Shown in pieces: positions 1 to 64,000 of a stretch of DNA of 64,000 nucleotides. Each line of letters begins with the position of its first letter. Position 1 is the first letter of the stretch. Source of the stretch: Polaromonas hydrogenivorans (GTDB taxonomy: Bacteria; Pseudomonadota; Gammaproteobacteria; Burkholderiales; Burkholderiaceae_C); contig NZ_CP157678.1 of assembly GCF_040105105.1 (NCBI RefSeq), positions 62,001 to 126,000 on the forward strand, given 5' to 3'. A program made the translations under genes and the position numbers. Below the pieces are notes generated by a model, which ran no database searches, was not told the DNA's origin, and saw nothing but the letters and a program-made list of their open reading frames with translations.

Positions 1-1
1 G

Positions 2-1687
2 CAGTCCGTTCACCGAACTGCCAACGCTTTGCATACGCTGGGTGTTACGCCTGCCACGCCGGTTGCCATACTGCTGCCCAATTTGCTGGAGACGCATTGG
101 GCCCTTTGGGGTGCACAGGCAAGCGGCATTGCCAGCCCTATCAACCCGATGCTGGAAGCGGACTACATCGCCCGCATTTGCAACGAGACACGAGCCGAGG
201 TTCTTATCGTCCTGGGGCCGCTGCCTGGCTCGGACATCTGGCCCAAAGCGGCCAAGGTGGTGCAAGCGGTACCCAGCATCCGCACAGTGATGGTGGTGAC
301 TCCCGAAAACCTGGGTACACCGGAACTCTCAAGCCTGGCGATAGAAGTGGGGCGTTCGGGGGTTGATGTCTGCGATTTTCATACCGCTTTGCGCGCTGCG
401 GTACCTGACCGGCTGATGAGCGAAAGGGTGTTTTCGCAGAACGAACCCTGCGCCTATTTTCATACCGGTGGTACGACGGGCTACCCCAAGGTGGCAATCC
501 ACACCCATGCCAATGAAGCGTTCCTTGCCTGGGTACTCGAATCGCTTTTTGACCAAGACCAGGTTCTGCTCTGCGGCCTGCCGTTGTTCCATGTCAACGG
601 GGCCATCGTCACAGGGCTGTCGGCCTTCCATTGCGGTTTTGAAGTGGTCATGCTGACCGCGGGTGGCTTTCGGACCCCGGGTGTTTTGGATAATTTTTGG
701 GCGTTCGCCAACCGCTTCAAGGCCACCTCCTTTAGTGCGGTTCCGACCATCTACGCTGCGTTGACCCACAAGCCTTTGCCGCCCAAAGGGCTGCTGACCC
801 TGAAGCGGGGCGTGTGTGGCGCTGCACCCTTGCCACCTCAAGTTGCCATCGAATTTGAAAGGGCCACGGGGCTGGGCATTTTTGAAGGTTATGGGCTTAC
901 CGAAGGAACCTGCGTGTCTGCTATCAACCCACTCTCGGGCGAAGCGAAATTAGGCACTGTCGGCATCCGCATCCCCTACCAGGATCTGCGCACCTTCAAA
1001 GTCGATTCCAATGGCAAAGCCATGGGCGAATCGGCACCTGGCGAAGTGGGTGTTGTCGGCATCCGTGGCCCCAATGTTTTTGGTGGCTATCTGCGTGCCA
1101 AAGACAACGACGGCATCTGGCTCGGCGATGGCTGGTTGAACACCGGCGACTTGGCATATCTGGATGCTGAAGAACGACTGGTGCTTTGTGGACGCGCCAA
1201 AGATTTGATCATTCGTGGTGGCCACAACATTGATCCGGCCATGATCGAGGATGCCCTCACGGCGCATCCGGCAATCGCCATGGCGGCGGCCGTTGGGGAA
1301 CCGGATGCGCACGCAGGTGAAATACCGGTGGCGTACGTGATGCTCAAGCCATCACAAAGCATCGACGAGGCGGCCTTGGCAGCGCACGCCCGCAACACCA
1401 TTCCCGAACGCGCTGCAGTGCCAGTACGTATTGAAGTGTTGCCGTTATTGCCCCTGACTGCAGTCGGAAAAATCTCCAAGCCCCATCTGCGCTTGCTCGC
1501 AACTCAACACGCCGTGTTACGGGCCTTGAACGATGCTGGATTGACAGGCGTCACCAGTGAGTCCGCTCTGAGTCCGGAGAAAGGCGTGGTGGTTCAGGTG
1601 ACGTGCGCAGCAGGGCAACTCAACGCCGTGCAAGCCGCACTGGGACGCTTTAACTTGAATATGGAATGGAAGGAACTGACGGTATGA
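2..1687 (+). CDS. acyl-CoA synthetase (AMP-forming), 5' end outside window
   Basis: ATP-dependent CoA ligase of the ANL superfamily that activates a carboxylic acid through an acyl-adenylate. The reading frame is open to base 2, so the true start lies upstream. Visible motifs: the AMP-binding loop HTGGTTGYPK (about base 460-490), the EGYGLTEGT adenine-pocket motif, the GDGWLNTGD hinge region, CGRAKDLIIRGG, and the C-terminal catalytic lysine in TAVGKISKP. Its stop overlaps the next start (ATGA at 1684-1687), so it is translationally coupled to an FAD hydroxylase. With the FadL-type channel further on, this suggests activation of an imported hydrophobic or aromatic acid. The substrate cannot be read from sequence. 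Confidence 0.9.
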   Translation, partial: QSVHRTANALHTLGVTPATPVAILLPNLLETHWALWGAQASGIASPINPMLEADYIARICNETRAEVLIVLGPLPGSDIWPKAAKVVQAVPSIRTVMVVTPENLGTPELSSLAIEVGRSGVDVCDFHTALRAAVPDRLMSERVFSQNEPCAYFHTGGTTGYPKVAIHTHANEAFLAWVLESLFDQDQVLLCGLPLFHVNGAIVTGLSAFHCGFEVVMLTAGGFRTPGVLDNFWAFANRFKATSFSAVPTIYAALTHKPLPPKGLLTLKRGVCGAAPLPPQVAIEFERATGLGIFEGYGLTEGTCVSAINPLSGEAKLGTVGIRIPYQDLRTFKVDSNGKAMGESAPGEVGVVGIRGPNVFGGYLRAKDNDGIWLGDGWLNTGDLAYLDAEERLVLCGRAKDLIIRGGHNIDPAMIEDALTAHPAIAMAAAVGEPDAHAGEIPVAYVMLKPSQSIDEAALAAHARNTIPERAAVPVRIEVLPLLPLTAVGKISKPHLRLLATQHAVLRALNDAGLTGVTSESALSPEKGVVVQVTCAAGQLNAVQAALGRFNLNMEWKELTV

Positions 1688-3339
1688 ACATGCAATCCTT
1701 GAACGCCGATGGTGTGATGGAGGTCGATGTGCTGCTGGTGGGCCTGGGACCTGTTGGCGCAACATTAGCCAACCTGCTTGGGCGCTACGGTGTGAATGTT
1801 TTGGGCATCGACCAGGCCACGGAGATATTTATGGTACCCAGAGCCATTGCCCTTGACAACGAGGCCTTGCGCATTCTGCAAATGGCGGGTGTGCAGGAGC
1901 AGGATTTCGACAAAATTGCCATCCCCCAAGTTCAGATGTATTCCCCTCTGTTTGGGCGATTTGCGCGCATGAATACGGCGGGTCAAATTGATGGGCATCC
2001 GATGCTGGTGACCTTCTTTCAACCAGAACTGGAAGCGGTGCTCAGGCAGAAATTAGGACAATACGCCCATGTAAAGGTATCGCTGGGCACCAAGTTGGAG
2101 TCCTTTGAAGACAAGGGCTCCTTTGTGATAGCGCAGGTGCGTGATGGCTCGGGCGGGCGCATTCGCATAGCAGCAAAGTACCTTGTGGCCACCGATGGCG
2201 CCAATTCCATCGTGCGAAAAGCGTTGAAATTGGACTTCAAAGGCGAAACTTTTGGCCAGGACTGGCTGGTAGTGGATGCCAAGCAGGTTCCTAATCCCAT
2301 AGACCACATCGAATTCTTGTGTGACCCCAAGCGGCCAGGACCGCGCATGGTGGCCCCGGGCGGACGGCAGCGCTGGGAGTTCATGCTGCAACCGGGTGAG
2401 TCGCGTGAAGAAATGGAAAAGCCGGAAACCGTCAAACGCTTGCTGGCACCCTGGGCCAACGCCGACGAGATTGAAATCGAGCGTACGGCGGTGTACCGCT
2501 TCCATGCGCGGGTTGCGGACCGCTTCTCGGTGGGACGCTGCTTTCTGGCGGGTGACGCCGCACACATCACGCCGCCGTTTGCCGGGCAAGGCCTGGTTGC
2601 TGGCTTGCGCGATGCTGCCAATCTGAGCTGGAAATTAGCGTGGGTGTTGCACGGTCAGGCCAGTCCCGCGATCCTTGAAAGCTACAACCAGGAGCGCCAG
2701 CCGCACGCCCGCGAGATCATTGGGCTGGCGCTGTTGATGGGTAACCTGGTGATGCCCGCCAATCGGCTCAAGGCATTCTTTGTCCACGGTTTTTTGAGTC
2801 TGATTCGTTTAGTCCCGGCAGGACGGGCGCTATTTGAAGATCTCAAAATCAAACCGCAAAACACCTTCAAGGCGGGGCTGTTCCTGCGCACCCGTTCCAC
2901 GAAGAAACTGCTGGCAGGGTCAACTTTTCCGCAAGGCTTGGTTCGCAGGGCCGACAACGGGGAGATTGTTCTGAGCGACGAGATGCTGGGACAGACGTTG
3001 ACGCTCGTGTCCTTTGGCAGTGACCCCTGCACTGCGTTGAACCCGCAGCTCCAACGGGAGTGGGCAAGCTATGGCGGCACCTGTCTGCAGTGGTGCATGC
3101 GAGGCCAGGGCTTGCACTTGGGTCCGGCGGAGCGACGCGTGGAAGCGCTGGATGACCTGCTCACCCGTCGCAGCATCCCGATGGGCTGGACGGCCATTGT
3201 CCGGCCGGACCGCACAGTCTTGTGCGAAGGCCCGTTCGAGCAAGCGGCTGAACTGGTCCATGAAACCGTGCGCTTGCTTGGAATGACGAACAGCACCACC
3301 AAACCAGACCCTTTCGCCACCTTATCCACCCAAAGCTAA
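1684..3339 (+). CDS. FAD-dependent aromatic hydroxylase, MhpA-like
   Basis: Single-component flavoprotein monooxygenase (PHBH fold), which uses NAD(P)H and O2 to hydroxylate a phenolic ring. The 551-residue length is close to 3-(3-hydroxyphenyl)propionate hydroxylase MhpA. Motifs: N-terminal GLGPVGATLANLLGRYG for the FAD ADP moiety, the DG motif (ATDGANSIVRKAL), and the GD motif (FLAGDAAHITPPFAGQG). The ATG at 1684 is preferred over an in-frame ATG at 1666 because an AAGGAA ribosome site (1670-1675) sits 8 bases before it. It overlaps the acyl-CoA ligase stop. Exact substrate unknown; resorcinol- or phenylpropionate-type hydroxylases are alternatives. Confidence 0.88.
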   Translation: MNMQSLNADGVMEVDVLLVGLGPVGATLANLLGRYGVNVLGIDQATEIFMVPRAIALDNEALRILQMAGVQEQDFDKIAIPQVQMYSPLFGRFARMNTAGQIDGHPMLVTFFQPELEAVLRQKLGQYAHVKVSLGTKLESFEDKGSFVIAQVRDGSGGRIRIAAKYLVATDGANSIVRKALKLDFKGETFGQDWLVVDAKQVPNPIDHIEFLCDPKRPGPRMVAPGGRQRWEFMLQPGESREEMEKPETVKRLLAPWANADEIEIERTAVYRFHARVADRFSVGRCFLAGDAAHITPPFAGQGLVAGLRDAANLSWKLAWVLHGQASPAILESYNQERQPHAREIIGLALLMGNLVMPANRLKAFFVHGFLSLIRLVPAGRALFEDLKIKPQNTFKAGLFLRTRSTKKLLAGSTFPQGLVRRADNGEIVLSDEMLGQTLTLVSFGSDPCTALNPQLQREWASYGGTCLQWCMRGQGLHLGPAERRVEALDDLLTRRSIPMGWTAIVRPDRTVLCEGPFEQAAELVHETVRLLGMTNSTTKPDPFATLSTQS

Positions 3340-3369
3340 CGCCACTTTCATCACAAGGAAATATGCATC

Positions 3370-4557
3370 ATGAACACACGCATCTCCCACGTCAAACCCA
3401 GCAAGCTGCTGGGCCTGCTTTGCGGCAGCATGACCCTTTTGTGCGGCAATGCAATGGCCGTCAACGGTGCCCAGTTGGGGGGCTATGGCATCAAAAACGC
3501 CATGATGGGGGGCGCCTCTATTGCCTTGCCGCTTGACGCAATGGCCGCCGCCAACAATCCGGCGGGAATGGCGTTTGTGCCCAACTCCTTCACGACAAAC
3601 GTACAAGTTTTTCAAGGCAAGTCTTCTTCCGACTATGTGCTGCCCGGAAACCACCTCACCAATAGCACCAGAGCCTTCATCCCTGAGGGCGGCATCAATT
3701 GGGCGCTCAACCCGCAAGTAACACTGGGGCTTACGGCTACAGGGTCTGGCGTGGGTGCTGAGTACGGGGGAGCAGCATTGCCGGTGCCCGGCGCAAGCCA
3801 TGCAAAGTCGAAATTGGAAAACATGGAAATCATTCCCAATGCAAGCTGGAAGCTCAGTCCGGACCTGGCCGTGGGTGCGGGACTGAATCTTGTCAGGCAG
3901 ACGTTCAATGCAGAGGGCGTCATCGTGCCGACTCCTGCTGGCCTTTTTGAATTACCCAATCACGGCACCCAATCGGCAACAGGTGTGGGACTGCGCTTGG
4001 GCCTGCTCTGGAATGCCACGCCTGAGTTTTCGGTGGGCGCGACCTATAAGACGCGAACCCGCATGGGCAAGCTCGATGGCTATACCCATGATTTGCTGGC
4101 CTACAGCGATGGAAAGCTCGATGTGCCTGAACAATATGGCGTTGGCGTCGCCTGGAAACCGGCGCCCCACATCACGCTCGCTGCCGACTGGTTGAAAATT
4201 GTGTGGGGTGGTTTGAAAGCCATGCAGGATCCCAATGGTTTCAACTGGAAAAACCAGGCGATCGTGCGCATGGGCGTCGCCTGGGACGTGAATCCCACCT
4301 GGACCGTGCGGGCAGGTTTCAGCAAGAATCAAGGTCAAGTTCAGTCCGCCTATACGGTGCAAAACCTGTTGGCGCCCTCCATCCACAAGCACGCTTTTAC
4401 AGCGGGTGCGTCCATGAAACTCGATGCAAGGTCTGAAATCAGTGCAGGTTTTGAGTTGAACCCAAGCACGACACTGAACGGAACAGCCGCGAGTACCGGA
4501 ACGTCGCTGACCAGCAAGGTTTCCATTTTCATGTTGGGCTACCAACGCTCGTTTTGA
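3370..4557 (+). CDS. FadL/OmpP1/TodX-family outer membrane channel
   Basis: Outer membrane beta-barrel for uptake of hydrophobic compounds (long-chain fatty acids, toluene-like aromatics). An N-terminal signal peptide ends near residue 27 (AMA-VNG). It is followed by the family's N-terminal segment with GYGIKNAMMGG, ASIALPLDAMAAANNPAGMAF (the NPA motif of FadL proteins) and alternating strands. It ends in an aromatic residue (GYQRSF), typical of barrel insertion. Length 395 is normal. It lies 30 bp after the hydroxylase and probably belongs to the same operon: import, activation, hydroxylation. An AAGGAA ribosome site at 3355-3360 precedes the start. Confidence 0.9.
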   Translation: MNTRISHVKPSKLLGLLCGSMTLLCGNAMAVNGAQLGGYGIKNAMMGGASIALPLDAMAAANNPAGMAFVPNSFTTNVQVFQGKSSSDYVLPGNHLTNSTRAFIPEGGINWALNPQVTLGLTATGSGVGAEYGGAALPVPGASHAKSKLENMEIIPNASWKLSPDLAVGAGLNLVRQTFNAEGVIVPTPAGLFELPNHGTQSATGVGLRLGLLWNATPEFSVGATYKTRTRMGKLDGYTHDLLAYSDGKLDVPEQYGVGVAWKPAPHITLAADWLKIVWGGLKAMQDPNGFNWKNQAIVRMGVAWDVNPTWTVRAGFSKNQGQVQSAYTVQNLLAPSIHKHAFTAGASMKLDARSEISAGFELNPSTTLNGTAASTGTSLTSKVSIFMLGYQRSF

Positions 4558-4737
4558 CGCAACGATTCAACTCCGGGATGCCATCAACGCCGCCCTGCCC
4601 AAGCAGAGCATCCTCAGGCACTCGGTGCGTATTTCAGCGCCGTATCTGCAATATGTGGCAATCGATGCTTGCTGGTTGGTCTATAGGCGCCATTGCGCAG
4701 GCAGCAATACCGGTTCGTGAAGCCTTGCGCCGGTTCA

Positions 4738-4856
4738 CGGTTTCCGAGCGATGAAGATGTTGCGCGCTTGTCGTCCTTCCTCCATGAGCGCCACATCAAT
4801 CTGCTGGGACGCTACTCCTTCGCAGTGCCCGAGGCAGTGACTCGAGGAGAACTGCG
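4738..4856 (+). pseudogene. Tn3-family transposase C-terminal scrap
   Basis: About 40 codons reading SDEDVARLSSFLHE, then HINLLGRYSFAVPEAV and TRGELR match the conserved C-terminal end of Tn3-family TnpA as I know it. The frame is cut exactly where the IS6 element begins at 4857, so this is a remnant left by IS insertion or IS-mediated deletion. No other TnpA sequence is present in the window. The Tn3-type resolvase at 14508-15068 could be from the same transposon, but nothing here proves it. Confidence 0.6.
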
Positions 4857-5680
4857 GGTTCTGTCGCGTTGCTGGCTGATGAACGTGTTTGGGGCGGGAA
4901 CGCATGCCAGTTCCTCAGACGGGACGGATTTTTCCTGCCAACGCGTAAAACTGGTCGGCAAACGACCCTTCGTTGCCGCCCTTCATCATGAGCTGACCTT
5001 TTCGAATCATGTGCATCAACTCGATGCCAGCCAGGACATTTTTGGCTGATCGAAATGACTTGAAGTTCAGCATCGGCCTGGTGACGCGTTTGATGGCCCG
5101 ATGGTCCTGCTCCACGATGTTGTTGAGATACTTCACTTGCCGCACGATGATCAATGTCTCGCCTCTGCCATTGATCTCATCTATGGCCGCCTTGTTGGTG
5201 CCGCTCTTGTCCATCGTGACCTTCTCGGGAACACCGTTAGCCTTCATGGCTTTGTCAAAGAAGCGCAGGGCTGCGGCCTTGTCGCGCCTAGCCGTCAACA
5301 GGAAGTCGACCGTCTTGCCTTCCTTGTCCACGGCCCGGTAAAGGTATTTCCAGACGCCTTTGACCTTGATATAGGTTTCGTCCATGCGCCAGCTGCCACC
5401 CACCGGGCGCTTGTGTTTGCGAAAGACTTTTTCAAGCAATGGAAGAAACCGGATCGCCCAGCGGTTGATCGAAGAATGGTCGACAAACACGCCTCTTTCC
5501 TGCATCATTTCCTCCAGGTGGCGATAGCTCAACGGATACGCTGCATACCAGCGAATGCACACCAGAATGACGTCGATTGGGAAGCGCATTCCTTTGGTCA
5601 CCAGCATCTCCTTCAAACCTTTTCAGTCAAAGTGCTCAGCATAGACGAGCAAGCTGCTTGACCGTCAACGCGACAAAACC
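4857..5680 (-). mobile_element. IS6-family insertion sequence, copy A
   Basis: 824-bp element bounded by inverted repeats: GGTTCTGTCGCGTTG at 4857-4871 and its complement at 5666-5680, 14 of 15 matching. It carries one leftward IS26-like transposase gene. The 8 bases outside each end (GAACTGCG and TCCGGACC) are not duplicates, so the ends were not created by one simple insertion; recombination between copies or adjacent deletion is likely. A second copy, about 90% identical in transposase protein and in the same orientation, lies at 58169-58993. Confidence 0.92.
4915..5616 (-). CDS. IS6-family DDE transposase (copy A)
   Basis: 233-residue IS26-like transposase. The N-terminal helical DNA-binding region is followed by the DDE catalytic core: D in WRMDETYIKV, D in TMDKSG, and E in NNIVEQDHRA. 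The C-terminal NFKSFRSAKNVLAGIELMHMIRKGQ segment is typical of the family. It reads across the IS6 element at 4857-5680. Complete by length and motifs, so possibly active. In this family transposition is replicative and can fuse or delete neighbouring DNA, which suits the truncated genes on both sides. Confidence 0.93.
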   Translation of the reverse strand: MKEMLVTKGMRFPIDVILVCIRWYAAYPLSYRHLEEMMQERGVFVDHSSINRWAIRFLPLLEKVFRKHKRPVGGSWRMDETYIKVKGVWKYLYRAVDKEGKTVDFLLTARRDKAAALRFFDKAMKANGVPEKVTMDKSGTNKAAIDEINGRGETLIIVRQVKYLNNIVEQDHRAIKRVTRPMLNFKSFRSAKNVLAGIELMHMIRKGQLMMKGGNEGSFADQFYALAGKIRPV

Positions 5681-5941
5681 TCCGGACCGTTTTATTGACG
5701 AAACCTCATGCCTAATCGTGTTTTGTGAGTGACTGCAAAAGACTGACTGGCGTCGTACACGACTGACAGCTTACCGGTTGCCCAGTTCGACTCTGGTCAG
5801 AAACCGTATGAGGCATTCGGCAAGTGCCCATTGCGGGAGAAGAAGTTGGCAATGTCATTGCTGCTGCTAAGCGACGGAAAGCACCACAGGCGACTTCTGA
5901 GCTATATTTTGCTAGTTGGAACATTTACATGATTGGCAGTC

Positions 5942-8689
5942 ATGGAAGCAAGTGATACCCTGCTCTCCGCCGCAATACTGAGGGCATTTCTCAAATGCCC
6001 GACGAAAGCTCGGTTTTTGGCGCTTGGCAAAAGCCCGCAAGAAACCTACTTTTCGGATGTTGAGGCGGGAATCTCCTCAACGTACAAGTCGAGGGCTTGG
6101 CGGATGCTGCACGACAGAGGAGAGTTGGTAGCACCCGCGACTTTCGAGCAGATCGCCGACGGCGACGGATCCGCGACGCGTTGGTTCGACTGCGACACGG
6201 CCGTCTGCGATCTTGCCCTTTCGCAGCGCGGATTGGCAGAGCCCCGTGCGCAGAAATCTGCTTCGGGCGGCCGTGTCGTTCCGGTCCTCTTTTCGCCCTG
6301 GGAGAAGCCGGTACTTTCGGACAGCCTGCTCGTTTCTTTCGGCGCACGCTCTTTGTCGCAGGCGACTCGGACCCAGGTAGAGACCGGCATTTTGGTCTAC
6401 GGGGACAATCTTCGGCGCAAAACCATCCGGATTTCCGATCACGCTGCGCAGCTCAACCGCGTTTTCCGCGAGATAGGCTCCCTGCTCCCTGGCGGCCGGG
6501 ATCCGCCGCTCGTCCTGAACGCGCATTGCTCGGTGTGCGACTTCTGGTCGAAGTGCCGCGGTGTCGCTATCGAACAAGACGATTTGAGCCTCCTGTCCGG
6601 GATGACTGTCAAGGATCGGAGCAGGGCTCTCGCCAAAGGCATCCTGACGATTTCGCAGCTCTCCTACGGTTATCGTCCAAGGCGGCGAAAACGCACTAAG
6701 CCGGACGCTGAGCGAGCAGCCCGATCGAATGATGCTGCGCATACCCGCCCGCCCGCAAAGCATGACAACAAACTCAAGGCGCTGGCGATAAAAAGTGGAC
6801 GCATCCACGTCGTTGGGGCGCCCGCTATCAAATTGGAAGGGGTTCCGACCTTTATCGACGTCGAGGGCATGCCTGACAGGGACTCCTATTACCTTGTCGG
6901 GCTGCGTTTCGAATTCGTTGGAGGGCCGGCCGAGCACGCTTTCTGGGCCGACGGGCCAGAAGACGAGCAAGGCATGTGGGAGGACTGCCTGCGGACGCTC
7001 AAATCGATTGGAAACGCGCAACTCGTCCATTACGGTGCTTACGAGACGCGTTTTCTCAGGACCATGAAAAAGCGGTACAGCTCGGAGCCCGATGAGGCCG
7101 AATTCGTGGATCGTCTGATTGGATCGTCCATCAATCTCGTCGCATGTATTTACGGGAGCGTCTATTTCCCGACGTATTCAAATAGCCTCAAGGAGGTCGC
7201 CCGCCACCTCGGATACGACTGGGCCTGGCCGCACGCCTCCGGAGCCGCGTCTGTTTTGATGCGTAAGACATGGGAGCTCTCCGCAGTGAGCGACGTTAAG
7301 CCCCTGCTTTTGGCATATAACATGGACGACTGCCGGGCCGCCGCCGTGGTGGCAGACGCGCTGACGCGCATCTGCGCTGGAGGCCCATCTGCGCCCGATT
7401 CGGTCAACGTCGGATCGCTAGAAGTTGGATTCCAGCGGACGTTTGGTAAGTTTGACTCAGCACTACCCGAATTCTCCAAGATCAATGACGCAGCCTACTG
7501 GGACTACCAGCGGTCAAAGGTCTTTGTGCGTACAGATAAGAGCGTGCGGCGGACAGTCCGAAAATCAGAACGCCGCCGGAATATTTCAGGGGTCGAAAAG
7601 GAAATCACGATCGACGATACGCCGGCAAATTGCCCCAAATGCTCCTCGACAAAACTTTGGAAGTATCCTCCGAGAAGATCGAACATCGTCTACGACCTGA
7701 AGTTCTCACGTAAGGGGGTCAAACGCTGGGCGGTGAAATACCGCTATGGTCAATACAAGTGCAGCGAATGCCACGCTGAAATGACCTTTTATAAGAGGGA
7801 ATTGATGTACGGTCCGAGTCTGCGTGCCTTCTTGGTCTATCTCTTGATCGAACTGCTACTCTCTAACCGAAAGGCGGCCGAGCACGCATCCCTACTGTTC
7901 GATCTACGTCTGGCCAAGAGCGCGGTGGGTCAAATTAAATCAGAGATGGCCGAGAAATACACACCGACCTACCAGCACATCCTGAAACAAATCGCTGGGG
8001 GAAACCTGATCCATGCTGACGAGACCAAGGGGGTCGTCTTGGGCGGAGGTCATTACGTGTGGGTGTTCGCGAACATGACGACGGTCGCATACGTCTATGC
8101 GGAGTCGAGGGAATCGGCCATCCTAGAAAACCTATTGGACGGGTTCAAAGGAGTGCTTGTCTCCGACTTTTACGCTGCATACGACTCGGTACCCTGCCCC
8201 CAACAGAAATGCCTTATTCACCTGATGCGCGACATCAACGAAGATCTGAATAGAAATCCGTTCAACGAGGAACTCAAAGCCATCGCCGGGCGCTTCGGCG
8301 CGCTGCTCCGCGAAATCGTCGAAACGGTCGATCGGTATGGATTAAAAGCCCGGCACTTGGGTAAGCACCGTAGATCGGCGGAAGGATTCATCGAACACGT
8401 CGCTGGGATGAATTGCACGACTGAGGTCGGGCTGGCGCTCAAAAAACGCATCGGAAGGAACAGTGACAAACTATTCACGTTCCTATCGTATGACGGTGTG
8501 CCGTGGAACAACAACAACGCAGAGCATGCCGTCCGAGCATTTACACGCCTGCGGAATGTCATCAACACGAGTTCCCCGAAAGGGACCCGCGATTACGCCA
8601 CGCTGCTTAGCATCCAACAAACTCTGCGCTATCGAGGACACGCATTTTTGGAATTCATGAGATCGGGCGAGATGAAAATCCCAGAATAA
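5942..8689 (+). CDS. TM0106-type RecB-like nuclease fused to IS66-like DDE transposase
   Basis: A single open frame of 915 residues with two unrelated halves. Residues 1-480 resemble TM0106-family proteins: a RecB/Cas4-like N-terminal domain with a cysteine cluster (C196, C199, C205), then an RNase H-like exonuclease domain with D306-x-E308 and the YNMDDCRAA motif (D462, D463). Residues 560-610 hold a zinc ribbon (C564, C567, C607, C610). Residues 640-905 are an IS66-like DDE transposase: D693 (HADETKG), D742 (SDFYAAYD), E861 (WNNNNAEHAV). The ATG at 5942 is chosen; a TTG 9 bases earlier is possible. It lies just right of IS6 copy A. I found no convincing terminal inverted repeats, so the element boundaries are undefined. 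Function of the fusion is unknown. Confidence 0.8.
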   Translation: MEASDTLLSAAILRAFLKCPTKARFLALGKSPQETYFSDVEAGISSTYKSRAWRMLHDRGELVAPATFEQIADGDGSATRWFDCDTAVCDLALSQRGLAEPRAQKSASGGRVVPVLFSPWEKPVLSDSLLVSFGARSLSQATRTQVETGILVYGDNLRRKTIRISDHAAQLNRVFREIGSLLPGGRDPPLVLNAHCSVCDFWSKCRGVAIEQDDLSLLSGMTVKDRSRALAKGILTISQLSYGYRPRRRKRTKPDAERAARSNDAAHTRPPAKHDNKLKALAIKSGRIHVVGAPAIKLEGVPTFIDVEGMPDRDSYYLVGLRFEFVGGPAEHAFWADGPEDEQGMWEDCLRTLKSIGNAQLVHYGAYETRFLRTMKKRYSSEPDEAEFVDRLIGSSINLVACIYGSVYFPTYSNSLKEVARHLGYDWAWPHASGAASVLMRKTWELSAVSDVKPLLLAYNMDDCRAAAVVADALTRICAGGPSAPDSVNVGSLEVGFQRTFGKFDSALPEFSKINDAAYWDYQRSKVFVRTDKSVRRTVRKSERRRNISGVEKEITIDDTPANCPKCSSTKLWKYPPRRSNIVYDLKFSRKGVKRWAVKYRYGQYKCSECHAEMTFYKRELMYGPSLRAFLVYLLIELLLSNRKAAEHASLLFDLRLAKSAVGQIKSEMAEKYTPTYQHILKQIAGGNLIHADETKGVVLGGGHYVWVFANMTTVAYVYAESRESAILENLLDGFKGVLVSDFYAAYDSVPCPQQKCLIHLMRDINEDLNRNPFNEELKAIAGRFGALLREIVETVDRYGLKARHLGKHRRSAEGFIEHVAGMNCTTEVGLALKKRIGRNSDKLFTFLSYDGVPWNNNNAEHAVRAFTRLRNVINTSSPKGTRDYATLLSIQQTLRYRGHAFLEFMRSGEMKIPE

Positions 8690-8941
8690 TTTTCAATTTT
8701 GGGAGGTGCGAGCCCACCTGAACCGGACACCCGATGACAGAGTTATTCTGCATGCCGAATGTCGGGTTGCGGTCACTCGCAGGTGTCCCTTTAATCAAGA
8801 TAGTCGGCACAATGTTGGCGGACGACCTACTGATACCAATGTCGGGTATCGGGCGAGAAATTTTAGTTTCTGTAGACCCGCTTACGCTGCATTGCAGCCA
8901 GTGGTTCAATGCTGCAAACACTCCAGCTTGACATAACACCA

Positions 8942-9015
8942 GTCGTCATAGTCCCCCGCCCGGATCACCCGCCCGTCCAGGTCCGTGATGCCGCGCAGGC
9001 CCACACCCCGGGCCC
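8942..9015 (-). pseudogene. duplicated 3' end of the metallophosphoesterase gene
   Basis: This 74-bp stretch is nearly the same as 11843-11916, the last codons of the intact phosphoesterase at 11828-12535, with only a few mismatches, and runs in the same direction. The rest of the gene copy is absent. An IS630 element starts 36 bp further on. It shows that the segment now carrying hipBA and the phosphoesterase was flanked by, or recombined with, another copy of the same locus. Confidence 0.75.
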
Positions 9016-9088
9016 TGCTGGGGCGGCGACGGTATGTCGAGCAGGTTCTAGTGTCGCGTCATGAGTAAATTGACGCAGACAATGAGGG

Positions 9089-9562
9089 ATGGAACATTAC
9101 AAAGTCACCTTGTCGGAGCAGGAAAGAGCCGAGTTGCAAGCCATCGCAGGCAAAGGCACGCACGCGGCGTCCAAGGTTATCAATGCCTTGATACTGCTCA
9201 ACTGCGACCAGTCCGGGGAGCGCACCGAGCGGCCCCGCACCTGCGACATCGCGGCCATGCTGTGCGTGAGCGAGCGCAAGGTCGATCGGATCAAGAAGAA
9301 GTTTGTCCTCGAAGGCCTGGACCTGACCCTGAACCGCCAACCCTCGCAGTGCGAGTACGACCTGAAGATCGATGGCCGCCTGGAAGCACAGTTGCTGGCC
9401 CTGAGCTGCTCGGCGCCGCCCGAAGGCCAGGCCCGCTGGTCGCTGCGGCTGCTGGCCGATCGGTTGGTCGAGCTCGAATTGGTGGACAGCGTGTCTCATG
9501 AGACGGTACGGCGGGCGCTCAAAAAAACGAGCTCAAGCCCTGGAGGAAAGTCGGCTGGGTGA
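9089..9562 (+). CDS. IS630 transposase, upstream frame (DNA-binding part)
   Basis: 157-codon frame giving the N-terminal helix-turn-helix half of an IS630-type transposase (TCDIAAMLCVSERKVDRIKKKF is the recognition region). The frame leaves the family sequence at an A7 run (9521-9527), after which a -1 shift restores NELKPWRKVGWVI, the normal continuation into the catalytic half. This is either programmed -1 slippage, known in several IS families, or a one-base loss. The frame overlaps the downstream one by four bases. Confidence 0.85.
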   Translation: MEHYKVTLSEQERAELQAIAGKGTHAASKVINALILLNCDQSGERTERPRTCDIAAMLCVSERKVDRIKKKFVLEGLDLTLNRQPSQCEYDLKIDGRLEAQLLALSCSAPPEGQARWSLRLLADRLVELELVDSVSHETVRRALKKTSSSPGGKSAG

Positions 9563-10221
9563 TTGCCCCGCAGGCCAGCGCCGCATTCGTGGCCGCCATG
9601 GAAAAGGTGCTCGACATCTACAGCCGGCCCTACGATGCGAAGCACCCCGTGGTGTGCATGGATGAGACGCCCCGGCAGTTGATTCGCGAGACCCGCGAGC
9701 CCATTGCGGCGGCGCCCGGCCGGCCCGAGCGCCATGACTACGAATACGAACGCTGCGGCGTGTGCAACGTGTTCATGGCCAGCGAGCCGCTGGCCGGGCG
9801 GCGCCTGACCAAAGTCACAGAGCGCCGAACCAAACTGGACTGGGCCGTGTTTCTGCAGGACATCGCGGCCAGCTACCTTGACGCCGAGCGCATCACCCTG
9901 GTGATGGACAACCTGAACACGCACACGCCGGGCTCACTGTATGAGGCGTTTGCCCCCGAGCAGGCCAAGGCGCTGTGGGACCGCTTCGAGTTTGTCTACA
10001 CACCCAAGCATGGCAGCTGGCTGAACATGGCCGAGATCGAGATCAACGTCATGGTGGGCCAGTGCCTGGACCGGCGCATCGACAGCATCGAGACGGTGCG
10101 AAGCGAAGTCGCTGCCTGGCAGAGCCGCCGCGACAATCTTCAGGCCAAAGTCAACTGGCAATTCACGACCAAGGATGCCCGCGTCAAGCTCAAACGGCTT
10201 TACCCGACAACTACCTCATGA
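9559..10221 (+). CDS. IS630 transposase, downstream frame (DDE catalytic part)
   Basis: 220-codon frame with the IS630/Tc1-like catalytic core: D in VVCMDETPRQL, D in LVMDNLNTH, and E in HGSWLNMAEIEINVM (DDE). It is probably expressed as a fusion with the upstream frame through the A7 run at 9521-9527; the listed ATG at 9559 may not be a real start. It ends 8 bases before the right inverted repeat finishes. Likely functional if slippage works. Confidence 0.87.
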   Translation: MIAPQASAAFVAAMEKVLDIYSRPYDAKHPVVCMDETPRQLIRETREPIAAAPGRPERHDYEYERCGVCNVFMASEPLAGRRLTKVTERRTKLDWAVFLQDIAASYLDAERITLVMDNLNTHTPGSLYEAFAPEQAKALWDRFEFVYTPKHGSWLNMAEIEINVMVGQCLDRRIDSIETVRSEVAAWQSRRDNLQAKVNWQFTTKDARVKLKRLYPTTTS

Positions 10222-10326
10222 CGCGACACTAGTTTGAACCCCAAGGGACCCGCCTCAACGACCACCCCTGATCCTGGCCGACAAGCAGGCGGCGCGGGTG
10301 CGCAATACACTTTAATCATCAAAAAT

Positions 10327-10376
10327 ATGTATCGTATGCCATACTTTATTTATGACAAGTATTAAAATCGATACAT
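10327..10376 (+). promoter_or_regulatory. hipBA promoter/operator with inverted repeat
   Basis: AT-rich stretch between IS630 A and hipB. ATGTATCG at 10327-10334 and CGATACAT at 10369-10376 form a perfect 8-bp inverted repeat, the right arm overlapping the hipB start codon. HipB-type antitoxins repress their own operon by binding such palindromes, so this is a candidate operator. A -10-like TATTAAAAT lies between the arms. Inferred from position and symmetry only. Confidence 0.5.
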
Positions 10377-10623
10377 GAATCAATCATTTCATCTGCAAAA
10401 GCTCGGTCAAGCCTTCAAAGCCATGCGCACGAACCGGGGTTTGACGCAAGAGGAATTGGCGCATCGGGCCGGGGTGACGCGGCTCAAGGTGATTGCCATC
10501 GAAGCAGGTCGCAGTTCGGTCGCCATCGAGAGTCACGCCAGGCTGGCCAGTGCCCTGGGCGCTGAATTGACCCTGCTGCCCCGCACCCGGCCCACTCTGG
10601 ATGAACTGAAGGATTTTCAATGA
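10375..10623 (+). CDS. hipB: HipB-like antitoxin, XRE-family HTH
   Basis: 82-residue Xre-type DNA-binding protein (LGQAFKAMRTNRGLTQEELAHRAGVTRLKVIAIEAGR is split across recognition helices at about residues 9-45). The stop overlaps the hipA start (ATGA at 10620-10623), the classic type II toxin-antitoxin arrangement. It should bind and neutralise HipA and repress the operon through the palindrome at its start codon. An unspecialised XRE regulator is the only other reading, made unlikely by the partner gene. Confidence 0.85.
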   Translation: MNQSFHLQKLGQAFKAMRTNRGLTQEELAHRAGVTRLKVIAIEAGRSSVAIESHARLASALGAELTLLPRTRPTLDELKDFQ

Positions 10624-11812
10624 GCGCCCAGCAGCTGCGTGTGACCACGCCCCAGGGGGATGCCGGTGAGTTAAGCCACGAGCAGAGCCGGTATTTGTTT
10701 GGCTACCAAACGGCCAATGCGGCAGCAGCCGTCAGCCTGACCATGCCAGTGCGCAAGGCGCAATACGGCTATGCCACTTTGCATCCCCTCTTCCAGATGA
10801 ATTTGCCCGAGGGGTTTTTGCTTGAAGAGCTGCAAAACCGGCTGGCCAAAATCGTCAATCTGGAGCCCATGATGCTGCTGGCCCTGTCCGGCGGGCAGTC
10901 GCCCATTGGCCGCGTTGCAGTGCAGTCAGATTTTGTGAACCCCTTGGCCCGCCAACAGGGTCGTGGCGAGCGTTTGAACGAGATCCTGGCCTGGGATGGC
11001 ACTGAAAATCTATTCGCCGAACTGGTGGACAAGTACATTTACCGCACCGGCATCTCTGGCGTGCAGCCCAAGGTGTTGGTGCCGCAGGCGATGGAGCCCA
11101 TGCAATCCAAAGCCACGGTGCTCACGCCGGATCTGATCGTGAAAAGTGGCCGCGAGGAATACCCCGGTCTGGCGGCCAACGAGTTTGTCTGCATGAGTAT
11201 CGCCAAGGAGTCAGGCCTGGTGGTGCCAGAGTTCCATTTGTCAAAAAACAAAGAGCTGTTCGTCATGCAGCGATTCGACCGCACGCCTGAGGGCACGCCC
11301 ATCGGGTTTGAAGACATGGCGGTGCTGGCAGGATTTTCCTCGCGCGAGAAATACAAGACCAGCTACACCCATGTGGCAAAACTGGTCGAGGCTTTTGCCT
11401 CCGGCCCCCATGTCACGCGCTCTTTGCAGGCGCTGTTCGACATGGTAGCGCTGTCGTGCGTGGTGGGCAATGGCGATGCGCATTTGAAGAATTTTGGCAT
11501 GCTCTACACCGACCCCACCACCAGCGACTGCCGACTGGCGCCGGCGTTTGATGTGGTCAACACCACGGCCTACATTCCAGAGGATGTATTGGCGCTGGAC
11601 TTGTGCGGTCAAAAGTCATTTTTCTCAGCCCGGCAAGGGCTATTTTTGCCAAGGTCTGCCAGGTGGCTGATCCCCATGAGCGGTTGCAGCGCTTGATACT
11701 GACCGCAGAGTTTGTCATTGAGCGTGAAGCCGAGGTGGCGCAGTCCATACCGCATGTGGTGGCGGCGATCGCGCACTGCACGAACATGCTCAAAGAAGTT
11801 TTCTTTGACTAA
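10620..11812 (+). pseudogene. hipA: HipA-like serine/threonine kinase toxin, frameshifted near the 3' end
   Basis: HipA family kinase. Seen: N-terminal HipA domain (YLFGYQ through LPEGFLLEEL), the SGVQPKVLVP loop, the F-D-R/GFEDMAVL segment and the catalytic NGDAHLKNFGML. The frame runs 10620-11696, but after SFFSARQGL it loses family sequence. The normal continuation IFAKVCQVADPHERLQRL is in another frame and ends at 11812. The break lies near 11625-11645. Either one base was lost, removing about the last 55 residues, or it is a sequencing error. If real, the kinase may be inactive while the antitoxin persists. Confidence 0.82.
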
Positions 11813-11827
11813 ATGTAGAGACTTGCA

Positions 11828-12535
11828 TTACCGCCTGGCCTTGTCGTCATAGTCACCCGCCCGGATCACCCGCCCGTCCAGGTCCGTGATGCCGCGAAAG
11901 CCCACGCCCCGGGCCTGCACGCCCAGCGCGTGCCAGGTGCCTGAATAGTCCAGGCTGTCATGGTGGTGGCCGTGGAAGGATTTGTCCACCCCCAAGCTCC
12001 TGGCCAACGCATCAATCGCCGCGAAGCCGTGGGGATGGCTGCTCGGCGCCTCGTGGGTGACCAGCACCTCGGCGCGCTCTTTGGCCAGGCGCTCGACGTC
12101 GGCGGGAAAGATGGTGCTGCGGTGCTTGAGCGCTAAGCCGCCTCGCCAGCGGTTGCCCTTGCCGCCGCGTGCCACGAAGTCTTCCCGGGAGGTGAAGTGC
12201 GCGGGACCGGGCGGGGACCAGACGTTGCCGCGGAACACGCCGCCCAGGCCGGCGATGCGCACGCCGGCCACCGTCTCCACGCGCCCATGCAGGTTGCGCC
12301 CGGCCAGGCTGGAGCCGAACAGGTGGTCGTGGTCGGCTTCACTGTCGGTGTCGTGGTTGCCGTGGATCAGCCACACCTCGGTCCGGCCCAGAATCTCGGC
12401 CAGCTCGACTTCCAACGGGCGCGGGGCCTGCAGGTCACCCAGCAGCACGATGGCGTCGGGCTGGTGGTCATGGACCGCCTGGATGATGTGCGCGAAGCTG
12501 CCGTGCATGTCGCCGCAAAAGAAGATGCTGGCCAT
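11828..12535 (-). CDS. metallophosphoesterase (calcineurin-like)
   Basis: 235-residue protein of the calcineurin-like phosphoesterase fold, which uses two metal ions to hydrolyse phosphomono- or diesters. Metal-binding motifs in order: GDMHG near residue 8 (D-x-H), LLGDLQ, HGNHD, and the C-terminal HGHHHDS. It points toward hipBA, with only about 15 bp between the two stops. The last 74 bp are repeated at 8942-9015. Substrate unknown; phosphatases of this size act on proteins, nucleotides or cyclic nucleotides. Confidence 0.85.
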   Translation of the reverse strand: MASIFFCGDMHGSFAHIIQAVHDHQPDAIVLLGDLQAPRPLEVELAEILGRTEVWLIHGNHDTDSEADHDHLFGSSLAGRNLHGRVETVAGVRIAGLGGVFRGNVWSPPGPAHFTSREDFVARGGKGNRWRGGLALKHRSTIFPADVERLAKERAEVLVTHEAPSSHPHGFAAIDALARSLGVDKSFHGHHHDSLDYSGTWHALGVQARGVGFRGITDLDGRVIRAGDYDDKARR

Positions 12536-12637
12536 GCTTAGGATGCGGCTAGGAATAACTTCCCAGACCTGATCAAAATTGGGCGTTGCCCGATTGGTTT
12601 TTGAAGAATCAGGCGGGGGGCTACATAAAATCCAGCA

Positions 12638-13048
12638 ATGAGCACACAGACGGGTTACAGGCAGGACATTGAGGTACAGATGAAGCGGCTGTTCGCAACG
12701 CTGTCAGAAAAGGACCGTCGGCGCTACGCGGCGATAGAGGCGGCCAAGCTCGGGAGCGGCGGCATCAGCGCCATCTCAAGTCTGTTTGGCCTGGATGCCA
12801 AGACCGTGCGCCGCGGACTGACGGAGTTGGCGCTGCTTGATGACCCGGCACAAGGCCGGGTTCGAAAAAAGGCGGTGGACGCAAACAATTGATGCACAGC
12901 GCTGCTGCGCTCGATGAGAATTTTGGCGTGCTGCTGGCCGAGTTTACGGCGGGCGATCCGATGCGAGAAGGCGTATTGGGGTTTAGGGAGCAATGGAACG
13001 TAAAACACTACTGGGACTTCCCACGGAGTCAAGTGCGGGTGGCGTGAA
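12638..13048 (+). pseudogene. ISAzo13-family transposase N-terminal remnant
   Basis: The frame 12638-12892 (84 codons) reads RRYAAIEAAKLGSGGI then KTVRRGLTELALL, the N-terminal region of ISAzo13-type transposases as I know them. From about 12892 a frame shifted by -1 gives ALDENFGVLLAEFTAGDPMR, which resembles the next conserved block, and stops at 13048. The catalytic part is missing. A broken IS copy; the bases to 13333 hold no recognisable gene. Confidence 0.6.
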
Positions 13049-13333
13049 ATTTCTTCCTGGTGACGGTATTCCTTGCGGCTGACGCAAACCCGCGGGCATG
13101 GAACGAGGAACAGACTGCACATCTACTGCCGGGCTTATTGCACTTGGTGCGGCCCCAGATACCAACCGCTCAGCAGGGCTCCATTCAGTTACCGTGGCAT
13201 CCACTGAATCCACATGGTTTTACCCGAGCTTGCCTGCTGCCGGTCTGACCTGTCCAAAGCATCTTCGATTTCACGTCTTGCAAGGAAATGATGATTTGTT
13301 AGGGGTGGTGTGCCCCAATGGCTCCCACGGTTT

Positions 13334-14407
13334 TCATGCGCCAGTAGGCATCGCGGCTGAAGGATTGACGCTGATGTGGTGAACATCAAAACGCTCGCCC
13401 TTGGTCATGACTGCCCACAAAATCCGGGCGTTTTTATTGGCCAGGGCCACCACAGCTTTTTGCCAGCCACTGCGCTCGCGCAGGCGCTGAACCCATTGCG
13501 TAATGGCATCGTCCTGGGCGTTCAGGCCCCTCAGGACGACGGACTTGGCACCCTGAATCAGCAGGGTGCGCAAGTACGTGCCGCCTCGCTTGGTGATGCT
13601 GCCCAGCGATGTCTTGCCACCGCTGGAGTGCTGGCGCGGTGTCAAGCCCAGCCAGGCGCCGAACTGCGCTGCGTTCTTGAACTGCTTGAAGTCGCCCACC
13701 GTTGCCACGACCGCTGAGGCCGTAACGGGGCCAATGCCCTTGAGTTCGGCCGCACGCTGGACCTGCTCGTCGTCCTTTTGGTGGGCAGCGATACGCTGGT
13801 CACACCATTTGAGATGTTCGTCGAGCTCTTGCCAGTGCTCCTGCGCCCTTTGCAGCACCAGCCGGGCCATGCTGGCAATATCGTTGCCCGCATCCTCAAT
13901 CAGGTCGCTCAGATGCTGGCGTAGCACCTCTGGGCTTTGCGGCAACACCACGCCGAACTCGGCCAGCAACCCACGGATGCGATTGATGCAGGCGACTCGC
14001 TCCTCCTTGAGTCCTTCACGCAATCGGTGCACACACAGCATGCCTTGCTGGGCTATCGTCTTGGGCGGCACGAAGTTCATGTGCGGGCGCGAAGCGGCTT
14101 CGCAAACTGCTGCTGCATCGTTGGCGTCGTTCTTGCCGCTCTTGCCTTGAGTCCGGTACGGCGCCACGAACTGCGCCGCAATCATGCGGGCATCGAGGCC
14201 GCGCTCACGCAACTGGCGGCACCAGTGATGCGCGCCGGTGCACGCTTCCATCGCCACCAGGCAACCTGCGGGCAACTGGGCGCACCATTGCAGGAAATTT
14301 TCCCGTTTCATGGCTCGATTCGTTATCACTTTGCCCGCCAGGTCCACGGCATGGACCTGAATGAGATTTTTCGCCAAATCAACGCCGACTCGTGTAATGT
14401 TGCTCAT
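13334..14407 (-). CDS. IS110-family DEDD transposase
   Basis: 357-residue transposase of the IS110 family. N-terminal RuvC-like DEDD domain: VGVDLAKN near residue 8, MEACTGAHHW, and GKNDANDAAAVCEA. The C-terminal Transposase_20 domain has the helix-hairpin-helix ELKGIGPVTASAVV and the serine-containing TSLGSITKRGG. These elements lack clear terminal inverted repeats and use a structured guide RNA encoded in flanking non-coding DNA; the ends here are not resolved but probably lie within about 13230-14500. It appears intact. Confidence 0.92.
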   Translation of the reverse strand: MSNITRVGVDLAKNLIQVHAVDLAGKVITNRAMKRENFLQWCAQLPAGCLVAMEACTGAHHWCRQLRERGLDARMIAAQFVAPYRTQGKSGKNDANDAAAVCEAASRPHMNFVPPKTIAQQGMLCVHRLREGLKEERVACINRIRGLLAEFGVVLPQSPEVLRQHLSDLIEDAGNDIASMARLVLQRAQEHWQELDEHLKWCDQRIAAHQKDDEQVQRAAELKGIGPVTASAVVATVGDFKQFKNAAQFGAWLGLTPRQHSSGGKTSLGSITKRGGTYLRTLLIQGAKSVVLRGLNAQDDAITQWVQRLRERSGWQKAVVALANKNARILWAVMTKGERFDVHHISVNPSAAMPTGA

Positions 14408-14507
14408 GGGACTTCTCCTTCCAAAGTGGTTACAGATTGACTTTCCAACACGCCAATCCTGGCACTTGATGCCGTTACCGGGAAGTGGGAAGTCCCTTGG
14501 TATTCGG

Positions 14508-15068
14508 TTAAGGAATTTTGCTGCGCTGCAGAAGACGCGATACGGTCGCGGGATGGACGTTGAAGAGCCTGGCCGCTGCTGCTGCGGTTTTCTGACCCGT
14601 GTGGACCAGGCTCACGATTTCTTCTTGCTGGTCGGGCCTGAGCTTGTGGCGTCGCCCCCCAAGCCTGCCTTGCTTGCGCGCTTCATCGAGACCGCTGCGC
14701 GTGCGCTCGCGCAGCATCGCGCGCTCGAACTCGGCAAAGCTTGCGACGATTTGCATCATCATGCGGCCGCCGGCAGAGGTGGTGTCAATCGCTTCGGTCA
14801 GGCTGCGAAAGCCAGCCTGCGCCTGAGCAATTTTCTCCATCAGGCTCAACACATCCTTGAGAGAGCGTGACAGGCGGTCCAGCTTCCAGACCACCAGCAC
14901 GTCATCCTTGCGCAACTGCCCGAGCAGGCGATGCAACTCCGGCCGGTCCCACCGGCCACCCGAGGCTCTCTCCTGAAATATCAGTTCACACCCGGCTGTT
15001 TTTAACGCGGCAATTTGTGCCGCCGTTTCCTGATCCTGGGTTGAAACGCGTGCGTAGCCAATGAGCAT
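14508..15068 (-). CDS. tnpR: Tn3-type serine resolvase (TnpR-like)
   Basis: 186-residue small serine recombinase. The N-terminal catalytic domain starts MLIGYARVSTQDQ with the nucleophile Ser9; the conserved VWKLDRLSRSL and FAEFERAMLRERT segments follow; a C-terminal helix-turn-helix (TAAAAARLFNVHPATVSRLLQ) binds the res site. Such resolvases resolve Tn3 cointegrates. Its upstream DNA holds a symmetric AT-rich site (15083-15108). No tnpA lies beside it; a Tn3 TnpA scrap is at 4738-4856. A phd/PIN toxin-antitoxin pair sits directly beyond, a common passenger position in Tn3-family transposons. Confidence 0.9.
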   Translation of the reverse strand: MLIGYARVSTQDQETAAQIAALKTAGCELIFQERASGGRWDRPELHRLLGQLRKDDVLVVWKLDRLSRSLKDVLSLMEKIAQAQAGFRSLTEAIDTTSAGGRMMMQIVASFAEFERAMLRERTRSGLDEARKQGRLGGRRHKLRPDQQEEIVSLVHTGQKTAAAAARLFNVHPATVSRLLQRSKIP

Positions 15069-15082
15069 TAGTGCATAAACCT

Positions 15083-15108
15083 ATTGCAAATGGATTCTAT
15101 TTTGCAAT
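15083..15108. promoter_or_regulatory. putative res subsite upstream of the resolvase
   Basis: ATTGCAAA at 15083-15090 and TTTGCAAT at 15101-15108 are a perfect 8-bp inverted repeat with a 10-bp spacer. It lies 14 bases before the resolvase start in an AT-rich tract, the expected place and architecture for resolvase binding subsite I. More such half-sites (TTTGTGCAA at about 15112) follow. Inferred from symmetry and position. Confidence 0.45.
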
Positions 15109-15255
15109 ACATTTGTGCAACACACAATGCCTTGATGGACGGTCCTTCAGTCATCGTTGCGCAAAGGAAGGTTTGTGCACGGTTTCTCCTATGGCAAAAC
15201 GCATTGGCCAATGCGACGAGCACGGTCTTAACTGGGTTTTGCGTTCCGCTGCTCC

Positions 15256-15543
15256 CTAAACCCCGAACCCCTGAAGGGCTTGATGTTGCAGGCCAGCATA
15301 CAGGTCAAATTCGAGGGGCCGGACAATGGCTTCGAGCGTGTCCAGCACGGTCAATGCCGCGGCGCCGTTGATGCCACGCTTTTCCAGCAGCGCGGGGAGG
15401 TACTTGCGCGCATCGGCATACGCCACGTCCGGTGCGAAGAACTTGACGTTTGAGGCATGCTCAAGCAGCAGCTGGCGCACTCGCTGGCCCAGCACGGCCC
15501 GGATCAGGATATTGGCATCAAGGACGATCGCCTTGCCATTCAT
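15256..15543 (-). pseudogene. PIN-domain toxin, 3' truncated
   Basis: 95 codons with the PIN ribonuclease start MNGKAIVLDANILIRAVLG (first catalytic Asp in LDAN) and an EAIVRPLEFDLYAGL segment. A full VapC-like PIN toxin is about 130-145 residues and would carry further acidic residues (such as the RDPDDW block) after this point. They are missing, so the C-terminal third was lost. It overlaps its antitoxin by four bases (ATGA). Probably inactive as a nuclease. Confidence 0.72.
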
Positions 15544-15824
15544 GCTGGCCCAGCCTTGGGCTTTTTGCGGGCGGGCGCCTGTTGGCGCACGGCCTTGAAT
15601 TCCGCGACCACCTCGTCCAAGTCAACGCCCTGCGTGGCCAGCAGCTGGTCGAGCACCTGGCTCGCCTGCTTCAGGGCCGCGATGTCGGCATCTGCCTGGC
15701 CTTGCGTGGGGATGAAATAGCCAACGGTTTGCCCATGGCGCGTGACGGCCACGGGCGTGCTCGAGGCGATGAACTCGGCCATGCCGGCACGGAATTGCCG
15801 AATGCCTACTTTGGTGGTTTCCAT
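15540..15824 (-). CDS. Phd/YefM-family antitoxin
   Basis: 94-residue antitoxin. The N-terminal region METTKVGIRQFRAGMAEFI with PVAVTRHGQTVGYFIPT is the Phd/YefM DNA-binding fold; the C-terminal part (LLATQGVDLDEVVAEF) would wrap the toxin. It is translationally coupled to the truncated PIN gene downstream and preceded by a palindromic operator. It probably still autoregulates although its toxin is damaged. Confidence 0.85.
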   Translation of the reverse strand: METTKVGIRQFRAGMAEFIASSTPVAVTRHGQTVGYFIPTQGQADADIAALKQASQVLDQLLATQGVDLDEVVAEFKAVRQQAPARKKPKAGPA

Positions 15825-15878
15825 GGTCCTGCCTATGGTTTAAATTCGAAAGAATGTGAATCTTAGTGTACACAAATT

Positions 15879-15897
15879 ATGCTATCAGCGATAGCAT
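15879..15897. promoter_or_regulatory. palindromic operator of the phd/PIN operon
   Basis: ATGCTATC (15879-15886), three bases AGC, then GATAGCAT (15890-15897): a perfect inverted repeat 55 bases before the antitoxin start. Phd/YefM antitoxins bind such palindromes to repress their own operon. A nearby GTGTACAC (15867-15874) is a second short palindrome. Confidence 0.6.
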
Positions 15898-16077
15898 GTG
15901 CACAGATTGACCCGCCATAGGCATTGCTATTGACCCTGCACAGACACGCAGTCACTGTCTTTACCACAGCCATAAAGTAAACGCCCTACCCCAACAATGG
16001 AATGCGCAAAGCATGGCGGAGGCAACAAATGAGATGCCTGTGATCTTCGAGCGTCTTGGTGTAATACCAATCCCGTG

Positions 16078-16701
16078 TCATGAGATAACCGAAGCTGAAG
16101 GCAGCACTGCCCAGCTGCGGGAGCACAAAGAGCGGATGGCACCAGGGATTTGCGTGAAGGCATTCCAAGCGTCGCAGCAGGCATCCACAATCTGCTCATA
16201 CCCGTCATAGCAGCGGTTGGCCAGGTGCCGGTCGCGCAGTTGCTGCCACACCTGCTCGGCCGGGTTGAGTTCGGGTGAACCCGCGGGCAGCGGCAGCAAT
16301 GAGAGGTTGGAGAACTGGGGCAGTTTGGCGGTGGTATGCCACCCTGCACGATCGAGCACCAGCACCGCGTGGCGCCCCGCAGGAACGGCCTCGCTGATGG
16401 CCTGCAGGTGTAGGGTCATCGCCTCGGTATTGGCCTGCGGCAGGATCAGGCCAACAGCCGTATCGCGCTGCGCACAGACGGCGCCAAAGATGTATGCCGA
16501 TTCGGACTGCTGCTGGCGCACCACCCGGGGCCGCGTTCCCTTGCGCGCCCACAGGCGCGTTTGCGTGCCGCGCTGGCCAATGCGCATTTCATCTTGAAAC
16601 CAAACATCCACTTGCTCAGGCGCAATGCTCGGGGGCAGCGTTGCTGCGACTTCCTGGACGAAGTTTTTTTTTGAATTCGGCTTGTGCCACCGGATCGGCA
16701 C
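16078..16701 (-). CDS. IS630 transposase B, downstream frame (DDE half)
   Basis: 207-codon frame overlapping the upstream one by 86 bases. DDE core: D in VDVWFQDEMRIGQRG, D in AVLVLDRAGWHT, and E in PAGSPELNPAEQVWQQLR. Expected to be made as a fusion with the helix-turn-helix half by slippage on the A9 run. It ends 12 bases inside the left terminal repeat. Apparently complete. Confidence 0.87.
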   Translation of the reverse strand: MPIRWHKPNSKKNFVQEVAATLPPSIAPEQVDVWFQDEMRIGQRGTQTRLWARKGTRPRVVRQQQSESAYIFGAVCAQRDTAVGLILPQANTEAMTLHLQAISEAVPAGRHAVLVLDRAGWHTTAKLPQFSNLSLLPLPAGSPELNPAEQVWQQLRDRHLANRCYDGYEQIVDACCDAWNAFTQIPGAIRSLCSRSWAVLPSASVIS

Positions 16702-17149
16702 TGGGACTGACGGCGCGGGCCGAAATCCATACCATGCCCAAGCGCTTCATGAGGTCATACACACCGTTCAAGCTGTAGGCAACGCCGAACTGCCGGTCCA
16801 ACAACTGGCGAATATCTTTACCCCGAACCCGCCCACCGCCGCGTTCGCACTGGAGTTGTTCGACGGCCTGGCGAAACGCTTCTTCCTGTGCTTTGGCAAG
16901 GCGCTGCGTACTCCAGTCGTGCGGCATGCCGGCCAGACGGGCCACGCCGCCAGCGCTAAACCACTGCACCCAGCGCATGACGGCGTGACGGGTCAAGCGC
17001 AATGCAGCGGCCACTTCGGTATAGCTCTTGCCGTCCTTGAGGTGCGCCAGCGCGATCAATCGCAGTCGGCGGCGCCCATCCTTTTCCTTGTGGGCCAGAC
17101 GGTCAAAGTCATAGGGCTGCAGCTGATCAATGATGTGCTGAGATAACAT
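16616..17149 (-). CDS. IS630 transposase B, upstream frame (HTH half)
   Basis: 177-codon frame with a double helix-turn-helix (ALRLTRHAVMRWVQWF and RQLLDRQFGVAYSLNGVYDL), the DNA-binding half of an IS630-type transposase. It leaves the family sequence just after AQAEFKKK, at the A9 run (T9 at 16664-16672). A shift there continues into KNFVQEVAATLPPSI in the downstream frame. Probably programmed frameshifting. Confidence 0.85.
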   Translation of the reverse strand: MLSQHIIDQLQPYDFDRLAHKEKDGRRRLRLIALAHLKDGKSYTEVAAALRLTRHAVMRWVQWFSAGGVARLAGMPHDWSTQRLAKAQEEAFRQAVEQLQCERGGGRVRGKDIRQLLDRQFGVAYSLNGVYDLMKRLGMVWISARAVSPSADPVAQAEFKKKLRPGSRSNAAPEHCA

Positions 17150-17379
17150 TTTCGTAACCTCCTGCGAGAGCCAAGACTGGTCAGACTCCGATCACTGACT
17201 TTGGTTCTTTCTCTGTCGGGATTGGTATAACGGCTTTTTAATTGCGTTTACGGCAAGCATCGCCTCCAAGCCCTTTGAACGACTTCCTTCGAACCTGACC
17301 TGCACATGGAGCAAGAAGCATCTCGATTCAATGTAATCTACCAACAACCCAACCCCGTCAATCAGCCGCACTTCTCCCC

Positions 17380-17565
17380 CCTGTCCGACCTCCCCGCCCC
17401 CGCTCGAGGCGAGAAAGAAAGATGAGGAGGCCCGAGGAGAGCAAACCCCCGGGCGGCTGCGCTCCTCAGCGGCCCGGGTGCATCGGCTGCAAAAGCTTGG
17501 CCAGCGCAGGCTACCCTCCTGGACAACTTCCCCCGCCCCTGCCTTGAGGGGAGCGAAGGGGGAAT
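17380..17565. repeat. imperfect GC-rich intergenic repeats
   Basis: The 440-bp gap between IS630 B and the recombinase gene has no recognisable gene. It holds two related GC-rich, partly self-complementary stretches (about 17380-17420 and 17525-17562), each a run of C with CCGCCCC, a purine-rich middle and GAGG/AGGGGG. They resemble REP-like intergenic repeats; I cannot assign a family. Confidence 0.35.
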
Positions 17566-17670
17566 GAGGAAAACCGAAGTCGGGCTTGGCTTTTTAAGAG
17601 GGGCTGGCATGGGGCGGGTATGATTTGTGGGGTGGGTTTGTTGTAAATTCAATTTAGATGGGGTTATTGA

Positions 17671-18684
17671 ATGAGTGACGTGCCTGTTTCGGACCCGGAC
17701 GTGTTCTTTGCGTCCTGGCGGTCTGCCCGGTTGGCCCGCACCGACCTCAAACCCATGGGCGCGGCCGGTTTGACGCAAGCTTCGCTGGTCTGGCGCCACT
17801 GGCTGGCGTTTTGCACGGTGCACAGTTTGGCCTGGGACGCCGCGCGCAGCGCGGACATTGACAGGTTTTGCCAGGCCATCGGCCCGCGCTCGAGCCTCAA
17901 GAAAACCTCGCCCGTCACGCGGCGCCGCTACTGGCGCGTGCTGCGTGACCTGTACGACCATGCGCTGGCCAGCCGCCTCGTAGAGGCCAATCCGGCCGAG
18001 GGCGCCCAACCGCCGGCCACCGAGCGCGTGCCTTCGCTGGCGCTGTCCGGCCCCATGTGGGCCGCGCTGCACGAAGGCCTCTATGACAACTTTCCCGGCA
18101 GCGACGACTTCAAGGCCCGGCGCAACCGATTGGTGCTGCTGCTCATGATGCGCGCGGCCCTCACCGTGCGCGAGATCATCGGCTTGACGCTGGACTGCGC
18201 CAAGCCCTGCGCGGACTCGCCTGGGAGTCCTGCCGGGTCTGCCCCCCTGTACGCCCTGTGTGTGCGCAAGGCGGGCGGCGGGCACGAACGCGCCTTGCTG
18301 CTCGACCTGCAGACCAGCCGTGCGCTGCACGACTGGCTCGAGGTGCGCCCGGCGGGCCTTCCTGCCCTGCATCCGGGCAGCCGCCTGATTGTGGGCGACC
18401 GCATTGGCCGCGCCATTGCGCCCAACGGTCTGTACAACATCTGCCAGGCGCATCTGGCGCGCTGCTTGGTGGAAAAAGGCTTGCTGGCCGACCCAATGCC
18501 CCACAGCGTTCTCGATCCGGGCGCTCTCGCCCACATGGGGCCCAACACGCTGCGCAACACCTGCATCGCGATGTGGTTCAACGCCGGCGTGCCGCTGGCC
18601 GAGATCCAGCGCCGCTGCGGCTTCAAGGACGCCAGCGTCATGAGCCGCCTGGGCGCACACCTCGTGCAGCCCTTTCCGCTCTGA
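17671..18684 (+). CDS. tyrosine-recombinase-like protein with degenerate active site
   Basis: 337 residues with the fold of a phage-type integrase: N-terminal SAM-like DNA-binding domain (about 15-115) and C-terminal catalytic domain (about 130-335). Aligned by eye, the active site is mostly lost. The first Arg position reads ALTVREI instead of GLRVSEL, H-x-x-R reads NTLRN, LGH reads CGF, and the nucleophile Tyr position reads SRLGAH with no Tyr. Only one catalytic Arg remains. It is followed 9 bp later by an unknown gene, likely one operon. It may be a structural or DNA-binding relative rather than an active recombinase. Confidence 0.65.
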   Translation: MSDVPVSDPDVFFASWRSARLARTDLKPMGAAGLTQASLVWRHWLAFCTVHSLAWDAARSADIDRFCQAIGPRSSLKKTSPVTRRRYWRVLRDLYDHALASRLVEANPAEGAQPPATERVPSLALSGPMWAALHEGLYDNFPGSDDFKARRNRLVLLLMMRAALTVREIIGLTLDCAKPCADSPGSPAGSAPLYALCVRKAGGGHERALLLDLQTSRALHDWLEVRPAGLPALHPGSRLIVGDRIGRAIAPNGLYNICQAHLARCLVEKGLLADPMPHSVLDPGALAHMGPNTLRNTCIAMWFNAGVPLAEIQRRCGFKDASVMSRLGAHLVQPFPL

Positions 18685-18693
18685 GGCGCCGTA

Positions 18694-19860
18694 ATGCATC
18701 CACTGGGAAACCCAAAGAGCGATGGCTCAGGCCTGGAGCGGCTGTGGCGGCAGGTGTGCGCCTCACGCGGCACGCCCGCGCCCGATCCGGCGCGGCTCGC
18801 CGGCTTCATGGAGCGGCTGGGGACGCACGAGCGGCACAGGCTTGAAAGCGTCCTGCTTCTAGCCGCGCGTGGACGGGAACAGCCGGGCGACCTTAGTCTG
18901 CTCAGCTGGGCCGCAGCCTGCACGCGCCCTGCCCTGCTGGGCCAGCTCCAAGGTCACGGCCTGGCCTTCACCAGTGCCGGCCTGTTCGCCTGCGGCCTGA
19001 AGCTGCGGGAAGAAGGCTGGGACATGCAGCCACGCCTCGCGCAGCTGGTAGACAACCCTGCGGACGTGGACACGCTGCGCGCCTTGCTGCCCGCCGTGTT
19101 GCCCATAGGACCCAGTCAAGCTGAAGAGGACCCGCCGAAAGAGGCCGGACCAGACAGCCATGAAGACATGGCCGTGGACAAGCCATTTTTCCCCTGGCCC
19201 GATGACGATGACAGCTCGCCCGATGGCCATGCGCCCGGCTGGGAGGGGAAACCCATGGACGACATGCCGGCCGCGTCCGCCTCAAGCCCGTCGGGGGCCC
19301 TGCCCGTGCTGCCGACCCGCTTCGAGCGCCAGCGGCCTGAGCCTTTTACCAACTCCTCCGGCGCGGCCAGCGCCGGGCACTCCCCGGAAGAACCCCGGCT
19401 GCGCCTGCGCCTGTTCGGCAAGTCGGCCGCGCACACGCTGGAGGTCACCCCACACCGCCGGGGCCGCGATTTTATGGGCGTGCACGTGGTCAGCATCGAC
19501 TCGGCCCATGCCCTTGGCGCCGGCGCGGGCTACGCCTGGGAGCGCAAGCTGGTGATCCAGCTCACGCCCGAGGAAATGCCCGCCGTCATCGCCACCTTGA
19601 TGGGCCTCACGCCCTCGGTGCGCTTTGGCCACCACGGCGCGGGGCGCGACAAGTTTCTCGAGGTGCGCCGCCAGGCGGACGGCCTGGTGATCGTCACGGG
19701 TGAGCATGCGGCCGTCTACCCGGTGCCCGTGCCCGCCGCTACCCTCTACTACGTGCTGGACCTATTTTGCCGGGCCATGGCGATGAGCATGGGCGTGGAC
19801 AAGCCCGGGCGCAGCGTCCCGGACATCATCATGCTCGTCAAAAGCGCGCACGGGTTTTGA
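18694..19860 (+). CDS. hypothetical protein, partner of recombinase-like gene
   Basis: 388 residues, not recognised. Three regions are visible: an N-terminal helical part (1-140) with ERLGTHERHRLESVLLLAAR; a low-complexity acidic and proline/serine-rich linker (about 145-220); and a compact C-terminal alpha/beta part (about 230-388) with LEVTPHRRGRDFMGVHVV and ERKLVIQLTPEEMPAVIATL. It starts 9 bp after the recombinase-like gene and in the same direction, so the two are probably co-expressed. No signal peptide or membrane segment. Confidence 0.6.
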   Translation: MHPLGNPKSDGSGLERLWRQVCASRGTPAPDPARLAGFMERLGTHERHRLESVLLLAARGREQPGDLSLLSWAAACTRPALLGQLQGHGLAFTSAGLFACGLKLREEGWDMQPRLAQLVDNPADVDTLRALLPAVLPIGPSQAEEDPPKEAGPDSHEDMAVDKPFFPWPDDDDSSPDGHAPGWEGKPMDDMPAASASSPSGALPVLPTRFERQRPEPFTNSSGAASAGHSPEEPRLRLRLFGKSAAHTLEVTPHRRGRDFMGVHVVSIDSAHALGAGAGYAWERKLVIQLTPEEMPAVIATLMGLTPSVRFGHHGAGRDKFLEVRRQADGLVIVTGEHAAVYPVPVPAATLYYVLDLFCRAMAMSMGVDKPGRSVPDIIMLVKSAHGF

Positions 19861-19956
19861 CTGCATTGAGGGCCATGCATGTCTTAAACGACATGTTTTC
19901 AAACGCCATTTCTTGACTTCAAAAGCCAATTGACACACTACCCAATGGGAAGTAAT

Positions 19957-20991
19957 ATGGGCGACCTTATGCCAAGCCGAAACAGACCTCTCGCACCCTC
20001 AAAAGTAGATTCAGTATTTGGTGACATTGTTCAGCTTATCGAAGCTGCCCGCCAACGCGCCTACCAGGCCGTCAACACCGAACTCATTGACCTGTATTGG
20101 AAGGTTGGGAGCATCATCAGCCGGAAGATTGCTGCCGCTGAGTGGGGTGATGGCGTGGTCGATCAATTGGCTGACCATCTTGCAGTGACTCAGCCGGGTC
20201 TTCAAGGCTTTACACGTCGCAATTTGTTTCGAATGCGTCAGTTTTATGATGCCTACAAGGATGATGAAAAAGTGTCACCACTGGTGACACAATTGCCTTG
20301 GACGCACAATCTGATCATCCTCGGGCAAAGCAAGCGGCCAGAAGAGCGAGAGTTCTACCTGCGCATGGCGATTCGGGAAAAATGGAGCAAGCGCGAGCTT
20401 GAGCGCCAGTTCAACGCTTCCTTGTTTGCGCGCATTGTTCTGAATAAATCAAAAGTTTCGCCGCTGGTGACACTCACCCACCCGGATGCTGGAGCCGTTT
20501 TCAAAGACAGCTACGTGGTGGAGTTTCTGAGCTTGCAAGAAGGTCACAGTGAATCCGATCTGCACAAAGGCTTGTTGTCCCGTCTCAAGACATTTTTACT
20601 GGAATTGGGGCGAGACTTTTGCTTCGTTGGATCTGAGTTTCCTGTGCAAGTGGGTGATCGCGATTTTGCACTTGATCTTGTGTTTTTCCACCGAGGGTTA
20701 AATTGTTTGGTTGCCATCGAGCTGAAGGTGGTTCGATTTGAACCCGAACACCTGGGCAAACTCAATTTCTACCTTGAGGCTCTGGACCGCGATCACCGCA
20801 AGGCGCATGAAAACCCGGCCATTGGTGTCTTGCTGTGCGCAAGTAAAAACGATGAGGTTGTTGAGTACGCTTTAAGCCGATCACTCTCGCCGGCCTTGGT
20901 TGCGCAGTACCAAACCCAGCTACCAGACAAGAAACTGTTGCAGGCCAAACTGCATGAGTTCTATGCGCTCAACATGGATAAAGGCCATTGA
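19957..20991 (+). CDS. YhcG-family PD-(D/E)XK nuclease (DUF1016)
   Basis: 344-residue protein. The N-terminal DUF1016 domain has YWKVGSIISRKI, FTRRNLFRMRQFY and LPWTHNLIIL. The C-terminal PD-(D/E)XK nuclease domain carries DFALDLVFFHRGLNCLVAIELK, where D, and E-x-K of the active site are present. YhcG-type proteins occur in defence and mobile loci. The ATG at 19957 is chosen because GGAAG lies 5 bases before it; in-frame alternatives are 19945 (ATG) and 19930 (TTG). It is coupled to a small helix-turn-helix gene by a TGATG overlap. Confidence 0.85.
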   Translation: MGDLMPSRNRPLAPSKVDSVFGDIVQLIEAARQRAYQAVNTELIDLYWKVGSIISRKIAAAEWGDGVVDQLADHLAVTQPGLQGFTRRNLFRMRQFYDAYKDDEKVSPLVTQLPWTHNLIILGQSKRPEEREFYLRMAIREKWSKRELERQFNASLFARIVLNKSKVSPLVTLTHPDAGAVFKDSYVVEFLSLQEGHSESDLHKGLLSRLKTFLLELGRDFCFVGSEFPVQVGDRDFALDLVFFHRGLNCLVAIELKVVRFEPEHLGKLNFYLEALDRDHRKAHENPAIGVLLCASKNDEVVEYALSRSLSPALVAQYQTQLPDKKLLQAKLHEFYALNMDKGH

Positions 20992-21242
20992 TGGCGACCC
21001 AACAGGAATACCTGCGCCAAGTAGCGACTGCCCTTGGCCTGTCCCAAAAGGCTCTGGCCGCGCGTATGGGTGCGCCCTGGACAACGTTCGAGAAATGGCT
21101 TTTACCGCCTACATCAACCAACTCAAGGGAGATGCCTCAGATCGCATGGAACCTGGCGCGGGAAATCCTCGAGCATGAAGAACTGAAAGCCAAGCTGAGG
21201 GTCGGCCGGGATTCCGACGGAATCCGGCATTTTTTGACGTAA
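20991..21242 (+). CDS. small helix-turn-helix protein, 3' end altered by inserted element
   Basis: 83 residues. LRQVATALGLSQKALAARMGAPWTTFEKWL is split over a helix-turn-helix (about residues 7-36), and NLAREILEHEELKAKL follows. From residue 69 on, the sequence RVGRDSDGIRHF is translated from an inverted repeat (21196-21234), so the native C-terminus has probably been replaced. Overlaps the YhcG stop; likely a regulator or accessory of that nuclease. Confidence 0.6.
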   Translation: MATQQEYLRQVATALGLSQKALAARMGAPWTTFEKWLLPPTSTNSREMPQIAWNLAREILEHEELKAKLRVGRDSDGIRHFLT

Positions 21243-21245
21243 CCA

Positions 21246-21500
21246 GGCCTGCAGTTCGATCTGGGCACGCCGCAAGGCAAGCTCATCGCGTCGCTCATGT
21301 CCGTTCTGGCCGAATTCGAGCGGGATCTGCTGCGCGAGCGCGTGCGCTCGGGCATTGCCACCAGTTCAAGCGCGCGGCGTGCGCTTGAACTGGTGGCTGC
21401 TGGGCAGTCGTACCGGGAGATCGGACTGCGGCTGGGCATCAGCAAGAACACGGTGCTGGCCATCGTCAAGCGCCATCGTGCAGAGCAGGCTGGGCCATAG
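21246..21500 (+). pseudogene. serine recombinase (resolvase/invertase) C-terminal fragment
   Basis: Codons read GTPQGKLIASLMSVLAEFE and RDLLRERVRSGIA, the conserved long helix of small serine recombinases, then a helix-turn-helix QSYREIGLRLGISKNTVLAI, ending at 21500. The catalytic serine domain is missing, and the segment between the helix and the HTH is shortened. It lies wholly inside the 39-bp inverted repeats. Confidence 0.7.
21357..21397. repeat. 17-bp perfect hairpin in the recombinase remnant
   Basis: GCCACCAGTTCAAGCGC at 21357-21373 and its exact complement at 21381-21397, separated by 7 bases. It lies where family members have extra codons, so the palindrome may have promoted a deletion, or may have been acquired. 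No T-tract follows, so it is not a typical terminator. Confidence 0.6.
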
Positions 21501-21626
21501 CGCTCAGCGATCCGGCCGAGTCAAGAATGCGGCTTGCAGTCGCGCCACGCAGGCACTTTTACCAATCAGAACAACAGCTTGGATTGAAAAACGCCGGATT
21601 CCGTCGGAATCCCGGCCGACCCTCAT

Positions 21627-21821
21627 GTAGTTCCGGATCACCTGCGCATCCCGCCCCACCGTGGAGACAAAGTACCCTCGCGCCCAGAAGCTCTGCTCGG
21701 TAAAGTTCCTCTTGCTCTCCCCATACACCCGCGCCAGATGCATCGCGCTTTTCCCCTTGATATAGCCCACGACTTGCGACACGGCATATTTCGGCGGTAT
21801 CGCAATGATCATGTGCACATG
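21627..21821 (-). pseudogene. IS200/IS605-type TnpA transposase, 3' part
   Basis: Leftward codons HMIIAIPPKYAVSQVVGYIK, then GKSAMHLARVYGESKRNF and FWARGYFVSTVGRDAQVIRNY match the HUH single-strand transposase of the IS200/IS605 group, including the H-V-H catalytic motif region at its right edge. The gene is cut on the right by the IS21 element (21822) and on the left by the miniature element at 21625. Its 5' continuation is at 24575-24607. Confidence 0.8.
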
Positions 21822-22043
21822 TGAGTATTCCGGACCAACGTGACCGGTGATTCCGGGATCGTGACCGACATTCCGGTGAACGTGACCGGAGGGATTCCGG
21901 CAACGTGACCGCTGATTCCGACGAACGTGACCGATGTCTTTGGTCACGACAGTCGGCACGGCGGTATACGCCGTCGGCACGGTGTTGCGCATGAACGAAA
22001 CCCGGCGTGGCGTGTAGCTTCGATGCTTTTTGCAAAGAGACAC

Positions 22044-23600
22044 ATGCCCGCCTTAAGGATCAATATGCGCAAACTCAAAGACGCCCTGCGTCTGAAATTC
22101 GAGGGTGGACAGTCCCATCAACAAATCGCCGGTGCCCTGGGGCTCTCCAAAGGTGTCGTCACCAAATACGTGGGCCTGGCCGTCGCCGCCGGGCTGGACT
22201 GGCCGGCCATTTCAGCCCTGGACGAAGCCGCGCTGGAGCGACGCCTGCTGGCGTCGTCTCGCGCCAGCCAGACCTATGCGCAAGCCGACTTCGGGCGGCT
22301 TCACCAGGAGCTTGGCCGCAAGGGTGTGACGCTCATGCTGCTGTGGGAGGAATACTGCGCCCAGGTCGGCGACGAGCACCGTGCGGACTGGCCCCTGAAG
22401 CCCTGGCGCTACTCGCAGTTTTGCGAGAACTACCGCCAGTTTGCCAAACGGCTCAAACGCTCGATGCGCCAGGTCCACCGCGCCGGTGAGAAACTCTTCA
22501 TCGACTATGCCGGCCCGACGCTGGCCCTGAGGGTGCACGGGCAGGAAATTGGCCGCGCCAACCTCTTTGTGGCGGCCATGGGCGTGTCGGGCTACTGCTT
22601 TTGCCTGGCTACGCCCGCGCAGACGGCACGCGACTGGCTGGGCGCCACCGCGCAGGCGTTGACCTTTTATGGCGGCGTGCCCCAGCTCATCATCCCCGAC
22701 AACCCGCGCGCCCTGGTGACCAAGGCCGACCGCTACGAGCCGCTGCTGACCGACAGCGTGCAGGACTTTGCCCGTCACTACGGCTGCAGTGTGCTTCCTG
22801 CGCGCGCTTATCACCCACAGGACAAACCGAAGGTCGAGCTGAGCGTTTTGCTGGTCGAGCGCTGGATCCTGGCACGCCTGCGCAAGCATCAGTTCACCAG
22901 CGTGGAGGAGGTCAACGACGCCATCACCCCCTTGCTGCACTGGCTCAACCAGCGTGCCTTTCAAAAGTTGCCCGGCAGCCGCGCCAGCGTGTTCGCGCAG
23001 ATCGACGCACCGGCCCTGATGGCCCTGCCGCTGCAGCCCTGGGAATGGGCGGTCTTCAAGACGGTGCGCGTGCACATCGACAGCCACGTCGAATTCGAGG
23101 GCCACCGCTACAGCGTGCCCAACGCCCTGGTTGGCCTGGCGCTGGAGTTGCGCGTCACCGCCCATGCGGTAGAAGTCTTGCACCGTGGCAACCGGGTGGC
23201 CAGCCACATGCGCTGCGCCCACAAAGGCAGCTTTACCACCGTGATTGAACACCTGCCCGAGCGCCACCAGCACCAGGCGCAGTGGACGCCCGAGCGGCTC
23301 ATCGCCTGGGGCGCGCGTATTGGGGTGGCCTGTGCGGCCACGGTGCAAAAGATGCTGCAGCGCCAACCCCATCCCGAGCACGCCTACCGCGCCTGTTTGG
23401 GCCTGCTGTCCCTCTCCAAACGCTACGGCGACGCCAGGCTGGAGGCGGCCTGCACCTTGGCGTTGAGCTTGGGCACCAGCAAATACACCCACATCCGCGA
23501 CATCTTGCTCAACCGGCGCGACCTGCTGCAAGCGAGCACCACGCCAGAGTGGACATCGCCCGCACACGCCCACGTGCGTGGCGCGAACTACTACCAATGA
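22044..23600 (+). CDS. istA: IS21 transposase IstA
   Basis: 518 residues. The N-terminal helix-turn-helix (QSHQQIAGALGLSKGVVTKYV, near residues 22-42) is followed by an rve-type DDE core: D in KLFIDYAGPT, D in LIIPDNPRALV, and E in PKVELSVLLVERWI. The Mu-like C-terminal beta barrel holds EGHRYSVPNALVG. The ATG at 22044 is chosen as the usual MPALRINMRKLKDALRLKF start; the frame is open further upstream through the terminal repeats. It overlaps istB by four bases (ATGA). Confidence 0.93.
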   Translation: MPALRINMRKLKDALRLKFEGGQSHQQIAGALGLSKGVVTKYVGLAVAAGLDWPAISALDEAALERRLLASSRASQTYAQADFGRLHQELGRKGVTLMLLWEEYCAQVGDEHRADWPLKPWRYSQFCENYRQFAKRLKRSMRQVHRAGEKLFIDYAGPTLALRVHGQEIGRANLFVAAMGVSGYCFCLATPAQTARDWLGATAQALTFYGGVPQLIIPDNPRALVTKADRYEPLLTDSVQDFARHYGCSVLPARAYHPQDKPKVELSVLLVERWILARLRKHQFTSVEEVNDAITPLLHWLNQRAFQKLPGSRASVFAQIDAPALMALPLQPWEWAVFKTVRVHIDSHVEFEGHRYSVPNALVGLALELRVTAHAVEVLHRGNRVASHMRCAHKGSFTTVIEHLPERHQHQAQWTPERLIAWGARIGVACAATVQKMLQRQPHPEHAYRACLGLLSLSKRYGDARLEAACTLALSLGTSKYTHIRDILLNRRDLLQASTTPEWTSPAHAHVRGANYYQ

Positions 23601-24379
23601 AACCCTTTACAGAGAATTCCAAAATGATGATGAACACCACCTTGAATCAACTGCGCAGTCTGCGCCTGGAAACCATGGCCCAGGCGCTGGAGCACCAGCT
23701 CCAGCAAAGCGGCATCGGCGCCATGAGCTTTGAAGAACGGCTGGCCTTGCTGGTCGACCGGGAGGTGCATGGCAGGCAAGACCGGCGCTGTGCGCGATTG
23801 CTCAAAACCGCCAAACTCAAATACCCGCAAGCGGTCATAGAAGATTTGGACAGCCGCAGCACCCGGGGCATTGAACGCAGCGCGGTGATGAGTCTAGTTT
23901 TGGGCGAATGGGTCAATGCCGGGCACGCCGTGCTGATCACCGGAGCCACCGGCGCGGGCAAGTCCTGGCTGGCGTGCGCGCTGGCCCAGCATGCCTGCCG
24001 GCGTGGCCACAGTGCGCTGTACCTGCGGGTTCCCCGCTTGGGCGAGGAACTGCGCATTCGCCACGCCAACGGCACCTTTACGCGCTGGCTGGACACGCTC
24101 AAAAACACGGACGTCTTGCTGCTCGACGACTGGGGCATGGCCGCCATGGACAGTCAAACCCGGGCCGATCTGCTGGAGATCATTGACGACCGGGCCAGCC
24201 AGCGCGCCACCGTCATTACCAGCCAGTTGCCCATTGAGCACTGGCACGAGTGGATAGGTGACCAAACTGTGGCCGATGCCATGCTTGATCGGCTCATGCA
24301 AAACCATCACCGCTTCACGCTCACGGGCGAATCGCTGCGTAAAAAAAACCCGCCCGCAAAAGGGATCGCCGACAAGTAG
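23597..24379 (+). CDS. istB: IS21 helper ATPase IstB
   Basis: 260-residue DnaC-like AAA+ ATPase that assembles on target DNA and stimulates IstA. Walker A is GATGAGKSW (near residue 115), Walker B is VLLLDDWG, and an arginine-rich C-terminal part follows. Start codon overlaps the istA stop, giving translational coupling. Length and motifs are normal, so it is probably functional. Confidence 0.93.
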   Translation: MKPFTENSKMMMNTTLNQLRSLRLETMAQALEHQLQQSGIGAMSFEERLALLVDREVHGRQDRRCARLLKTAKLKYPQAVIEDLDSRSTRGIERSAVMSLVLGEWVNAGHAVLITGATGAGKSWLACALAQHACRRGHSALYLRVPRLGEELRIRHANGTFTRWLDTLKNTDVLLLDDWGMAAMDSQTRADLLEIIDDRASQRATVITSQLPIEHWHEWIGDQTVADAMLDRLMQNHHRFTLTGESLRKKNPPAKGIADK

Positions 24380-24574
24380 GCCCCCACGGCCAGGGGGCCT
24401 CCGGCGGCCTGGCAGGGGCCTATTCGTTCAAAAAATTCAATTCCACAGAAGGGCAAAACAGCCGGGAAAGCGGGCCGGCATAAAATCAAAACGCGCAACA
24501 CCGACCCCCGGTCACGTTCGCCGGAATGCCGGTCACGTTGCCGGAATCAGCGGTCACGTTCACCGGAATACGCA

Positions 24575-24682
24575 CACATGATCACGCATCACATGCCCCT
24601 CTTCTATGCGGCTCTCCAATGCCTGCGTTCCATCAAGCACTTGGCGCACCTGCTCGATCGTGCGCACTTGGGCTTCGTTCAT
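24575..24682 (-). pseudogene. IS200 tnpA 5' scrap joined to another transposase start
   Basis: Leftward from 24682: MNEAQVRTIEQVRQVLDGTQ resembles the N-terminus of an unrelated integrase-core transposase family. It is joined at about 24608 to IEEGHVMRDHV, the part of an IS200-type TnpA that immediately precedes the IS21 insertion; the codons H-V at the break are duplicated by the 6-bp target repeat. Thus two broken transposases and an inserted IS21 meet here. Confidence 0.55.
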
Positions 24683-24851
24683 GTCGATCACCATCCGTTC
24701 GATGATCGACCACCTCGCACACCAGCTGCCCGTCAGCCAGAGCCGCGCCCCACCCAGCCCCCTCCAGGCTCAGACCTCGTTGGAAAAGACCCATGTTCGA
24801 CATCGACCAGATTCCGTCACATAATCACTCGCGACATGAGGAGACTCCACG

Positions 24852-25753
24852 ATGAAGACATCATCTGAATCGGACGCCCTGCGTGCCCTGTACCAGAGCT
24901 GGACCGACCGCATGACGGCGAATTCGGCGCTGACCATTGCCGACCTGCGCAGCCTGTTCGACGAGTGGCACCAGCCCACGCGGGAACCCGAGGGCGTGAC
25001 CTACAAGTCCGAGACGCTGGCCGGGGTCGACGGTATATGGGCGCTTCCCCTCGGCGCCGACACTTCGAAGGTCGTCCTCTACACGGACGGCGGTGGCTTC
25101 GCGGTCGGCTCGGCATCGAGCCACCGCAAGCTCGCCGGCCACCTTGCCAAGCACCTGGGCGTGACCGCCTTCGTGATCGACTACCGGCGCGCGCCCGAGC
25201 ATCCCTTCCCGGCCCAGATCGAGGACGCGACTGCGGTCTATCGCCAACTCCTCGCACGGGGCTTCAAGGCGCAAGACATCACCACCAGCGGCGACTCCGC
25301 CGGCGGCAATCTGGCCATCTCGACGGTGCTCCAGCTGCACGCCCAGGGCGTGGCCTTGCCGGGCGCCGTGATCGCCTTTTCGCCGTGGCTGGACATGGAG
25401 CACGTCGGCGCGACCCTGGCCAGCAACGACGCCTCCGACGCGCTGGTGAAGAAGCCCGTCCTCGAGGCCATGTCGGGCATGTTCCTGGGCGAGAAGGGCT
25501 CGCGCACTGACCCGCTGGCGAACCCGCTGAAGGCCGATTTCAAAGGCTTCCCGCGCCTCTACGTCACCGCCGGTTCGGCGGAGACGCTGCTCGACAACGC
25601 CACCGACCTGGCGCGGATCGCCAAGGCCGCCGGCGTGGACGTGATGCTCTCGGTGGTGGACGGCATGCAGCACGTGTATCCGCTCCTCGCAGGCAGGTCC
25701 CAGAGGCCGACGACGAAATGCGCCGCGTTGCGAAGTGGTTCAAGCGTCTCTGA
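24852..25753 (+). CDS. alpha/beta-hydrolase esterase (HSL family), frameshift near the C-terminus
   Basis: Carboxylesterase of the hormone-sensitive-lipase group. Oxyanion-hole motif reads YTDGGGF (normally HGGG), nucleophile GDSAGGN, and acid/base residues in the C-terminal part (GMQHVYP). In the starting frame the protein runs to 25808, but the family-like ending PEADDEMRRVAKWFKRL is in another frame with stop at 25751-25753. A one-base change near 25695 is likely. The Baeyer-Villiger monooxygenase gene follows, suggesting a ketone-to-ester-to-acid pathway in which this enzyme hydrolyses the ester or lactone. Confidence 0.8.
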
Positions 25754-25875
25754 CCCTTGCCGAATCAGATCCAAAGGACATCCGAGGGCTCACGACAGGC
25801 TCCGGTAATCGCCCGCTTCATTCAACCCAGACCAGCACGCCCGCAACGGCGAGTCACAAGACGAGGAAACAGATC

Positions 25876-27585
25876 ATGAGAGACACGAATCACTACGATG
25901 CCATCGTTGTCGGCGCCGGCTTCGGCGGCCTGTACGCGCTGAGGAAGCTGCGCGACGATTTGCGGCTGAAGGTCCGCCTGTTCGACAAGGCCAGCGGCGT
26001 GGGGGGCACCTGGCACTGGAACCGCTACCCAGGCGCCCTCTCCGACACCGAGACCTTCGTCTACTGCTACTCCAACGACAAAGATCTGTTGCAGGAGTGG
26101 GACTTCAACACCCGCTACATCACGCAGCCGCAGGTTCTGCGCTACCTCGAATATGTCGCCGACCGGTGGAATCTGCGCGACGACATCCAGCTCAACACGG
26201 GCGTCACGAAGGCACATTTCGACGAGTCCGCGAACCTGTGGGAAGTCGCAACCGACACCGGCGAAAGCTATACCGCCAAGTTCATCGTCACGGCCCTTGG
26301 CCTGCTCTCGGCGACCAATGTTCCAGACTTCAAGGGCCTGCAGTCCTTCCAGGGCGATTGGTACCACACGGGCAATTGGCCCCAAGGCGTGAGCCTGGAG
26401 GGCAAGCGGGTCGGTGTCATCGGCACCGGCTCCACCGGTATCCAGGTCATCACCGCGATCGCGCCCGAGGTCGGCCACCTGACTGTCTTCCAACGCTCGC
26501 CTCAATATAGCGTCCCGGTTGGCAACGGGCCTGTCAGCCCCACATATGTCAAGTTAGTCAAAACGTACTACGACGAGATTTGGGACCAGGTGAAGGACTC
26601 AACCGTCGCCTTCGGCTTCAGGGAAAGCTCGGTGCCTGCTATGAGCGTTTCCGAGGAGGAGCGTAAGGCGATCTTCCAGAAAGCGTGGGACCTCGGTGGA
26701 GGCTTCCGCTTCATGTTCGAAACATTCGCCGACATCGCGACGAACGAGGAGGCGAACAAGTGCGCCCAGGATTTCATCAAGGCCAAGATTGCCGAGATCG
26801 TCAAGAACCCCGCGACGGCACTCAAGCTGATGCCCAAGGACTTGTACGCCAAGCGACCGCTATGCGACAGTGGCTATTACGCGACGTACAACCGTGACAA
26901 CGTGGAACTGGTCGACGTGAAGGAGAACCCGATCGCCGAGATCACGCCGCAGGGCGTGCGAACCGAAGACGATGTCGAGCACGCGCTCGACGTGTTGATA
27001 TTCGCGACCGGGTTCGAGGCCGTCGACGGGAACTACACGCGGGTAGACATTCGCGGCCGCGGCGGCGAACCCATCAAGGAGCACTGGAGTAACGGGCCCA
27101 CCAGCTACCTCGGCATTGCCACCGTGGGCTTCCCGAACATGTTCATGATCCTGGGACCGAACGGCCCGTTCACCAACTTGCCGCCATCGATCGAAACTCA
27201 GGTCGAGTGGATCTGCGACCTGATCAAGGAGGTGCACTCGGCCGGCCTCCCAGTCGTGGAAGCCACTCGGGAGGCAGAGGACGGCTGGACCAACACCTGC
27301 CGGGAGATCGCCAACATGACGCTGTTCCCGAAGGCGGAGTCGTGGATCTTCGGCGCCAACACCCCCGGCAGACCCAACACAGTGATGTTCTATATGGCCG
27401 GTTTGGGCGAGTACCGCCGACAGTTGAACGATGTGGCGGACAACGGCTACGCGGGCTTCGTATCCCGAAAGGGGGGTGCGCCAACGGCTGTTCGGGCCGC
27501 TCGAGCTGGGTTTCGACAAAGGCCGTTGCACGGTTCAGTCCAGCACGCTTCGCCTGCCGAGCTCGGCCGTGCCTCGGCCGGCTGA
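25876..27585 (+). CDS. Baeyer-Villiger monooxygenase (cyclohexanone-monooxygenase-like)
   Basis: Class B flavoprotein monooxygenase that inserts an oxygen atom next to a ketone using NADPH and O2. N-terminal FAD site VVGAGFGGLYALRKL, NADPH site VGVIGTGSTGIQVI, and the family fingerprint FQGDWYHTGNWP (F-x-G-x3-H-x3-W-P) are intact. The start at 25876 has GAGGA about 10 bases upstream. About 530 residues fit; after GYAGFV the last 40 residues look unlike the family, so the 3' end may have been altered by rearrangement. Forms a functional pair with the esterase upstream. Confidence 0.9.
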   Translation: MRDTNHYDAIVVGAGFGGLYALRKLRDDLRLKVRLFDKASGVGGTWHWNRYPGALSDTETFVYCYSNDKDLLQEWDFNTRYITQPQVLRYLEYVADRWNLRDDIQLNTGVTKAHFDESANLWEVATDTGESYTAKFIVTALGLLSATNVPDFKGLQSFQGDWYHTGNWPQGVSLEGKRVGVIGTGSTGIQVITAIAPEVGHLTVFQRSPQYSVPVGNGPVSPTYVKLVKTYYDEIWDQVKDSTVAFGFRESSVPAMSVSEEERKAIFQKAWDLGGGFRFMFETFADIATNEEANKCAQDFIKAKIAEIVKNPATALKLMPKDLYAKRPLCDSGYYATYNRDNVELVDVKENPIAEITPQGVRTEDDVEHALDVLIFATGFEAVDGNYTRVDIRGRGGEPIKEHWSNGPTSYLGIATVGFPNMFMILGPNGPFTNLPPSIETQVEWICDLIKEVHSAGLPVVEATREAEDGWTNTCREIANMTLFPKAESWIFGANTPGRPNTVMFYMAGLGEYRRQLNDVADNGYAGFVSRKGGAPTAVRAARAGFRQRPLHGSVQHASPAELGRASAG

Positions 27586-27667
27586 CCTAGTCAAGCTCTG
27601 TGGCGCGCTGGGCGCGCCAAGGAAGCCGGCGACCAGATCGCCCGCATCAGTGCTTGGTACCGGGGCT

Positions 27668-27683
27668 AGAGCGGCTCCGCTCT
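27668..27683. repeat. short hairpin after the monooxygenase gene
   Basis: AGAGCGG (27668-27674), two bases, then CCGCTCT (27677-27683). It lies 83 bp after the BVMO stop and has no T-tract, so I list it only as a hairpin. Confidence 0.4.
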
Positions 27684-27754
27684 GACTAGCAAAAAATGCC
27701 AAGGGAAAATTCCCGAGTTACGTGGGGTACGACTATTGCCAGTCAGGGTGATTC

Positions 27755-27952
27755 CTAGCCCGCCCGTTTGACCATCCCCGATCCTAAGGGACTTGCCGGG
27801 AAATAAAGAACCCCGCCCCAAGGGGCGGGGTTCTTTATCGCGGCTTCCAATCCCGCAGGGTCGGCCGCCATGTACGCCAGCTCCTGACACGCCTCGGGCT
27901 TCGCATCGCTGAACGGCCCCAGGCAATTGAACTGTATGCGGCTGGTCATCAC
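27755..27952 (-). CDS. small hypothetical ORF
   Basis: 65 codons beginning MMTSRIQFNCLGPFSDAKPE. The first 40 residues look protein-like, but the frame then runs through the strong hairpin at 27803-27838, so the native C-terminus may be lost or the ORF may be spurious. Not recognised. The gap 27586-27967 otherwise holds only the two hairpins. Confidence 0.25.
   Translation of the reverse strand: MMTSRIQFNCLGPFSDAKPEACQELAYMAADPAGLEAAIKNPAPWGGVLYFPASPLGSGMVKRAG
27803..27838. terminator. strong bidirectional terminator-like hairpin
   Basis: A perfect 17-bp stem (27803-27819 with 27822-27838) around a 2-base AA apex, GC-rich in the core and with AAAGAA / TTCTTT at the base that provides a T-rich tail on both strands. 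It closes the esterase/BVMO region on one side and faces the IS66 element on the other. Confidence 0.7.
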
Positions 27953-28015
27953 ATATTGAATCAGTAGCGTAGCCAGGCGACGATGGTGTCCACCAAGAAC
28001 TCAAGTGGACACCTC

Positions 28016-28366
28016 ATGGAACACTCCAAAACGCTTGCCCGACGGCCTCACAGCGAGGCGTTCAGGACGCAAGTTTTGAGCGAATGCAGCCAGCCAGGCG
28101 CTTCCGTCGCAGCGATCGCACTGGCCCATGGGCTCAACGCCAATCTCGTGCATAAATGGCGCCGCAAGGCCCGCCAGGCGCCGGCGGACGGCAGGCCCGA
28201 ATGTGCCGGCTTCGTTGCACTGGCCTTGCCCTGTGCACAGCAGGCCGCATCCGCGCTGCCGGACATTCATATGGAACTGCGCCGAGGCGCCGCCACTATT
28301 GAAGTGCGCTGGCCCGTTGCTGCCGCGGCAGAGTGCGCGGCCTGGCTACGCGAGTGGCTGCGATGA
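28016..28366 (+). CDS. IS66 accessory protein TnpA
   Basis: 116-residue helix-turn-helix protein (SEAFRTQVLSECSQPGASVA then LAHGLNANLVHKWRRKARQ), the IS66 Orf1, needed for transposition. ATG at 28016 is preferred; a GTG/ATG further upstream at 27983 is in frame. The stop overlaps the TnpB start (ATGA at 28363-28366). Confidence 0.85.
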   Translation: MEHSKTLARRPHSEAFRTQVLSECSQPGASVAAIALAHGLNANLVHKWRRKARQAPADGRPECAGFVALALPCAQQAASALPDIHMELRRGAATIEVRWPVAAAAECAAWLREWLR

Positions 28367-28704
28367 TCCGCATCGACGCGCTATGGCTGGCAACGGCTCC
28401 CATCGACATGCGCATGGGAACGGAGCGCTTGCTGGCCCGGGTGGTGCAGGTGTTCGGGGTTGCCCAGGCCCACCATGGATACCTGTTTGCCAACGCCCGT
28501 GGCAACCGCATCAAACTATTGCTGCACGATGGCTTCGGCCTGTGGTGTGCGGCGCGCCGGCTCAATCAGGGTGGTTTTGAATGGCCACGCGGTGGTGCCG
28601 ATATGGCGACATCCATCACATTGACCAAGCCGCAATTCGATGCGCTGGTGCTCGGCCTTCCCTGGAGTCGGCTGGAACAAATGCAGACCATTACGCACTT
28701 GTGA
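28363..28704 (+). CDS. IS66 accessory protein TnpB
   Basis: 113-residue IS66 Orf2 protein. Conserved features: MRMGTERLLARVVQVFG, HHGYLFANARGNRIKLLLHD and GGFEWPRGG. Nearly the same protein is encoded by the second IS66 copy at 39182-39523. Its molecular role is not well defined. Confidence 0.9.
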   Translation: MIRIDALWLATAPIDMRMGTERLLARVVQVFGVAQAHHGYLFANARGNRIKLLLHDGFGLWCAARRLNQGGFEWPRGGADMATSITLTKPQFDALVLGLPWSRLEQMQTITHL

Positions 28705-28786
28705 CGACTGTGGCGCAGCCGGTGTCGCAGGGCAATTGGCAGATGCCCTAGTTCCAATCGCTGTGCGCCTTTTGCACAATGACAGC

Positions 28787-30380
28787 ATGCTCAACGTGCA
28801 CACCCTCAGCGCTCAGGACTTCGTCGGTCTGGGCCCTGAGGCCGCTGCAGCGTTGGCGGCCAAGGTCCTCCAGCACATTGGCCAGCAAAGCCAGCAAATT
28901 GACTCGCAGGCCAAGGCCATCGAGTTCAAGGAAGCGCGTATCCAGAGCATCTTGTTTGAGCTGCGCCGCCTGAAGGCTTGGCGATTTGATGCCAAGACCG
29001 AGCGCATGAATGCCGAGCAGCGCCAGTTGTTTGAAGAAACGCTGGCGGCCGACCAGGCGGATCTGGAAGCACAACTTGCAGCACTGAAGGCGGCTGCCAA
29101 GGATTCTGGCGACACGGCAGACACCGAGCATGACGCCCGCCGCAAGCCCAAACGTCAAGCCCTGCCAGAACACCTCAAACGTGTGGAGCACCACCACGAG
29201 CCAGAGAACACAACCTGCGGATGCGGTCAGGCCATGGTGCGTATCGGTGAAGACGTGAGCGAGCGCCTGGACATCATTCCAGCCGAATTCTTCGTGCACC
29301 GCCACATCCGCGGCAAGTGGGCCTGCAAGTGCTGCCAGACCTTGGTACAAGAGCCGGTGGAGCCGCACATCATTGACAAGGGCATGCCCACGGCCGGGTC
29401 TGGTGGCGCACACTGCCGTGAGCCGCTTCGTCGATCACATTCCGTATTACCGGCAGGAACAAATCAACGCCCGCTCTGGCGTTCACACGCCGCGCTCCAC
29501 GCTGGCATCGTGGTCTGGCCAGGCAGGCGCTGCCCTTGTGCCCCTGTATGCGGCGCACCGGGAGTTTGTCCTCAACTGCGCGGTGGTGCATGCCGACGAA
29601 ACCCCGGTGGCCATGCTGGACCCTGGTGCGGGCAAGACCAAAAGGGCCTACATCTGGGCCTATGCTCGAAGCGGCTTTGATGTTTCTCCAGGCGTGGTTT
29701 ATGAGTTCTGCCTGGGCCGAGGGGCCAAGTACCCGCTTGAATTTCTCAAGGGCTGGTCGGGCACGCTGATCTCCGACGGATACGGGGTATACGACCAAGT
29801 CCTCAAGCAGCAGACCCGTGTCGGCGCAGCGTGTTTCGCGCACGCACGCCGAAAGTTTGATGAACTGGTCAAGGACCGCCTGAGTCCGGTGGGCACGCAG
29901 GCGATACAGCGCATTGCCGCGCTCTACCAGATCGAGCGCCAGGTCAAAGGCTTGTCGCCCGAAGATCGACTCTCTATCAGGCAATCGAGCGCAAAGCCGC
30001 TTTGCGAGGATCTGCACGCCTGGCTGAAGCGGGAGAGGCAACGCGTGCCCGAGGGCAGTGCCACGGCCAAAGCGATTGACTACAGCCTGAACCGCTGGGA
30101 AGCGCTGACCACTTATCTGGCCGACGGCAACGTCCAGATTGATAACAACCATCTCGAAAATCTGATTCGGCCATGGGCAATGGGGCGCCGGGCATGGTTG
30201 TTTGCCGGCAGCGAACTAGCCGGCCAGCGAGCCGCCGTCGTGATGAGTTTGTTGCAGTCGGCAAAGCTGCATGGCCATGACCCCTGGGCTTATCTGAAGG
30301 ACGTGCTGAGCAGGCTGCCTGGCCACATGAACTCTCGCATCGACGAACTACTGCCTCACCGCTGGCAACGGCAATCCTGA
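28787..30380 (+). pseudogene. IS66 transposase TnpC, frameshifted
   Basis: The frame from 28787 gives the N-terminal coiled coil (leucine-rich, about residues 15-65), zinc-binding TCGCGQAMVRIGEDVSERLD and the pre-catalytic domain up to IIDKGMPTAG. There an extra base near 29398-29402 breaks it. The catalytic part resumes in the frame ending at 30380, with VVHADETPVAML, LISDGYGVYDQ and NNHLENLIRPW (DDE). Without correction no full transposase is made, so this copy is probably inactive, unless the base is a sequencing error. Confidence 0.85.
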
Positions 30381-30420
30381 ATCGGCAGCGCGGTCAAGGT
30401 GCCGTGCCAAGACGCTTACG

Positions 30421-31249
30421 CTGCTGGAGCAGTACATGCTCGACGAGAGCAGCAACAAACAGCGCCGCCGCCGCACAGGCGCGATGTCGCTGTCCGAGAT
30501 GACCACGATTGTGGTGCTGTTTCACACGATGCGTGGCCGGCAGTTCAAAGCGTTTTACGCTGGCATCGTGTGCCGCTTCATGACTGCGGAGTTTCCCCGC
30601 CGGCTGTCCTACGCGCGCTTCGTGGCGCTGATGCCACGCTGCGCGGTGGTGCTGGCGGCCTTGTTCGAGACGCTCAAGGGCACATGCACGGGCTTGTCAA
30701 TTGCCGACGCCACGCCGCTGGCCGTTTGCGACAACCTGCGTATCCAACGTAATAAGGTTTTCAAGGGCATTGCCCAGCGCGGCAAATCGTCCACCGGGTG
30801 GTTTTATGGCTTGAAGTTGCACGCGGTCATCAACCAGCGCGGCGAGTTGTTGGCCATCAAGGTCACCTTGGTAAGGTCAATTGAACCGCAAGGGACTGCT
30901 GACCATCACCTCAAACCTGTTTGGCACCCTGTACGCCGACAAGGGCTACGTGGGCAAGGAGTTTTCGCACAAGATGAAGGACAAGGGCATCGATCTGGTC
31001 ACGCGGGTACGCAAGAACATGAAAGCGGTCGTGCATTCCGAGTTTGACCAGGTGCTGCTGCGCAAACGCTCGCTGGTGGAAACGGTCTTCGATGAGCTCA
31101 AGAACCTGTGCCAGATTGAACATACCCGCCATCGTTCACTCTCGAACTTTGCCGTCAACCTCATGGCCGGCATCGTGGCGTATTGCCTTTCTCCGGTCAA
31201 GCCTCGCATCGCAGTATGGGACTCTCGGAACCCCCTGGCTGTGAACTGA
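30421..31249 (+). pseudogene. IS982-family transposase, 5'-truncated and frameshifted
   Basis: From 30436: SEMTTIVVLFHTMRGRQFKA, SIADATPLAVCDNLRIQ and GWFYGLKLHAVINQRGELL are IS982 transposase blocks. The N-terminal segment is missing, cut at the IS66 edge. Near 30870-30890 the frame breaks; NLFGTLYADKGYVGKEF through RSLVETVFDELKNLCQIEHTR continues in another frame to 31249. Clearly non-functional. Confidence 0.8.
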
Positions 31250-31299
31250 CTCCTTCCTTATCCAGAATTCAGGGATACTGTTGGCGAATTGATGGATCA

Positions 31300-31440
31300 T
31301 GTTGCCAGTCGGGCGAAACGCGATGTTCGTGTTTTCTCCCGAGGCTGGCCGGTAAGCCATGCCGTGATCCGCTCGACATTCATGGCAACGGCTGTTGCCA
31401 CATGCTGCAGGCTCGTTTTGGCCAATCCTCGGTACGTACT
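31300..31440 (-). pseudogene. IS1182-like transposase C-terminal scrap
   Basis: Leftward codons RGLAKTSLQHVATAVAMNVE and RITAWLTGQ, PREKTRTSRFARLAT, stop, resemble the conserved ending of IS1182/IS5-type DDE transposases. Everything upstream has been replaced at about 31440 by an IS630-like fragment, so it is only a scrap. Confidence 0.55.
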
Positions 31441-31778
31441 CCTGCTCGATGAGTTGGCCTACGGCCGTCCGGCTCCACAGGAAAAAATCCATCTTGAACT
31501 GCTCAGGGCGTTGATCGATGATGCTGCGCTGAAGGCTGTCTTCCTGATCCTGGCTCAGGGTGCGCCCCAGACCTTGACTGCGCCCACGCAAGGCCGGTCG
31601 TATTGCTGGCCAGCCGCCCTCCACGAACAGGTCGATGCAACTGCGCACAGCCGGGTAGCTCAAACCCGTCATGGAGACAATTTGCATGACGCCCATTGCC
31701 CTTTTATGCAGCCTCAGGACTTGCTTGCGCCGCTCGTGAAGCTACTCCAGCGTCTGCTTTCTTGCATTTTCTTTTTCC
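31441..31778 (-). pseudogene. IS630-like transposase N-terminal fragment
   Basis: Leftward from 31778: MEKENARKQTLE, an in-frame stop, then RRKQVLRLHKRAMGVMQIVS, TGLSYPAVRSCIDLFVEGGW and LIEQEYVPRI, the helix-turn-helix half of an IS630-type transposase distinct from the two complete IS630 copies. The catalytic half is absent: the sequence switches to the IS1182-like scrap near 31440. Confidence 0.6.
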
Positions 31779-31850
31779 ATCTTTCTTCGATAGAGAAAAT
31801 TCAATAAAGTTCATACTTCATTGGGCCGGATCAATAGGCTCCTCGCCCGG

Positions 31851-31874
31851 CACCCCGGCACCCCGGCACCCCGG
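31851..31874. repeat. three tandem CACCCCGG units
   Basis: The octamer CACCCCGG occurs three times head to tail, followed by CCCCCCGGGG just after the IclR gene's stop. It is a short GC-rich tandem repeat; the palindromic end could act as a weak hairpin. Confidence 0.5.
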
Positions 31875-31884
31875 CCCCCCGGGG

Positions 31885-32661
31885 TCAGCGACCGGATTCA
31901 CGACAGGTCGCTGCAATCGACGCTGCCTCTTCCCGCAGAATTCTTGCCACCGCCAGGTAGCGATCGTTGTCCATCAACCGGCTCGAGATCGCCGAAACGC
32001 TCAACGCCGTGTGCGGTGTGCCGGCCGCGGCGGGAATGGCGACGCCGACACCGCTGAGGTAGGGCAGCACGTTGACAGGCATCAACGCAAAGCCGTGCTG
32101 GCGGGCGTCGCACACGGCCTGTTCGAGAGTCATCCCGTACAGCGCTTCGTAAGCCGCGTTCTGACTCTGGTTGAGGCGAAGGATCGCACTGCATTCATCA
32201 GGCGGTGAGCTGGCCAACAGCGCCAGCCCGCCGACGGCAGCGCCCAGCGGACGGCGGGCACCGATATCGATGGTCAGCACCTTGACAGGGTAGGAACCCT
32301 CGCGCCGGTCGATGCATACGGCGTCAAGGCCACTGCGCTGCACCAGATACACCGTGTCGCCTGTTTCCCGCGCGATGCGGTCGAGCGAGGGCGCGGCGAT
32401 GGCCGGCATGTCGATGCCACGGGCGGCGGCCAGCCCTAACTCGTAAGTAAGGTGGCCAAGCAGGTAGCGATGATCGTTAGCTTGCTGCCGCACTAGGCCC
32501 TCGGCGACCAGCCCCTGCAGGATGCGGCGCACCGTTGGCCGCTCCAGGCCCGAATGCAGCGTCAGGTCAACCAGCCGGGCGCCTTGATGATTGGAATTGG
32601 CGATCAGCCGCAACAAAAGGGCGCTGCGCGCAATGAGCTGGGTACCAGGAGGCCTTGCCAT
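31885..32661 (-). CDS. IclR-family transcriptional regulator
   Basis: 258 residues: N-terminal winged helix (ARSALLLRLIANSNHQGARL, TVRRILQGLVAEGLVRQ; residues 10-70) and C-terminal IclR effector-binding domain (GDTVYLVQRSGLDAVCIDRREG, PLGAAVGGLALLAS). It is divergent from the glycoside-hydrolase remnant/porin start at 32838. The 176-bp gap contains TGTGGAC (32692-32698) and GTCCACA (32718-32724), a possible operator. It probably controls the porin/Bug receptor/hydrolase module to its right in response to a small organic acid. Confidence 0.9.
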   Translation of the reverse strand: MARPPGTQLIARSALLLRLIANSNHQGARLVDLTLHSGLERPTVRRILQGLVAEGLVRQQANDHRYLLGHLTYELGLAAARGIDMPAIAAPSLDRIARETGDTVYLVQRSGLDAVCIDRREGSYPVKVLTIDIGARRPLGAAVGGLALLASSPPDECSAILRLNQSQNAAYEALYGMTLEQAVCDARQHGFALMPVNVLPYLSGVGVAIPAAAGTPHTALSVSAISSRLMDNDRYLAVARILREEAASIAATCRESGR

Positions 32662-32837
32662 TCAGTGCAGTCTATCACGCAGTGGCCACTATGTGGACGT
32701 CGCGGCGCCCTTGGCCGGTCCACAAGGCGGATTCATTCCTACACTTCCTATACACCTCGCACATGACTCTACTCATGGCCGAAGCGTGGCTCGCACCGTT
32801 GGGTCGACATCAAATATTTTTAACTGGAGACGCTTTA

Positions 32838-32942
32838 ATGAACTCGCAACCCTGGTATCGCACCACCACCCGTTGGCGGCAAACCAACTTGGTCGAAATC
32901 GATCCCGCGCGCTATGACGATGCCTTCTTAGAAAAATTCTCG
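32838..32942 (+). pseudogene. glycoside-hydrolase-like N-terminal remnant fused in frame to the porin
   Basis: ATG at 32838 with GGAG 9 bases before it, then MNSQPWYRTTTRWRQTNLVE and IDPARYDDAF, which resembles the start of bacterial glycoside-hydrolase-like proteins of the type found intact at 35239. At 32927 the sequence switches to the duplicated porin segment without losing frame, so translation from here would give the porin with 35 extra residues before its signal peptide. The original gene was replaced after 30 codons. Confidence 0.55.
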
Positions 32943-34031
32943 ATGAAAAAGACCCTTATCGCTCTGGCTGCACTCGGTGCAATGGCCGGTGTTGCACACG
33001 CCCAATCTACCGTAACCCTGTACGGCGTTGCTGATGCTTATGTTGGTCAAGTCACCACCAAAACCCAGGTTGGCGCTGCCGCAGAAACCAGACTCAGCCA
33101 AAACGTGGTCAACGGCAGCGGCCTGAGCAGTTCACGCTGGGGCCTGCGCGGTGCTGAAGACCTCGGCGGCGGTTTGTCCGCAGTGTTCACGCTGGAAGGC
33201 GCCTTTGATATTTCCACCGGCGCTGTCGCTACCATTGCTCCCCAAGGTAACACCCTGTTTGGCCGTCAGGCATTCGTCGGCCTGAAAGGCGGTTTCGGTA
33301 CCGTCAGCCTGGGTCGTCATACCACCGCTTACGACACCTTGCGCGGCATAACTAACAACATCTACAACTCCCCCACTTTTGCTACCACGGCGAGCGTGTG
33401 GGGCGTTGGCGTTCAGGATTACCAGGTCCGTGCCAGCAATTCCGTTGCCTACACCTCGCCAGACTTCGCCGGCATCAGCGGTGCAGTCGTTTACGGCCTT
33501 GGCGAGAACAAGACCGCTACGACCGATGCTGAAAACAGCGCCAGCTTGCACATCAAGTACGCCAACGGCCCTTTGCTGGTGGGTTACGCGCACCAGCGCG
33601 AAAAACAAGTCGCCGGCGGCAACTTTTTCGGCACGTCCACGGGTGTACCAGCTCCTGTTACTACCGTTACCGATACCCGCAAGTACAACTCGCTGGGCGC
33701 TTCCTATAACTTCGGCGTTGCCAATCTGACCGGTGGCTACAACACTGCCAAGAGCAATACTCGCAAAGACAAGGAATACCAACTCGGCGTGAGCGTACCG
33801 TTTGGTGCTGCTGCCCTGGCAGCCGGTTACAGCCGCGCCAAGAGCGAAGGCGCCGCTGGCCTGGCCGCCCTCAAGGGCACTGGCTTCACCCTGCTCGGCA
33901 CGTACAACCTGTCCAAGCGCACGACCGCGTATGCTGCCGTGATCAACACCAAGCGTGAAAGCGGCACGACAGCAGCATTCACGACCACCAAGGTCCTGAC
34001 CTCTGCTGTTGGCATTCGCCACACGTTTTAA
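32943..34031 (+). CDS. Gram-negative porin (copy 1)
   Basis: 362-residue outer membrane porin of the Burkholderiales general-porin type. The signal peptide MKKTLIALAALGAMAGVAHA is cleaved before QSTVTLYG; barrel strands follow and the C-terminus RHTF ends in Phe. Protein identical to the copy at 42838-43926. Here the native upstream sequence is replaced 16 bp before the start by a glycoside-hydrolase remnant. It is followed by a hairpin terminator and the Bug receptor. Likely imports the anionic solute handled by the following genes. Confidence 0.92.
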   Translation: MKKTLIALAALGAMAGVAHAQSTVTLYGVADAYVGQVTTKTQVGAAAETRLSQNVVNGSGLSSSRWGLRGAEDLGGGLSAVFTLEGAFDISTGAVATIAPQGNTLFGRQAFVGLKGGFGTVSLGRHTTAYDTLRGITNNIYNSPTFATTASVWGVGVQDYQVRASNSVAYTSPDFAGISGAVVYGLGENKTATTDAENSASLHIKYANGPLLVGYAHQREKQVAGGNFFGTSTGVPAPVTTVTDTRKYNSLGASYNFGVANLTGGYNTAKSNTRKDKEYQLGVSVPFGAAALAAGYSRAKSEGAAGLAALKGTGFTLLGTYNLSKRTTAYAAVINTKRESGTTAAFTTTKVLTSAVGIRHTF

Positions 34032-34067
34032 TTTCCAGATAGCGTCTGCTAGCCGTTAAAAGAAATG

Positions 34068-34097
34068 AAACCCCAACGTGGCAACACGGTGGGGTTT
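34068..34097 (+). terminator. hairpin after porin copy 1
   Basis: AAACCCCA (34068-34075) pairs with TGGGGTTT (34090-34097), with an additional CGTG/CACG pairing inside, followed by a short T run. Lies 37 bp after the porin stop; likely attenuates transcription before the Bug receptor. Confidence 0.65.
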
Positions 34098-34211
34098 TAC
34101 AGGCAAGAAAGTCCTCGAATTCAAAGTGCGCTGGTTTGATGACTTTTTACCCGGCGGTCTCAAATCTGAAGTGCAGCACCCTTTCAACAATGAAGTTTTT
34201 TGGAGAAAAAA

Positions 34212-35228
34212 ATGATTCATCTATTCAGTCCTCTGAACACCAGCAGGGTTTGTGTCCGAGTATGCACGTATTTCGTCTGCGCATTTGCCATGCTTGCCTT
34301 CGCGCACTCAGCCGCCGCTGCTGACCCTTACCCAACTCGACCTGTGACTATCGTAGTGCCCAATGGCCCGAGTGGTCCGACGGATAAGTTGGCGCGCTCC
34401 CTGGGACAAAAGCTGGCACTGCGGCTTGGACAGAGTGTCATCATCGACAACCGAGGTGGCGCGGGCGGCACCATTGGTGCGGAGTCTGTGGCTCGCGCCC
34501 GAAACGATGGCTACACCTTTCTTCTGGCAACCACCGGCACGCAAGCCATCGCTCCCGCGCTCTATGATAAGTTGCGCTACGATACGGAAAAAGACTTCGA
34601 GCCCGTCGCGTTTCTGACCTCGACGGCAAACGTGGTTGTCGTGCGCAGCAGCCTCGGCATCAAAGACGTCCATGAGCTTGTCGCGCTGGCCAAGCGCGAG
34701 CCCGATCGTCTCAGCTATGGTTCTTCCGGAAACGGGTCCTCGAATCACCTCGCTGCGGAGATGTTCAAGAGCATCACCGGAACCGAGATCAAGCATGTTC
34801 CCTACAAGGCGATTTCACCGCTGCGGATGGATCTCTGGGAAGGACGAATCGATCTGGTGTTCGCTTCCGAGGTCACCGCGCTCAACGACTTCATCCAGCC
34901 GGGCAAGGGGCGCGCGCTGATGGTGTCTGGCGATACGCGATCGGCACTCTTTCCGAATGCGCCGTCCGCGAAAGAAGCCGGCATGAAGAGCTATGACCTC
35001 TCTGCATGGTGGGGTCTCATGGCGCCAGCCGGAACGCCCGCCCCCATCGTTGAGCGAATGAACAAGGAGCTGGTGGCGATCCTCGCGTCACCGGAGATGA
35101 AGAAAGAGATGGTGGCTGACGGTCAGGCGACCAAGGCCATGACACCCAGGCAGTTCGCCGCCTTCCTCGCGCAGGAACGCGCCAAGTACGTCCCCATCGT
35201 GAAGGCCACCAATGCCAAAATCAACTGA
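34212..35228 (+). CDS. Bug/TctC-family periplasmic solute receptor (copy 1)
   Basis: 338-residue extracytoplasmic receptor for organic acids (tripartite tricarboxylate transporter type). The signal peptide ends near AHSAAAA; mature part begins DPYPTRPVTIVVPNGPSGPTD, then the family's GGAGGTIGAESVARA, SYGSSGNGSSNHLAAEMF and PYKAISP motifs. GGAG lies 6 bases before ATG 34212 (a TTG at 34200 is in frame). No TctA/TctB membrane subunits are nearby, as is common for orphan Bug receptors. It resembles, but is clearly diverged from, the receptor at 41675-42658. Confidence 0.9.
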   Translation: MIHLFSPLNTSRVCVRVCTYFVCAFAMLAFAHSAAAADPYPTRPVTIVVPNGPSGPTDKLARSLGQKLALRLGQSVIIDNRGGAGGTIGAESVARARNDGYTFLLATTGTQAIAPALYDKLRYDTEKDFEPVAFLTSTANVVVVRSSLGIKDVHELVALAKREPDRLSYGSSGNGSSNHLAAEMFKSITGTEIKHVPYKAISPLRMDLWEGRIDLVFASEVTALNDFIQPGKGRALMVSGDTRSALFPNAPSAKEAGMKSYDLSAWWGLMAPAGTPAPIVERMNKELVAILASPEMKKEMVADGQATKAMTPRQFAAFLAQERAKYVPIVKATNAKIN

Positions 35229-35238
35229 AGGAAGCGTC

Positions 35239-37377
35239 ATGGAGCCTCGTTGGTTCGAAAAGCAGTTGCGGATCCAGCAATTTGTCATGCGGGAGACTGA
35301 CATCCTCGACTATGACGTCGAAGGCGTGGTGCGGCACCTGAAGGAGACGCATACCAACTGCTTTGTGACCAACGCGGGTGGCGTCGTCGACTTCTTTCGT
35401 CATGACCTGGAAATCGCAAACCCGAACCGGTTCATGGGCGAGCACGACATCCTTGCGGAAATTACACAGGCGTGCCATGCGGCCGGCATCAAGGTCATGG
35501 TCCGGGTGGATTTCCGTGGAGTCGAAAAGCGCCACTACGACCTCCACCCCGACTGGTTTGCGGTGGACGAGAATGGCCGACCCATTCAGTTCGAGTGGCA
35601 GTCCGAGCCGCTGCCTGATGCCTTGTACGCGCCCTGCTACCTGAGCTATTACAGGAACGAACATGCTTTTCGCTTCACACACGCGCTGCTCAGCCGCTAC
35701 GCGATCGACGGAATATGGGAGAACGCCCCGATGCAGGTTGGGGCGTGCTACTGTAGGCGCTGTACCGAGAGCTTTCGAAGCGAGTTCGGGAAGGAGCTTC
35801 CTCGAGGCGGCGACTTCAACAACGCCCGGTACGACGAGTATCGTGCCTGGAAGGCCCGCAATCTCCTGGCTCACCTGAAGAACTATCGGGCAGAAGTCAA
35901 GAAGTACGGCGAGGACAAGGCCTTCTGCGCCGAGATCTTCGGACTGTTTCACGAGTCATACCGCAAACTGAGCGCGGACCTGTATGCCATCAAGCATGCC
36001 ATGGACTTCACGGTCACGCCGCTGTTCGTGGCCAAGAACGAGCTGCTTCACGCGCCTTCCACGCTGATCAAGTTTCTAGGCGCAATGGATTCCGGCAAGA
36101 CACCCGTGATACTCACCGGCCACCTTGGCATGGACAACCAGTACCGCTACGTCTCGGGCGCCCCGGCAGAAGTGCGGCTCTGGATGTGGCAAGCCGTCAG
36201 CGCCGGAGGCTCCCTCTGGAACACGACCTTCAATGGGCAGCATCCCGCCAAGACGCACGACCGCCGCAATGCTTTTTTGGTCGCTGACATCTATGCCTTC
36301 ATGGAGGAGAACGAAGCGTTGCTGCATGGCCAGCAGCCGGAAGCGGCGGTGGCGATCCTGTATTCACAGAAGTCCAGTTTTCAGTTCAGCGACAGTAACC
36401 GCGCGAGCGACAGATACCTCACGCACATCATTGGGATGGAACAGGCGCTCCTCGATGAGCACATTCAGTACCGATTCATCTGCGATTTCGATCTCAACTC
36501 AGAAGCGCTCGAAGATGTGCGGCTGCTAGTGCTTTCGAACGCGGCCGTCCTCACTGATCGCGAGATCGAGGTCATTCGGGCCTTTGTTGCCGGTGGTGGG
36601 AGGCTTCTTGCCACGCACCATACGTCGCTCTGGAACGAGCAAGGTGAAATGTGTTCCGACTTCGCCCTCGCGGATGTCTTCGGTTGCCACTTTACCGGGA
36701 TAGAGAAGGACAGCAGCCGATGGGGGTACCAAAGAGTGGCCGCCGAACATCCCGTGACGGCCGGGCTGGAACTCACCGAACTGATCGCCAATGGGGGAAC
36801 TTCGCTGCTTGTCCGCAAGGACAATGCGAGCGTTGCGGCCCCGTTGACCTACGTGCCGGGGATTTATCCTCAGCCTCCGGAGAAGTCGTGGCTGCCCTCG
36901 TTGCGCACGGACTACCCGACCGCGCTGGTGAATCCGTTTGGGGAAGGCGAGTGCATCTATTTCGCGACGCCCATCGATCGCAACGTTGGACAGCACGGCC
37001 ACCCCGATTTTTCCCAGGTTCTGGGAAACGCGGTGCGCTATCTGCTCAATGGGGCCAATCCCCTGTCGACCGACGCGCCGCCGAGCCTGCAATTTGCGCT
37101 GACGCGGGCACGCGGGCAGGCAGGGGTCTACCTGCTGCACGCCGTCAACCTCACGTCCGCGCCGCGCCGTCCGATCAAGACACTCGTGCCGGTCGCAGAT
37201 GTCAGGGCCAGCCTTCGCCTTCCAGGTCTGAAGCTGAAGTCGTTCGCACAACTGCGCACCGAAGGCAAGGATGTGAAAGTCAGCGCGGCCATCGACGCGC
37301 AATTGGCAGGACTGGAGGTGAGCGTCGTGTTCTCGCAGATCCTCGAGTACGTCTGTATCAAGCTCGAAGTCGAGTAG
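35239..37377 (+). CDS. glycoside-hydrolase-like protein with beta-galactosidase-type trimerisation domain
   Basis: 712 residues. The N-terminal TIM-barrel-like part has VVRHLKETHTNCFVTNAG, AGIKVMVRVDFRG and GIWENAPMQVGACYCRRC with the CYCRRC cysteine cluster common in GH-like proteins. A central glutamine-amidotransferase-like domain (residues 370-560: ALLDEHIQYRFICDFDL, VRAFVAGGGRLLATHHTS in sense) resembles the GH42 trimerisation domain. AAGGAAG lies 6 bases before ATG 35239; a start at 35212 is in frame. Follows the Bug receptor by 10 bp, same operon. Catalytic residues and substrate not assigned; may act on a plant-derived glycoside. Confidence 0.65.
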   Translation: MEPRWFEKQLRIQQFVMRETDILDYDVEGVVRHLKETHTNCFVTNAGGVVDFFRHDLEIANPNRFMGEHDILAEITQACHAAGIKVMVRVDFRGVEKRHYDLHPDWFAVDENGRPIQFEWQSEPLPDALYAPCYLSYYRNEHAFRFTHALLSRYAIDGIWENAPMQVGACYCRRCTESFRSEFGKELPRGGDFNNARYDEYRAWKARNLLAHLKNYRAEVKKYGEDKAFCAEIFGLFHESYRKLSADLYAIKHAMDFTVTPLFVAKNELLHAPSTLIKFLGAMDSGKTPVILTGHLGMDNQYRYVSGAPAEVRLWMWQAVSAGGSLWNTTFNGQHPAKTHDRRNAFLVADIYAFMEENEALLHGQQPEAAVAILYSQKSSFQFSDSNRASDRYLTHIIGMEQALLDEHIQYRFICDFDLNSEALEDVRLLVLSNAAVLTDREIEVIRAFVAGGGRLLATHHTSLWNEQGEMCSDFALADVFGCHFTGIEKDSSRWGYQRVAAEHPVTAGLELTELIANGGTSLLVRKDNASVAAPLTYVPGIYPQPPEKSWLPSLRTDYPTALVNPFGEGECIYFATPIDRNVGQHGHPDFSQVLGNAVRYLLNGANPLSTDAPPSLQFALTRARGQAGVYLLHAVNLTSAPRRPIKTLVPVADVRASLRLPGLKLKSFAQLRTEGKDVKVSAAIDAQLAGLEVSVVFSQILEYVCIKLEVE

Positions 37378-37381
37378 GTCC

Positions 37382-38248
37382 ATGCATCGCATTCAATTGG
37401 GCGATGCGAGCATTGCCAGCATCATCGAGCGCGATGGGCCGGTTCGGACGGCTGATGTGATGTTCCCGCGCGCGACGCCCGAAGGGATAGCTCGCGCGCT
37501 GTCCAAAGTTCCAGCCTTCACTTTCGATGCCGAAACGAAGAAGCTGAACATCACCTACCAGAGCTTTGTCGTGAAGATGCCGAATTGCACCGCGCTGATT
37601 GACACCTGCGTCGGAGACCATCCGAACTACCCGGACTGGCTCAACTACGACAAGTCCCCGTGGCTCGCTGGTCTCACGGCGAACGGCCTTGGCGTCGAAG
37701 ATATCGACTACGTGTTCTGCACCCACATGCACATCGACCATGTCGGATGGAACACTAGGACAATTGACGGCCGTCATGTTCCGACCTTTCCGAATGCGAA
37801 GTACATCTTCTCGCGAAAGGAGTACGAGCATTGGAAGACGCACGAGGCTCCGAGCGTCGGGCCATCTTTCGAAGCTTGCGTGAATCCGATAGTGGAGGCA
37901 GGCCAAGCGCTTCTGGTCGAAGACAACCATGTTCTCAGCAACGAGTTGTCGATAATCCCGTCGGCAGGTCACTCGGCAGGCCATGTCTGTGTCAGCCTGA
38001 GATCGCGCGGTCGTCATGCCTTGTTCACAGGCGACATGATGCATCACGCCATTCAATGCGTGGAGCCGGACTGGAGTACGATGTTCTGCCTCGATGCGGA
38101 TCAGGCCGCACGCACGCGACGGGGTGTCTTCGAGCGGTATGCAGATACCGATACGCTTTTCGTTCCAACGCACTTCCCTGCGCCCACAGCTGGCCGAGTT
38201 CGCAGGGACGGCGATTCTTGGCGCTTTGATTTTCTGGAGCCTGCGTAG
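37382..38248 (+). CDS. MBL-fold metallo-hydrolase
   Basis: 288-residue metallo-beta-lactamase-fold hydrolase. The metal motif THMHIDHVGWN (H-x-H-x-D-H) is near residue 118; further ligands are in SAGHSAGHVCV, FTGDMMHHAIQ and PTHFPAP. The fold serves lactonases, esterases and other hydrolases; similarity of layout to quorum-quenching AHL lactonases is fold-level only. It starts 5 bp after the preceding gene, so the same operon. Likely hydrolyses an ester or lactone in the pathway. Confidence 0.85.
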   Translation: MHRIQLGDASIASIIERDGPVRTADVMFPRATPEGIARALSKVPAFTFDAETKKLNITYQSFVVKMPNCTALIDTCVGDHPNYPDWLNYDKSPWLAGLTANGLGVEDIDYVFCTHMHIDHVGWNTRTIDGRHVPTFPNAKYIFSRKEYEHWKTHEAPSVGPSFEACVNPIVEAGQALLVEDNHVLSNELSIIPSAGHSAGHVCVSLRSRGRHALFTGDMMHHAIQCVEPDWSTMFCLDADQAARTRRGVFERYADTDTLFVPTHFPAPTAGRVRRDGDSWRFDFLEPA

Positions 38249-38568
38249 GGCTGCTGCGTTTCGACCGCGCGGCGGTCGGTGGCTTGCAGACAGGCGATGT
38301 GGCGCAAGTCCTCTCGAACTCACCACGAGCGTTGAATCCGTTCTGGAGTCACTTCACCGGCAGTGACGCATCACGTTTCGGCTGAGCCGTTGGCGGGTGC
38401 AGGCGCAATGTCTCTCGGATTTGACGCATCGTGATTCTGTTGGTTGGCATTGGCTGCAGCTTGATAAAAAGCAACGAGCCTATGCCGGGTTCAAGAAATC
38501 ACTTCCGCCAGGCGTGCCGGCCTCTCGCTGTCCAAGCTGCTGGGTTCGCAGCGTGATTCGGTACGCTG
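38249..38568. other. intergenic region without recognisable gene
   Basis: 320 bp between the MBL hydrolase and an IS66 fragment. No coding potential I can recognise; a few short palindromic stretches (GCGCGGCGG, 38268-38276) but no convincing terminator. Confidence 0.5.
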
Positions 38569-39099
38569 CTATAACACCTCGGGCGGGTTCCTGCACACAC
38601 CGATCGACCAGTTGATGTCCAGGCGCTCGCTCACGTCTTCGCCGATACGCACCATCGCCTGACCGCAATCGCATGTCGTGTTCTCTGGCTCATGGTGGTG
38701 GTCAACGCGTTTGAGGTGCTCGGGCAAGGCTTGGCGTTTGGGCTTGCGAGGGGTGTCGGTGTCTGGAGCATTGCCCGGCATTTTGAATGCTGTCTTCAGC
38801 GCTGCGAGTTGGGCTTCCAGATCCGCCTGGTCGGCTGCCAGCGTTTCTTCAAACAACTGGCGCTGCTCGGCATTCATGCGTTCGGTCCTGGCCGCAAACT
38901 GCCGGGCCTTGAGGAGGCGGCGCAGCTCAAAGGTGATGCTTGCGATCTTGGCATCCCTGAGCTCGATGGCCTGGGCCTGGGATTCGATTTGCCGGCTCTG
39001 CTCGCCAACGTGTGACAACACGCGGGCGGCCAATTCGGCAGCGGCGGCAGGGCTCAGACCGACAAAGTCTTGGGCGTTGAGTTGGTCCACGCGGAGCAT
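38569..39099 (-). pseudogene. IS66 transposase TnpC, N-terminal fragment (copy B)
   Basis: Leftward from MLRVDQLNAQDFVGLSPAAA to the zinc region TTCDCGQAMVRIGEDVSERLDI, close to the N-terminal half of TnpC in IS66 A. At about 38613 the sequence leaves the family (NWSIGVCRNP) and stops, so the whole catalytic domain is missing. Together with the two intact accessory genes to its right this is a truncated IS66. Confidence 0.85.
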
Positions 39100-39181
39100 G
39101 CGTGGATTGTGCAAAATCCACACACAAATGCGAATTAGGGCATATTCCAATTGCCCTTTGCACAGCGTTAAACCACGGTTC

Positions 39182-39523
39182 CTACACCCGTGCAATGGAC
39201 TGCATTTGTTCCAGTCGGCTCCACGGAAGTCCCACCACCAGGGCGTCGAATTGCTGCTTTGTCAGCGTCATCGAGGTGGCTATACTGGCGCCACCGCGTG
39301 GCCATTCAAACCCGCCCTGATTGAGCCGACGGGCCGCGCACCACATGCCAAAACCATCGTGCAGCAGCAGCTTCATGCGATTGCCCCGCGCGTTGGCAAA
39401 CAGGTAGCCGTGATGGGCCTGGGCTGCACCGAACACCTGCACCACCCGTGCCAGCAGGCGTTCCGTTCCCATGCGCATGTCTATCGGAGCGGTAGCCAGC
39501 CACAGCGCGTCAATGCGGATCAT
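39182..39523 (-). CDS. IS66 accessory protein TnpB (copy B)
   Basis: 113-residue IS66 Orf2, about 90% identical by eye to the one at 28363-28704. Starts with MIRIDALWLATAPIDMRMGT; GGFEWPRGGASIATSMTL near the end. Overlaps the TnpA stop (ATGA, complement of 39520-39523). Without a transposase in this copy it can act only in trans, if at all. Confidence 0.88.
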   Translation of the reverse strand: MIRIDALWLATAPIDMRMGTERLLARVVQVFGAAQAHHGYLFANARGNRMKLLLHDGFGMWCAARRLNQGGFEWPRGGASIATSMTLTKQQFDALVVGLPWSRLEQMQSIARV

Positions 39524-39936
39524 CTCAGCCACGCGCGCAGCCAGGCGCCACATTCGCTGGCCGATTGCAGCGGCCATGTCACAGTCACCTTGCCGCCTGC
39601 ACGTTGAATCTCAACGCAGATCCCTTCTGCTGCAGCGCCTTGCTCGGTGGAGGGTTGCACGCACTTTGCGAGGCTTGGGCCAACAGCTGGTGAGGGTGGC
39701 AGTTGCAGCGGCACAAATGCCAAGGCGCCCCTTTGCAGTTCGATCAGTTCCAGACGCTGCCGATCCTCCCGCATCCAACGATGCACCATGTTCGGGTTGA
39801 TGCCGTGACCCAGCGCAATGCCGGCAATCGATGCGCCTGACTGGCGACATTGCTCCAGCACAGAAGTCTTGAACTCTGCGCTGTACTCGCGCCGCCGAGG
39901 GCGCTCTGCTGTCGATAATTGATTCATCGTCTCCAC
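39520..39936 (-). CDS. IS66 accessory protein TnpA (copy B)
   Basis: 138-residue helix-turn-helix protein (YSAEFKTSVLEQCRQSGASI, LGHGINPNMVHRWMRED). More diverged from the first IS66 copy's TnpA than the TnpB pair. Forms a coupled pair with TnpB. The right boundary of the element is not resolved; no GTAAGCG-like end was found between 39937 and 40018. Confidence 0.83.
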   Translation of the reverse strand: METMNQLSTAERPRRREYSAEFKTSVLEQCRQSGASIAGIALGHGINPNMVHRWMREDRQRLELIELQRGALAFVPLQLPPSPAVGPSLAKCVQPSTEQGAAAEGICVEIQRAGGKVTVTWPLQSASECGAWLRAWLR

Positions 39937-40018
39937 GATCTCCTTCGTGGGGGACGATGCCTGATCATCAACGTCGAATCAAGGTGGGATGCCCAGCCGC
40001 ATACGATATAGCTTCACC

Positions 40019-40400
40019 AATGCACAATGAAGACCACCACGGGCATGGACTTGCTGAGCTGCTAGACGCCGCCGCAGATGAACGAAAAGCAACTGTAGGT
40101 GCATCTGCTCGCTTACAACGTGATCCGACTGCTCATGGCGCAGGCCGCCTGCAATGCCGGCGTGGACCCGCGCGGCCTGAGCTTCACGCACACGGTGCAA
40201 CTGTGGACGGAATGGGTCTCGCGAGGCCTCTCGGCCACGAAGGATGGCCAGCGACTGTTCACGTTGATCGCCCAATGTAAGGTCGGCCACCGACCGGACG
40301 CATCGAACCGCGAATGCGAAAATGAAGGAACCCCCTGCCCTTGGTTGAAGGTGCCGCGCGCCCAGGCTCGCCGACACGTAGACAAGCATGGTCATGCGTA
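40019..40400 (+). pseudogene. IS4-family transposase C-terminal remnant
   Basis: Codons KTTTGMDLLSC, stop, TPPQMNEKQL, then VHLLAYNVIRLLMAQAACNA, PRGLSFTHTVQLWTEWVSRG and, after a frame change, CPWLKVPRAQARRHV: the C-terminal half of an IS4-type transposase with in-frame stops. No N-terminal DDE part is present. Non-functional scrap beside IS66 B. Confidence 0.7.
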
Positions 40401-40497
40401 GGAGCAAAAGTAAGTGCCATTCGCCTTAACTCCAGTTTTGAACCGTCCGAAATCCGGGGAGACGTCAGTATTACATTCGCTCGTACTGCGCCCTTCA

Positions 40498-41529
40498 TTA
40501 CGCGACCTGCGCAGGCGCGGCGAGAACTTCGTTTTTCAACTCTGCGTCGCCCAGCCAGCGCAGGAGGTTGTCAAGAAACATCTCCATGATTCTTGCGTCG
40601 ACACCGGTCGAATGGCCTGCGCGGTGCGACGAGATCAAGGTGCCAGGCATGTCCCAGAGAGGCGAATCCGGCGCAAGCGGTTCGTTCTCGAAGACGTCCA
40701 GGTACGCTCCACCGAGGCGCCCGCTTTGAAGCGCATGCACCAGGTCGGCCTCCACCACCACCGCACCGCGAGCGACGTTGATGATGCGGGCGCCCGCCGG
40801 CAGCATGGCGAGGCGAGCCGCGTCAATCATCCCCCGCGTCTCCGGCGTCAAGGGACAGGCGAGAATCAGCCAGTCGGCGCGCGGAAGTGCCTCCTCGAGA
40901 CGTGCATACGGAAGGACTTCCACGCAGCCCGGCACTGGCGCGGCCGATCGGGTGACACCAATGATGGACAGCCGAAAGGCTTGCAGCAGCCGGGCAATCT
41001 CTCGGCCGATCGGGCCCATTCCCACCACGATCGCCGTGTTCCCCACGATGTCGCACGGCAGGGCCTTGCCGTCCTGCGGTGACCATTCGTGCCGTCGCTG
41101 CGCATGCACCCAGTCCGGGACACCTCTGGCAAGCGCAAGGAAACCGGCGAGCGCACTCTGGCTCACCTCTGGAGCATTGGCGCCCGAGGAGGTCGTCACG
41201 CGGACCCCGCGTGCAAGCAGCTCCAGCAGGATGGGCCGATCCGCACCGGCGCTGCGAACATGAAGCCAGCGCAAGTTGACTGCATCCCTCAGGTGGTCGC
41301 AGAAGGTGGACAGGCCTGGCGCGAGCCCGCCTGACGATCCGAACATGAGGTCCGTCGACAGAAAGGCGAGATCGATGCGGCGCAGCGTTTGAGGATCAAG
41401 CGGCACGCCCGGGGACGACACGATCATATCCAGCGCCACCGCGCGCGCCGAGAACTCATCCCGGACGGCCGGCGAAACAAGGGCAATAGGCAGCTTGCCC
41501 TTGTGGTTGGTATTCAACAGATCTTGCAT
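40498..41529 (-). CDS. D-2-hydroxyacid dehydrogenase (NAD-dependent)
   Basis: 343 residues. Rossmann NAD site VVGMGPIGREIARLLQ, DWLILACPLTPETRGMIDA, the catalytic Arg in INVARGAVVVEADL, Glu region DVFENEPLAPDSPLWDMP and catalytic His in SSHRAGHSTG. These enzymes reduce 2-keto acids or oxidise D-2-hydroxy acids. It lies downstream of Bug receptor copy 2 and the remnant at 41535, so it belongs to the leftward porin/receptor module, giving a likely role in metabolism of the imported acid. Confidence 0.9.
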   Translation of the reverse strand: MQDLLNTNHKGKLPIALVSPAVRDEFSARAVALDMIVSSPGVPLDPQTLRRIDLAFLSTDLMFGSSGGLAPGLSTFCDHLRDAVNLRWLHVRSAGADRPILLELLARGVRVTTSSGANAPEVSQSALAGFLALARGVPDWVHAQRRHEWSPQDGKALPCDIVGNTAIVVGMGPIGREIARLLQAFRLSIIGVTRSAAPVPGCVEVLPYARLEEALPRADWLILACPLTPETRGMIDAARLAMLPAGARIINVARGAVVVEADLVHALQSGRLGGAYLDVFENEPLAPDSPLWDMPGTLISSHRAGHSTGVDARIMEMFLDNLLRWLGDAELKNEVLAAPAQVA

Positions 41530-41534
41530 GGGGA

Positions 41535-41678
41535 CTTCAGGAAATCGCCTGAGGCAAGTGGTCGCTCACGTACTGCGGGATCACGCTGCGGAAATCGGCT
41601 TCGGTCTGCACCAATGGTTGCGCCGATGCGCAGCTGCTTCTGGTACCACTTGGATTGCACGTTCAGTTCCTTTTTCAT
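41535..41678 (-). pseudogene. remnant of a glycoside-hydrolase-like gene
   Basis: Leftward ATG at 41678 overlapping the receptor stop (ATGA) begins MKKELNVQSKWYQKQLRIG, similar in shape to the start MEPRWFEKQLRIQQ of the intact gene at 35239, then the frame changes to PLVQTEADFRSVIPQYVSDHLPQAIS and stops. Most of a long gene is deleted. Its place between a Bug receptor and another catabolic gene mirrors the right-hand module. Confidence 0.5.
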
Positions 41679-42658
41679 TCAATTTTGGCTCCGGATGCCT
41701 TGACGACCGGAACCCACTTGTTCCGCTCTTGCTCAAGGAAGGCGCCGAACTGCTGGGGAGTCATGGCCCCTGGCGTCTGGCCATCGCTCGCCAGTTCCTT
41801 CCTCATTTCAGGCGTCGCCAAGATGGCGTTCAGCTCCTTGTTAATCCGTTCCACTGCCTTGGCCGGCGTGCCCGCCGGGGCGACGAGGCCGAACCAGACC
41901 GAGACGTCGTAGCCCTTCAATCCAGCTTCTTCCGCTGTCGGTACGTCCGGGAGCAGCACCGAGCGGCGCGTACCCGTTGCCAGCAGGGCACGGACTTTCC
42001 CGCCCGTCATGAATTCCTTCACGATGTTGCCCTCCGTCCCAAACACCATGTCAATCCTTCCCTCCCAGAGGTCAACCTTCAACACAGAAGCCGACTTGTA
42101 CGGCACGTGCCTGAGCCGGGTGCCCGTCATGGCCCCGAACATCGCCGCTGCTAGGTGGTTGGAAGTGCCGTTTCCAGCGCTGCCATACGTAAGCTGGTCC
42201 GGCTCGCGCTTGGCCAATGCGATCAAGTCCTTGACGTCCTTGACCGGCAAGCCACTGCGCACCACGAGCACGTTGCTGGTGGTCGAGATGATTCCGATCG
42301 GTTCGAAGTCCTTCTTGGCGTTGTAGCGCAGCTTGTCGTAAAGCGCCGGGTTGATCGCCAGCGTTCCGGTAGTGGCCAGGAACAGCGTATAGCCGTCCGG
42401 CTTGGCCCGGGCGACGTACTCGGCACCGATGCTGCCGCCGGCGCCGCTCCGGTTGTCGATCACGACCGGCTGGCCGAGGCGTGTGGAAAGCTTGTGGCCA
42501 ATCGACCGCGCGATCGCATCAGTCGGACCGCCTGCTGCATTGGGCACGACGATGGTTATGGGTTGGGCGGGATAAATGTCCGCAGCGGCGACGGTACGGG
42601 CCAGCGCGAGCATGGCAAAGGAGCCGATCAAGGCTATGCGTGCAACGTGTGATTTCAT
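41675..42658 (-). CDS. Bug/TctC-family periplasmic solute receptor (copy 2)
   Basis: 327-residue receptor for organic acids. Signal peptide MKSHVARIALIGSFAMLALA to about residue 25, then DIYPAQPITIVVPNAAGGPTD, GGSIGAEYVARAKPDGYT, YGSAGNGTSNHLAAAMFG and VPYKSASVLKVDLWEGRIDM. ATG 42658 has GGAG 7 bases upstream. It follows the leftward porin copy, the same gene order as the rightward module, but its sequence is diverged from copy 1 even though the porins are identical. Confidence 0.92.
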   Translation of the reverse strand: MKSHVARIALIGSFAMLALARTVAAADIYPAQPITIVVPNAAGGPTDAIARSIGHKLSTRLGQPVVIDNRSGAGGSIGAEYVARAKPDGYTLFLATTGTLAINPALYDKLRYNAKKDFEPIGIISTTSNVLVVRSGLPVKDVKDLIALAKREPDQLTYGSAGNGTSNHLAAAMFGAMTGTRLRHVPYKSASVLKVDLWEGRIDMVFGTEGNIVKEFMTGGKVRALLATGTRRSVLLPDVPTAEEAGLKGYDVSVWFGLVAPAGTPAKAVERINKELNAILATPEMRKELASDGQTPGAMTPQQFGAFLEQERNKWVPVVKASGAKIE

Positions 42659-42771
42659 AATTTCTCCAAAAATCTTCATGGTTGAAAAGGTATTGCACTT
42701 CAGATTTGAGACCGCCGGGTAAAAAGTCATCAAACCAGCGCACTTTGAATTCGAGGACTTTCTTGCCTGTA

Positions 42772-42801
42772 AAACCCCACCGTGTTGCCACGTTGGGGTT
42801 T
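42772..42801 (-). terminator. hairpin after porin copy 2
   Basis: Inverted copy of the hairpin at 34068-34097: AAACCCCA (42772-42779) pairs with TGGGGTTT (42794-42801). Confidence 0.65.
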
Positions 42802-42837
42802 CATTTCTTTTAACGGCTAGCAGACGCTATCTGGAAA

Positions 42838-43926
42838 TTAAAACGTGTGGCGAATGCCAACAGCAGAGGTCAGGACCTTGGTGGTCGTGAATGCTGCTGT
42901 CGTGCCGCTTTCACGCTTGGTGTTGATCACGGCAGCATACGCGGTCGTGCGCTTGGACAGGTTGTACGTGCCGAGCAGGGTGAAGCCAGTGCCCTTGAGG
43001 GCGGCCAGGCCAGCGGCGCCTTCGCTCTTGGCGCGGCTGTAACCGGCTGCCAGGGCAGCAGCACCAAACGGTACGCTCACGCCGAGTTGGTATTCCTTGT
43101 CTTTGCGAGTATTGCTCTTGGCAGTGTTGTAGCCACCGGTCAGATTGGCAACGCCGAAGTTATAGGAAGCGCCCAGCGAGTTGTACTTGCGGGTATCGGT
43201 AACGGTAGTAACAGGAGCTGGTACACCCGTGGACGTGCCGAAAAAGTTGCCGCCGGCGACTTGTTTTTCGCGCTGGTGCGCGTAACCCACCAGCAAAGGG
43301 CCGTTGGCGTACTTGATGTGCAAGCTGGCGCTGTTTTCAGCATCGGTCGTAGCGGTCTTGTTCTCGCCAAGGCCGTAAACGACTGCACCGCTGATGCCGG
43401 CGAAGTCTGGCGAGGTGTAGGCAACGGAATTGCTGGCACGGACCTGGTAATCCTGAACGCCAACGCCCCACACGCTCGCCGTGGTAGCAAAAGTGGGGGA
43501 GTTGTAGATGTTGTTAGTTATGCCGCGCAAGGTGTCGTAAGCGGTGGTATGACGACCCAGGCTGACGGTACCGAAACCGCCTTTCAGGCCGACGAATGCC
43601 TGACGGCCAAACAGGGTGTTACCTTGGGGAGCAATGGTAGCGACAGCGCCGGTGGAAATATCAAAGGCGCCTTCCAGCGTGAACACTGCGGACAAACCGC
43701 CGCCGAGGTCTTCAGCACCGCGCAGGCCCCAGCGTGAACTGCTCAGGCCGCTGCCGTTGACCACGTTTTGGCTGAGTCTGGTTTCTGCGGCAGCGCCAAC
43801 CTGGGTTTTGGTGGTGACTTGACCAACATAAGCATCAGCAACGCCGTACAGGGTTACGGTAGATTGGGCGTGTGCAACACCGGCCATTGCACCGAGTGCA
43901 GCCAGAGCGATAAGGGTCTTTTTCAT
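42838..43926 (-). CDS. Gram-negative porin (copy 2)
   Basis: 362-residue porin identical in protein sequence to the one at 32943-34031: signal peptide ending AHA, mature start QSTVTLYG, C-terminal Phe. Here the upstream region (43943-44155) is a normal leader without a fused ORF, so this may be the parental copy. It heads the leftward module: porin, Bug receptor, remnant, hydroxyacid dehydrogenase. Confidence 0.92.
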   Translation of the reverse strand: MKKTLIALAALGAMAGVAHAQSTVTLYGVADAYVGQVTTKTQVGAAAETRLSQNVVNGSGLSSSRWGLRGAEDLGGGLSAVFTLEGAFDISTGAVATIAPQGNTLFGRQAFVGLKGGFGTVSLGRHTTAYDTLRGITNNIYNSPTFATTASVWGVGVQDYQVRASNSVAYTSPDFAGISGAVVYGLGENKTATTDAENSASLHIKYANGPLLVGYAHQREKQVAGGNFFGTSTGVPAPVTTVTDTRKYNSLGASYNFGVANLTGGYNTAKSNTRKDKEYQLGVSVPFGAAALAAGYSRAKSEGAAGLAALKGTGFTLLGTYNLSKRTTAYAAVINTKRESGTTAAFTTTKVLTSAVGIRHTF

Positions 43927-44155
43927 CGAGAATTTTTCTAAGGTTAAACATAGGACTCTGGAACAGGTACGGCTTCAGGCTTGCACCTTTGCAGCGCCTC
44001 CAGAGACCCGGGCCAACCCCCTTTCGGGAAGTTGGGTCTGATGAGGTGCGATAGTTGGTTTGTTGAAATGCGTTCGTCAGCGGCGCGTCGATTCAATTGC
44101 TGGTGATGTGTTTCTCCTTGATGGTTTTCGGTGTCAATCCGAAGCTATTGATGGG

Positions 44156-44527
44156 TCATAGATCGGTCACAGGGTTGGACATGACTATGGGGATCGTTTG
44201 CGGCGCGCTCACCACGGGGCTCGCGCTGCCGACCAGAAGCGTGTAGCCTTCCGGAGGCGGCTTTGCCACGAACGGCGTGCCGACTGTGCCCGCCCCGGCA
44301 ACCTTGTGGTCGAACACCATGCTTTGCTTCAACTGCGGGGCGACCGCCTCGAGAAGCTTGCGGGCGATGGTATTTGTCTCACCCGCCGGCAGGTTGGGAA
44401 TCACGACCTTGATCGGTCGGTTGGGGTAGTCGGCGGCGGCATCCTGTGCGATCGCCGGAACGACAGCGCAAATGGGCAAAACACAGACAAAGGCTTGGGT
44501 CACTCTCAACACGTGGATCTCCTGCAT
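44156..44527 (-). pseudogene. Bug/TctC-family receptor, N-terminal fragment
   Basis: 123 codons with a signal peptide (to about VVPAIAQ), YPNRPIKVVIPNLPAGETNT, GTVGTPFVAKPPPEGYTLLVG, then IPIVMSNPVTDL and a stop. A complete Bug receptor is about 320 residues, so two thirds, including most of the ligand site, are gone. It is the third receptor of this type here and lies 45 bp downstream of the FAH-family gene. Confidence 0.8.
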
Positions 44528-44572
44528 GAAATGGATTTAGGCCGCTTGGCCTCCGCATAACGGGTTCGGGCT

Positions 44573-45424
44573 CTACAGCTTGAACGCCACTACTTCCTGG
44601 CGCTGGTCGCCCAAGCCTTCAATGCCTAAGGTGACTACGTCACCTTTTTTCAGAAAGACGGCATTGGGCTTCATGTGCGATCCCACCCCAGGTGGAGTTC
44701 CGGTGGTGATCACGTCGCCCGGCTCCAGCGTCATGAACTGGCTCACATAACTTATGATTTTGGCGACGCTGAAAATCATGGTGCTGGTGTTGCCAGTCTG
44801 GCGTCGCACACCGTTGACATCCAGCCACATGCCGAGTTTTTGTGGATTTGGCACTTCGTCCCGTGTGACTAGCCAAGGACCCAAGGGCCCAAAGGTGTCA
44901 CAGCCCTTGCCCTTGTCCCAGGTGCCGCCAAGCTCAAACTGGAATTCGCGTTCGCTGAGATCGTGAATCGTGCAATAGCCAGCAACGTAGTCGAGTGCTT
45001 TTTTTTGTGACACATACCGGGCCCTCTTGCCAATCACAACGCCCAGTTCGACTTCCCAGTCGGTTTTTTTGGAACCCTTGGGCAACATCACGGGATCATC
45101 GGGGCCCTGGATACAACTGGTGGCTTTCATAAACACTATGGGTTCTTTTGGAATCGGCAGATCTAACTCGGCGGCATGCTCCGTATAATTAAGGCCTATT
45201 GCAATGAACTTGCGCACACCCTGCACCGGGCAACCCATGCGGGGCTTGCCTTGAACCGCTGGCAGATTGTCCGTATTCAACTTGGCAAGTCTGGTCAGCG
45301 CAGCATCGCAGAGTTGATCCGGGCCAATGTCTTTGATCGCGGCACTCAAATCACGCAGCACGCCCTGGGCGTCGATGAGACCGGGCTTTTCTTTGCCGGG
45401 ATTTCCATAGCGAACGAGTTTCAT
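44573..45424 (-). CDS. fumarylacetoacetate hydrolase (FAH) family enzyme
   Basis: 283 residues. FAH fold: IAIGLNYTEHAAELDLPIPK, FMKATSCIQGPDDPVMLP, WEVELGVVIGKRARYV (metal-binding E-x-E/D cluster), GYCTIHDLSEREFQFE, and the C-terminal VITTGTPPGVGSHMKP. Family members hydrolyse or decarboxylate diketo acids. In a cluster with an enolase-superfamily dehydratase and dehydrogenases, a role on a 2-keto-3-deoxy or 2,4-diketo-3-deoxy acid is plausible (as in L-fuconate/L-rhamnonate routes). Substrate unproven. Confidence 0.88.
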   Translation of the reverse strand: MKLVRYGNPGKEKPGLIDAQGVLRDLSAAIKDIGPDQLCDAALTRLAKLNTDNLPAVQGKPRMGCPVQGVRKFIAIGLNYTEHAAELDLPIPKEPIVFMKATSCIQGPDDPVMLPKGSKKTDWEVELGVVIGKRARYVSQKKALDYVAGYCTIHDLSEREFQFELGGTWDKGKGCDTFGPLGPWLVTRDEVPNPQKLGMWLDVNGVRRQTGNTSTMIFSVAKIISYVSQFMTLEPGDVITTGTPPGVGSHMKPNAVFLKKGDVVTLGIEGLGDQRQEVVAFKL

Positions 45425-45607
45425 GGTTTCCTTTCAGTAACAGTTGTTCGTAACTTCTCAACTCGACTATTGGCAGCCGTGTTGGATACAGCCAAAGCAG
45501 GGCTGAGACGCTGTGCCCTTGAAGGCGCCGATGCGTGCCTCAAAGAAATTAGCACTTGCCTATGCATGGTCGCGCATCATGCAAATGACGCTATGGGTCT
45601 GCGCGAC

Positions 45608-45862
45608 TTAGCGGTAGTGAAGTTTCATCACCAGAATGGCCGCTGCCAGTGTCAGCGTAATGCCGTTGGCGATCACGATCGGCCAGGAGTTCAGTAGCAT
45701 TCCATAGACCAGCCAGCAAGCCACTCCGACGGTGAAGCCGCTGTACATGCCCAGCGAAATGCCGCGCACGTCGCGCGTTTTAAAGGTGTGCCAGGCCTGT
45801 GGCACAAAGCTGGTGCTGGTGAGGGCGGCGGCAATTAAACCAAGGGAGTCAATGAGGGGCAT
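45608..45862 (-). CDS. SemiSWEET-family transporter
   Basis: 84-residue membrane protein with three predicted transmembrane helices (about 5-25, 37-57, 62-80) and the PQ-loop SFVPQ near residue 20. Bacterial SemiSWEETs are this length and dimerise to carry sugars by facilitated diffusion. Its place between the FAH gene and the lectin-like gene suits a saccharide or sugar-acid pathway. Confidence 0.85.
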   Translation of the reverse strand: MPLIDSLGLIAAALTSTSFVPQAWHTFKTRDVRGISLGMYSGFTVGVACWLVYGMLLNSWPIVIANGITLTLAAAILVMKLHYR

Positions 45863-45964
45863 GATGGGTATTGAAAAGAGCGGGTAGGGCGAATGGCACT
45901 GGCTTCAGTGCTCATGGCGTTGAAATCACGAACCGGAGCTTTTGAATTTCTCATTTCTTGTTGG

Positions 45965-46594
45965 TCAAGAGTAGTTGACCTTGACATCTGCAAAGAGACC
46001 ATCAGTACCAATGTCCACCCAAAGACCAATTCCCCCTGCAGTTCCCCCTCCATGCTTTAAGTCATTGACAACCAAGGACGGCCGCGCATTCCCATGCAAA
46101 AACAGTTTCGCTTGGTCAGCATGGACCTCTATTCGCATGTCAATCCACTCATCAAGACCCATATCGGTGTACGACTCGTACCTGCCTGGCGCCTCCTTGC
46201 GCAGACGATCGTATTTGAACTCCGGATATGAGAAGTACTGTGTTGACGCATTTCGACGATTTTGGTCTTCGGCTCTACCATTGGTTGGCCGGATATAGAT
46301 GCACTCGAATTCTGAATTGTCGGGGTTGATCCGAAAAGCAATTCCAATGAAGCCGCGTGCGTAGTCAGGTGCATCCATTAGAAGTTTGCTCTTCACTTGC
46401 GCCTGAATGGTGCCATTCAAAAATCCGCGCCCGGCTATCTTGGCGAACGTGGGCTCGTCAACCGCAATGACCATAGGATCTTTGGTCACGCGCACCACAG
46501 TCCTGCCTTCGAGATCTTCGATTTTGAAAAATGTGTTTATGGCGCTTATTTTGTTGGTGTCAAGAGACATGAGCGTTCGATCAGTGTTCGTCAT
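45965..46594 (-). CDS. concanavalin/LamG-like domain protein
   Basis: 209 residues. Beta-rich with LEGRTVVRVTKDPMVIAVDE, GRGFLNGTIQAQVKSKLL, RGFIGIAFRINPDNSEFECI, YIRPTNG and GIGLWVDIGTDGLFADVKV. This pattern resembles the jelly-roll domains of family-16/DUF1080-like carbohydrate-binding or hydrolysing proteins. No signal peptide is evident at ATG 46594 (an ATG at 46570 is in frame). Cytoplasmic location unless a leader was missed. It may bind a glycan; no catalytic site assigned. Confidence 0.55.
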   Translation of the reverse strand: MTNTDRTLMSLDTNKISAINTFFKIEDLEGRTVVRVTKDPMVIAVDEPTFAKIAGRGFLNGTIQAQVKSKLLMDAPDYARGFIGIAFRINPDNSEFECIYIRPTNGRAEDQNRRNASTQYFSYPEFKYDRLRKEAPGRYESYTDMGLDEWIDMRIEVHADQAKLFLHGNARPSLVVNDLKHGGGTAGGIGLWVDIGTDGLFADVKVNYS

Positions 46595-46692
46595 ACTTTG
46601 CTTATATGGCAGCAGGTCATGCAGGCCCGTCCCGTGGACAGGTGATGTGTCCTTGGCGGACGCGTTACCGGAGCATGGCATCGATGGATTGT

Positions 46693-47685
46693 TCAAACTG
46701 GAATCGGGTTCGGAGATGCAAAATGGCATGCCGCACTTTGACCGGGTGCCACCTCGCGAAGCTCGGGTCGCTGCGTCTTGCAAATCGCTTGAACCAGCGG
46801 ACAGCGAGTGTGGAATGTGCACCCACCGGGAAGTCGGGTCGGGCTCGGCACATCGCCCTCGAGAATAATGCGTTTCACTCTCACATCTGGATCGGGCTCC
46901 GGAGCCGCCGACAGCAGCGCCTGTGTATAGGGGTGTTGTGGGGCGGCGTAGATTTGGCGCTTGGGGCCGATTTCCACGATCCGTCCGAGGTACATCACCA
47001 TGACGCGATCGGCAATGTGGCGAACCACTGCCAGGTCGTGAGCGATGAATAGATACGAGAAGCGCTTTTTCTCTTGCAGGTCTTGAAGCAGGTTGACTAC
47101 CTGCGCCTGAACGGAGACGTCCAGGGCCGAGACGGGTTCGTCTGCGACGATGAAGCTCGGGTCAACCGAAATGGCCCGTGCGATGCCGATGCGCTGACGT
47201 TGCCCCCCGGAAAATTGGCGTGGGTGGCGGTCCATGATACTGGCGGGCAGTCCGACCTGCGTCAGAAGCTCCGCGACCCGCTCCCGCTTTTCGCGTTGAT
47301 TGCGAATCATACCGAAAGCCTCCAGTGGCTCGGCTATGATTTCGGCAATATTGCGTCGAGGGCTTAATGAGCCATAAGGATCCTGAAACACCATCTGCGC
47401 CTTGCGACGCATCTGCCGCATCTCATGCTTCGAAAGCGAGTTGATGTCCGTGCCTTCAAAAAAGACTTGGCCTTCCGTCGCATTGATCAGACGCAGCAAA
47501 AGCCGTCCCATCGTTGACTTTCCACAGCCCGACTCGCCCACTACGGCAACCGTCTCACCCCGATCGATGGTGAAGCTAACGCCGTCGACTGCACGCACAC
47601 CGTTACTTTTCGGACGCAGCGAAAAACCGTCACTGACGCCGAAGGTCTTGCCGAGGTTTTCGACGCGGATCAAGGGCGCTGTCAT
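46693..47685 (-). CDS. ABC transporter ATP-binding protein (DppF/OppF type)
   Basis: 330-residue ATPase of a peptide/opine/nickel-type importer: Walker [11 protein letters not shown], signature [14 protein letters not shown], Walker [14 protein letters not shown]-loop IAHDL, and the oligopeptide-transporter C-terminal extension with the CxFH(TR)CP cysteine motif. Start MTAPL at 47685 overlaps the preceding ATPase's stop (47682). Energises the permeases at 48659-50481 together with its DppD-like partner. Confidence 0.93.
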
Positions 47686-48662
47686 TTTGCATCCTCCGCA
47701 GTGACCCAGCAAGCCGCCCTATGTTGTTCTCCGAATCGAAACATGTCTGGCATCTCCTTGGCGCACTTATCAATACGCAATGAACAGCGGGAATAGAAGG
47801 GGCAACCCTGCTTGACGGAGCCGGGCAGGGGCACCGAACCCGGGATCTGGAACAGGCGTTGGCGCTCGTCCCTGAGATGGGGGATCGAGTCCAGCAGTCC
47901 TCTTGTATAGGGGTGGCTCGGATTGCGGAAGACGGAACGTACATCGCCGTCTTCGACGATGTGTCCGGCGTACATCACGATGACCCTCTCGCAGACGTCG
48001 GCGATGACGCCCATGTCGTGGGAGATCAGGAGAATTGCCGTCTTCGTGGTCAAACGGACCTTCTTCATGAGCTCCAGCACCTGTGCCTGGATCGTGACGT
48101 CCAATGCGGTTGTCGGTTCATCTGCAATCAGCAGTTTTGGATTGCACGCAAGGGCCATGGCGATCATCACGCGTTGCCGCATGCCTCCTGAGAACTGGTG
48201 GGGGTACGCGCCGACGCGGCCCGCGGCATCGGGGATGCCCACGAGATTCAGCACCTCAATGACACGGCGTCGCCGTGCGTCGCCATTGAGCGCGGCGTGC
48301 AGCATGAGGGCTTCGCCGATCTGATCGCCGATGGTCATGAGCGGATTGAGCGAACTCATCGGCTCCTGAAAGATCATGGCAATGTCTCGACCTCGGATGT
48401 CGGGCATCTTCGCCATCGGGAGATCCAACAGGTTCACACCATTGAACTCGACCCGACCCCGTACGACGCGTCCGGGCGGATCAGGAATCAGGCGCAGGAT
48501 CGACAGCGCCGTGACAGATTTACCCGATCCCGACTCCCCGACAATGCCGACCGCACCGCCTGCTTCGATTTCGAAGCTCACTCCATCGACCGCACGCACG
48601 GCCTTGTTATTGGAGCCGAACTCGACCGCCAGATCATCAACTTTCAGCAGTGGTATTGTCAT
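47682..48662 (-). CDS. ABC transporter ATP-binding protein (DppD/OppD type)
   Basis: 326-residue ATPase: Walker [11 protein letters not shown], signature [14 protein letters not shown], Walker [14 protein letters not shown]-loop LISHDMG, C-terminal [14 protein letters not shown] cysteine motif. Start overlaps the permease stop by 4 bases. One of two ATPases typical of this importer class. Confidence 0.93.
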
Positions 48663-49546
48663 TGCGCGGTCTCCGGATCGAGGACGTCACGGGTCGTGTC
48701 TCCGATCAGATTGAAGGCGAGCACGACGACGCTGATGGCAAGGCCTGCCCCGATGATTGGCCAGGGTGAGCCAAAAATATTGCTCAGGCCATCACGGATG
48801 ATGTTTCCCCAACTGGGGTTCGGTGGCTGAGTGCCAATTCCAAGGAAACTCAAAGAAGCCTCGAGCCGGATGGCCGAGGCAACCCAGAGTGTCATCAACA
48901 CCACGATGGGCGCTGCGATGTTCGGAATCACGTGGCGGATGATGATCGTCGGCGTGGTGACGCCGGCCGCGATCGCCGCCTCCACGTAAGGCTCCTGCTT
49001 GACAGCGAGTGTGGAGGCGCGGGCCACGCGCGCAAAGCCTGGAACGAATGCAATCGTCAACACCGAAACGACGCTCCAGAAGCTGCCGCCCAGCACAGCT
49101 GCGATCACGATCGCCAGCAGCAGTTCGGGGAAGGCCAGAAGAAGGTCGATGATGCGGGTGACCAGCCGATCGATGATGCCACCGAAATACCCGGCCGAAA
49201 CTCCCAGCAGAGTGCCAAAGAACGCCGCGAGCGTGGGTGCGATCAAGCCGAAGATGAGCGAGTTGCGCGATCCATAGATCAGCCGTGACAACACGTCACG
49301 CCCGAGTTGGTCCGTGCCAAGCCAGTGCTCGCTTGAAGGCAATGCGTTGATCGAGAGAAAGCTCTGGGCTAACGGATCGTAGGGCGCGAGCAGTGGGGCG
49401 AAGACAGCGACCGCCATGAACGCAGCAATGATGATCGTCGCAGCGATTGTCGAGGGACGGCCAAAGAGGATGCGCCGCAGGAAAGTCAGGCGGGGCGCTT
49501 CTGCCGGCAGCACGGGCGCCAGATCGGCGATAACGGCAACATTCAT
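48659..49546 (-). CDS. ABC transporter permease (DppC type)
   Basis: 295-residue inner-membrane permease with about six membrane segments and the EAA-type cytoplasmic loop (EPYVEAAIAAGVTTPTIIIR). Length and the N-terminal long cytoplasmic arm (LTFLRRILFG) fit DppC/OppC. Overlaps both neighbours by four bases; pairs with the DppB-type permease. Confidence 0.92.
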   Translation of the reverse strand: MNVAVIADLAPVLPAEAPRLTFLRRILFGRPSTIAATIIIAAFMAVAVFAPLLAPYDPLAQSFLSINALPSSEHWLGTDQLGRDVLSRLIYGSRNSLIFGLIAPTLAAFFGTLLGVSAGYFGGIIDRLVTRIIDLLLAFPELLLAIVIAAVLGGSFWSVVSVLTIAFVPGFARVARASTLAVKQEPYVEAAIAAGVTTPTIIIRHVIPNIAAPIVVLMTLWVASAIRLEASLSFLGIGTQPPNPSWGNIIRDGLSNIFGSPWPIIGAGLAISVVVLAFNLIGDTTRDVLDPETAQ

Positions 49547-50481
49547 GACTTCACCCGGATTCTAGGATCGACGATCGCGTAGGCAAGGTCGACGAGCAGA
49601 TTGATAAGAACGACAAAGAAGGCGAATACCACGACGCCTCCCTGAACGACCGGATAGTCGCGTTTGGCAATGGCGCTGATGAGCACTTCCCCAATGCCTG
49701 GTCGATTGAAGATCAGTTCGATGGCGACGGAACCTGACAAGGTCGCCAGTACACTCAGCCCGAGCCCCGAGGTGATCGGCAGAAGTGCATTACGCAGGGC
49801 GTGCCGGTAGATGACGCGCCTCTCGTGTGCGCCTTTGGCCCTCGCCGTACGAACGTAGTCCTTTCCGAGTACCTCCAGCAACGAGGTTCGGGTCAATCGG
49901 GCGAGAAAGGCCGTCTTGACCATGGCCAGCGTCAGCGCTGGCAGGAACACGTGGTACATGCGGTCGAGAAATCCAGTGCCACCCCCGTTGATCGGGAACC
50001 AGCCAAGGTTAAGCGCAAATACGATCAGGATGAGTGCACCGAGATAAAAGTCGGGAATGGCGTATCCGATCAGAGAGAATGCGCGCACGCCGGCATCTGG
50101 CAGCTTGCCGCGGTTGACCGCAGCGAGCACACCCAGTGGGACGCCGAAAAGCAGCCCCATCGTCGTTGCCACCAGGGTCAATTCGATGGTGTAGGGGAGA
50201 TTTTCCGCGATCACCTGCACCACCGAGGTCCGATCAACCAAAGATTGACCGAAGTCCAGCGTCAGCATGTTCCACACGAAGGAAAAATACTGTTGCCACA
50301 GCGGCAGGTTCAGACCCATCTGCTCCCGGAACAAGGCCAGTTGTTCCGGCGTCGCGTAGTCACCCAGAGCGACAGCCGCGGGATCGCCTGGAAGCAGGCG
50401 CAAGGCGATGAACACCAGCGTCAGCACAAGCAGGATTGTTGGCACCACATCAAGCAATTTAGCTCCAACAGTTCGTAGCAT
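49543..50481 (-). CDS. ABC transporter permease (DppB type)
   Basis: 312-residue permease with the DppB signature (GDPAAVALGDYATPEQLALF) and a C-terminal EAA loop (KDYVRTARAKGAHERRVIYR). About six membrane segments. Follows the solute-binding protein by 12 bp; forms the membrane channel with the DppC-type subunit. Confidence 0.93.
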   Translation of the reverse strand: MLRTVGAKLLDVVPTILLVLTLVFIALRLLPGDPAAVALGDYATPEQLALFREQMGLNLPLWQQYFSFVWNMLTLDFGQSLVDRTSVVQVIAENLPYTIELTLVATTMGLLFGVPLGVLAAVNRGKLPDAGVRAFSLIGYAIPDFYLGALILIVFALNLGWFPINGGGTGFLDRMYHVFLPALTLAMVKTAFLARLTRTSLLEVLGKDYVRTARAKGAHERRVIYRHALRNALLPITSGLGLSVLATLSGSVAIELIFNRPGIGEVLISAIAKRDYPVVQGGVVVFAFFVVLINLLVDLAYAIVDPRIRVKS

Positions 50482-50493
50482 GATCGTGTCCTC

Positions 50494-52089
50494 CTACACG
50501 CGCTTGGCTTTGTCCAGGCGCCAGTAAGCGCGGCCGGACTTCACCGGAAAGCCGATGTCGATGCGTGGGTTGCGTGCAATGACATAGGAGAGCGTACAAA
50601 TCCCGATGAGAGGAAGATCGCGCAGAACCTGTTTTTCGAGGAACTGCACGAGCGCCACGCGCTTGTTGAAATCCGGCTCGTTCTGTGCCTTCTCCATCAA
50701 GGTGTCCAGGCCCGGTATCGCGACGCCGTAGTGGCTGAAGTTGTCCGCACCGGAACCGTCTGGCTTGACCTCCGCACCGCGCGCCAGAAGAAGCTCAAAG
50801 GGTTGCGTTGGAACGGGGGGGTAACTGATCGAAAACAGGATGACGGAGTTCCGATCCTTGCGGTTCTCCGCATGCATGGTCGCATGGTCGATGATCTTGA
50901 GATCGAGATTGATGCCGCCAGCGCGGAACTGCTCCTGCAGCATCAGCATGACCGTCGCGTAGTCCTCGCGCTGGCTGGTGAAGCAGGGAATCGTCACGCC
51001 ATTCGGATGGCCGGCCTCGGCCAGGAGCGCCTTCGCCTTTTTGGGATCGTAGTTGTACTGAAGTTCGGGCGGCAGCTCCTTCTTCTTGACGGCGCCGGCG
51101 AATTGGGAAGCGATGAGGCCCACCATGGGCGTGGCCAATCCCTGGTAGGCCGCGGCGATCTGATCGCTATTGATGGAAAGGCGGATGGCCTGCCGCACCC
51201 GGATGTCGTTGAGCGGTGCACGGTTGAGGTTGAGGTGCAGCAGGTTGAAGCTGCCTGGCGCCGTAGCGTCGAAAATGGTCTTTGGGGAGCGCTGCTGCAT
51301 CGAGGGGATCCAGCTGGGAGCGCGCACCCCTTCGATCATGTCAACCTGCCCGGACGCAAAGGCCAGAGTGCGTGCGGTGGTGTCGGCGATGAAGCGGATG
51401 TGGAGGTTCTTCGTGACGGCTGGCCCGCCGAAGTAGCCGGGGAAAGCGCTCAGGAGCAAACCCTCGGTCTTGCTGAATGAGTCCACCTGATAAGGCCCGG
51501 TGCCGACCGGGTTGGTGTCGAAACCGGCGCCCAGCTGCTCGAAGGCCTTGCGGCAGATGATGTGCGCAACAGATACGGCGCCGCCGTTGAACAGTGGATC
51601 GGGGCGTTTCAGCGTGATGCCCACCGTGTAGCGGTCCACGGCCGTGACGGACGCAATGTTGGAGAAGACTTCCTTCTGGTACGTGACGATTTTCGGATCG
51701 AGGTTACGCACGAATGTGAAGACGACGTCGTCCGAGGTCATCTCGCCAAATCCTTTGTGGAACTGCACGCCGCGGCGCAGCTTGTAGGTCCAGGTCGTGG
51801 CGTCCGGCGAGCTGGTCCAGCTCTCGGCGAGCTGGGGCCGGAAATCCTCTGGGCGGATGGCGAACGTTCCATTGGGAGATGCGGCCAGGACATCGAAGAC
51901 CTGGCAGATCCCCCAGGCGTCAGCACCAGACCGGTTGGCCTGTTGAGGATTGAGCGTCAACGGAGCGCGCGACGCCAGTGCAATGGAAATGGTGTTGGTG
52001 TTGGCCGGCTGTGCAAACAGCGCCGGCGCCCCCAGGCTGGCGGCTGCGAGGGTGGTCTGTACAAAGCTTCTTCTGGATACCGTTGTCAT
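50494..52089 (-). CDS. ABC transporter solute-binding protein, SBP family 5
   Basis: 531-residue periplasmic binding protein of the peptide/opine/nickel family. Twin-arginine-like signal SRRSFVQTTLAAASLGAPAL, then ISIALASRAPLTLNPQQANR and WTSSPDATTWTYKLRRGVQF, the family's binding-pocket region. Family 5 proteins bind peptides but also oligosaccharides, opines and sugar acids; the neighbouring enolase-superfamily gene argues for a non-peptide ligand. Sits 12 bp upstream of the permeases. Confidence 0.92.
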   Translation of the reverse strand: MTTVSRRSFVQTTLAAASLGAPALFAQPANTNTISIALASRAPLTLNPQQANRSGADAWGICQVFDVLAASPNGTFAIRPEDFRPQLAESWTSSPDATTWTYKLRRGVQFHKGFGEMTSDDVVFTFVRNLDPKIVTYQKEVFSNIASVTAVDRYTVGITLKRPDPLFNGGAVSVAHIICRKAFEQLGAGFDTNPVGTGPYQVDSFSKTEGLLLSAFPGYFGGPAVTKNLHIRFIADTTARTLAFASGQVDMIEGVRAPSWIPSMQQRSPKTIFDATAPGSFNLLHLNLNRAPLNDIRVRQAIRLSINSDQIAAAYQGLATPMVGLIASQFAGAVKKKELPPELQYNYDPKKAKALLAEAGHPNGVTIPCFTSQREDYATVMLMLQEQFRAGGINLDLKIIDHATMHAENRKDRNSVILFSISYPPVPTQPFELLLARGAEVKPDGSGADNFSHYGVAIPGLDTLMEKAQNEPDFNKRVALVQFLEKQVLRDLPLIGICTLSYVIARNPRIDIGFPVKSGRAYWRLDKAKRV

Positions 52090-52117
52090 CGTTGTCTCCG
52101 TTTGGTCTTTATTATTT

Positions 52118-53230
52118 CTACTGGGTGATCGGAATACTGCGTCTCTTCATTTCTGCCTCGTCAAACTCCATGCCAAGCCCTGGCCGCGTGGGGAGTTCGA
52201 AGCATCCGTTGACCGGGCGGGAAGGGTTCTTGAAAACCGAATCAGCGCGCTCCCAATCGTCGGCCAGCTCTACCGGCTTTGCGAGATGCATGACGGTCGC
52301 CATCACGTGAATGTTGGCCAGGTGCCCGATCGAAGGCTGGGTCTGGTGCGGTACAAGCTCTACGCCGTGGGCTTGTGCCAGCGCGGCGCAGCGCATCATT
52401 CCCGTGATGCCCCCCATCTTGACAATGTCCGGCTGCACCATGCGGACGCCCGCGTTGATCAAGTCCTTCAGCCCTTGTAACGTGTAAGTCTGCTCACCCG
52501 CTGAGACAGTGATGTCGAGGCGCTGGGCGACCTCACCCATCGCCGCGACGTGGTAGTGCTGGACGGGTTCTTCGAACCAGGCATAGTTAAGTTCCTCGAG
52601 CGCGCGGCCCACCCGCATGGCCCCGCCGATCGAGTACCCGTTGTTGGCGTCAAACCCGAGGACGAAGTCGTCACCCAAGGCTTTCCGAACAGCCTTGGCC
52701 TTGGCGATGTCACCGGCGATGTCCACATCTTGCCGGGTGCGGTCTCCATCCCATCGAATCTTGACCGCAGCGGGCTGCTCTTTTTCAACACGGCGCAGGA
52801 CTATGTCCACCACTTCTGCGACCGAGCGGTGCGCATTGCCACCAATCGATGAATAGCATGCGAGGCTAGTGCGCCAAGCGCCCCCCAGGAGTTTGTAGAC
52901 CGGCTGGCCCAGCAGCTTGCCCTTGAGATCCCACAATGCGATGTCCAGGGCCGCAAGCGCGCCGGTGGCCGCACCATCTGGCCCGAGCTTGATGCACTTG
53001 TGCAGCAGTGTGTCCAGGAGCACTGCGTGATCGAGGATGTCCTTACCGATAAGGAAAGATGCCATGTCGTTGGCGATGATTCCCAACGACGCCAAGCCAC
53101 CCTGCATGGGGGACGCTTCCCCCAGGCCGAAGCTGCCATCCTCCGTCTGAATTCGAACGAATGCGCTGCGGCTGCCTTTGCCAGAGGCGTCCCAATTCAT
53201 CTGGAAGGCGTCCACTTTAGTAATTTTCAT
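52118..53230 (-). CDS. mandelate racemase/muconate lactonizing enzyme family protein
   Basis: 370-residue enolase-superfamily enzyme. Residues visible: KIR at 157-159 (general-base region), metal ligands D194 (GFDANNG), E220 (WFEEP) and E246 (SAGEQ), and H295 (VPHQTQ) near the end of the barrel. Members dehydrate acid sugars or racemise/lactonise carboxylates. In this operon a sugar-acid dehydratase giving a 2-keto-3-deoxy acid is the best fit, which the FAH-family and dehydrogenase genes could process further. Exact substrate unknown. Confidence 0.88.
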   Translation of the reverse strand: MKITKVDAFQMNWDASGKGSRSAFVRIQTEDGSFGLGEASPMQGGLASLGIIANDMASFLIGKDILDHAVLLDTLLHKCIKLGPDGAATGALAALDIALWDLKGKLLGQPVYKLLGGAWRTSLACYSSIGGNAHRSVAEVVDIVLRRVEKEQPAAVKIRWDGDRTRQDVDIAGDIAKAKAVRKALGDDFVLGFDANNGYSIGGAMRVGRALEELNYAWFEEPVQHYHVAAMGEVAQRLDITVSAGEQTYTLQGLKDLINAGVRMVQPDIVKMGGITGMMRCAALAQAHGVELVPHQTQPSIGHLANIHVMATVMHLAKPVELADDWERADSVFKNPSRPVNGCFELPTRPGLGMEFDEAEMKRRSIPITQ

Positions 53231-53276
53231 GTTTTGTCTCCTCTTATGTCGTTCACAGGATCTATCGGCCTAGGCG

Positions 53277-54755
53277 TTACCAGCTGACTGCCACGTATTT
53301 CGTCTCGCAGAACTCCAGTATTCCGTGATGTGCTCCCTCACGGCCCAGACCACTTTGCTTGGTACCGCCAAAGGGTGCGGCGGGATCCGAGACCAGGCCC
53401 CGATTGAGGCCGACCATCCCGCTTTCCAGTTTTCCGGAAACACGCAAGCCCTTGGAGAGATCTTGCGTGTAAACGTACGAGATCAATCCGTACTCGGAGT
53501 CATTGGCCAGTCTGATCACTTCATCTTCCGTCTTGAAGGAAGTGATCGGTGCAACAGGACCGAATATTTCCTTGCGAGTGATCAACGCATCTTCTGGAAC
53601 CTTGCTGAGCACGGTTGGCGGATAGTAAAAGCCGGGACGGTCGAGAGGCTCTCCGCCCGTCAGAATCTGGGCGCCGCGCTGGACGGCATCCTGGACAAGG
53701 CCATGGATGCGATGCACGGCCTCTGCGTTGATCAACGGACCGCATTGCATCGTCTCCAAATATCCAGTGCCGACCTTCAAGCTGGCCATTCGCTGGGTAA
53801 GGCGTGTCGAGAACGCATCGATGACACCCTCCTGCACGTAGAAGCGATTGGCCGCGGTGCAGGCTTCTCCGCCATTGCGCATTTTGGCAATCATTGCGCC
53901 TTCCACAGCCGCATCGATGTCCGCGTCGTCGAAGACGATGAACGGTGCATTTCCACCGAGTTCCATCGAGCAGGAAATAACCGTGTCGGCCGCTTCACGG
54001 AGCAGCTTGCGCCCCACTTCGGTGGAACCCGTGAACGAGAGCTTGCGCACACGGTCATCGTGCAGCATGGCGCTAATGGTTGCCCCGGCGCGCGAAGTCG
54101 TGATCACATTGACGACGCCATCGGGCACGCCAGCGTCCTTGTAGAGCGCGGCGAGTGCGTACGCTGTAAGAGGTGTTTCAGTCGCCGGCTTGAGCACGAC
54201 GGTGCAGCCGGCCGCCAGAGCTGGTGCGATCTTGCGCGTTGCCATCGCCGCGGGGAAGTTCCACGGGGTGACCAGCACGGCCACTCCAATTGGTTGGTGC
54301 TCGACGAGAATTCGGTTGGCGCCGCCCGGCGCAATCGAGATGTCACCGTTCAGACGCACGGCCTCCTCGGAGAACCAGCGGAAGAATTCGGCGGCGTACG
54401 CCACCTCGCCTCTCGCATCGGCCAAAGCCTTGCCGTTTTCGAGAGAGATGAGCTCTGCGAGCATTTCCTTGCGCTCATTCATCAGGTCGAAGCAGCGGCG
54501 CAGGATTTCCGAACGCCTGCGAGGGGGTGTTGCGGCCCAAGCCGGACCCGCCTCGTGTGCGATCCGTACGGCATCGAGGCCGTCCTCGATGGAGGCGTCG
54601 GCAATTGCCGCGATCACGTCGCCCGTCGATGGATCGATGACGTCGATCTGATTTCCGGTGGAGCCCGGTAGCCACTTGCCGCCGATGAAAAGGGCGGTCG
54701 GGATGGTCGTGATGTCGAAGGAAAGGTTAGCCTTGGTCATGGAATGGATGCTCAT
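53277..54755 (-). CDS. NAD(P)-dependent aldehyde dehydrogenase (succinate-semialdehyde type)
   Basis: 492 residues. VTPWNFPAAMATRKIAPALA, the glycine-rich SFTGSTEVGRKLL, catalytic Glu in MELGGNAPFIVF and nucleophile Cys in NGGEACTAANRF are present, as in GabD-type enzymes. Oxidises a semialdehyde to an acid. ATG at 54755 is used; an in-frame TTG at 54758 and ATG at 54740 are alternatives. Probably completes oxidation of an aldehyde from the pathway. Confidence 0.92.
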   Translation of the reverse strand: MSIHSMTKANLSFDITTIPTALFIGGKWLPGSTGNQIDVIDPSTGDVIAAIADASIEDGLDAVRIAHEAGPAWAATPPRRRSEILRRCFDLMNERKEMLAELISLENGKALADARGEVAYAAEFFRWFSEEAVRLNGDISIAPGGANRILVEHQPIGVAVLVTPWNFPAAMATRKIAPALAAGCTVVLKPATETPLTAYALAALYKDAGVPDGVVNVITTSRAGATISAMLHDDRVRKLSFTGSTEVGRKLLREAADTVISCSMELGGNAPFIVFDDADIDAAVEGAMIAKMRNGGEACTAANRFYVQEGVIDAFSTRLTQRMASLKVGTGYLETMQCGPLINAEAVHRIHGLVQDAVQRGAQILTGGEPLDRPGFYYPPTVLSKVPEDALITRKEIFGPVAPITSFKTEDEVIRLANDSEYGLISYVYTQDLSKGLRVSGKLESGMVGLNRGLVSDPAAPFGGTKQSGLGREGAHHGILEFCETKYVAVSW

Positions 54756-54779
54756 CAAAAGTTGGTTTGGAGGTCAAGG

Positions 54780-56006
54780 TCAGCCGCGCAGCCGCGCGCG
54801 GTCACCGTGGAATGCGGCGTGCACCAGTGCAGCCATCGACTCCGCATCGAGGGGACGCGGATTGTTCTTGATCAAGCGTGCGGCGCCCATCGCTTGTTCG
54901 ACCACGAAGGGCAGTTGCTCCGGCATCACACCCAGATCTGCAATCGTCTTGGGAATGCCGACCGAAGCGAACAGATCAGCCACGGCATCGATCGCAGCGC
55001 CCGCTTTTTCATCCTCTGAAAGGCCCTTGGTCTCGAGGCCCATGGCGTCGGCGATCTCGGCAAGCGACGCGCTCGCATGCGATCGATTGAATTCCATGAC
55101 ATACGGAAGCATGACTGCGACGCCCGCGCCATGGGGCGTGTGCGTCAATGCCCCGACAGGGTATTGCACAGCATGGGCTGCGGCGGTGCCAGCCGTGCCG
55201 AAAGCAAGGCCCGCAGCAGTCGCCCCCAGCATCAAGCGCTCGCGCGCAACGATGTCTGCGCCGTTGTCGTAAGCCGCCTTCAAGCTGGCGGTGATGTTGG
55301 TGATTGCCAACAGCGCGTAGTGGTCGCTCAACGCGTTTTTACCTACGAATACATGCTCATGGACGGTATTGGGGGAGTGCACTCGCCGCGCAGTCGTGAA
55401 GGCCTCGATGGCGTGGGTCAATGCGTCGGCACCAGAGATCGCCGTCAGGCCTGGCGGGCACGTGTAGGTGAGTTCGGGGTCGCAGATCGCAGTGTGCGGA
55501 ATGAGATGCGGACTTGCGATGCCGACCTTGACCGCGCGCGCCGGATCCTCGATCACCACGACCGGCGTGACCTCCGAACCCGTGCCCGATGTCGTGGGCA
55601 CAGCAATCAGCGGCATCACGGGGCCTGGAACCTTGAATTCACCATAGTAATCGCTCGGTTGGCCACCATGCGTCAGCAACAGCGCGATGACTTTGGCCGC
55701 GTCCATACAACTGCCCCCTCCGACGCCGATGATCAGATCCGGACCAAAGGACCGACCCACGGCCAGTCCATCGGCAATGCAGGACGCAGGTAACTCGGCG
55801 ATGGTTCTGGAAAAAACCTGGGTGGCGACACCCGCACTCCTGAGGCCATCGACCATGGCGGCAAAGGTGGCATCCGCTCCCAAGCGTTCGTCCGTCACGA
55901 CCAGTGCGCGCTGACCGAGCGAGCGGGCATAAGCCGGCAATGCATTGCGCTGTCCAGCGCCAATGACAAGATTGCGCGGGAGGCGAAGGGTTCCGAAAAG
56001 TGTCAT
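54780..56006 (-). CDS. iron-containing alcohol dehydrogenase
   Basis: 408-residue group III alcohol dehydrogenase: dinucleotide-binding IIGVGGGSCMDAAKVIA, substrate-site TTSGTGSEVTPV, and metal residues in SGADALTHAIEAF, AAAHAVQYPVGAL(THTPHGAG). Reversible alcohol-aldehyde/ketone oxidoreduction. It lies between the hydroxyacid dehydrogenase and the aldehyde dehydrogenase, so an alcohol is probably oxidised to an aldehyde and then to an acid. Confidence 0.92.
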   Translation of the reverse strand: MTLFGTLRLPRNLVIGAGQRNALPAYARSLGQRALVVTDERLGADATFAAMVDGLRSAGVATQVFSRTIAELPASCIADGLAVGRSFGPDLIIGVGGGSCMDAAKVIALLLTHGGQPSDYYGEFKVPGPVMPLIAVPTTSGTGSEVTPVVVIEDPARAVKVGIASPHLIPHTAICDPELTYTCPPGLTAISGADALTHAIEAFTTARRVHSPNTVHEHVFVGKNALSDHYALLAITNITASLKAAYDNGADIVARERLMLGATAAGLAFGTAGTAAAHAVQYPVGALTHTPHGAGVAVMLPYVMEFNRSHASASLAEIADAMGLETKGLSEDEKAGAAIDAVADLFASVGIPKTIADLGVMPEQLPFVVEQAMGAARLIKNNPRPLDAESMAALVHAAFHGDRARLRG

Positions 56007-56017
56007 TTTCTGTCTCT

Positions 56018-57037
56018 CTAGTGGTGGTGTTGTTGCACTGCGCTATCGATACCGGCAAGAGTCAGCAGCCGCTCCCAGACCTCCTCGGCGACAGGCAGAC
56101 CATGCTCAAGGCGCTGCTTGCGGCATTCACGCGCTCTGTCGCCTGGCACCAAGGCACCATCGAAGCCATGAGCCGGCTCGCTGCTGCGGATCATGTCGAG
56201 ATAGGCTGACAGGCGGGTGTGCGGACCGTCTATGACGATGAACACGTCACCTTTATTGCAGACCTCGGTGGCATCTAGCGTCCCGCGCACATCGGTGCCG
56301 ATGGCTGCGCCTGCCAGACTTGATACCAGCAGTTCGATAGCCAGACCCAGTGCATAACCCTTGGCGCCGCCAAAAGGCGCGAGGGCGCCCTTTTTGGCCT
56401 CATTCGGATCGGTCGTTGGATTTCCCGCGGCGTCGAGTGCCCAGTGACTCGGAATGCTCGCCCGGCGATGTGCATGGTCGTGGATCTCACCCATGGACAC
56501 GACGCTGGTGGCCGTGTCCATGACGAAGGGCTCGCCTTCGGTAGGCACTCCGATGGAAATCGGATTGGTGCCGATAAGGGCCTTGCGCGCGCCCCACGGA
56601 TGGACGAGGGCTTCACTGGTCGACATTGCGATGATGGACTGACCACGGGCTGCGACCCGCTCCGCGTACCAGCCCAGCATTCCGAGATGGTTGGAATTGG
56701 TGATCCCGGCGATGGCCACCCCGACCTCACTGGCACGTTTCTGTAGGGCATCAAGCGCCGCGATAGCAACGACCGGTCCGAGGCCTCTTTCACCGTCGAC
56801 GGACAGGAACCCGCTAGAGCGCCAATAGTGCCTCCCCGTGGCGTGGGGGTCGGCGACCCCGTTGGCAATGCGTTGCACGACGCGATCGAGCCGCAACAAA
56901 CCGTGCGAGGGCACACCCCGCAACTCCGCTTCGAGCAGCACGTCAAGCTGGATCTCCGCATGGTGTGCCGGAATTCCTGCTCGGGCAAGAGCTCGAATAG
57001 CGACCTCTCGAATGTATGAAGAACTGATAATTGGCAT
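56018..57037 (-). CDS. Ldh2/MDH2-type hydroxyacid oxidoreductase
   Basis: 339-residue NAD(P)-dependent malate/L-lactate dehydrogenase-like protein: ALARAGIPAHHAEIQLDVLL, AELRGVPSHGLLRLDRVV, GITNSNHLGMLGWYAERVAA (His near residue 115), GTNPISIGVPTEGEPFVMDTAT, and PFGGAKGYALGLAIELL. First gene of the leftward operon, 90 bp from the GntR gene. The palindrome at 57048-57059 lies just upstream of its start. Confidence 0.9.
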   Translation of the reverse strand: MPIISSSYIREVAIRALARAGIPAHHAEIQLDVLLEAELRGVPSHGLLRLDRVVQRIANGVADPHATGRHYWRSSGFLSVDGERGLGPVVAIAALDALQKRASEVGVAIAGITNSNHLGMLGWYAERVAARGQSIIAMSTSEALVHPWGARKALIGTNPISIGVPTEGEPFVMDTATSVVSMGEIHDHAHRRASIPSHWALDAAGNPTTDPNEAKKGALAPFGGAKGYALGLAIELLVSSLAGAAIGTDVRGTLDATEVCNKGDVFIVIDGPHTRLSAYLDMIRSSEPAHGFDGALVPGDRARECRKQRLEHGLPVAEEVWERLLTLAGIDSAVQQHHH

Positions 57038-57047
57038 AATGTATAAA

Positions 57048-57059
57048 ATCCGATCGGAT
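57048..57059. promoter_or_regulatory. GntR-type operator 1
   Basis: Perfect 12-bp palindrome ATCCGATCGGAT, 11 bp upstream of the leftward operon's first start. The same sequence recurs at 57097-57108. GntR proteins bind such palindromes. Occupancy here would block the leftward operon's initiation region. Confidence 0.75.
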
Positions 57060-57096
57060 GTATCCTAACGGTCAAGGCAATTTCTTTGTTAAATAT

Positions 57097-57108
57097 ATCC
57101 GATCGGAT
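57097..57108. promoter_or_regulatory. GntR-type operator 2
   Basis: ATCCGATCGGAT again, extended to a perfect 14-bp palindrome by flanking T and A (57096-57109). Center to center 49 bp from operator 1, and 40 bp upstream of the regulator start. Identical sites on both sides of the divergent promoters suggest joint autoregulation and operon control. Confidence 0.75.
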
Positions 57109-57148
57109 AGGATTATTTATAAGTGTTTACCCTATCCTTTCAAGAATC

Positions 57149-57865
57149 ATGATGAAAAATGAAATTTCTACCGTCAATAACGAGCCGCTTGATCCAAGTG
57201 GGCTGCCCTCATTGCTGCGACGCCCTGTGCGTTTGGGTGAAGAGGTCTACAACGCGCTTTATGCGCAACTCATGTCCCACAAGATCCCCCCAGGTGGCCG
57301 GATCGCGGTAGACAGTCTTGTGCGTGAGCTCGGTGTCTCCCAAACCCCTATTCGCGAGGCCCTTTCACGCCTTGAGGCTCAAGGTCTTGTTGTCAAGACA
57401 CATCTGATCGGCTACAGCGCTGCCGACCAGTTGAACAAGAATCGCCTGGAACAACTGTATGAATTGAGGCTTCTTCTGGAGCCGGCAATGGCCGCCAAAG
57501 CTGCGGTGAACATGTCTGAACCCGCTCTTGATGCACTGGAAGGCATTGCCCGGCAAATGAACGCGCTCGGAAAAGCTGATCTCCAGATTGCTTATGGGCA
57601 GTTCGCGCAGCGCGACGGCGACTTCCATGACCTGATTGCGGCAGGTAGCGGAAATGAATTGGCGCGGGAGGCACTAGCGAATCTACATACGCATGTGCAC
57701 CTCTTCCGGCTTTTCCATCATTCTCGAGCAACGAAAGAAGCCAATGAGGAGCACGCGCAGATCATTGCCGCGCTGCGGCGACGCAACGCCAACGAAGCGA
57801 GCCAGGCCATGCGAAACCACATCGAGCGCTCTCGGGTGCGATTCGAAACGTTCTTCACGGGGTAA
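57149..57865 (+). CDS. GntR-family (FCD) transcriptional regulator
   Basis: 238 residues: winged-helix DNA-binding domain (LGEEVYNALYAQLMSHKIPP, VDSLVRELGVSQTPIREALS; residues 25-85) and C-terminal FCD helical domain with the metal/ligand residues around DFHDLIAAGSGNELA and HAQIIAALRRRN. ATG 57149 is preferred to an upstream in-frame TTG at 57086. Divergent from the catabolic operon; both face the two palindromes. Likely a repressor released by a pathway acid. Confidence 0.92.
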   Translation: MMKNEISTVNNEPLDPSGLPSLLRRPVRLGEEVYNALYAQLMSHKIPPGGRIAVDSLVRELGVSQTPIREALSRLEAQGLVVKTHLIGYSAADQLNKNRLEQLYELRLLLEPAMAAKAAVNMSEPALDALEGIARQMNALGKADLQIAYGQFAQRDGDFHDLIAAGSGNELAREALANLHTHVHLFRLFHHSRATKEANEEHAQIIAALRRRNANEASQAMRNHIERSRVRFETFFTG

Positions 57866-57879
57866 ATGACCTTGACAGT

Positions 57880-58070
57880 GGAAGATGCCATCGCTTATCA
57901 GGCGTTTCTTCGCCGGCCACTTCCGGCCGGACGCTGGATCGGACCATCGCAAAGCAGGGCATCGCCCGGCTGGAAGACCTTTGCCGGCCCATTGTCTGCG
58001 CGCTCCGTCGCGTACGCACTGTCGGTTCTGGGTGCGCTGTTTCGCTGGCTGATGACGCAAGGCTACCCGC
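57880..58070 (+). pseudogene. tyrosine integrase N-terminal fragment
   Basis: YQAFLRRPLPAGRWIG and SARSVAYALSVLGALFRWLM, TQGY resemble the N-terminal SAM-like domain of a phage-type integrase. The frame then switches, at about 58070, to a GntR scrap. Catalytic domain absent. Confidence 0.6.
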
Positions 58071-58168
58071 GTGATGCTGGAGACCAAGGCCTTGCGCCAG
58101 TCCATCCGCCACGGGGACGCCCAGTGGGAAGCCGCGCTTGTGCAAAGTTACGAACTGCTGGCTAAAAC
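58071..58168 (+). pseudogene. GntR-type regulator C-terminal scrap
   Basis: MLETKALRQSIRHGDAQWEA then ALVQSYELLAKT resemble part of a GntR (FCD) effector domain, unrelated in detail to the complete GntR gene next to it. It is cut by IS6 copy B at 58169. Confidence 0.5.
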
Positions 58169-58993
58169 GGTTCTGTCGCGTTGCCAGTTGATAAACGTGT
58201 TTGGGGTAGGAACGGATGCCAGCTCCTCAAACGGGACGGATTTGTCCTGCCAATGCATAAAACTGGTCGGCAAAAGACAGCTCGATACAGCCTTCCAGCA
58301 GGAACTGACCTTTGCGGATCATGTGCATGAGTTCGATGCCGGCCAGGACATTTTTGGCCGATCGAAATGACTTGAAGTTGAGCATCGGTTTGGTGACCCG
58401 TTTGACAGCGCGATGGTCCTGCTCCACGATGTTGTTGAGGTACTTCACTTGTCGCACGATGACCGGTGTTTCACCTCGGGCATTGATCTCATCCATGGCC
58501 GCCTTGTTGGCGCCGCTCTTGTCCATCGTGACCTTCTCGGGAACACCGTTGGCCTTCATGGCTTTTTCAAAGAACCGCAGGGCTGCGGCCTTGTCGCGCC
58601 TGGCCGTCAGCAGGAAGTCGACTGTCTTGCCTTCCTTGTCCACCGCGCGGTAGAGATATTTCCAGGCGCCCTTGACCTTGATATAGGTTTCGTCCATCCG
58701 CCAGCTGCCGCCCACCGCGCGCTTGTGCTTGCGGAACACTTTCTCAAGCAAGGGCAGAAACCGGATTGCCCAGCGATTGATCGAGGAATGGTCGACAAAC
58801 ACGCCGCGTTCCTCCATCATTTCCTCGAGATGGCGGTAACTCAACGGATAAGCCGCGTACCAACGGATGCATACCAGAATCACGTCAATTGAAAATCGCA
58901 TCCCTTTGGTTGCCAGCATCGCGTTTCATACCCGTCGCAAAAAAGAACTCAGCATAAACGAGCAGGCGGTACGACCGCCAATGCGACAGAACC
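58169..58993 (-). mobile_element. IS6-family insertion sequence, copy B
   Basis: 825-bp element with inverted repeats GGTTCTGTCGCGTTG (58169-58183) and the complement of CAATGCGACAGAACC (58979-58993), 14 of 15 matching. Same orientation as copy A at 4857-5680. The bases outside the ends (GCTAAAAC and CTCGATCG) are not duplicated, so its history involves recombination or deletion. It cuts an integrase/GntR mosaic on the left and an IS630 transposase on the right. Confidence 0.92.
58227..58919 (-). CDS. IS6-family DDE transposase (copy B)
   Basis: 230 residues, about 90% identical by eye to copy A. DDE residues in WRMDETYIKV, TMDKSG and NNIVEQDHRA are all present. Differences concentrate in the C-terminal 25 residues. 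Appears functional. Confidence 0.93.
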   Translation of the reverse strand: MLATKGMRFSIDVILVCIRWYAAYPLSYRHLEEMMEERGVFVDHSSINRWAIRFLPLLEKVFRKHKRAVGGSWRMDETYIKVKGAWKYLYRAVDKEGKTVDFLLTARRDKAAALRFFEKAMKANGVPEKVTMDKSGANKAAMDEINARGETPVIVRQVKYLNNIVEQDHRAVKRVTKPMLNFKSFRSAKNVLAGIELMHMIRKGQFLLEGCIELSFADQFYALAGQIRPV

Positions 58994-59283
58994 CTCGATC
59001 GTGCAGGGTGGCATACCACCGCCAAACTGCCCCAGTTCTCCAACCTCTCATTGCTGCCGCTGCCCGCGGGTTCACCCGAACTCAACCCGGCCGAGCAGGT
59101 GTGGCAGCAACTGCGCGACCGGCACCTGGCCAACCGCTGCTATGACGGGTATGAGCAGATTGTGGATGCCTGCTGCGACGCTTGGAATGCCTTCACGCAA
59201 ATCCCTGGTGCCATCCGCTCTTTGTGCTCCCGCAGCTGGGCAGTGCTGCCTTCAGCTTCGGTTATCTCATGACACGGGATTGG
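58994..59283 (+). pseudogene. truncated IS630 B copy (3' end)
   Basis: The first bases CTCGATCGTGCAGGGTGG match the middle of IS630 B's DDE frame (LDRAGWHTT) and continue to its stop and right repeat, ending at CGGGATTGG before a TA. The 5' 860 bp are absent and the break is exactly the IS6 edge, so IS6 copy B removed it. Confidence 0.88.
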
Positions 59284-60129
59284 TATCAGCCGGACATTCA
59301 TATCCAGGTCAAACCGGCAGAGCTGCCCCATCTAAAAAAATATTGTGCCGTGCATTCCTAAATCGATAGTAATGCAGCTCGACTACAAGGGCGCCCCCAC
59401 CGTTGCCAAACTGGTTTCCACCGTGGTTGAATCGCGCAGCGATTGACCATGGACCGTGACTTCTCCATTTCATCGTCATCCTGTCGATGCCGTGTCGTTG
59501 TCTGGTGAGCGCAAGGCATGTGGACGGCGAGACTACAACCGGTCATTTCTTGCTGCATTATTTGCAGCAAACCCTGATTGAGAAGACGCGTGCCGAGGGC
59601 TCCATTCTTTATTCAAGGCTCAGCTTGACGCTTTGACTATACGGTTGAACGCAACGCGGTAAATGGAGGGCATGGGAAGACTGTCAGCAGATCCGCAGGT
59701 CTATTAATCGCCCAGCCGGGATCCAGTGTCAGGCGTGGCGAAGTCCACCGCACAGACGCGGGGGCCGGTAATTAATCGCCGCAGGCGATGAGGTCTGCCG
59801 CGCAGTATCCGGTGAACACGGCCGGGGCCATGGAGTGCCTGAGAATCAGGCTTGGCATTAGTGATGCGTCAACGCGCGCATTGTGTTCCTCATCACCTTG
59901 TGCTGCGGTTTTTCCATTTTCCAACTGCCAGCCTGTCAGGAGGCGCTGCGTAACATCAGTTAAACATCATTACCGCTGCATTGACTGATAAGGGTTAGGA
60001 GCGAATGATCCGACTCCAGCCACCTGATGCCGTGCGGCTCGCCGCTAATAAATAGCGCGCATCTCGATGGCCATGACGAACTGGTGCAACAAAGTGCCGT
60101 TCGCAGCCTGCATAACAACGGAGACAACC
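59284..60129. other. intergenic region upstream of the dioxygenase operon
   Basis: About 850 bp with no recognisable complete gene. A 24-codon ORF at 59372-59446 (MQLDYKGAPTVAKLVST) looks like a coding scrap. The pairs of ATTAATCGCC at 59704-59713 and 59773-59782 are direct repeats that could bind a regulator of the operon. The Rieske gene start is preceded by GGAGA. Confidence 0.4.
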
Positions 60130-61392
60130 ATGCATGAATGCCCCGTTAGCGTCTTTCCGCAGCAGATCCGCTGGGAAACAGACGGCACCAGTCGCATCCC
60201 GTTTCAGGCCTATACCGACGAGGCTCTGTACCGCAAGGAACTGGACCGGCTCTTTTACTGCAATCACTGGTGCTATGTCGGCCTCGAAGCCGAGATTCCG
60301 AACCCGGGCGACTTCAAGCGCACGGTCGTGGGTGAGCGCTCCGTGCTGATGGTGCGCGACAAGGACGGCGCCGTCCATGTCGTCGAGAATGTCTGCGCGC
60401 ACCGCGGCATGGCCTTCTGCCGCGAGCGGCACGGCAACCGCGAGAGCTTGACCTGCCCGTACCACCAGTGGAACTACACGCTGTCGGGCGACTTGCAGGG
60501 CGTGCCGTTCCGGCGGGGCGTCAAGCAGGATGGCAAGGTCAACGGCGGCATGCCTGCGGACTTCAAGCCGGCCGATAACAACCTCACCAAGCTCAAGGTC
60601 GCCACGCGTGGCGGCGTGGTCTTCGCCTCGTTCGACCACGACGTGGAGTCGCTCGAAGACTTCCTCGGTCCGGTGATCCTCGGCTACTTCGACCGCCTGT
60701 TCAATGGCCGCAAGCTCAAGATCCTGGGCTACAACCGCCAGCGCATTCCCGGCAACTGGAAGCTGATGCAGGAAAACATCAAGGACCCGTACCACCCGGG
60801 CCTGCTGCATACCTGGTTCGTCACCTTCGGGCTCTGGCGCGCCGACAACAAGTCGCAGCTGCTGATGGATGCGCACCACCGCCATGCGGCCATGGTGTCC
60901 ACGCGCGGATCGGCCGGCAAGGCGGCCGACGTGACGCAGGTGTCCAGCTTCAAGGCCAACATGGAGCTGAACGATCCGCGCTTCCTGGACATCGTGCACG
61001 AACCCTGGTGGGGCGCGCCCACCGCCGTGATGACGACCATCTTCCCGAGCGTCATCTTCCAGCAGCAGGTCAACAGCGTGTCCACACGCCATATCCAGCC
61101 CGATGGCCATGGCGCCTTCGACTTCGTCTGGACGCACTTCGGTTTCGAGGAAGACAGCGATGAAATGACGCGGCGGCGCCTGCGCCAGGCCAACCTGTTC
61201 GGCCCGGCCGGCTTCGTGTCGGCCGACGATGGCGAGGTCATCGAATGGTCGCAGGAGGGTTTCGAGACCAAGCCGGCGCACCGCACGCTGGCCGAACTGG
61301 GGGGGCGCGAAGTCGGCGACACGGACCACATGGTGACCGAGACGCTGATTCGCGGCATGTACGAATACTGGCGCAAAGTGATGGAGGCATGA
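60130..61392 (+). CDS. Rieske ring-hydroxylating dioxygenase, alpha subunit
   Basis: 420-residue large subunit of an aromatic-ring-hydroxylating oxygenase. Rieske [2Fe-2S] ligands are C89, H91, C109 and H112 (CAHRG ... CPYH). The mononuclear iron site is the NIKDPYHPGLLHT motif (D/H/H). It most resembles anthranilate (AndAc) and salicylate 5-hydroxylase (NagG) large subunits from memory; the substrate is not settled by sequence. GGAGA about 10 bases before ATG 60130 fixes the start. First gene of a four-gene oxygenase operon. Confidence 0.9.
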   Translation: MHECPVSVFPQQIRWETDGTSRIPFQAYTDEALYRKELDRLFYCNHWCYVGLEAEIPNPGDFKRTVVGERSVLMVRDKDGAVHVVENVCAHRGMAFCRERHGNRESLTCPYHQWNYTLSGDLQGVPFRRGVKQDGKVNGGMPADFKPADNNLTKLKVATRGGVVFASFDHDVESLEDFLGPVILGYFDRLFNGRKLKILGYNRQRIPGNWKLMQENIKDPYHPGLLHTWFVTFGLWRADNKSQLLMDAHHRHAAMVSTRGSAGKAADVTQVSSFKANMELNDPRFLDIVHEPWWGAPTAVMTTIFPSVIFQQQVNSVSTRHIQPDGHGAFDFVWTHFGFEEDSDEMTRRRLRQANLFGPAGFVSADDGEVIEWSQEGFETKPAHRTLAELGGREVGDTDHMVTETLIRGMYEYWRKVMEA

Positions 61393-61394
61393 CC

Positions 61395-61868
61395 ATGGAT
61401 TTCCAGCACTACTTCGAACTGACGCAGCTGTACGGCAACTACGCCTCGGCGGTGGACGCGGCCGACTGGGACGCCTGGACAGAATTCTTCATCGAGGACT
61501 GCATGTACAAGCTGCAGCCGCGCGAGAACCACGAGCGCGGATTCCCTTTGGCCACGCTGGCCTTCGACAGCAAGGGCATGCTCAAGGACCGGGTCTACGG
61601 CATCCGCGAGACGCTGTTCCATGACCCCTACTACCAGCGCCATGTGATCGGCCCGCCGGTCGTGCGCAAGGTGGATGCCGATGGCCGCATCCATAGCGAG
61701 GCCAACTATGCGGTGTTCCGCACGCGTCTGTCCAAGGAGTCGACCGTCTTCAATGTCGGCCGCACCCTGGACGAAGTGGTGTCCACGCCGCAGGGCCTGA
61801 AATTCGCATCGCGTCTGGTCATCTACGACAGCGAGATGATTCCGAATTCGCTGATCTACCCTATTTGA
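61395..61868 (+). CDS. ring-hydroxylating dioxygenase, beta subunit
   Basis: 157-residue small subunit (SnoaL/NTF2-like fold): LYGNYASAVDAADWDAWTEF, YKLQPRENHERGFPL, VYGIRETLFHDPYYQRHVIG. It packs against the alpha subunit and is mainly structural. ATG 61395 is preferred over 61389 because GGAGG lies 7 bases before it. Follows alpha by 2 bp. Confidence 0.9.
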   Translation: MDFQHYFELTQLYGNYASAVDAADWDAWTEFFIEDCMYKLQPRENHERGFPLATLAFDSKGMLKDRVYGIRETLFHDPYYQRHVIGPPVVRKVDADGRIHSEANYAVFRTRLSKESTVFNVGRTLDEVVSTPQGLKFASRLVIYDSEMIPNSLIYPI

Positions 61869-61877
61869 GGAGCCGCC

Positions 61878-62192
61878 ATGACCTCGAACTGGATTGATGT
61901 GGCCGTGCAGGAGGACGTGCCGCAGGACGACGTGATCGGCCTGGCCGTCGCGGGCCGCGACATCGCGCTGTACGGCGTGGAGGGCGAGGTCTTCGCCACC
62001 GACAACATCTGCACGCACGGGCATGCCCAGCTGTGCGATGGTTTCCTTGAAGGCCACGAGATCGAATGCCCGCTGCACCAGGGCCGGTTCGACGTGCGCT
62101 CGGGCCAGCCCACCCATGCGCCGGCGACCGAGGCGCTGCGCAGCTACCCGGTGAAGATCGAGGGCGGCCGCGTCTGGCTCGCCCTCGACTGA
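61878..62192 (+). CDS. Rieske-type ferredoxin component
   Basis: 104-residue electron carrier with the [2Fe-2S] ligands C-x-H (CTHGHAQLCDG) and C-x2-H (CPLHQGRFD). Shuttles electrons from the reductase to the oxygenase, in the three-component (class III) style. GGAG lies just upstream of ATG 61878. Confidence 0.92.
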   Translation: MTSNWIDVAVQEDVPQDDVIGLAVAGRDIALYGVEGEVFATDNICTHGHAQLCDGFLEGHEIECPLHQGRFDVRSGQPTHAPATEALRSYPVKIEGGRVWLALD

Positions 62193-62220
62193 CACCCGTC
62201 CACCTCACCAGGAGAACCGT

Positions 62221-63474
62221 ATGAATGCTGAGCGACCTGCGGTCGAAGCCGTCGCATGCCCGAGCGCAACCATCGTGATTGTGGGGGCGGGTCAAGCCGG
62301 TGGCTGGGCGGCACAGACACTGCGCAAGGAAGGATTCACCGGCCGCGTGGTCCTGATCGGCGACGAGGCGCATCCACCGCACGAACGCCCGCCTTTGTCC
62401 AAGGCTGTTCTGTCCGGCCAGGCATTGCCTGAAAGCACGCAATTGATGAAGCCCGAGGCATTCACCGCGCTGGCACTCGACTGGATGCCCGGCGCACAGG
62501 TCAGCCGCATCGATCGCGCAGGCAAGAAGGTCATGCTCACCGATGGCACGGCGGTGGCGTACGACAAACTGATCCTGTGCACCGGTGGGCGGGCGCGCCG
62601 GATTTCGCTTCCCGGTGCCGACGAGGTCGGGCTGTACACATTGCGTACCATCGAGGATGCATTGGCCCTGGCGCCAGCATTCTCGCCGGGGCGCAGCGTG
62701 GTGGTCGTTGGCGGAGGCTGGATCGGCCTGGAGGTGGCTGCCACGGCACGCCTGCGTGGCGCTGAAGTGGTCGTCGTCGAAGCCCAGGCCCGCTTGTGCG
62801 AACGAACCGTGCCGGCGGAAATCTCCGAACACCTGCTTGCGCTGCATCACGCGCAGGGCACGCGGATCATGCTTGGCGCGAGCGTCAGCGGTTTTGCAAA
62901 GGGCGCCGATGGCCGTTCGGTCGTCCATCTCGCCGACGGCAGCGCGCTGCCGTGCGATGCCATCGTGCTGGGCATCGGCTTGGTGCCAAACGATGAGCTG
63001 GCCCGCGAGGCGGGCCTGGCCTGCGATGGCGGCGTGCTCGTCGATGCGCGCTGCCATACCTCCGACCCGGACATCCTGGCCGCGGGCGATGTCGCCGTGA
63101 TCACCAACGCATGGGCCGGCCGCCGGATGCGGCTCGAATCCTGGCAGAACGCACAAGAGCAGGGCATGGCTGCCGCGCGATCGGCATTGGGCCTGGCGGT
63201 GGACTATCAGCCACTGCCCTGGTTCTGGTCCGACCAGTACGGGATGAACCTGCAGATCTACGGCGTTCCCATGCCCACGCACCGGGTCGTGCGCCGCGGC
63301 GATCCGGCGTCCGGCAGCTTCGTGCTGTTCTACCTGGCCGACGATGTGGTCCAGGCGGCGATCGGCCCGAACGCCGCGCGCGACCTGCGCTTCGCGCGTC
63401 GGCTCATCGAGCAGCGCAAGCCCGTGGACGCCGAGCGCCTGGCAGACCCGAACACCCCCATGTCCAAGCTGTGA
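62221..63474 (+). CDS. NAD(P)H:ferredoxin reductase (FAD, pyridine nucleotide-disulfide type)
   Basis: 417-residue flavoprotein. FAD site IVIVGAGQAGGWAAQTLRKE, NAD site VVVVGGGWIGLEVAATARL, second FAD motif TSDPDILAAGDVAVI. This is the class of ferredoxin reductase (AndAa/BphG-like) that pairs with Rieske ferredoxins. AGGAG lies 7 bases before ATG 62221. Completes the oxygenase electron chain. Confidence 0.92.
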   Translation: MNAERPAVEAVACPSATIVIVGAGQAGGWAAQTLRKEGFTGRVVLIGDEAHPPHERPPLSKAVLSGQALPESTQLMKPEAFTALALDWMPGAQVSRIDRAGKKVMLTDGTAVAYDKLILCTGGRARRISLPGADEVGLYTLRTIEDALALAPAFSPGRSVVVVGGGWIGLEVAATARLRGAEVVVVEAQARLCERTVPAEISEHLLALHHAQGTRIMLGASVSGFAKGADGRSVVHLADGSALPCDAIVLGIGLVPNDELAREAGLACDGGVLVDARCHTSDPDILAAGDVAVITNAWAGRRMRLESWQNAQEQGMAAARSALGLAVDYQPLPWFWSDQYGMNLQIYGVPMPTHRVVRRGDPASGSFVLFYLADDVVQAAIGPNAARDLRFARRLIEQRKPVDAERLADPNTPMSKL

Positions 63475-63518
63475 CATCGCTGCAAGCCCCTTCCTGAAAC
63501 ATACAAGAGACAAACGTC

Positions 63519-64000
63519 ATGCGCCAAATCGATGTTCACCAACTCGCGGACGATGCCCGCTTCAACCGCTTTCATGGGCTCGTGCTGTTCTGGTGCGCCG
63601 TGATCATCATCTTCGACGGTTACGACCTGGCCGTTGTCGGCATCGCGCTGCCCTCCATCATGAAGGACCTGAACGTGGACCCGACCCAGGCCGGATTCAT
63701 GGTCAGCTCGGCGTTGTTCGGGATGATGTTCGGCGCGATATTCCTGGGGACGATCGCCGACCGCATCGGAAGGCGCTGGGCCATCGTCATCTGCATCACG
63801 CTGTTCAGCTTGTTCACGGGTGCCGCAGGACTGACCCGCGATCCCGTCATGTTCGGCATCATGCGTTTCCTGGCGGGCCTGGGCATCGGCGGCGTCATGC
63901 CCAACGTGGTGGCCCACATGACGGAGTATTCGCCGAAAAAGATACGCGCCACGCTGGTCACGGTGATGTTCAGCGGTTACGCCGTTGGGGGCATTGTGGC
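63519..64000 (+). CDS. aromatic acid MFS transporter, 3' end outside window
   Basis: The first 160 codons of a 12-helix major-facilitator protein of the aromatic acid:H+ symporter type. Markers: FDGYDLAVVGIALPSIM in the first helix, and GTIADRIGRRWAI, the cytoplasmic loop motif of the family; GGVMPNVVAHMTEYSP follows. Resembles benzoate/4-hydroxybenzoate transporters. Imports the substrate of the upstream dioxygenase, most likely an aromatic carboxylate. Confidence 0.9.
   Translation, partial: MRQIDVHQLADDARFNRFHGLVLFWCAVIIIFDGYDLAVVGIALPSIMKDLNVDPTQAGFMVSSALFGMMFGAIFLGTIADRIGRRWAIVICITLFSLFTGAAGLTRDPVMFGIMRFLAGLGIGGVMPNVVAHMTEYSPKKIRATLVTVMFSGYAVGGIV

Follow-up and report, generated by a model that had tools for sequence, protein, structure and literature searches.

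The gene at positions 5942..8689 (+ strand) of the window, the 64,000-nucleotide stretch of Polaromonas hydrogenivorans DNA analysed here (contig NZ_CP157678.1, positions 62,001 to 126,000), joins a TM0106/RecB-like part to an IS66-like transposase, and the question it raises is whether such a protein is a mobile element in its own right, an enzyme carried about by other systems, or an accident of two neighbouring genes. The single uninterrupted frame described in the earlier note is upheld: the ORF is open throughout and encodes 915 aa, delimited by profile matches and homologue starts, and both Pfam and NCBIfam match each half. The start codon is the ATG at 5942, which is also the start in the close homologues P0008, P0014 and P0022 in the protein alignment; an in-frame TTG at 5933 gives an alternative of 918 aa in the ORF reading. 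Pfam places RNase_H_2 at residues 307-477 (E 3.1e-15) and DDE_Tnp_IS66 at residues 625-880 (E 5.7e-29). The protein scores 154.4 bits against the NCBIfam model of the TM0106 family (TIGR03491, cut-off 97.45) and 170 bits against that of the IS66 transposase (NF033517), below its cut-off of 180; among five relatives, L034, L066 and L007 lie above this latter cut-off and L084 and P0040 below it. Structure comparison of the parts, which had been proposed as a check, shows folds resembling Cas4, the family B/MrfB exonuclease and the ISCth4 transposase; structural matches for the whole model mostly fall on residues 299-490, so that families missing from that comparison are uninformative. Conservation was counted over 40 aligned sequences (the window protein and 39 relatives), the alignment omitting L012, whose reference sequence contains stop codons; L008 is identical in sequence to L007 and was left out of most counts. 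Taken together, the protein is a conserved three-part chimera with two intact active sites and a disarmed Cas4-like lobe.

The Cas4/RecB-fold lobe occupies residues 1-212 (5942..6577, + strand) and carries four cysteines of the iron-sulfur type, C19, C196, C199 and C205, the last three being invariant in 40/40 sequences and C19 present in all 36 that cover its position. The catalytic D/E-x-K is missing from all 40 aligned fusion proteins: at its usual site, which directly follows an invariant proline, residue 116 is leucine or arginine in 18 sequences each, isoleucine in three and serine in one, and residue 118 is never K. Five of six sampled TM0106-like relatives without a transposase keep the D/E-x-K, and the sixth reads D-I-R. 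As the motif is absent throughout and the cysteines are conserved, the lobe has lost its catalytic residues and kept the iron-sulfur set; the RecB/Cas4-type domain with its cysteine cluster therefore stands as first described, an active nuclease does not, and the lobe is probably a DNA-binding part rather than a nuclease. The window protein has the Cas4 fold and the four cysteines, is not listed by the Cas4 model TIGR00372, and among the relatives tested against that model the best score is 39.9 bits (L084) against a cut-off of 65. Fold and cysteine set are those of Cas4 in Cas4-Cas1-Cas2 complexes (7mi4, 8d3l); however, the fusion lobe lacks the catalytic residues and is joined to a DDE enzyme instead of being paired with Cas1.

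The closest comparison is with the TM0106 family (TIGR03491) itself, in which a Cas4-like lobe, a helical linker and an RNase_H_2 exonuclease follow each other in the identical order, whereas in the fusion the lobe is without the nuclease motif and the C-terminal partner is a transposase. The view that TM0106-related nucleases are normally free-standing does not hold, as SF1-type helicase domains (AAA_11/AAA_12) are present in two of three TM0106-like relatives scanned with Pfam, L149 and L150, and absent from the third, L148; the transposase may thus be interpreted as occupying the place of the helicase in a sister architecture. The basic helical linker (residues 213-298, 6578..6835, + strand) was delimited from secondary structure and the conserved DDLSLL...KGIFTVTQLSY...RPRRR, and we infer that it is helix-hairpin-helix-like.

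The DnaQ-type 3'-5' exonuclease domain spans residues 299-490 (6836..7411, + strand), with an active site of D306, E308, E368, Y459 and D463. Four of these residues are invariant in 40/40 sequences and position 368 is always acidic (E in 38, D in 2), so the RNase H-like DEDD domain proposed earlier is confirmed in the alignment and can be refined to the DEDDy type by its tyrosine (Y459-x3-D463). In this it differs from the repair exonuclease MrfB (YprB), which is described as a DEDDh enzyme (PMC11194089), the fusion protein having Tyr459 at that place. The zinc ribbon follows at residues 564-610 (7631..7771, + strand; C564, C567, C607 and C610 in 40/40), and then the IS66-type DDE domain at residues 625-880 (7814..8581, + strand), whose triad of D693, D742 and E861, recognized in the first reading of the sequence together with the ribbon, is likewise invariant in 40/40. 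Both features are shared with the IS66 family transposase TnpC (NF033517/PF03050), but the fusion has about 545 additional N-terminal residues, no adjacent TnpB and no paired IS66-like ends.

The explanation that we prefer, at about even confidence, is that of an ancient multi-part DNA-processing enzyme that is transported as cargo of other systems. The Cas4-like lobe, with its own cutting residues lost and its cysteines kept, and the basic linker would bind a DNA end or fork, the DEDDy exonuclease, whose active site is observed, would trim the 3' strand, and the zinc ribbon with the IS66/ISCth4-like DDE domain, whose triad is observed, would cut or rejoin strands. The protein would work without a neighbouring TnpB and without recognizable ends of its own, and it would be carried by integron cassettes in several relatives and, in the host genome, by a cargo region bounded by two boxes. 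The likeliest job would be the processing of foreign or broken DNA, for example against competing mobile elements or phages, our preferred guess being that it acts on mobile DNA of other kinds. An intact DDE triad is expected of a working transposase, an observation that runs against the cargo-enzyme reading.

The main rival to the cargo-enzyme reading is a single-gene transposon with cryptic ends: an autonomous IS66 derivative, bounded by unusual or very short termini, whose nuclease half processes donor or target DNA. We regard this as possible though doubtful; its triad is complete in all 40 sequences, and the evidence on its ends is as follows. IS66 terminal repeats begin with GTAAGCG, and the IS66 target duplication is 8 bp. 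Among 85 records with a plus-strand match (the window and duplicates included, many flanks being cut by contig ends), GTAAGCG upstream and CGCTTAC downstream never occur together. The window has a CGCTTAC 199 bp downstream of the gene without a left partner; it sits at the R-box described below, and the same stretch is found in a Rhodoferax plasmid at a site without the fusion gene. This motif at +199 counts as a further observation against the cargo-enzyme reading. A de novo inverted-repeat search around the gene gave no common pair, only locus-specific or low-complexity ones, and with neither search finding a common terminal repeat the earlier statement that none were found is sustained.

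The comparison of flanks that had been suggested was carried out between loci, and conserved element edges were not found. In all-against-all DNA comparison, similarity is confined to the gene or ends near it for most of the pairs listed, the exceptions among them being Bacteroidota pairs (which share the gene together with AbiEi/AbiEii-like genes), L052/L059, L062/L063, L066/L075 and the identical L007/L008. One candidate for a common end was rejected: the 325-bp sequence that follows the gene in two Microvirga tunisiensis copies, L006 and L009, which the transposon reading could otherwise have claimed, belongs to a different repeat that gives 39 matches in this genome. The tandem copies in L017 share no edge.

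Partner genes and copy numbers bear on the same rival. TnpB_IS66 (PF05717) was matched 47 times, in 18 of the 50 genomes searched, and none of the 47 lies beside a full fusion gene, in agreement with the initial observation that no TnpB adjoins it; in these genomes TnpB shares a contig with a full fusion only in G000:C4 and G141:C1, at least 19.7 kb away, and the nearest TnpB in the host genome is 19.7 kb from the fusion gene. Several diverged copies and decayed pieces do occur within genomes, as a transposon would leave them, and the host itself has one fusion copy and three further partial matches to the IS66-like part only. However, the 11 within-genome copy pairs (7 genomes) are 38-71% identical, with both copies nearer to a copy elsewhere in nine pairs, one copy in one pair and neither in one (L011/L034), and near-identical pairs are absent among them. 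Within the 50 genomes, where all candidates were scored, no equal-scoring fusion matches were found, whereas ordinary IS66 does show equal-scoring copies, for example seven in G037. Wider surveys of the order of G127, the phylum of G107 and the class of G103 scored mostly two candidates per genome and are uninformative on copy number. As draft assemblies collapse identical copies, the absence of near-identical ones is not proof against amplification; relatives lie mostly in fragmented assemblies, where collapsed copies could hide it, which is to be set against the cargo-enzyme reading.

The distribution is patchy and crosses phyla, as a transposon would also lead one to expect. Of 153 relatives found in species genomes, 80 loci were retained, and these span Pseudomonadota, Acidobacteriota, Verrucomicrobiota, Planctomycetota, Nitrospirota, Bacteroidota, Cyanobacteriota and others, and the phyla are intermingled on the 79-row tree, which shows 35 phylum changes against a possible minimum of 11 and a shuffled mean of 49.2. 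Frequent transfer of the fusion gene between genomes is strongly suggested. Part of this intermingling may stem from paralogues and from contigs assigned to the wrong genome bin. Presence is sparse: the order of G127 yielded 3 matching genomes among 397 (E <= 1e-60), and at E <= 1e-80 the phylum of G107 yielded 3 among 387 and the class of G103 11 among 399, six of these 11 being known previously. Each count includes the centre genome, which was chosen as a carrier of the gene; those for G107 and G103 were obtained with other family members as query and include some partial matches. In the plasmid collection, query coverage reaches at least 80% in 1 of 426 matching records, and six peptide patterns taken from the protein found no match in viral contigs.

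The cargo-enzyme reading draws on relatives that lie in integron-cassette-like units, with R'/R'' ends and attC-like hairpins as boundaries, and at these loci the ends of the unit are those of integrons. The units of L073 and L082 begin with GTTATGCC or GTTACCTGC beside an attC-like hairpin and finish with the complement of the starting sequence followed by a second hairpin. The left end is also present in L068 and L084, the right end being imperfect in L084 and the L068 unit being cut off. Matching cassette-like ends are seen in L070, L073, L074 and L082; R' and R'' match over 11 nt in L070, whose contig stops before the right hairpin, and over 9 nt in L074. The latter is a clear array, with attC-like sites at 807, 1878, 2724, about 3757 and 6924, in which the fusion gene forms one cassette of about 3.1 kb, and its genome has two integron integrases above cut-off (481.7 and 371.8 bits against 265). 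It is the only one of eight genomes tested with such an integrase, so that the Bacteroidota units, in which AbiEi/DUF6088-like and AbiEii-like genes lie directly 3' and form a unit with the fusion gene, are without a demonstrated integrase.

Automatic attC detection marked 8 of the 80 loci and 23 of 207 control intervals; in a second comparison it gave 11 sites spread over 7 loci, and after shuffling 9 sites over 8 loci. As these counts are no better than the controls, what supports the integron claim is where the sites lie and that the ends match. Nine-nucleotide R'/R'' matches occur in 5 of 71 loci (30 shuffles: mean 0.8, maximum 3), of which L019, L064 and the L068 match were not counted as cassettes. 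Cassette evidence is limited to about 5-6 of 80 loci, which counts against the cargo-enzyme reading. The units of the relatives measure about 3-4.5 kb, which is long for an integron cassette, and the window copy differs from such cassettes in that no attC site was found around it.

At the window locus, cargo transport is suggested by a pair of flanking boxes. The L-box (5685..5759, + strand) lies left of the gene and has further copies on contigs C3 and C5 and on pPNAP05/pPNAP06; the R-box (8885..8947, + strand) lies to the right and recurs on C3, C5 and pPNAP06, with other cargo between. At E <= 0.001 the genome has three copies of each box, one apiece on C3, C4 and C5; their order and strand are constant, the distances from L-box to R-box are about 11.9, 3.2 and 2.7 kb, and the genes between them differ among the three contigs. 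On pPNAP06 the boxes are 1.3 kb apart and enclose a gene annotated as a DNA helicase. Eight plasmid records match the DNA around the gene, seven from Polaromonas and one from Rhodoferax. The interval between the boxes in the window is filled by the gene together with about 180 bp on its left and 200 bp on its right, which can be counted in favour of the transposon reading. Of the possibilities raised in the earlier note, self-mobilization is left without direct support, given the missing ends, the diverged within-genome copies and the several relatives in cassette-like units; a gene of transposase ancestry comes nearest, except that it is not fixed, since it moves considerably, apparently as cargo.

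The neighbouring genes resemble those of accessory DNA. A near set of 150 mechanically called ORFs within 700 bp of the fusion genes (152 found, 2 dropped) was compared with a far set of 150 beyond 2.5 kb (216 found, 66 dropped). Among the best 25 of 120 Pfam families, the near set has DUF6088, AbiEii, Gp49, HTH_3 and PIN five times each, HTH_37 four times and DUF5615 and UPF0175 twice each; in the far set PIN occurs twice and the other leading near-set families are absent from the best 25 of 147. Toxin-antitoxin families are thus commoner in near than in far ORFs, surroundings that fit integron and plasmid accessory DNA. The AbiE pairs among these neighbours represent one lineage. PADLOC families at E <= 1e-10 number 96 in the near set and 16 in the far set, the best 25 of the 96 being AbiE, methylase-type and one HTH model, so that the gene may or may not be linked to defence genes more widely. 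The window protein has no PADLOC model of its own kind, with weak Cas4 models over the N-terminal lobe only (best E 3.7e-6).

By analogy with known adaptation complexes, the protein might alternatively be a single-chain, DDE-based counterpart of CRISPR adaptation, in which short DNA would be captured and inserted, its ends being read by the Cas4-like lobe, trimmed by the DnaQ-type domain and joined to a target by a DDE integrase replacing Cas1, the whole chain travelling as integron or plasmid cargo. We consider this unlikely: the lead comes from folds, and fold likeness does not show function, and the Cas4-like lobe that would serve as end reader is catalytically dead. If true, it would represent a second route to programmed DNA capture.

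That the frame is a local accident fusing two neighbouring genes is scarcely credible and is refuted by the conserved architecture, even with a single copy in the host, a full fusion in the host only among 101 genomes (the host and 100 relatives, eight others having partial matches) and a frame split in two in one relative, G1262:C604. The search for proteins of the same architecture yielded 2,186 matches at E <= 0.001 (7,997 candidates scored from a very large protein set), and both Pfam domains are present in 120 of the 120 homologues listed and in loci of many phyla, so that homologues are neither always split nor lacking one half and a local rearrangement is ruled out. Each half used as a separate query also lists many fusions, and five matches to the N-terminal half only, when aligned, all extend to or beyond the junction, resembling fusion fragments.

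At least 120 database proteins thus have this architecture, and where the listed ones have a source name it mostly reflects a single half, either 'IS66 family transposase' or 'predicted RecB family nuclease'. In the literature, with subscription journals mostly outside the search, no paper was found that joins TM0106 with IS66 or treats this architecture, and the fusion protein was not found in work on RecB/Cas4 with transposases, IS66 helpers, domesticated fusions, integrons with AbiEii or Polaromonas plasmids. Judged from its sequence, the protein would join in one chain three DNA-end activities that are usually divided among several proteins, and it offers a clean case in which to ask if a transposase that retains its complete active site can turn from jumper into cargo.

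Purifying selection appears to act on all three parts. In six close pairs, each compared over the three parts, dN/dS is 0.05-0.33 in all 16 computable of 18 comparisons, certain values being rough owing to very small dS, and as it is low in every part, every part appears to be in use. This includes the catalytically dead Cas4-like lobe (0.13-0.30 in five pairs), a nuclease lobe without its chemistry whose iron-sulfur cysteines are retained under selection. Synonymous divergence varies strongly along the gene, being 0.39, 0.03 and 0.01 in L079/L082 and likewise uneven in L052/L059, suggesting domain exchange by recombination.

The fusion gene lies between two short sequences of the window, the L-box (5685-5759) on its left and the R-box (8885-8947) on its right, which also occur on contigs C3 and C5 of the same genome and on the plasmid pPNAP06. 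Each of these four sequences carries one copy of each box, always in the same order, while the cargo held between them differs from contig to contig and ranges in size from 1.3 to 11.9 kb; the pair appears to delimit a cargo region of Polaromonas-type plasmids. A search of the literature on Polaromonas plasmids found no account of this L-box/R-box region.

Mobile elements and repeats lie around the region in the window. The L-box is directly adjoined by an IS6-like element (4857-5680) with 14-bp ends that match at 13 of 14 positions. Beside the R-box lies a 73-bp repeat (8942-9014), the second copy of a sequence at 11843-11915 to which it is 94.5% alike and which is a piece of the end of a phosphoesterase-like gene (11828-12535). 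An element with inverted ends, classed by eye from translations as IS630-like, follows at 9048-10232; its transposase is split over two frames (9089-9562 and 9559-10221). The HipB/HipA-like gene pair at 10375-11696, identified in the same way, is probably a toxin-antitoxin module.

Among relatives, two Microvirga tunisiensis fusion genes are followed 3' by a repeated sequence (L006 4222-4554; L009 3851-4183) with 39 matches in that genome, many located at contig ends; this high-copy repeat is the reason both contigs end there. Locus L074, from a bin named Deltaproteobacteria, contains an integron array (1-9957) with at least five attC-like sites, and two neighbouring ORFs had no match when scanned against Pfam.

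The fusion itself may vary in form. Twenty proteins among the matches listed measure 683-699 aa (P0246, P0256, P0268 and similar); seven of the eight aligned begin only at an internal methionine around residue 221 and are therefore without the Cas4-like lobe, which could reflect either a genuine short form or a gene-calling effect. On G1262:C604 (L173, L176) a relative occupies two frames with a break near residue 460, and may be a split gene or a frameshift. Finally, one contig (L017 5680-11347) holds two diverged fusion genes in tandem, the second being cut short where the locus ends.
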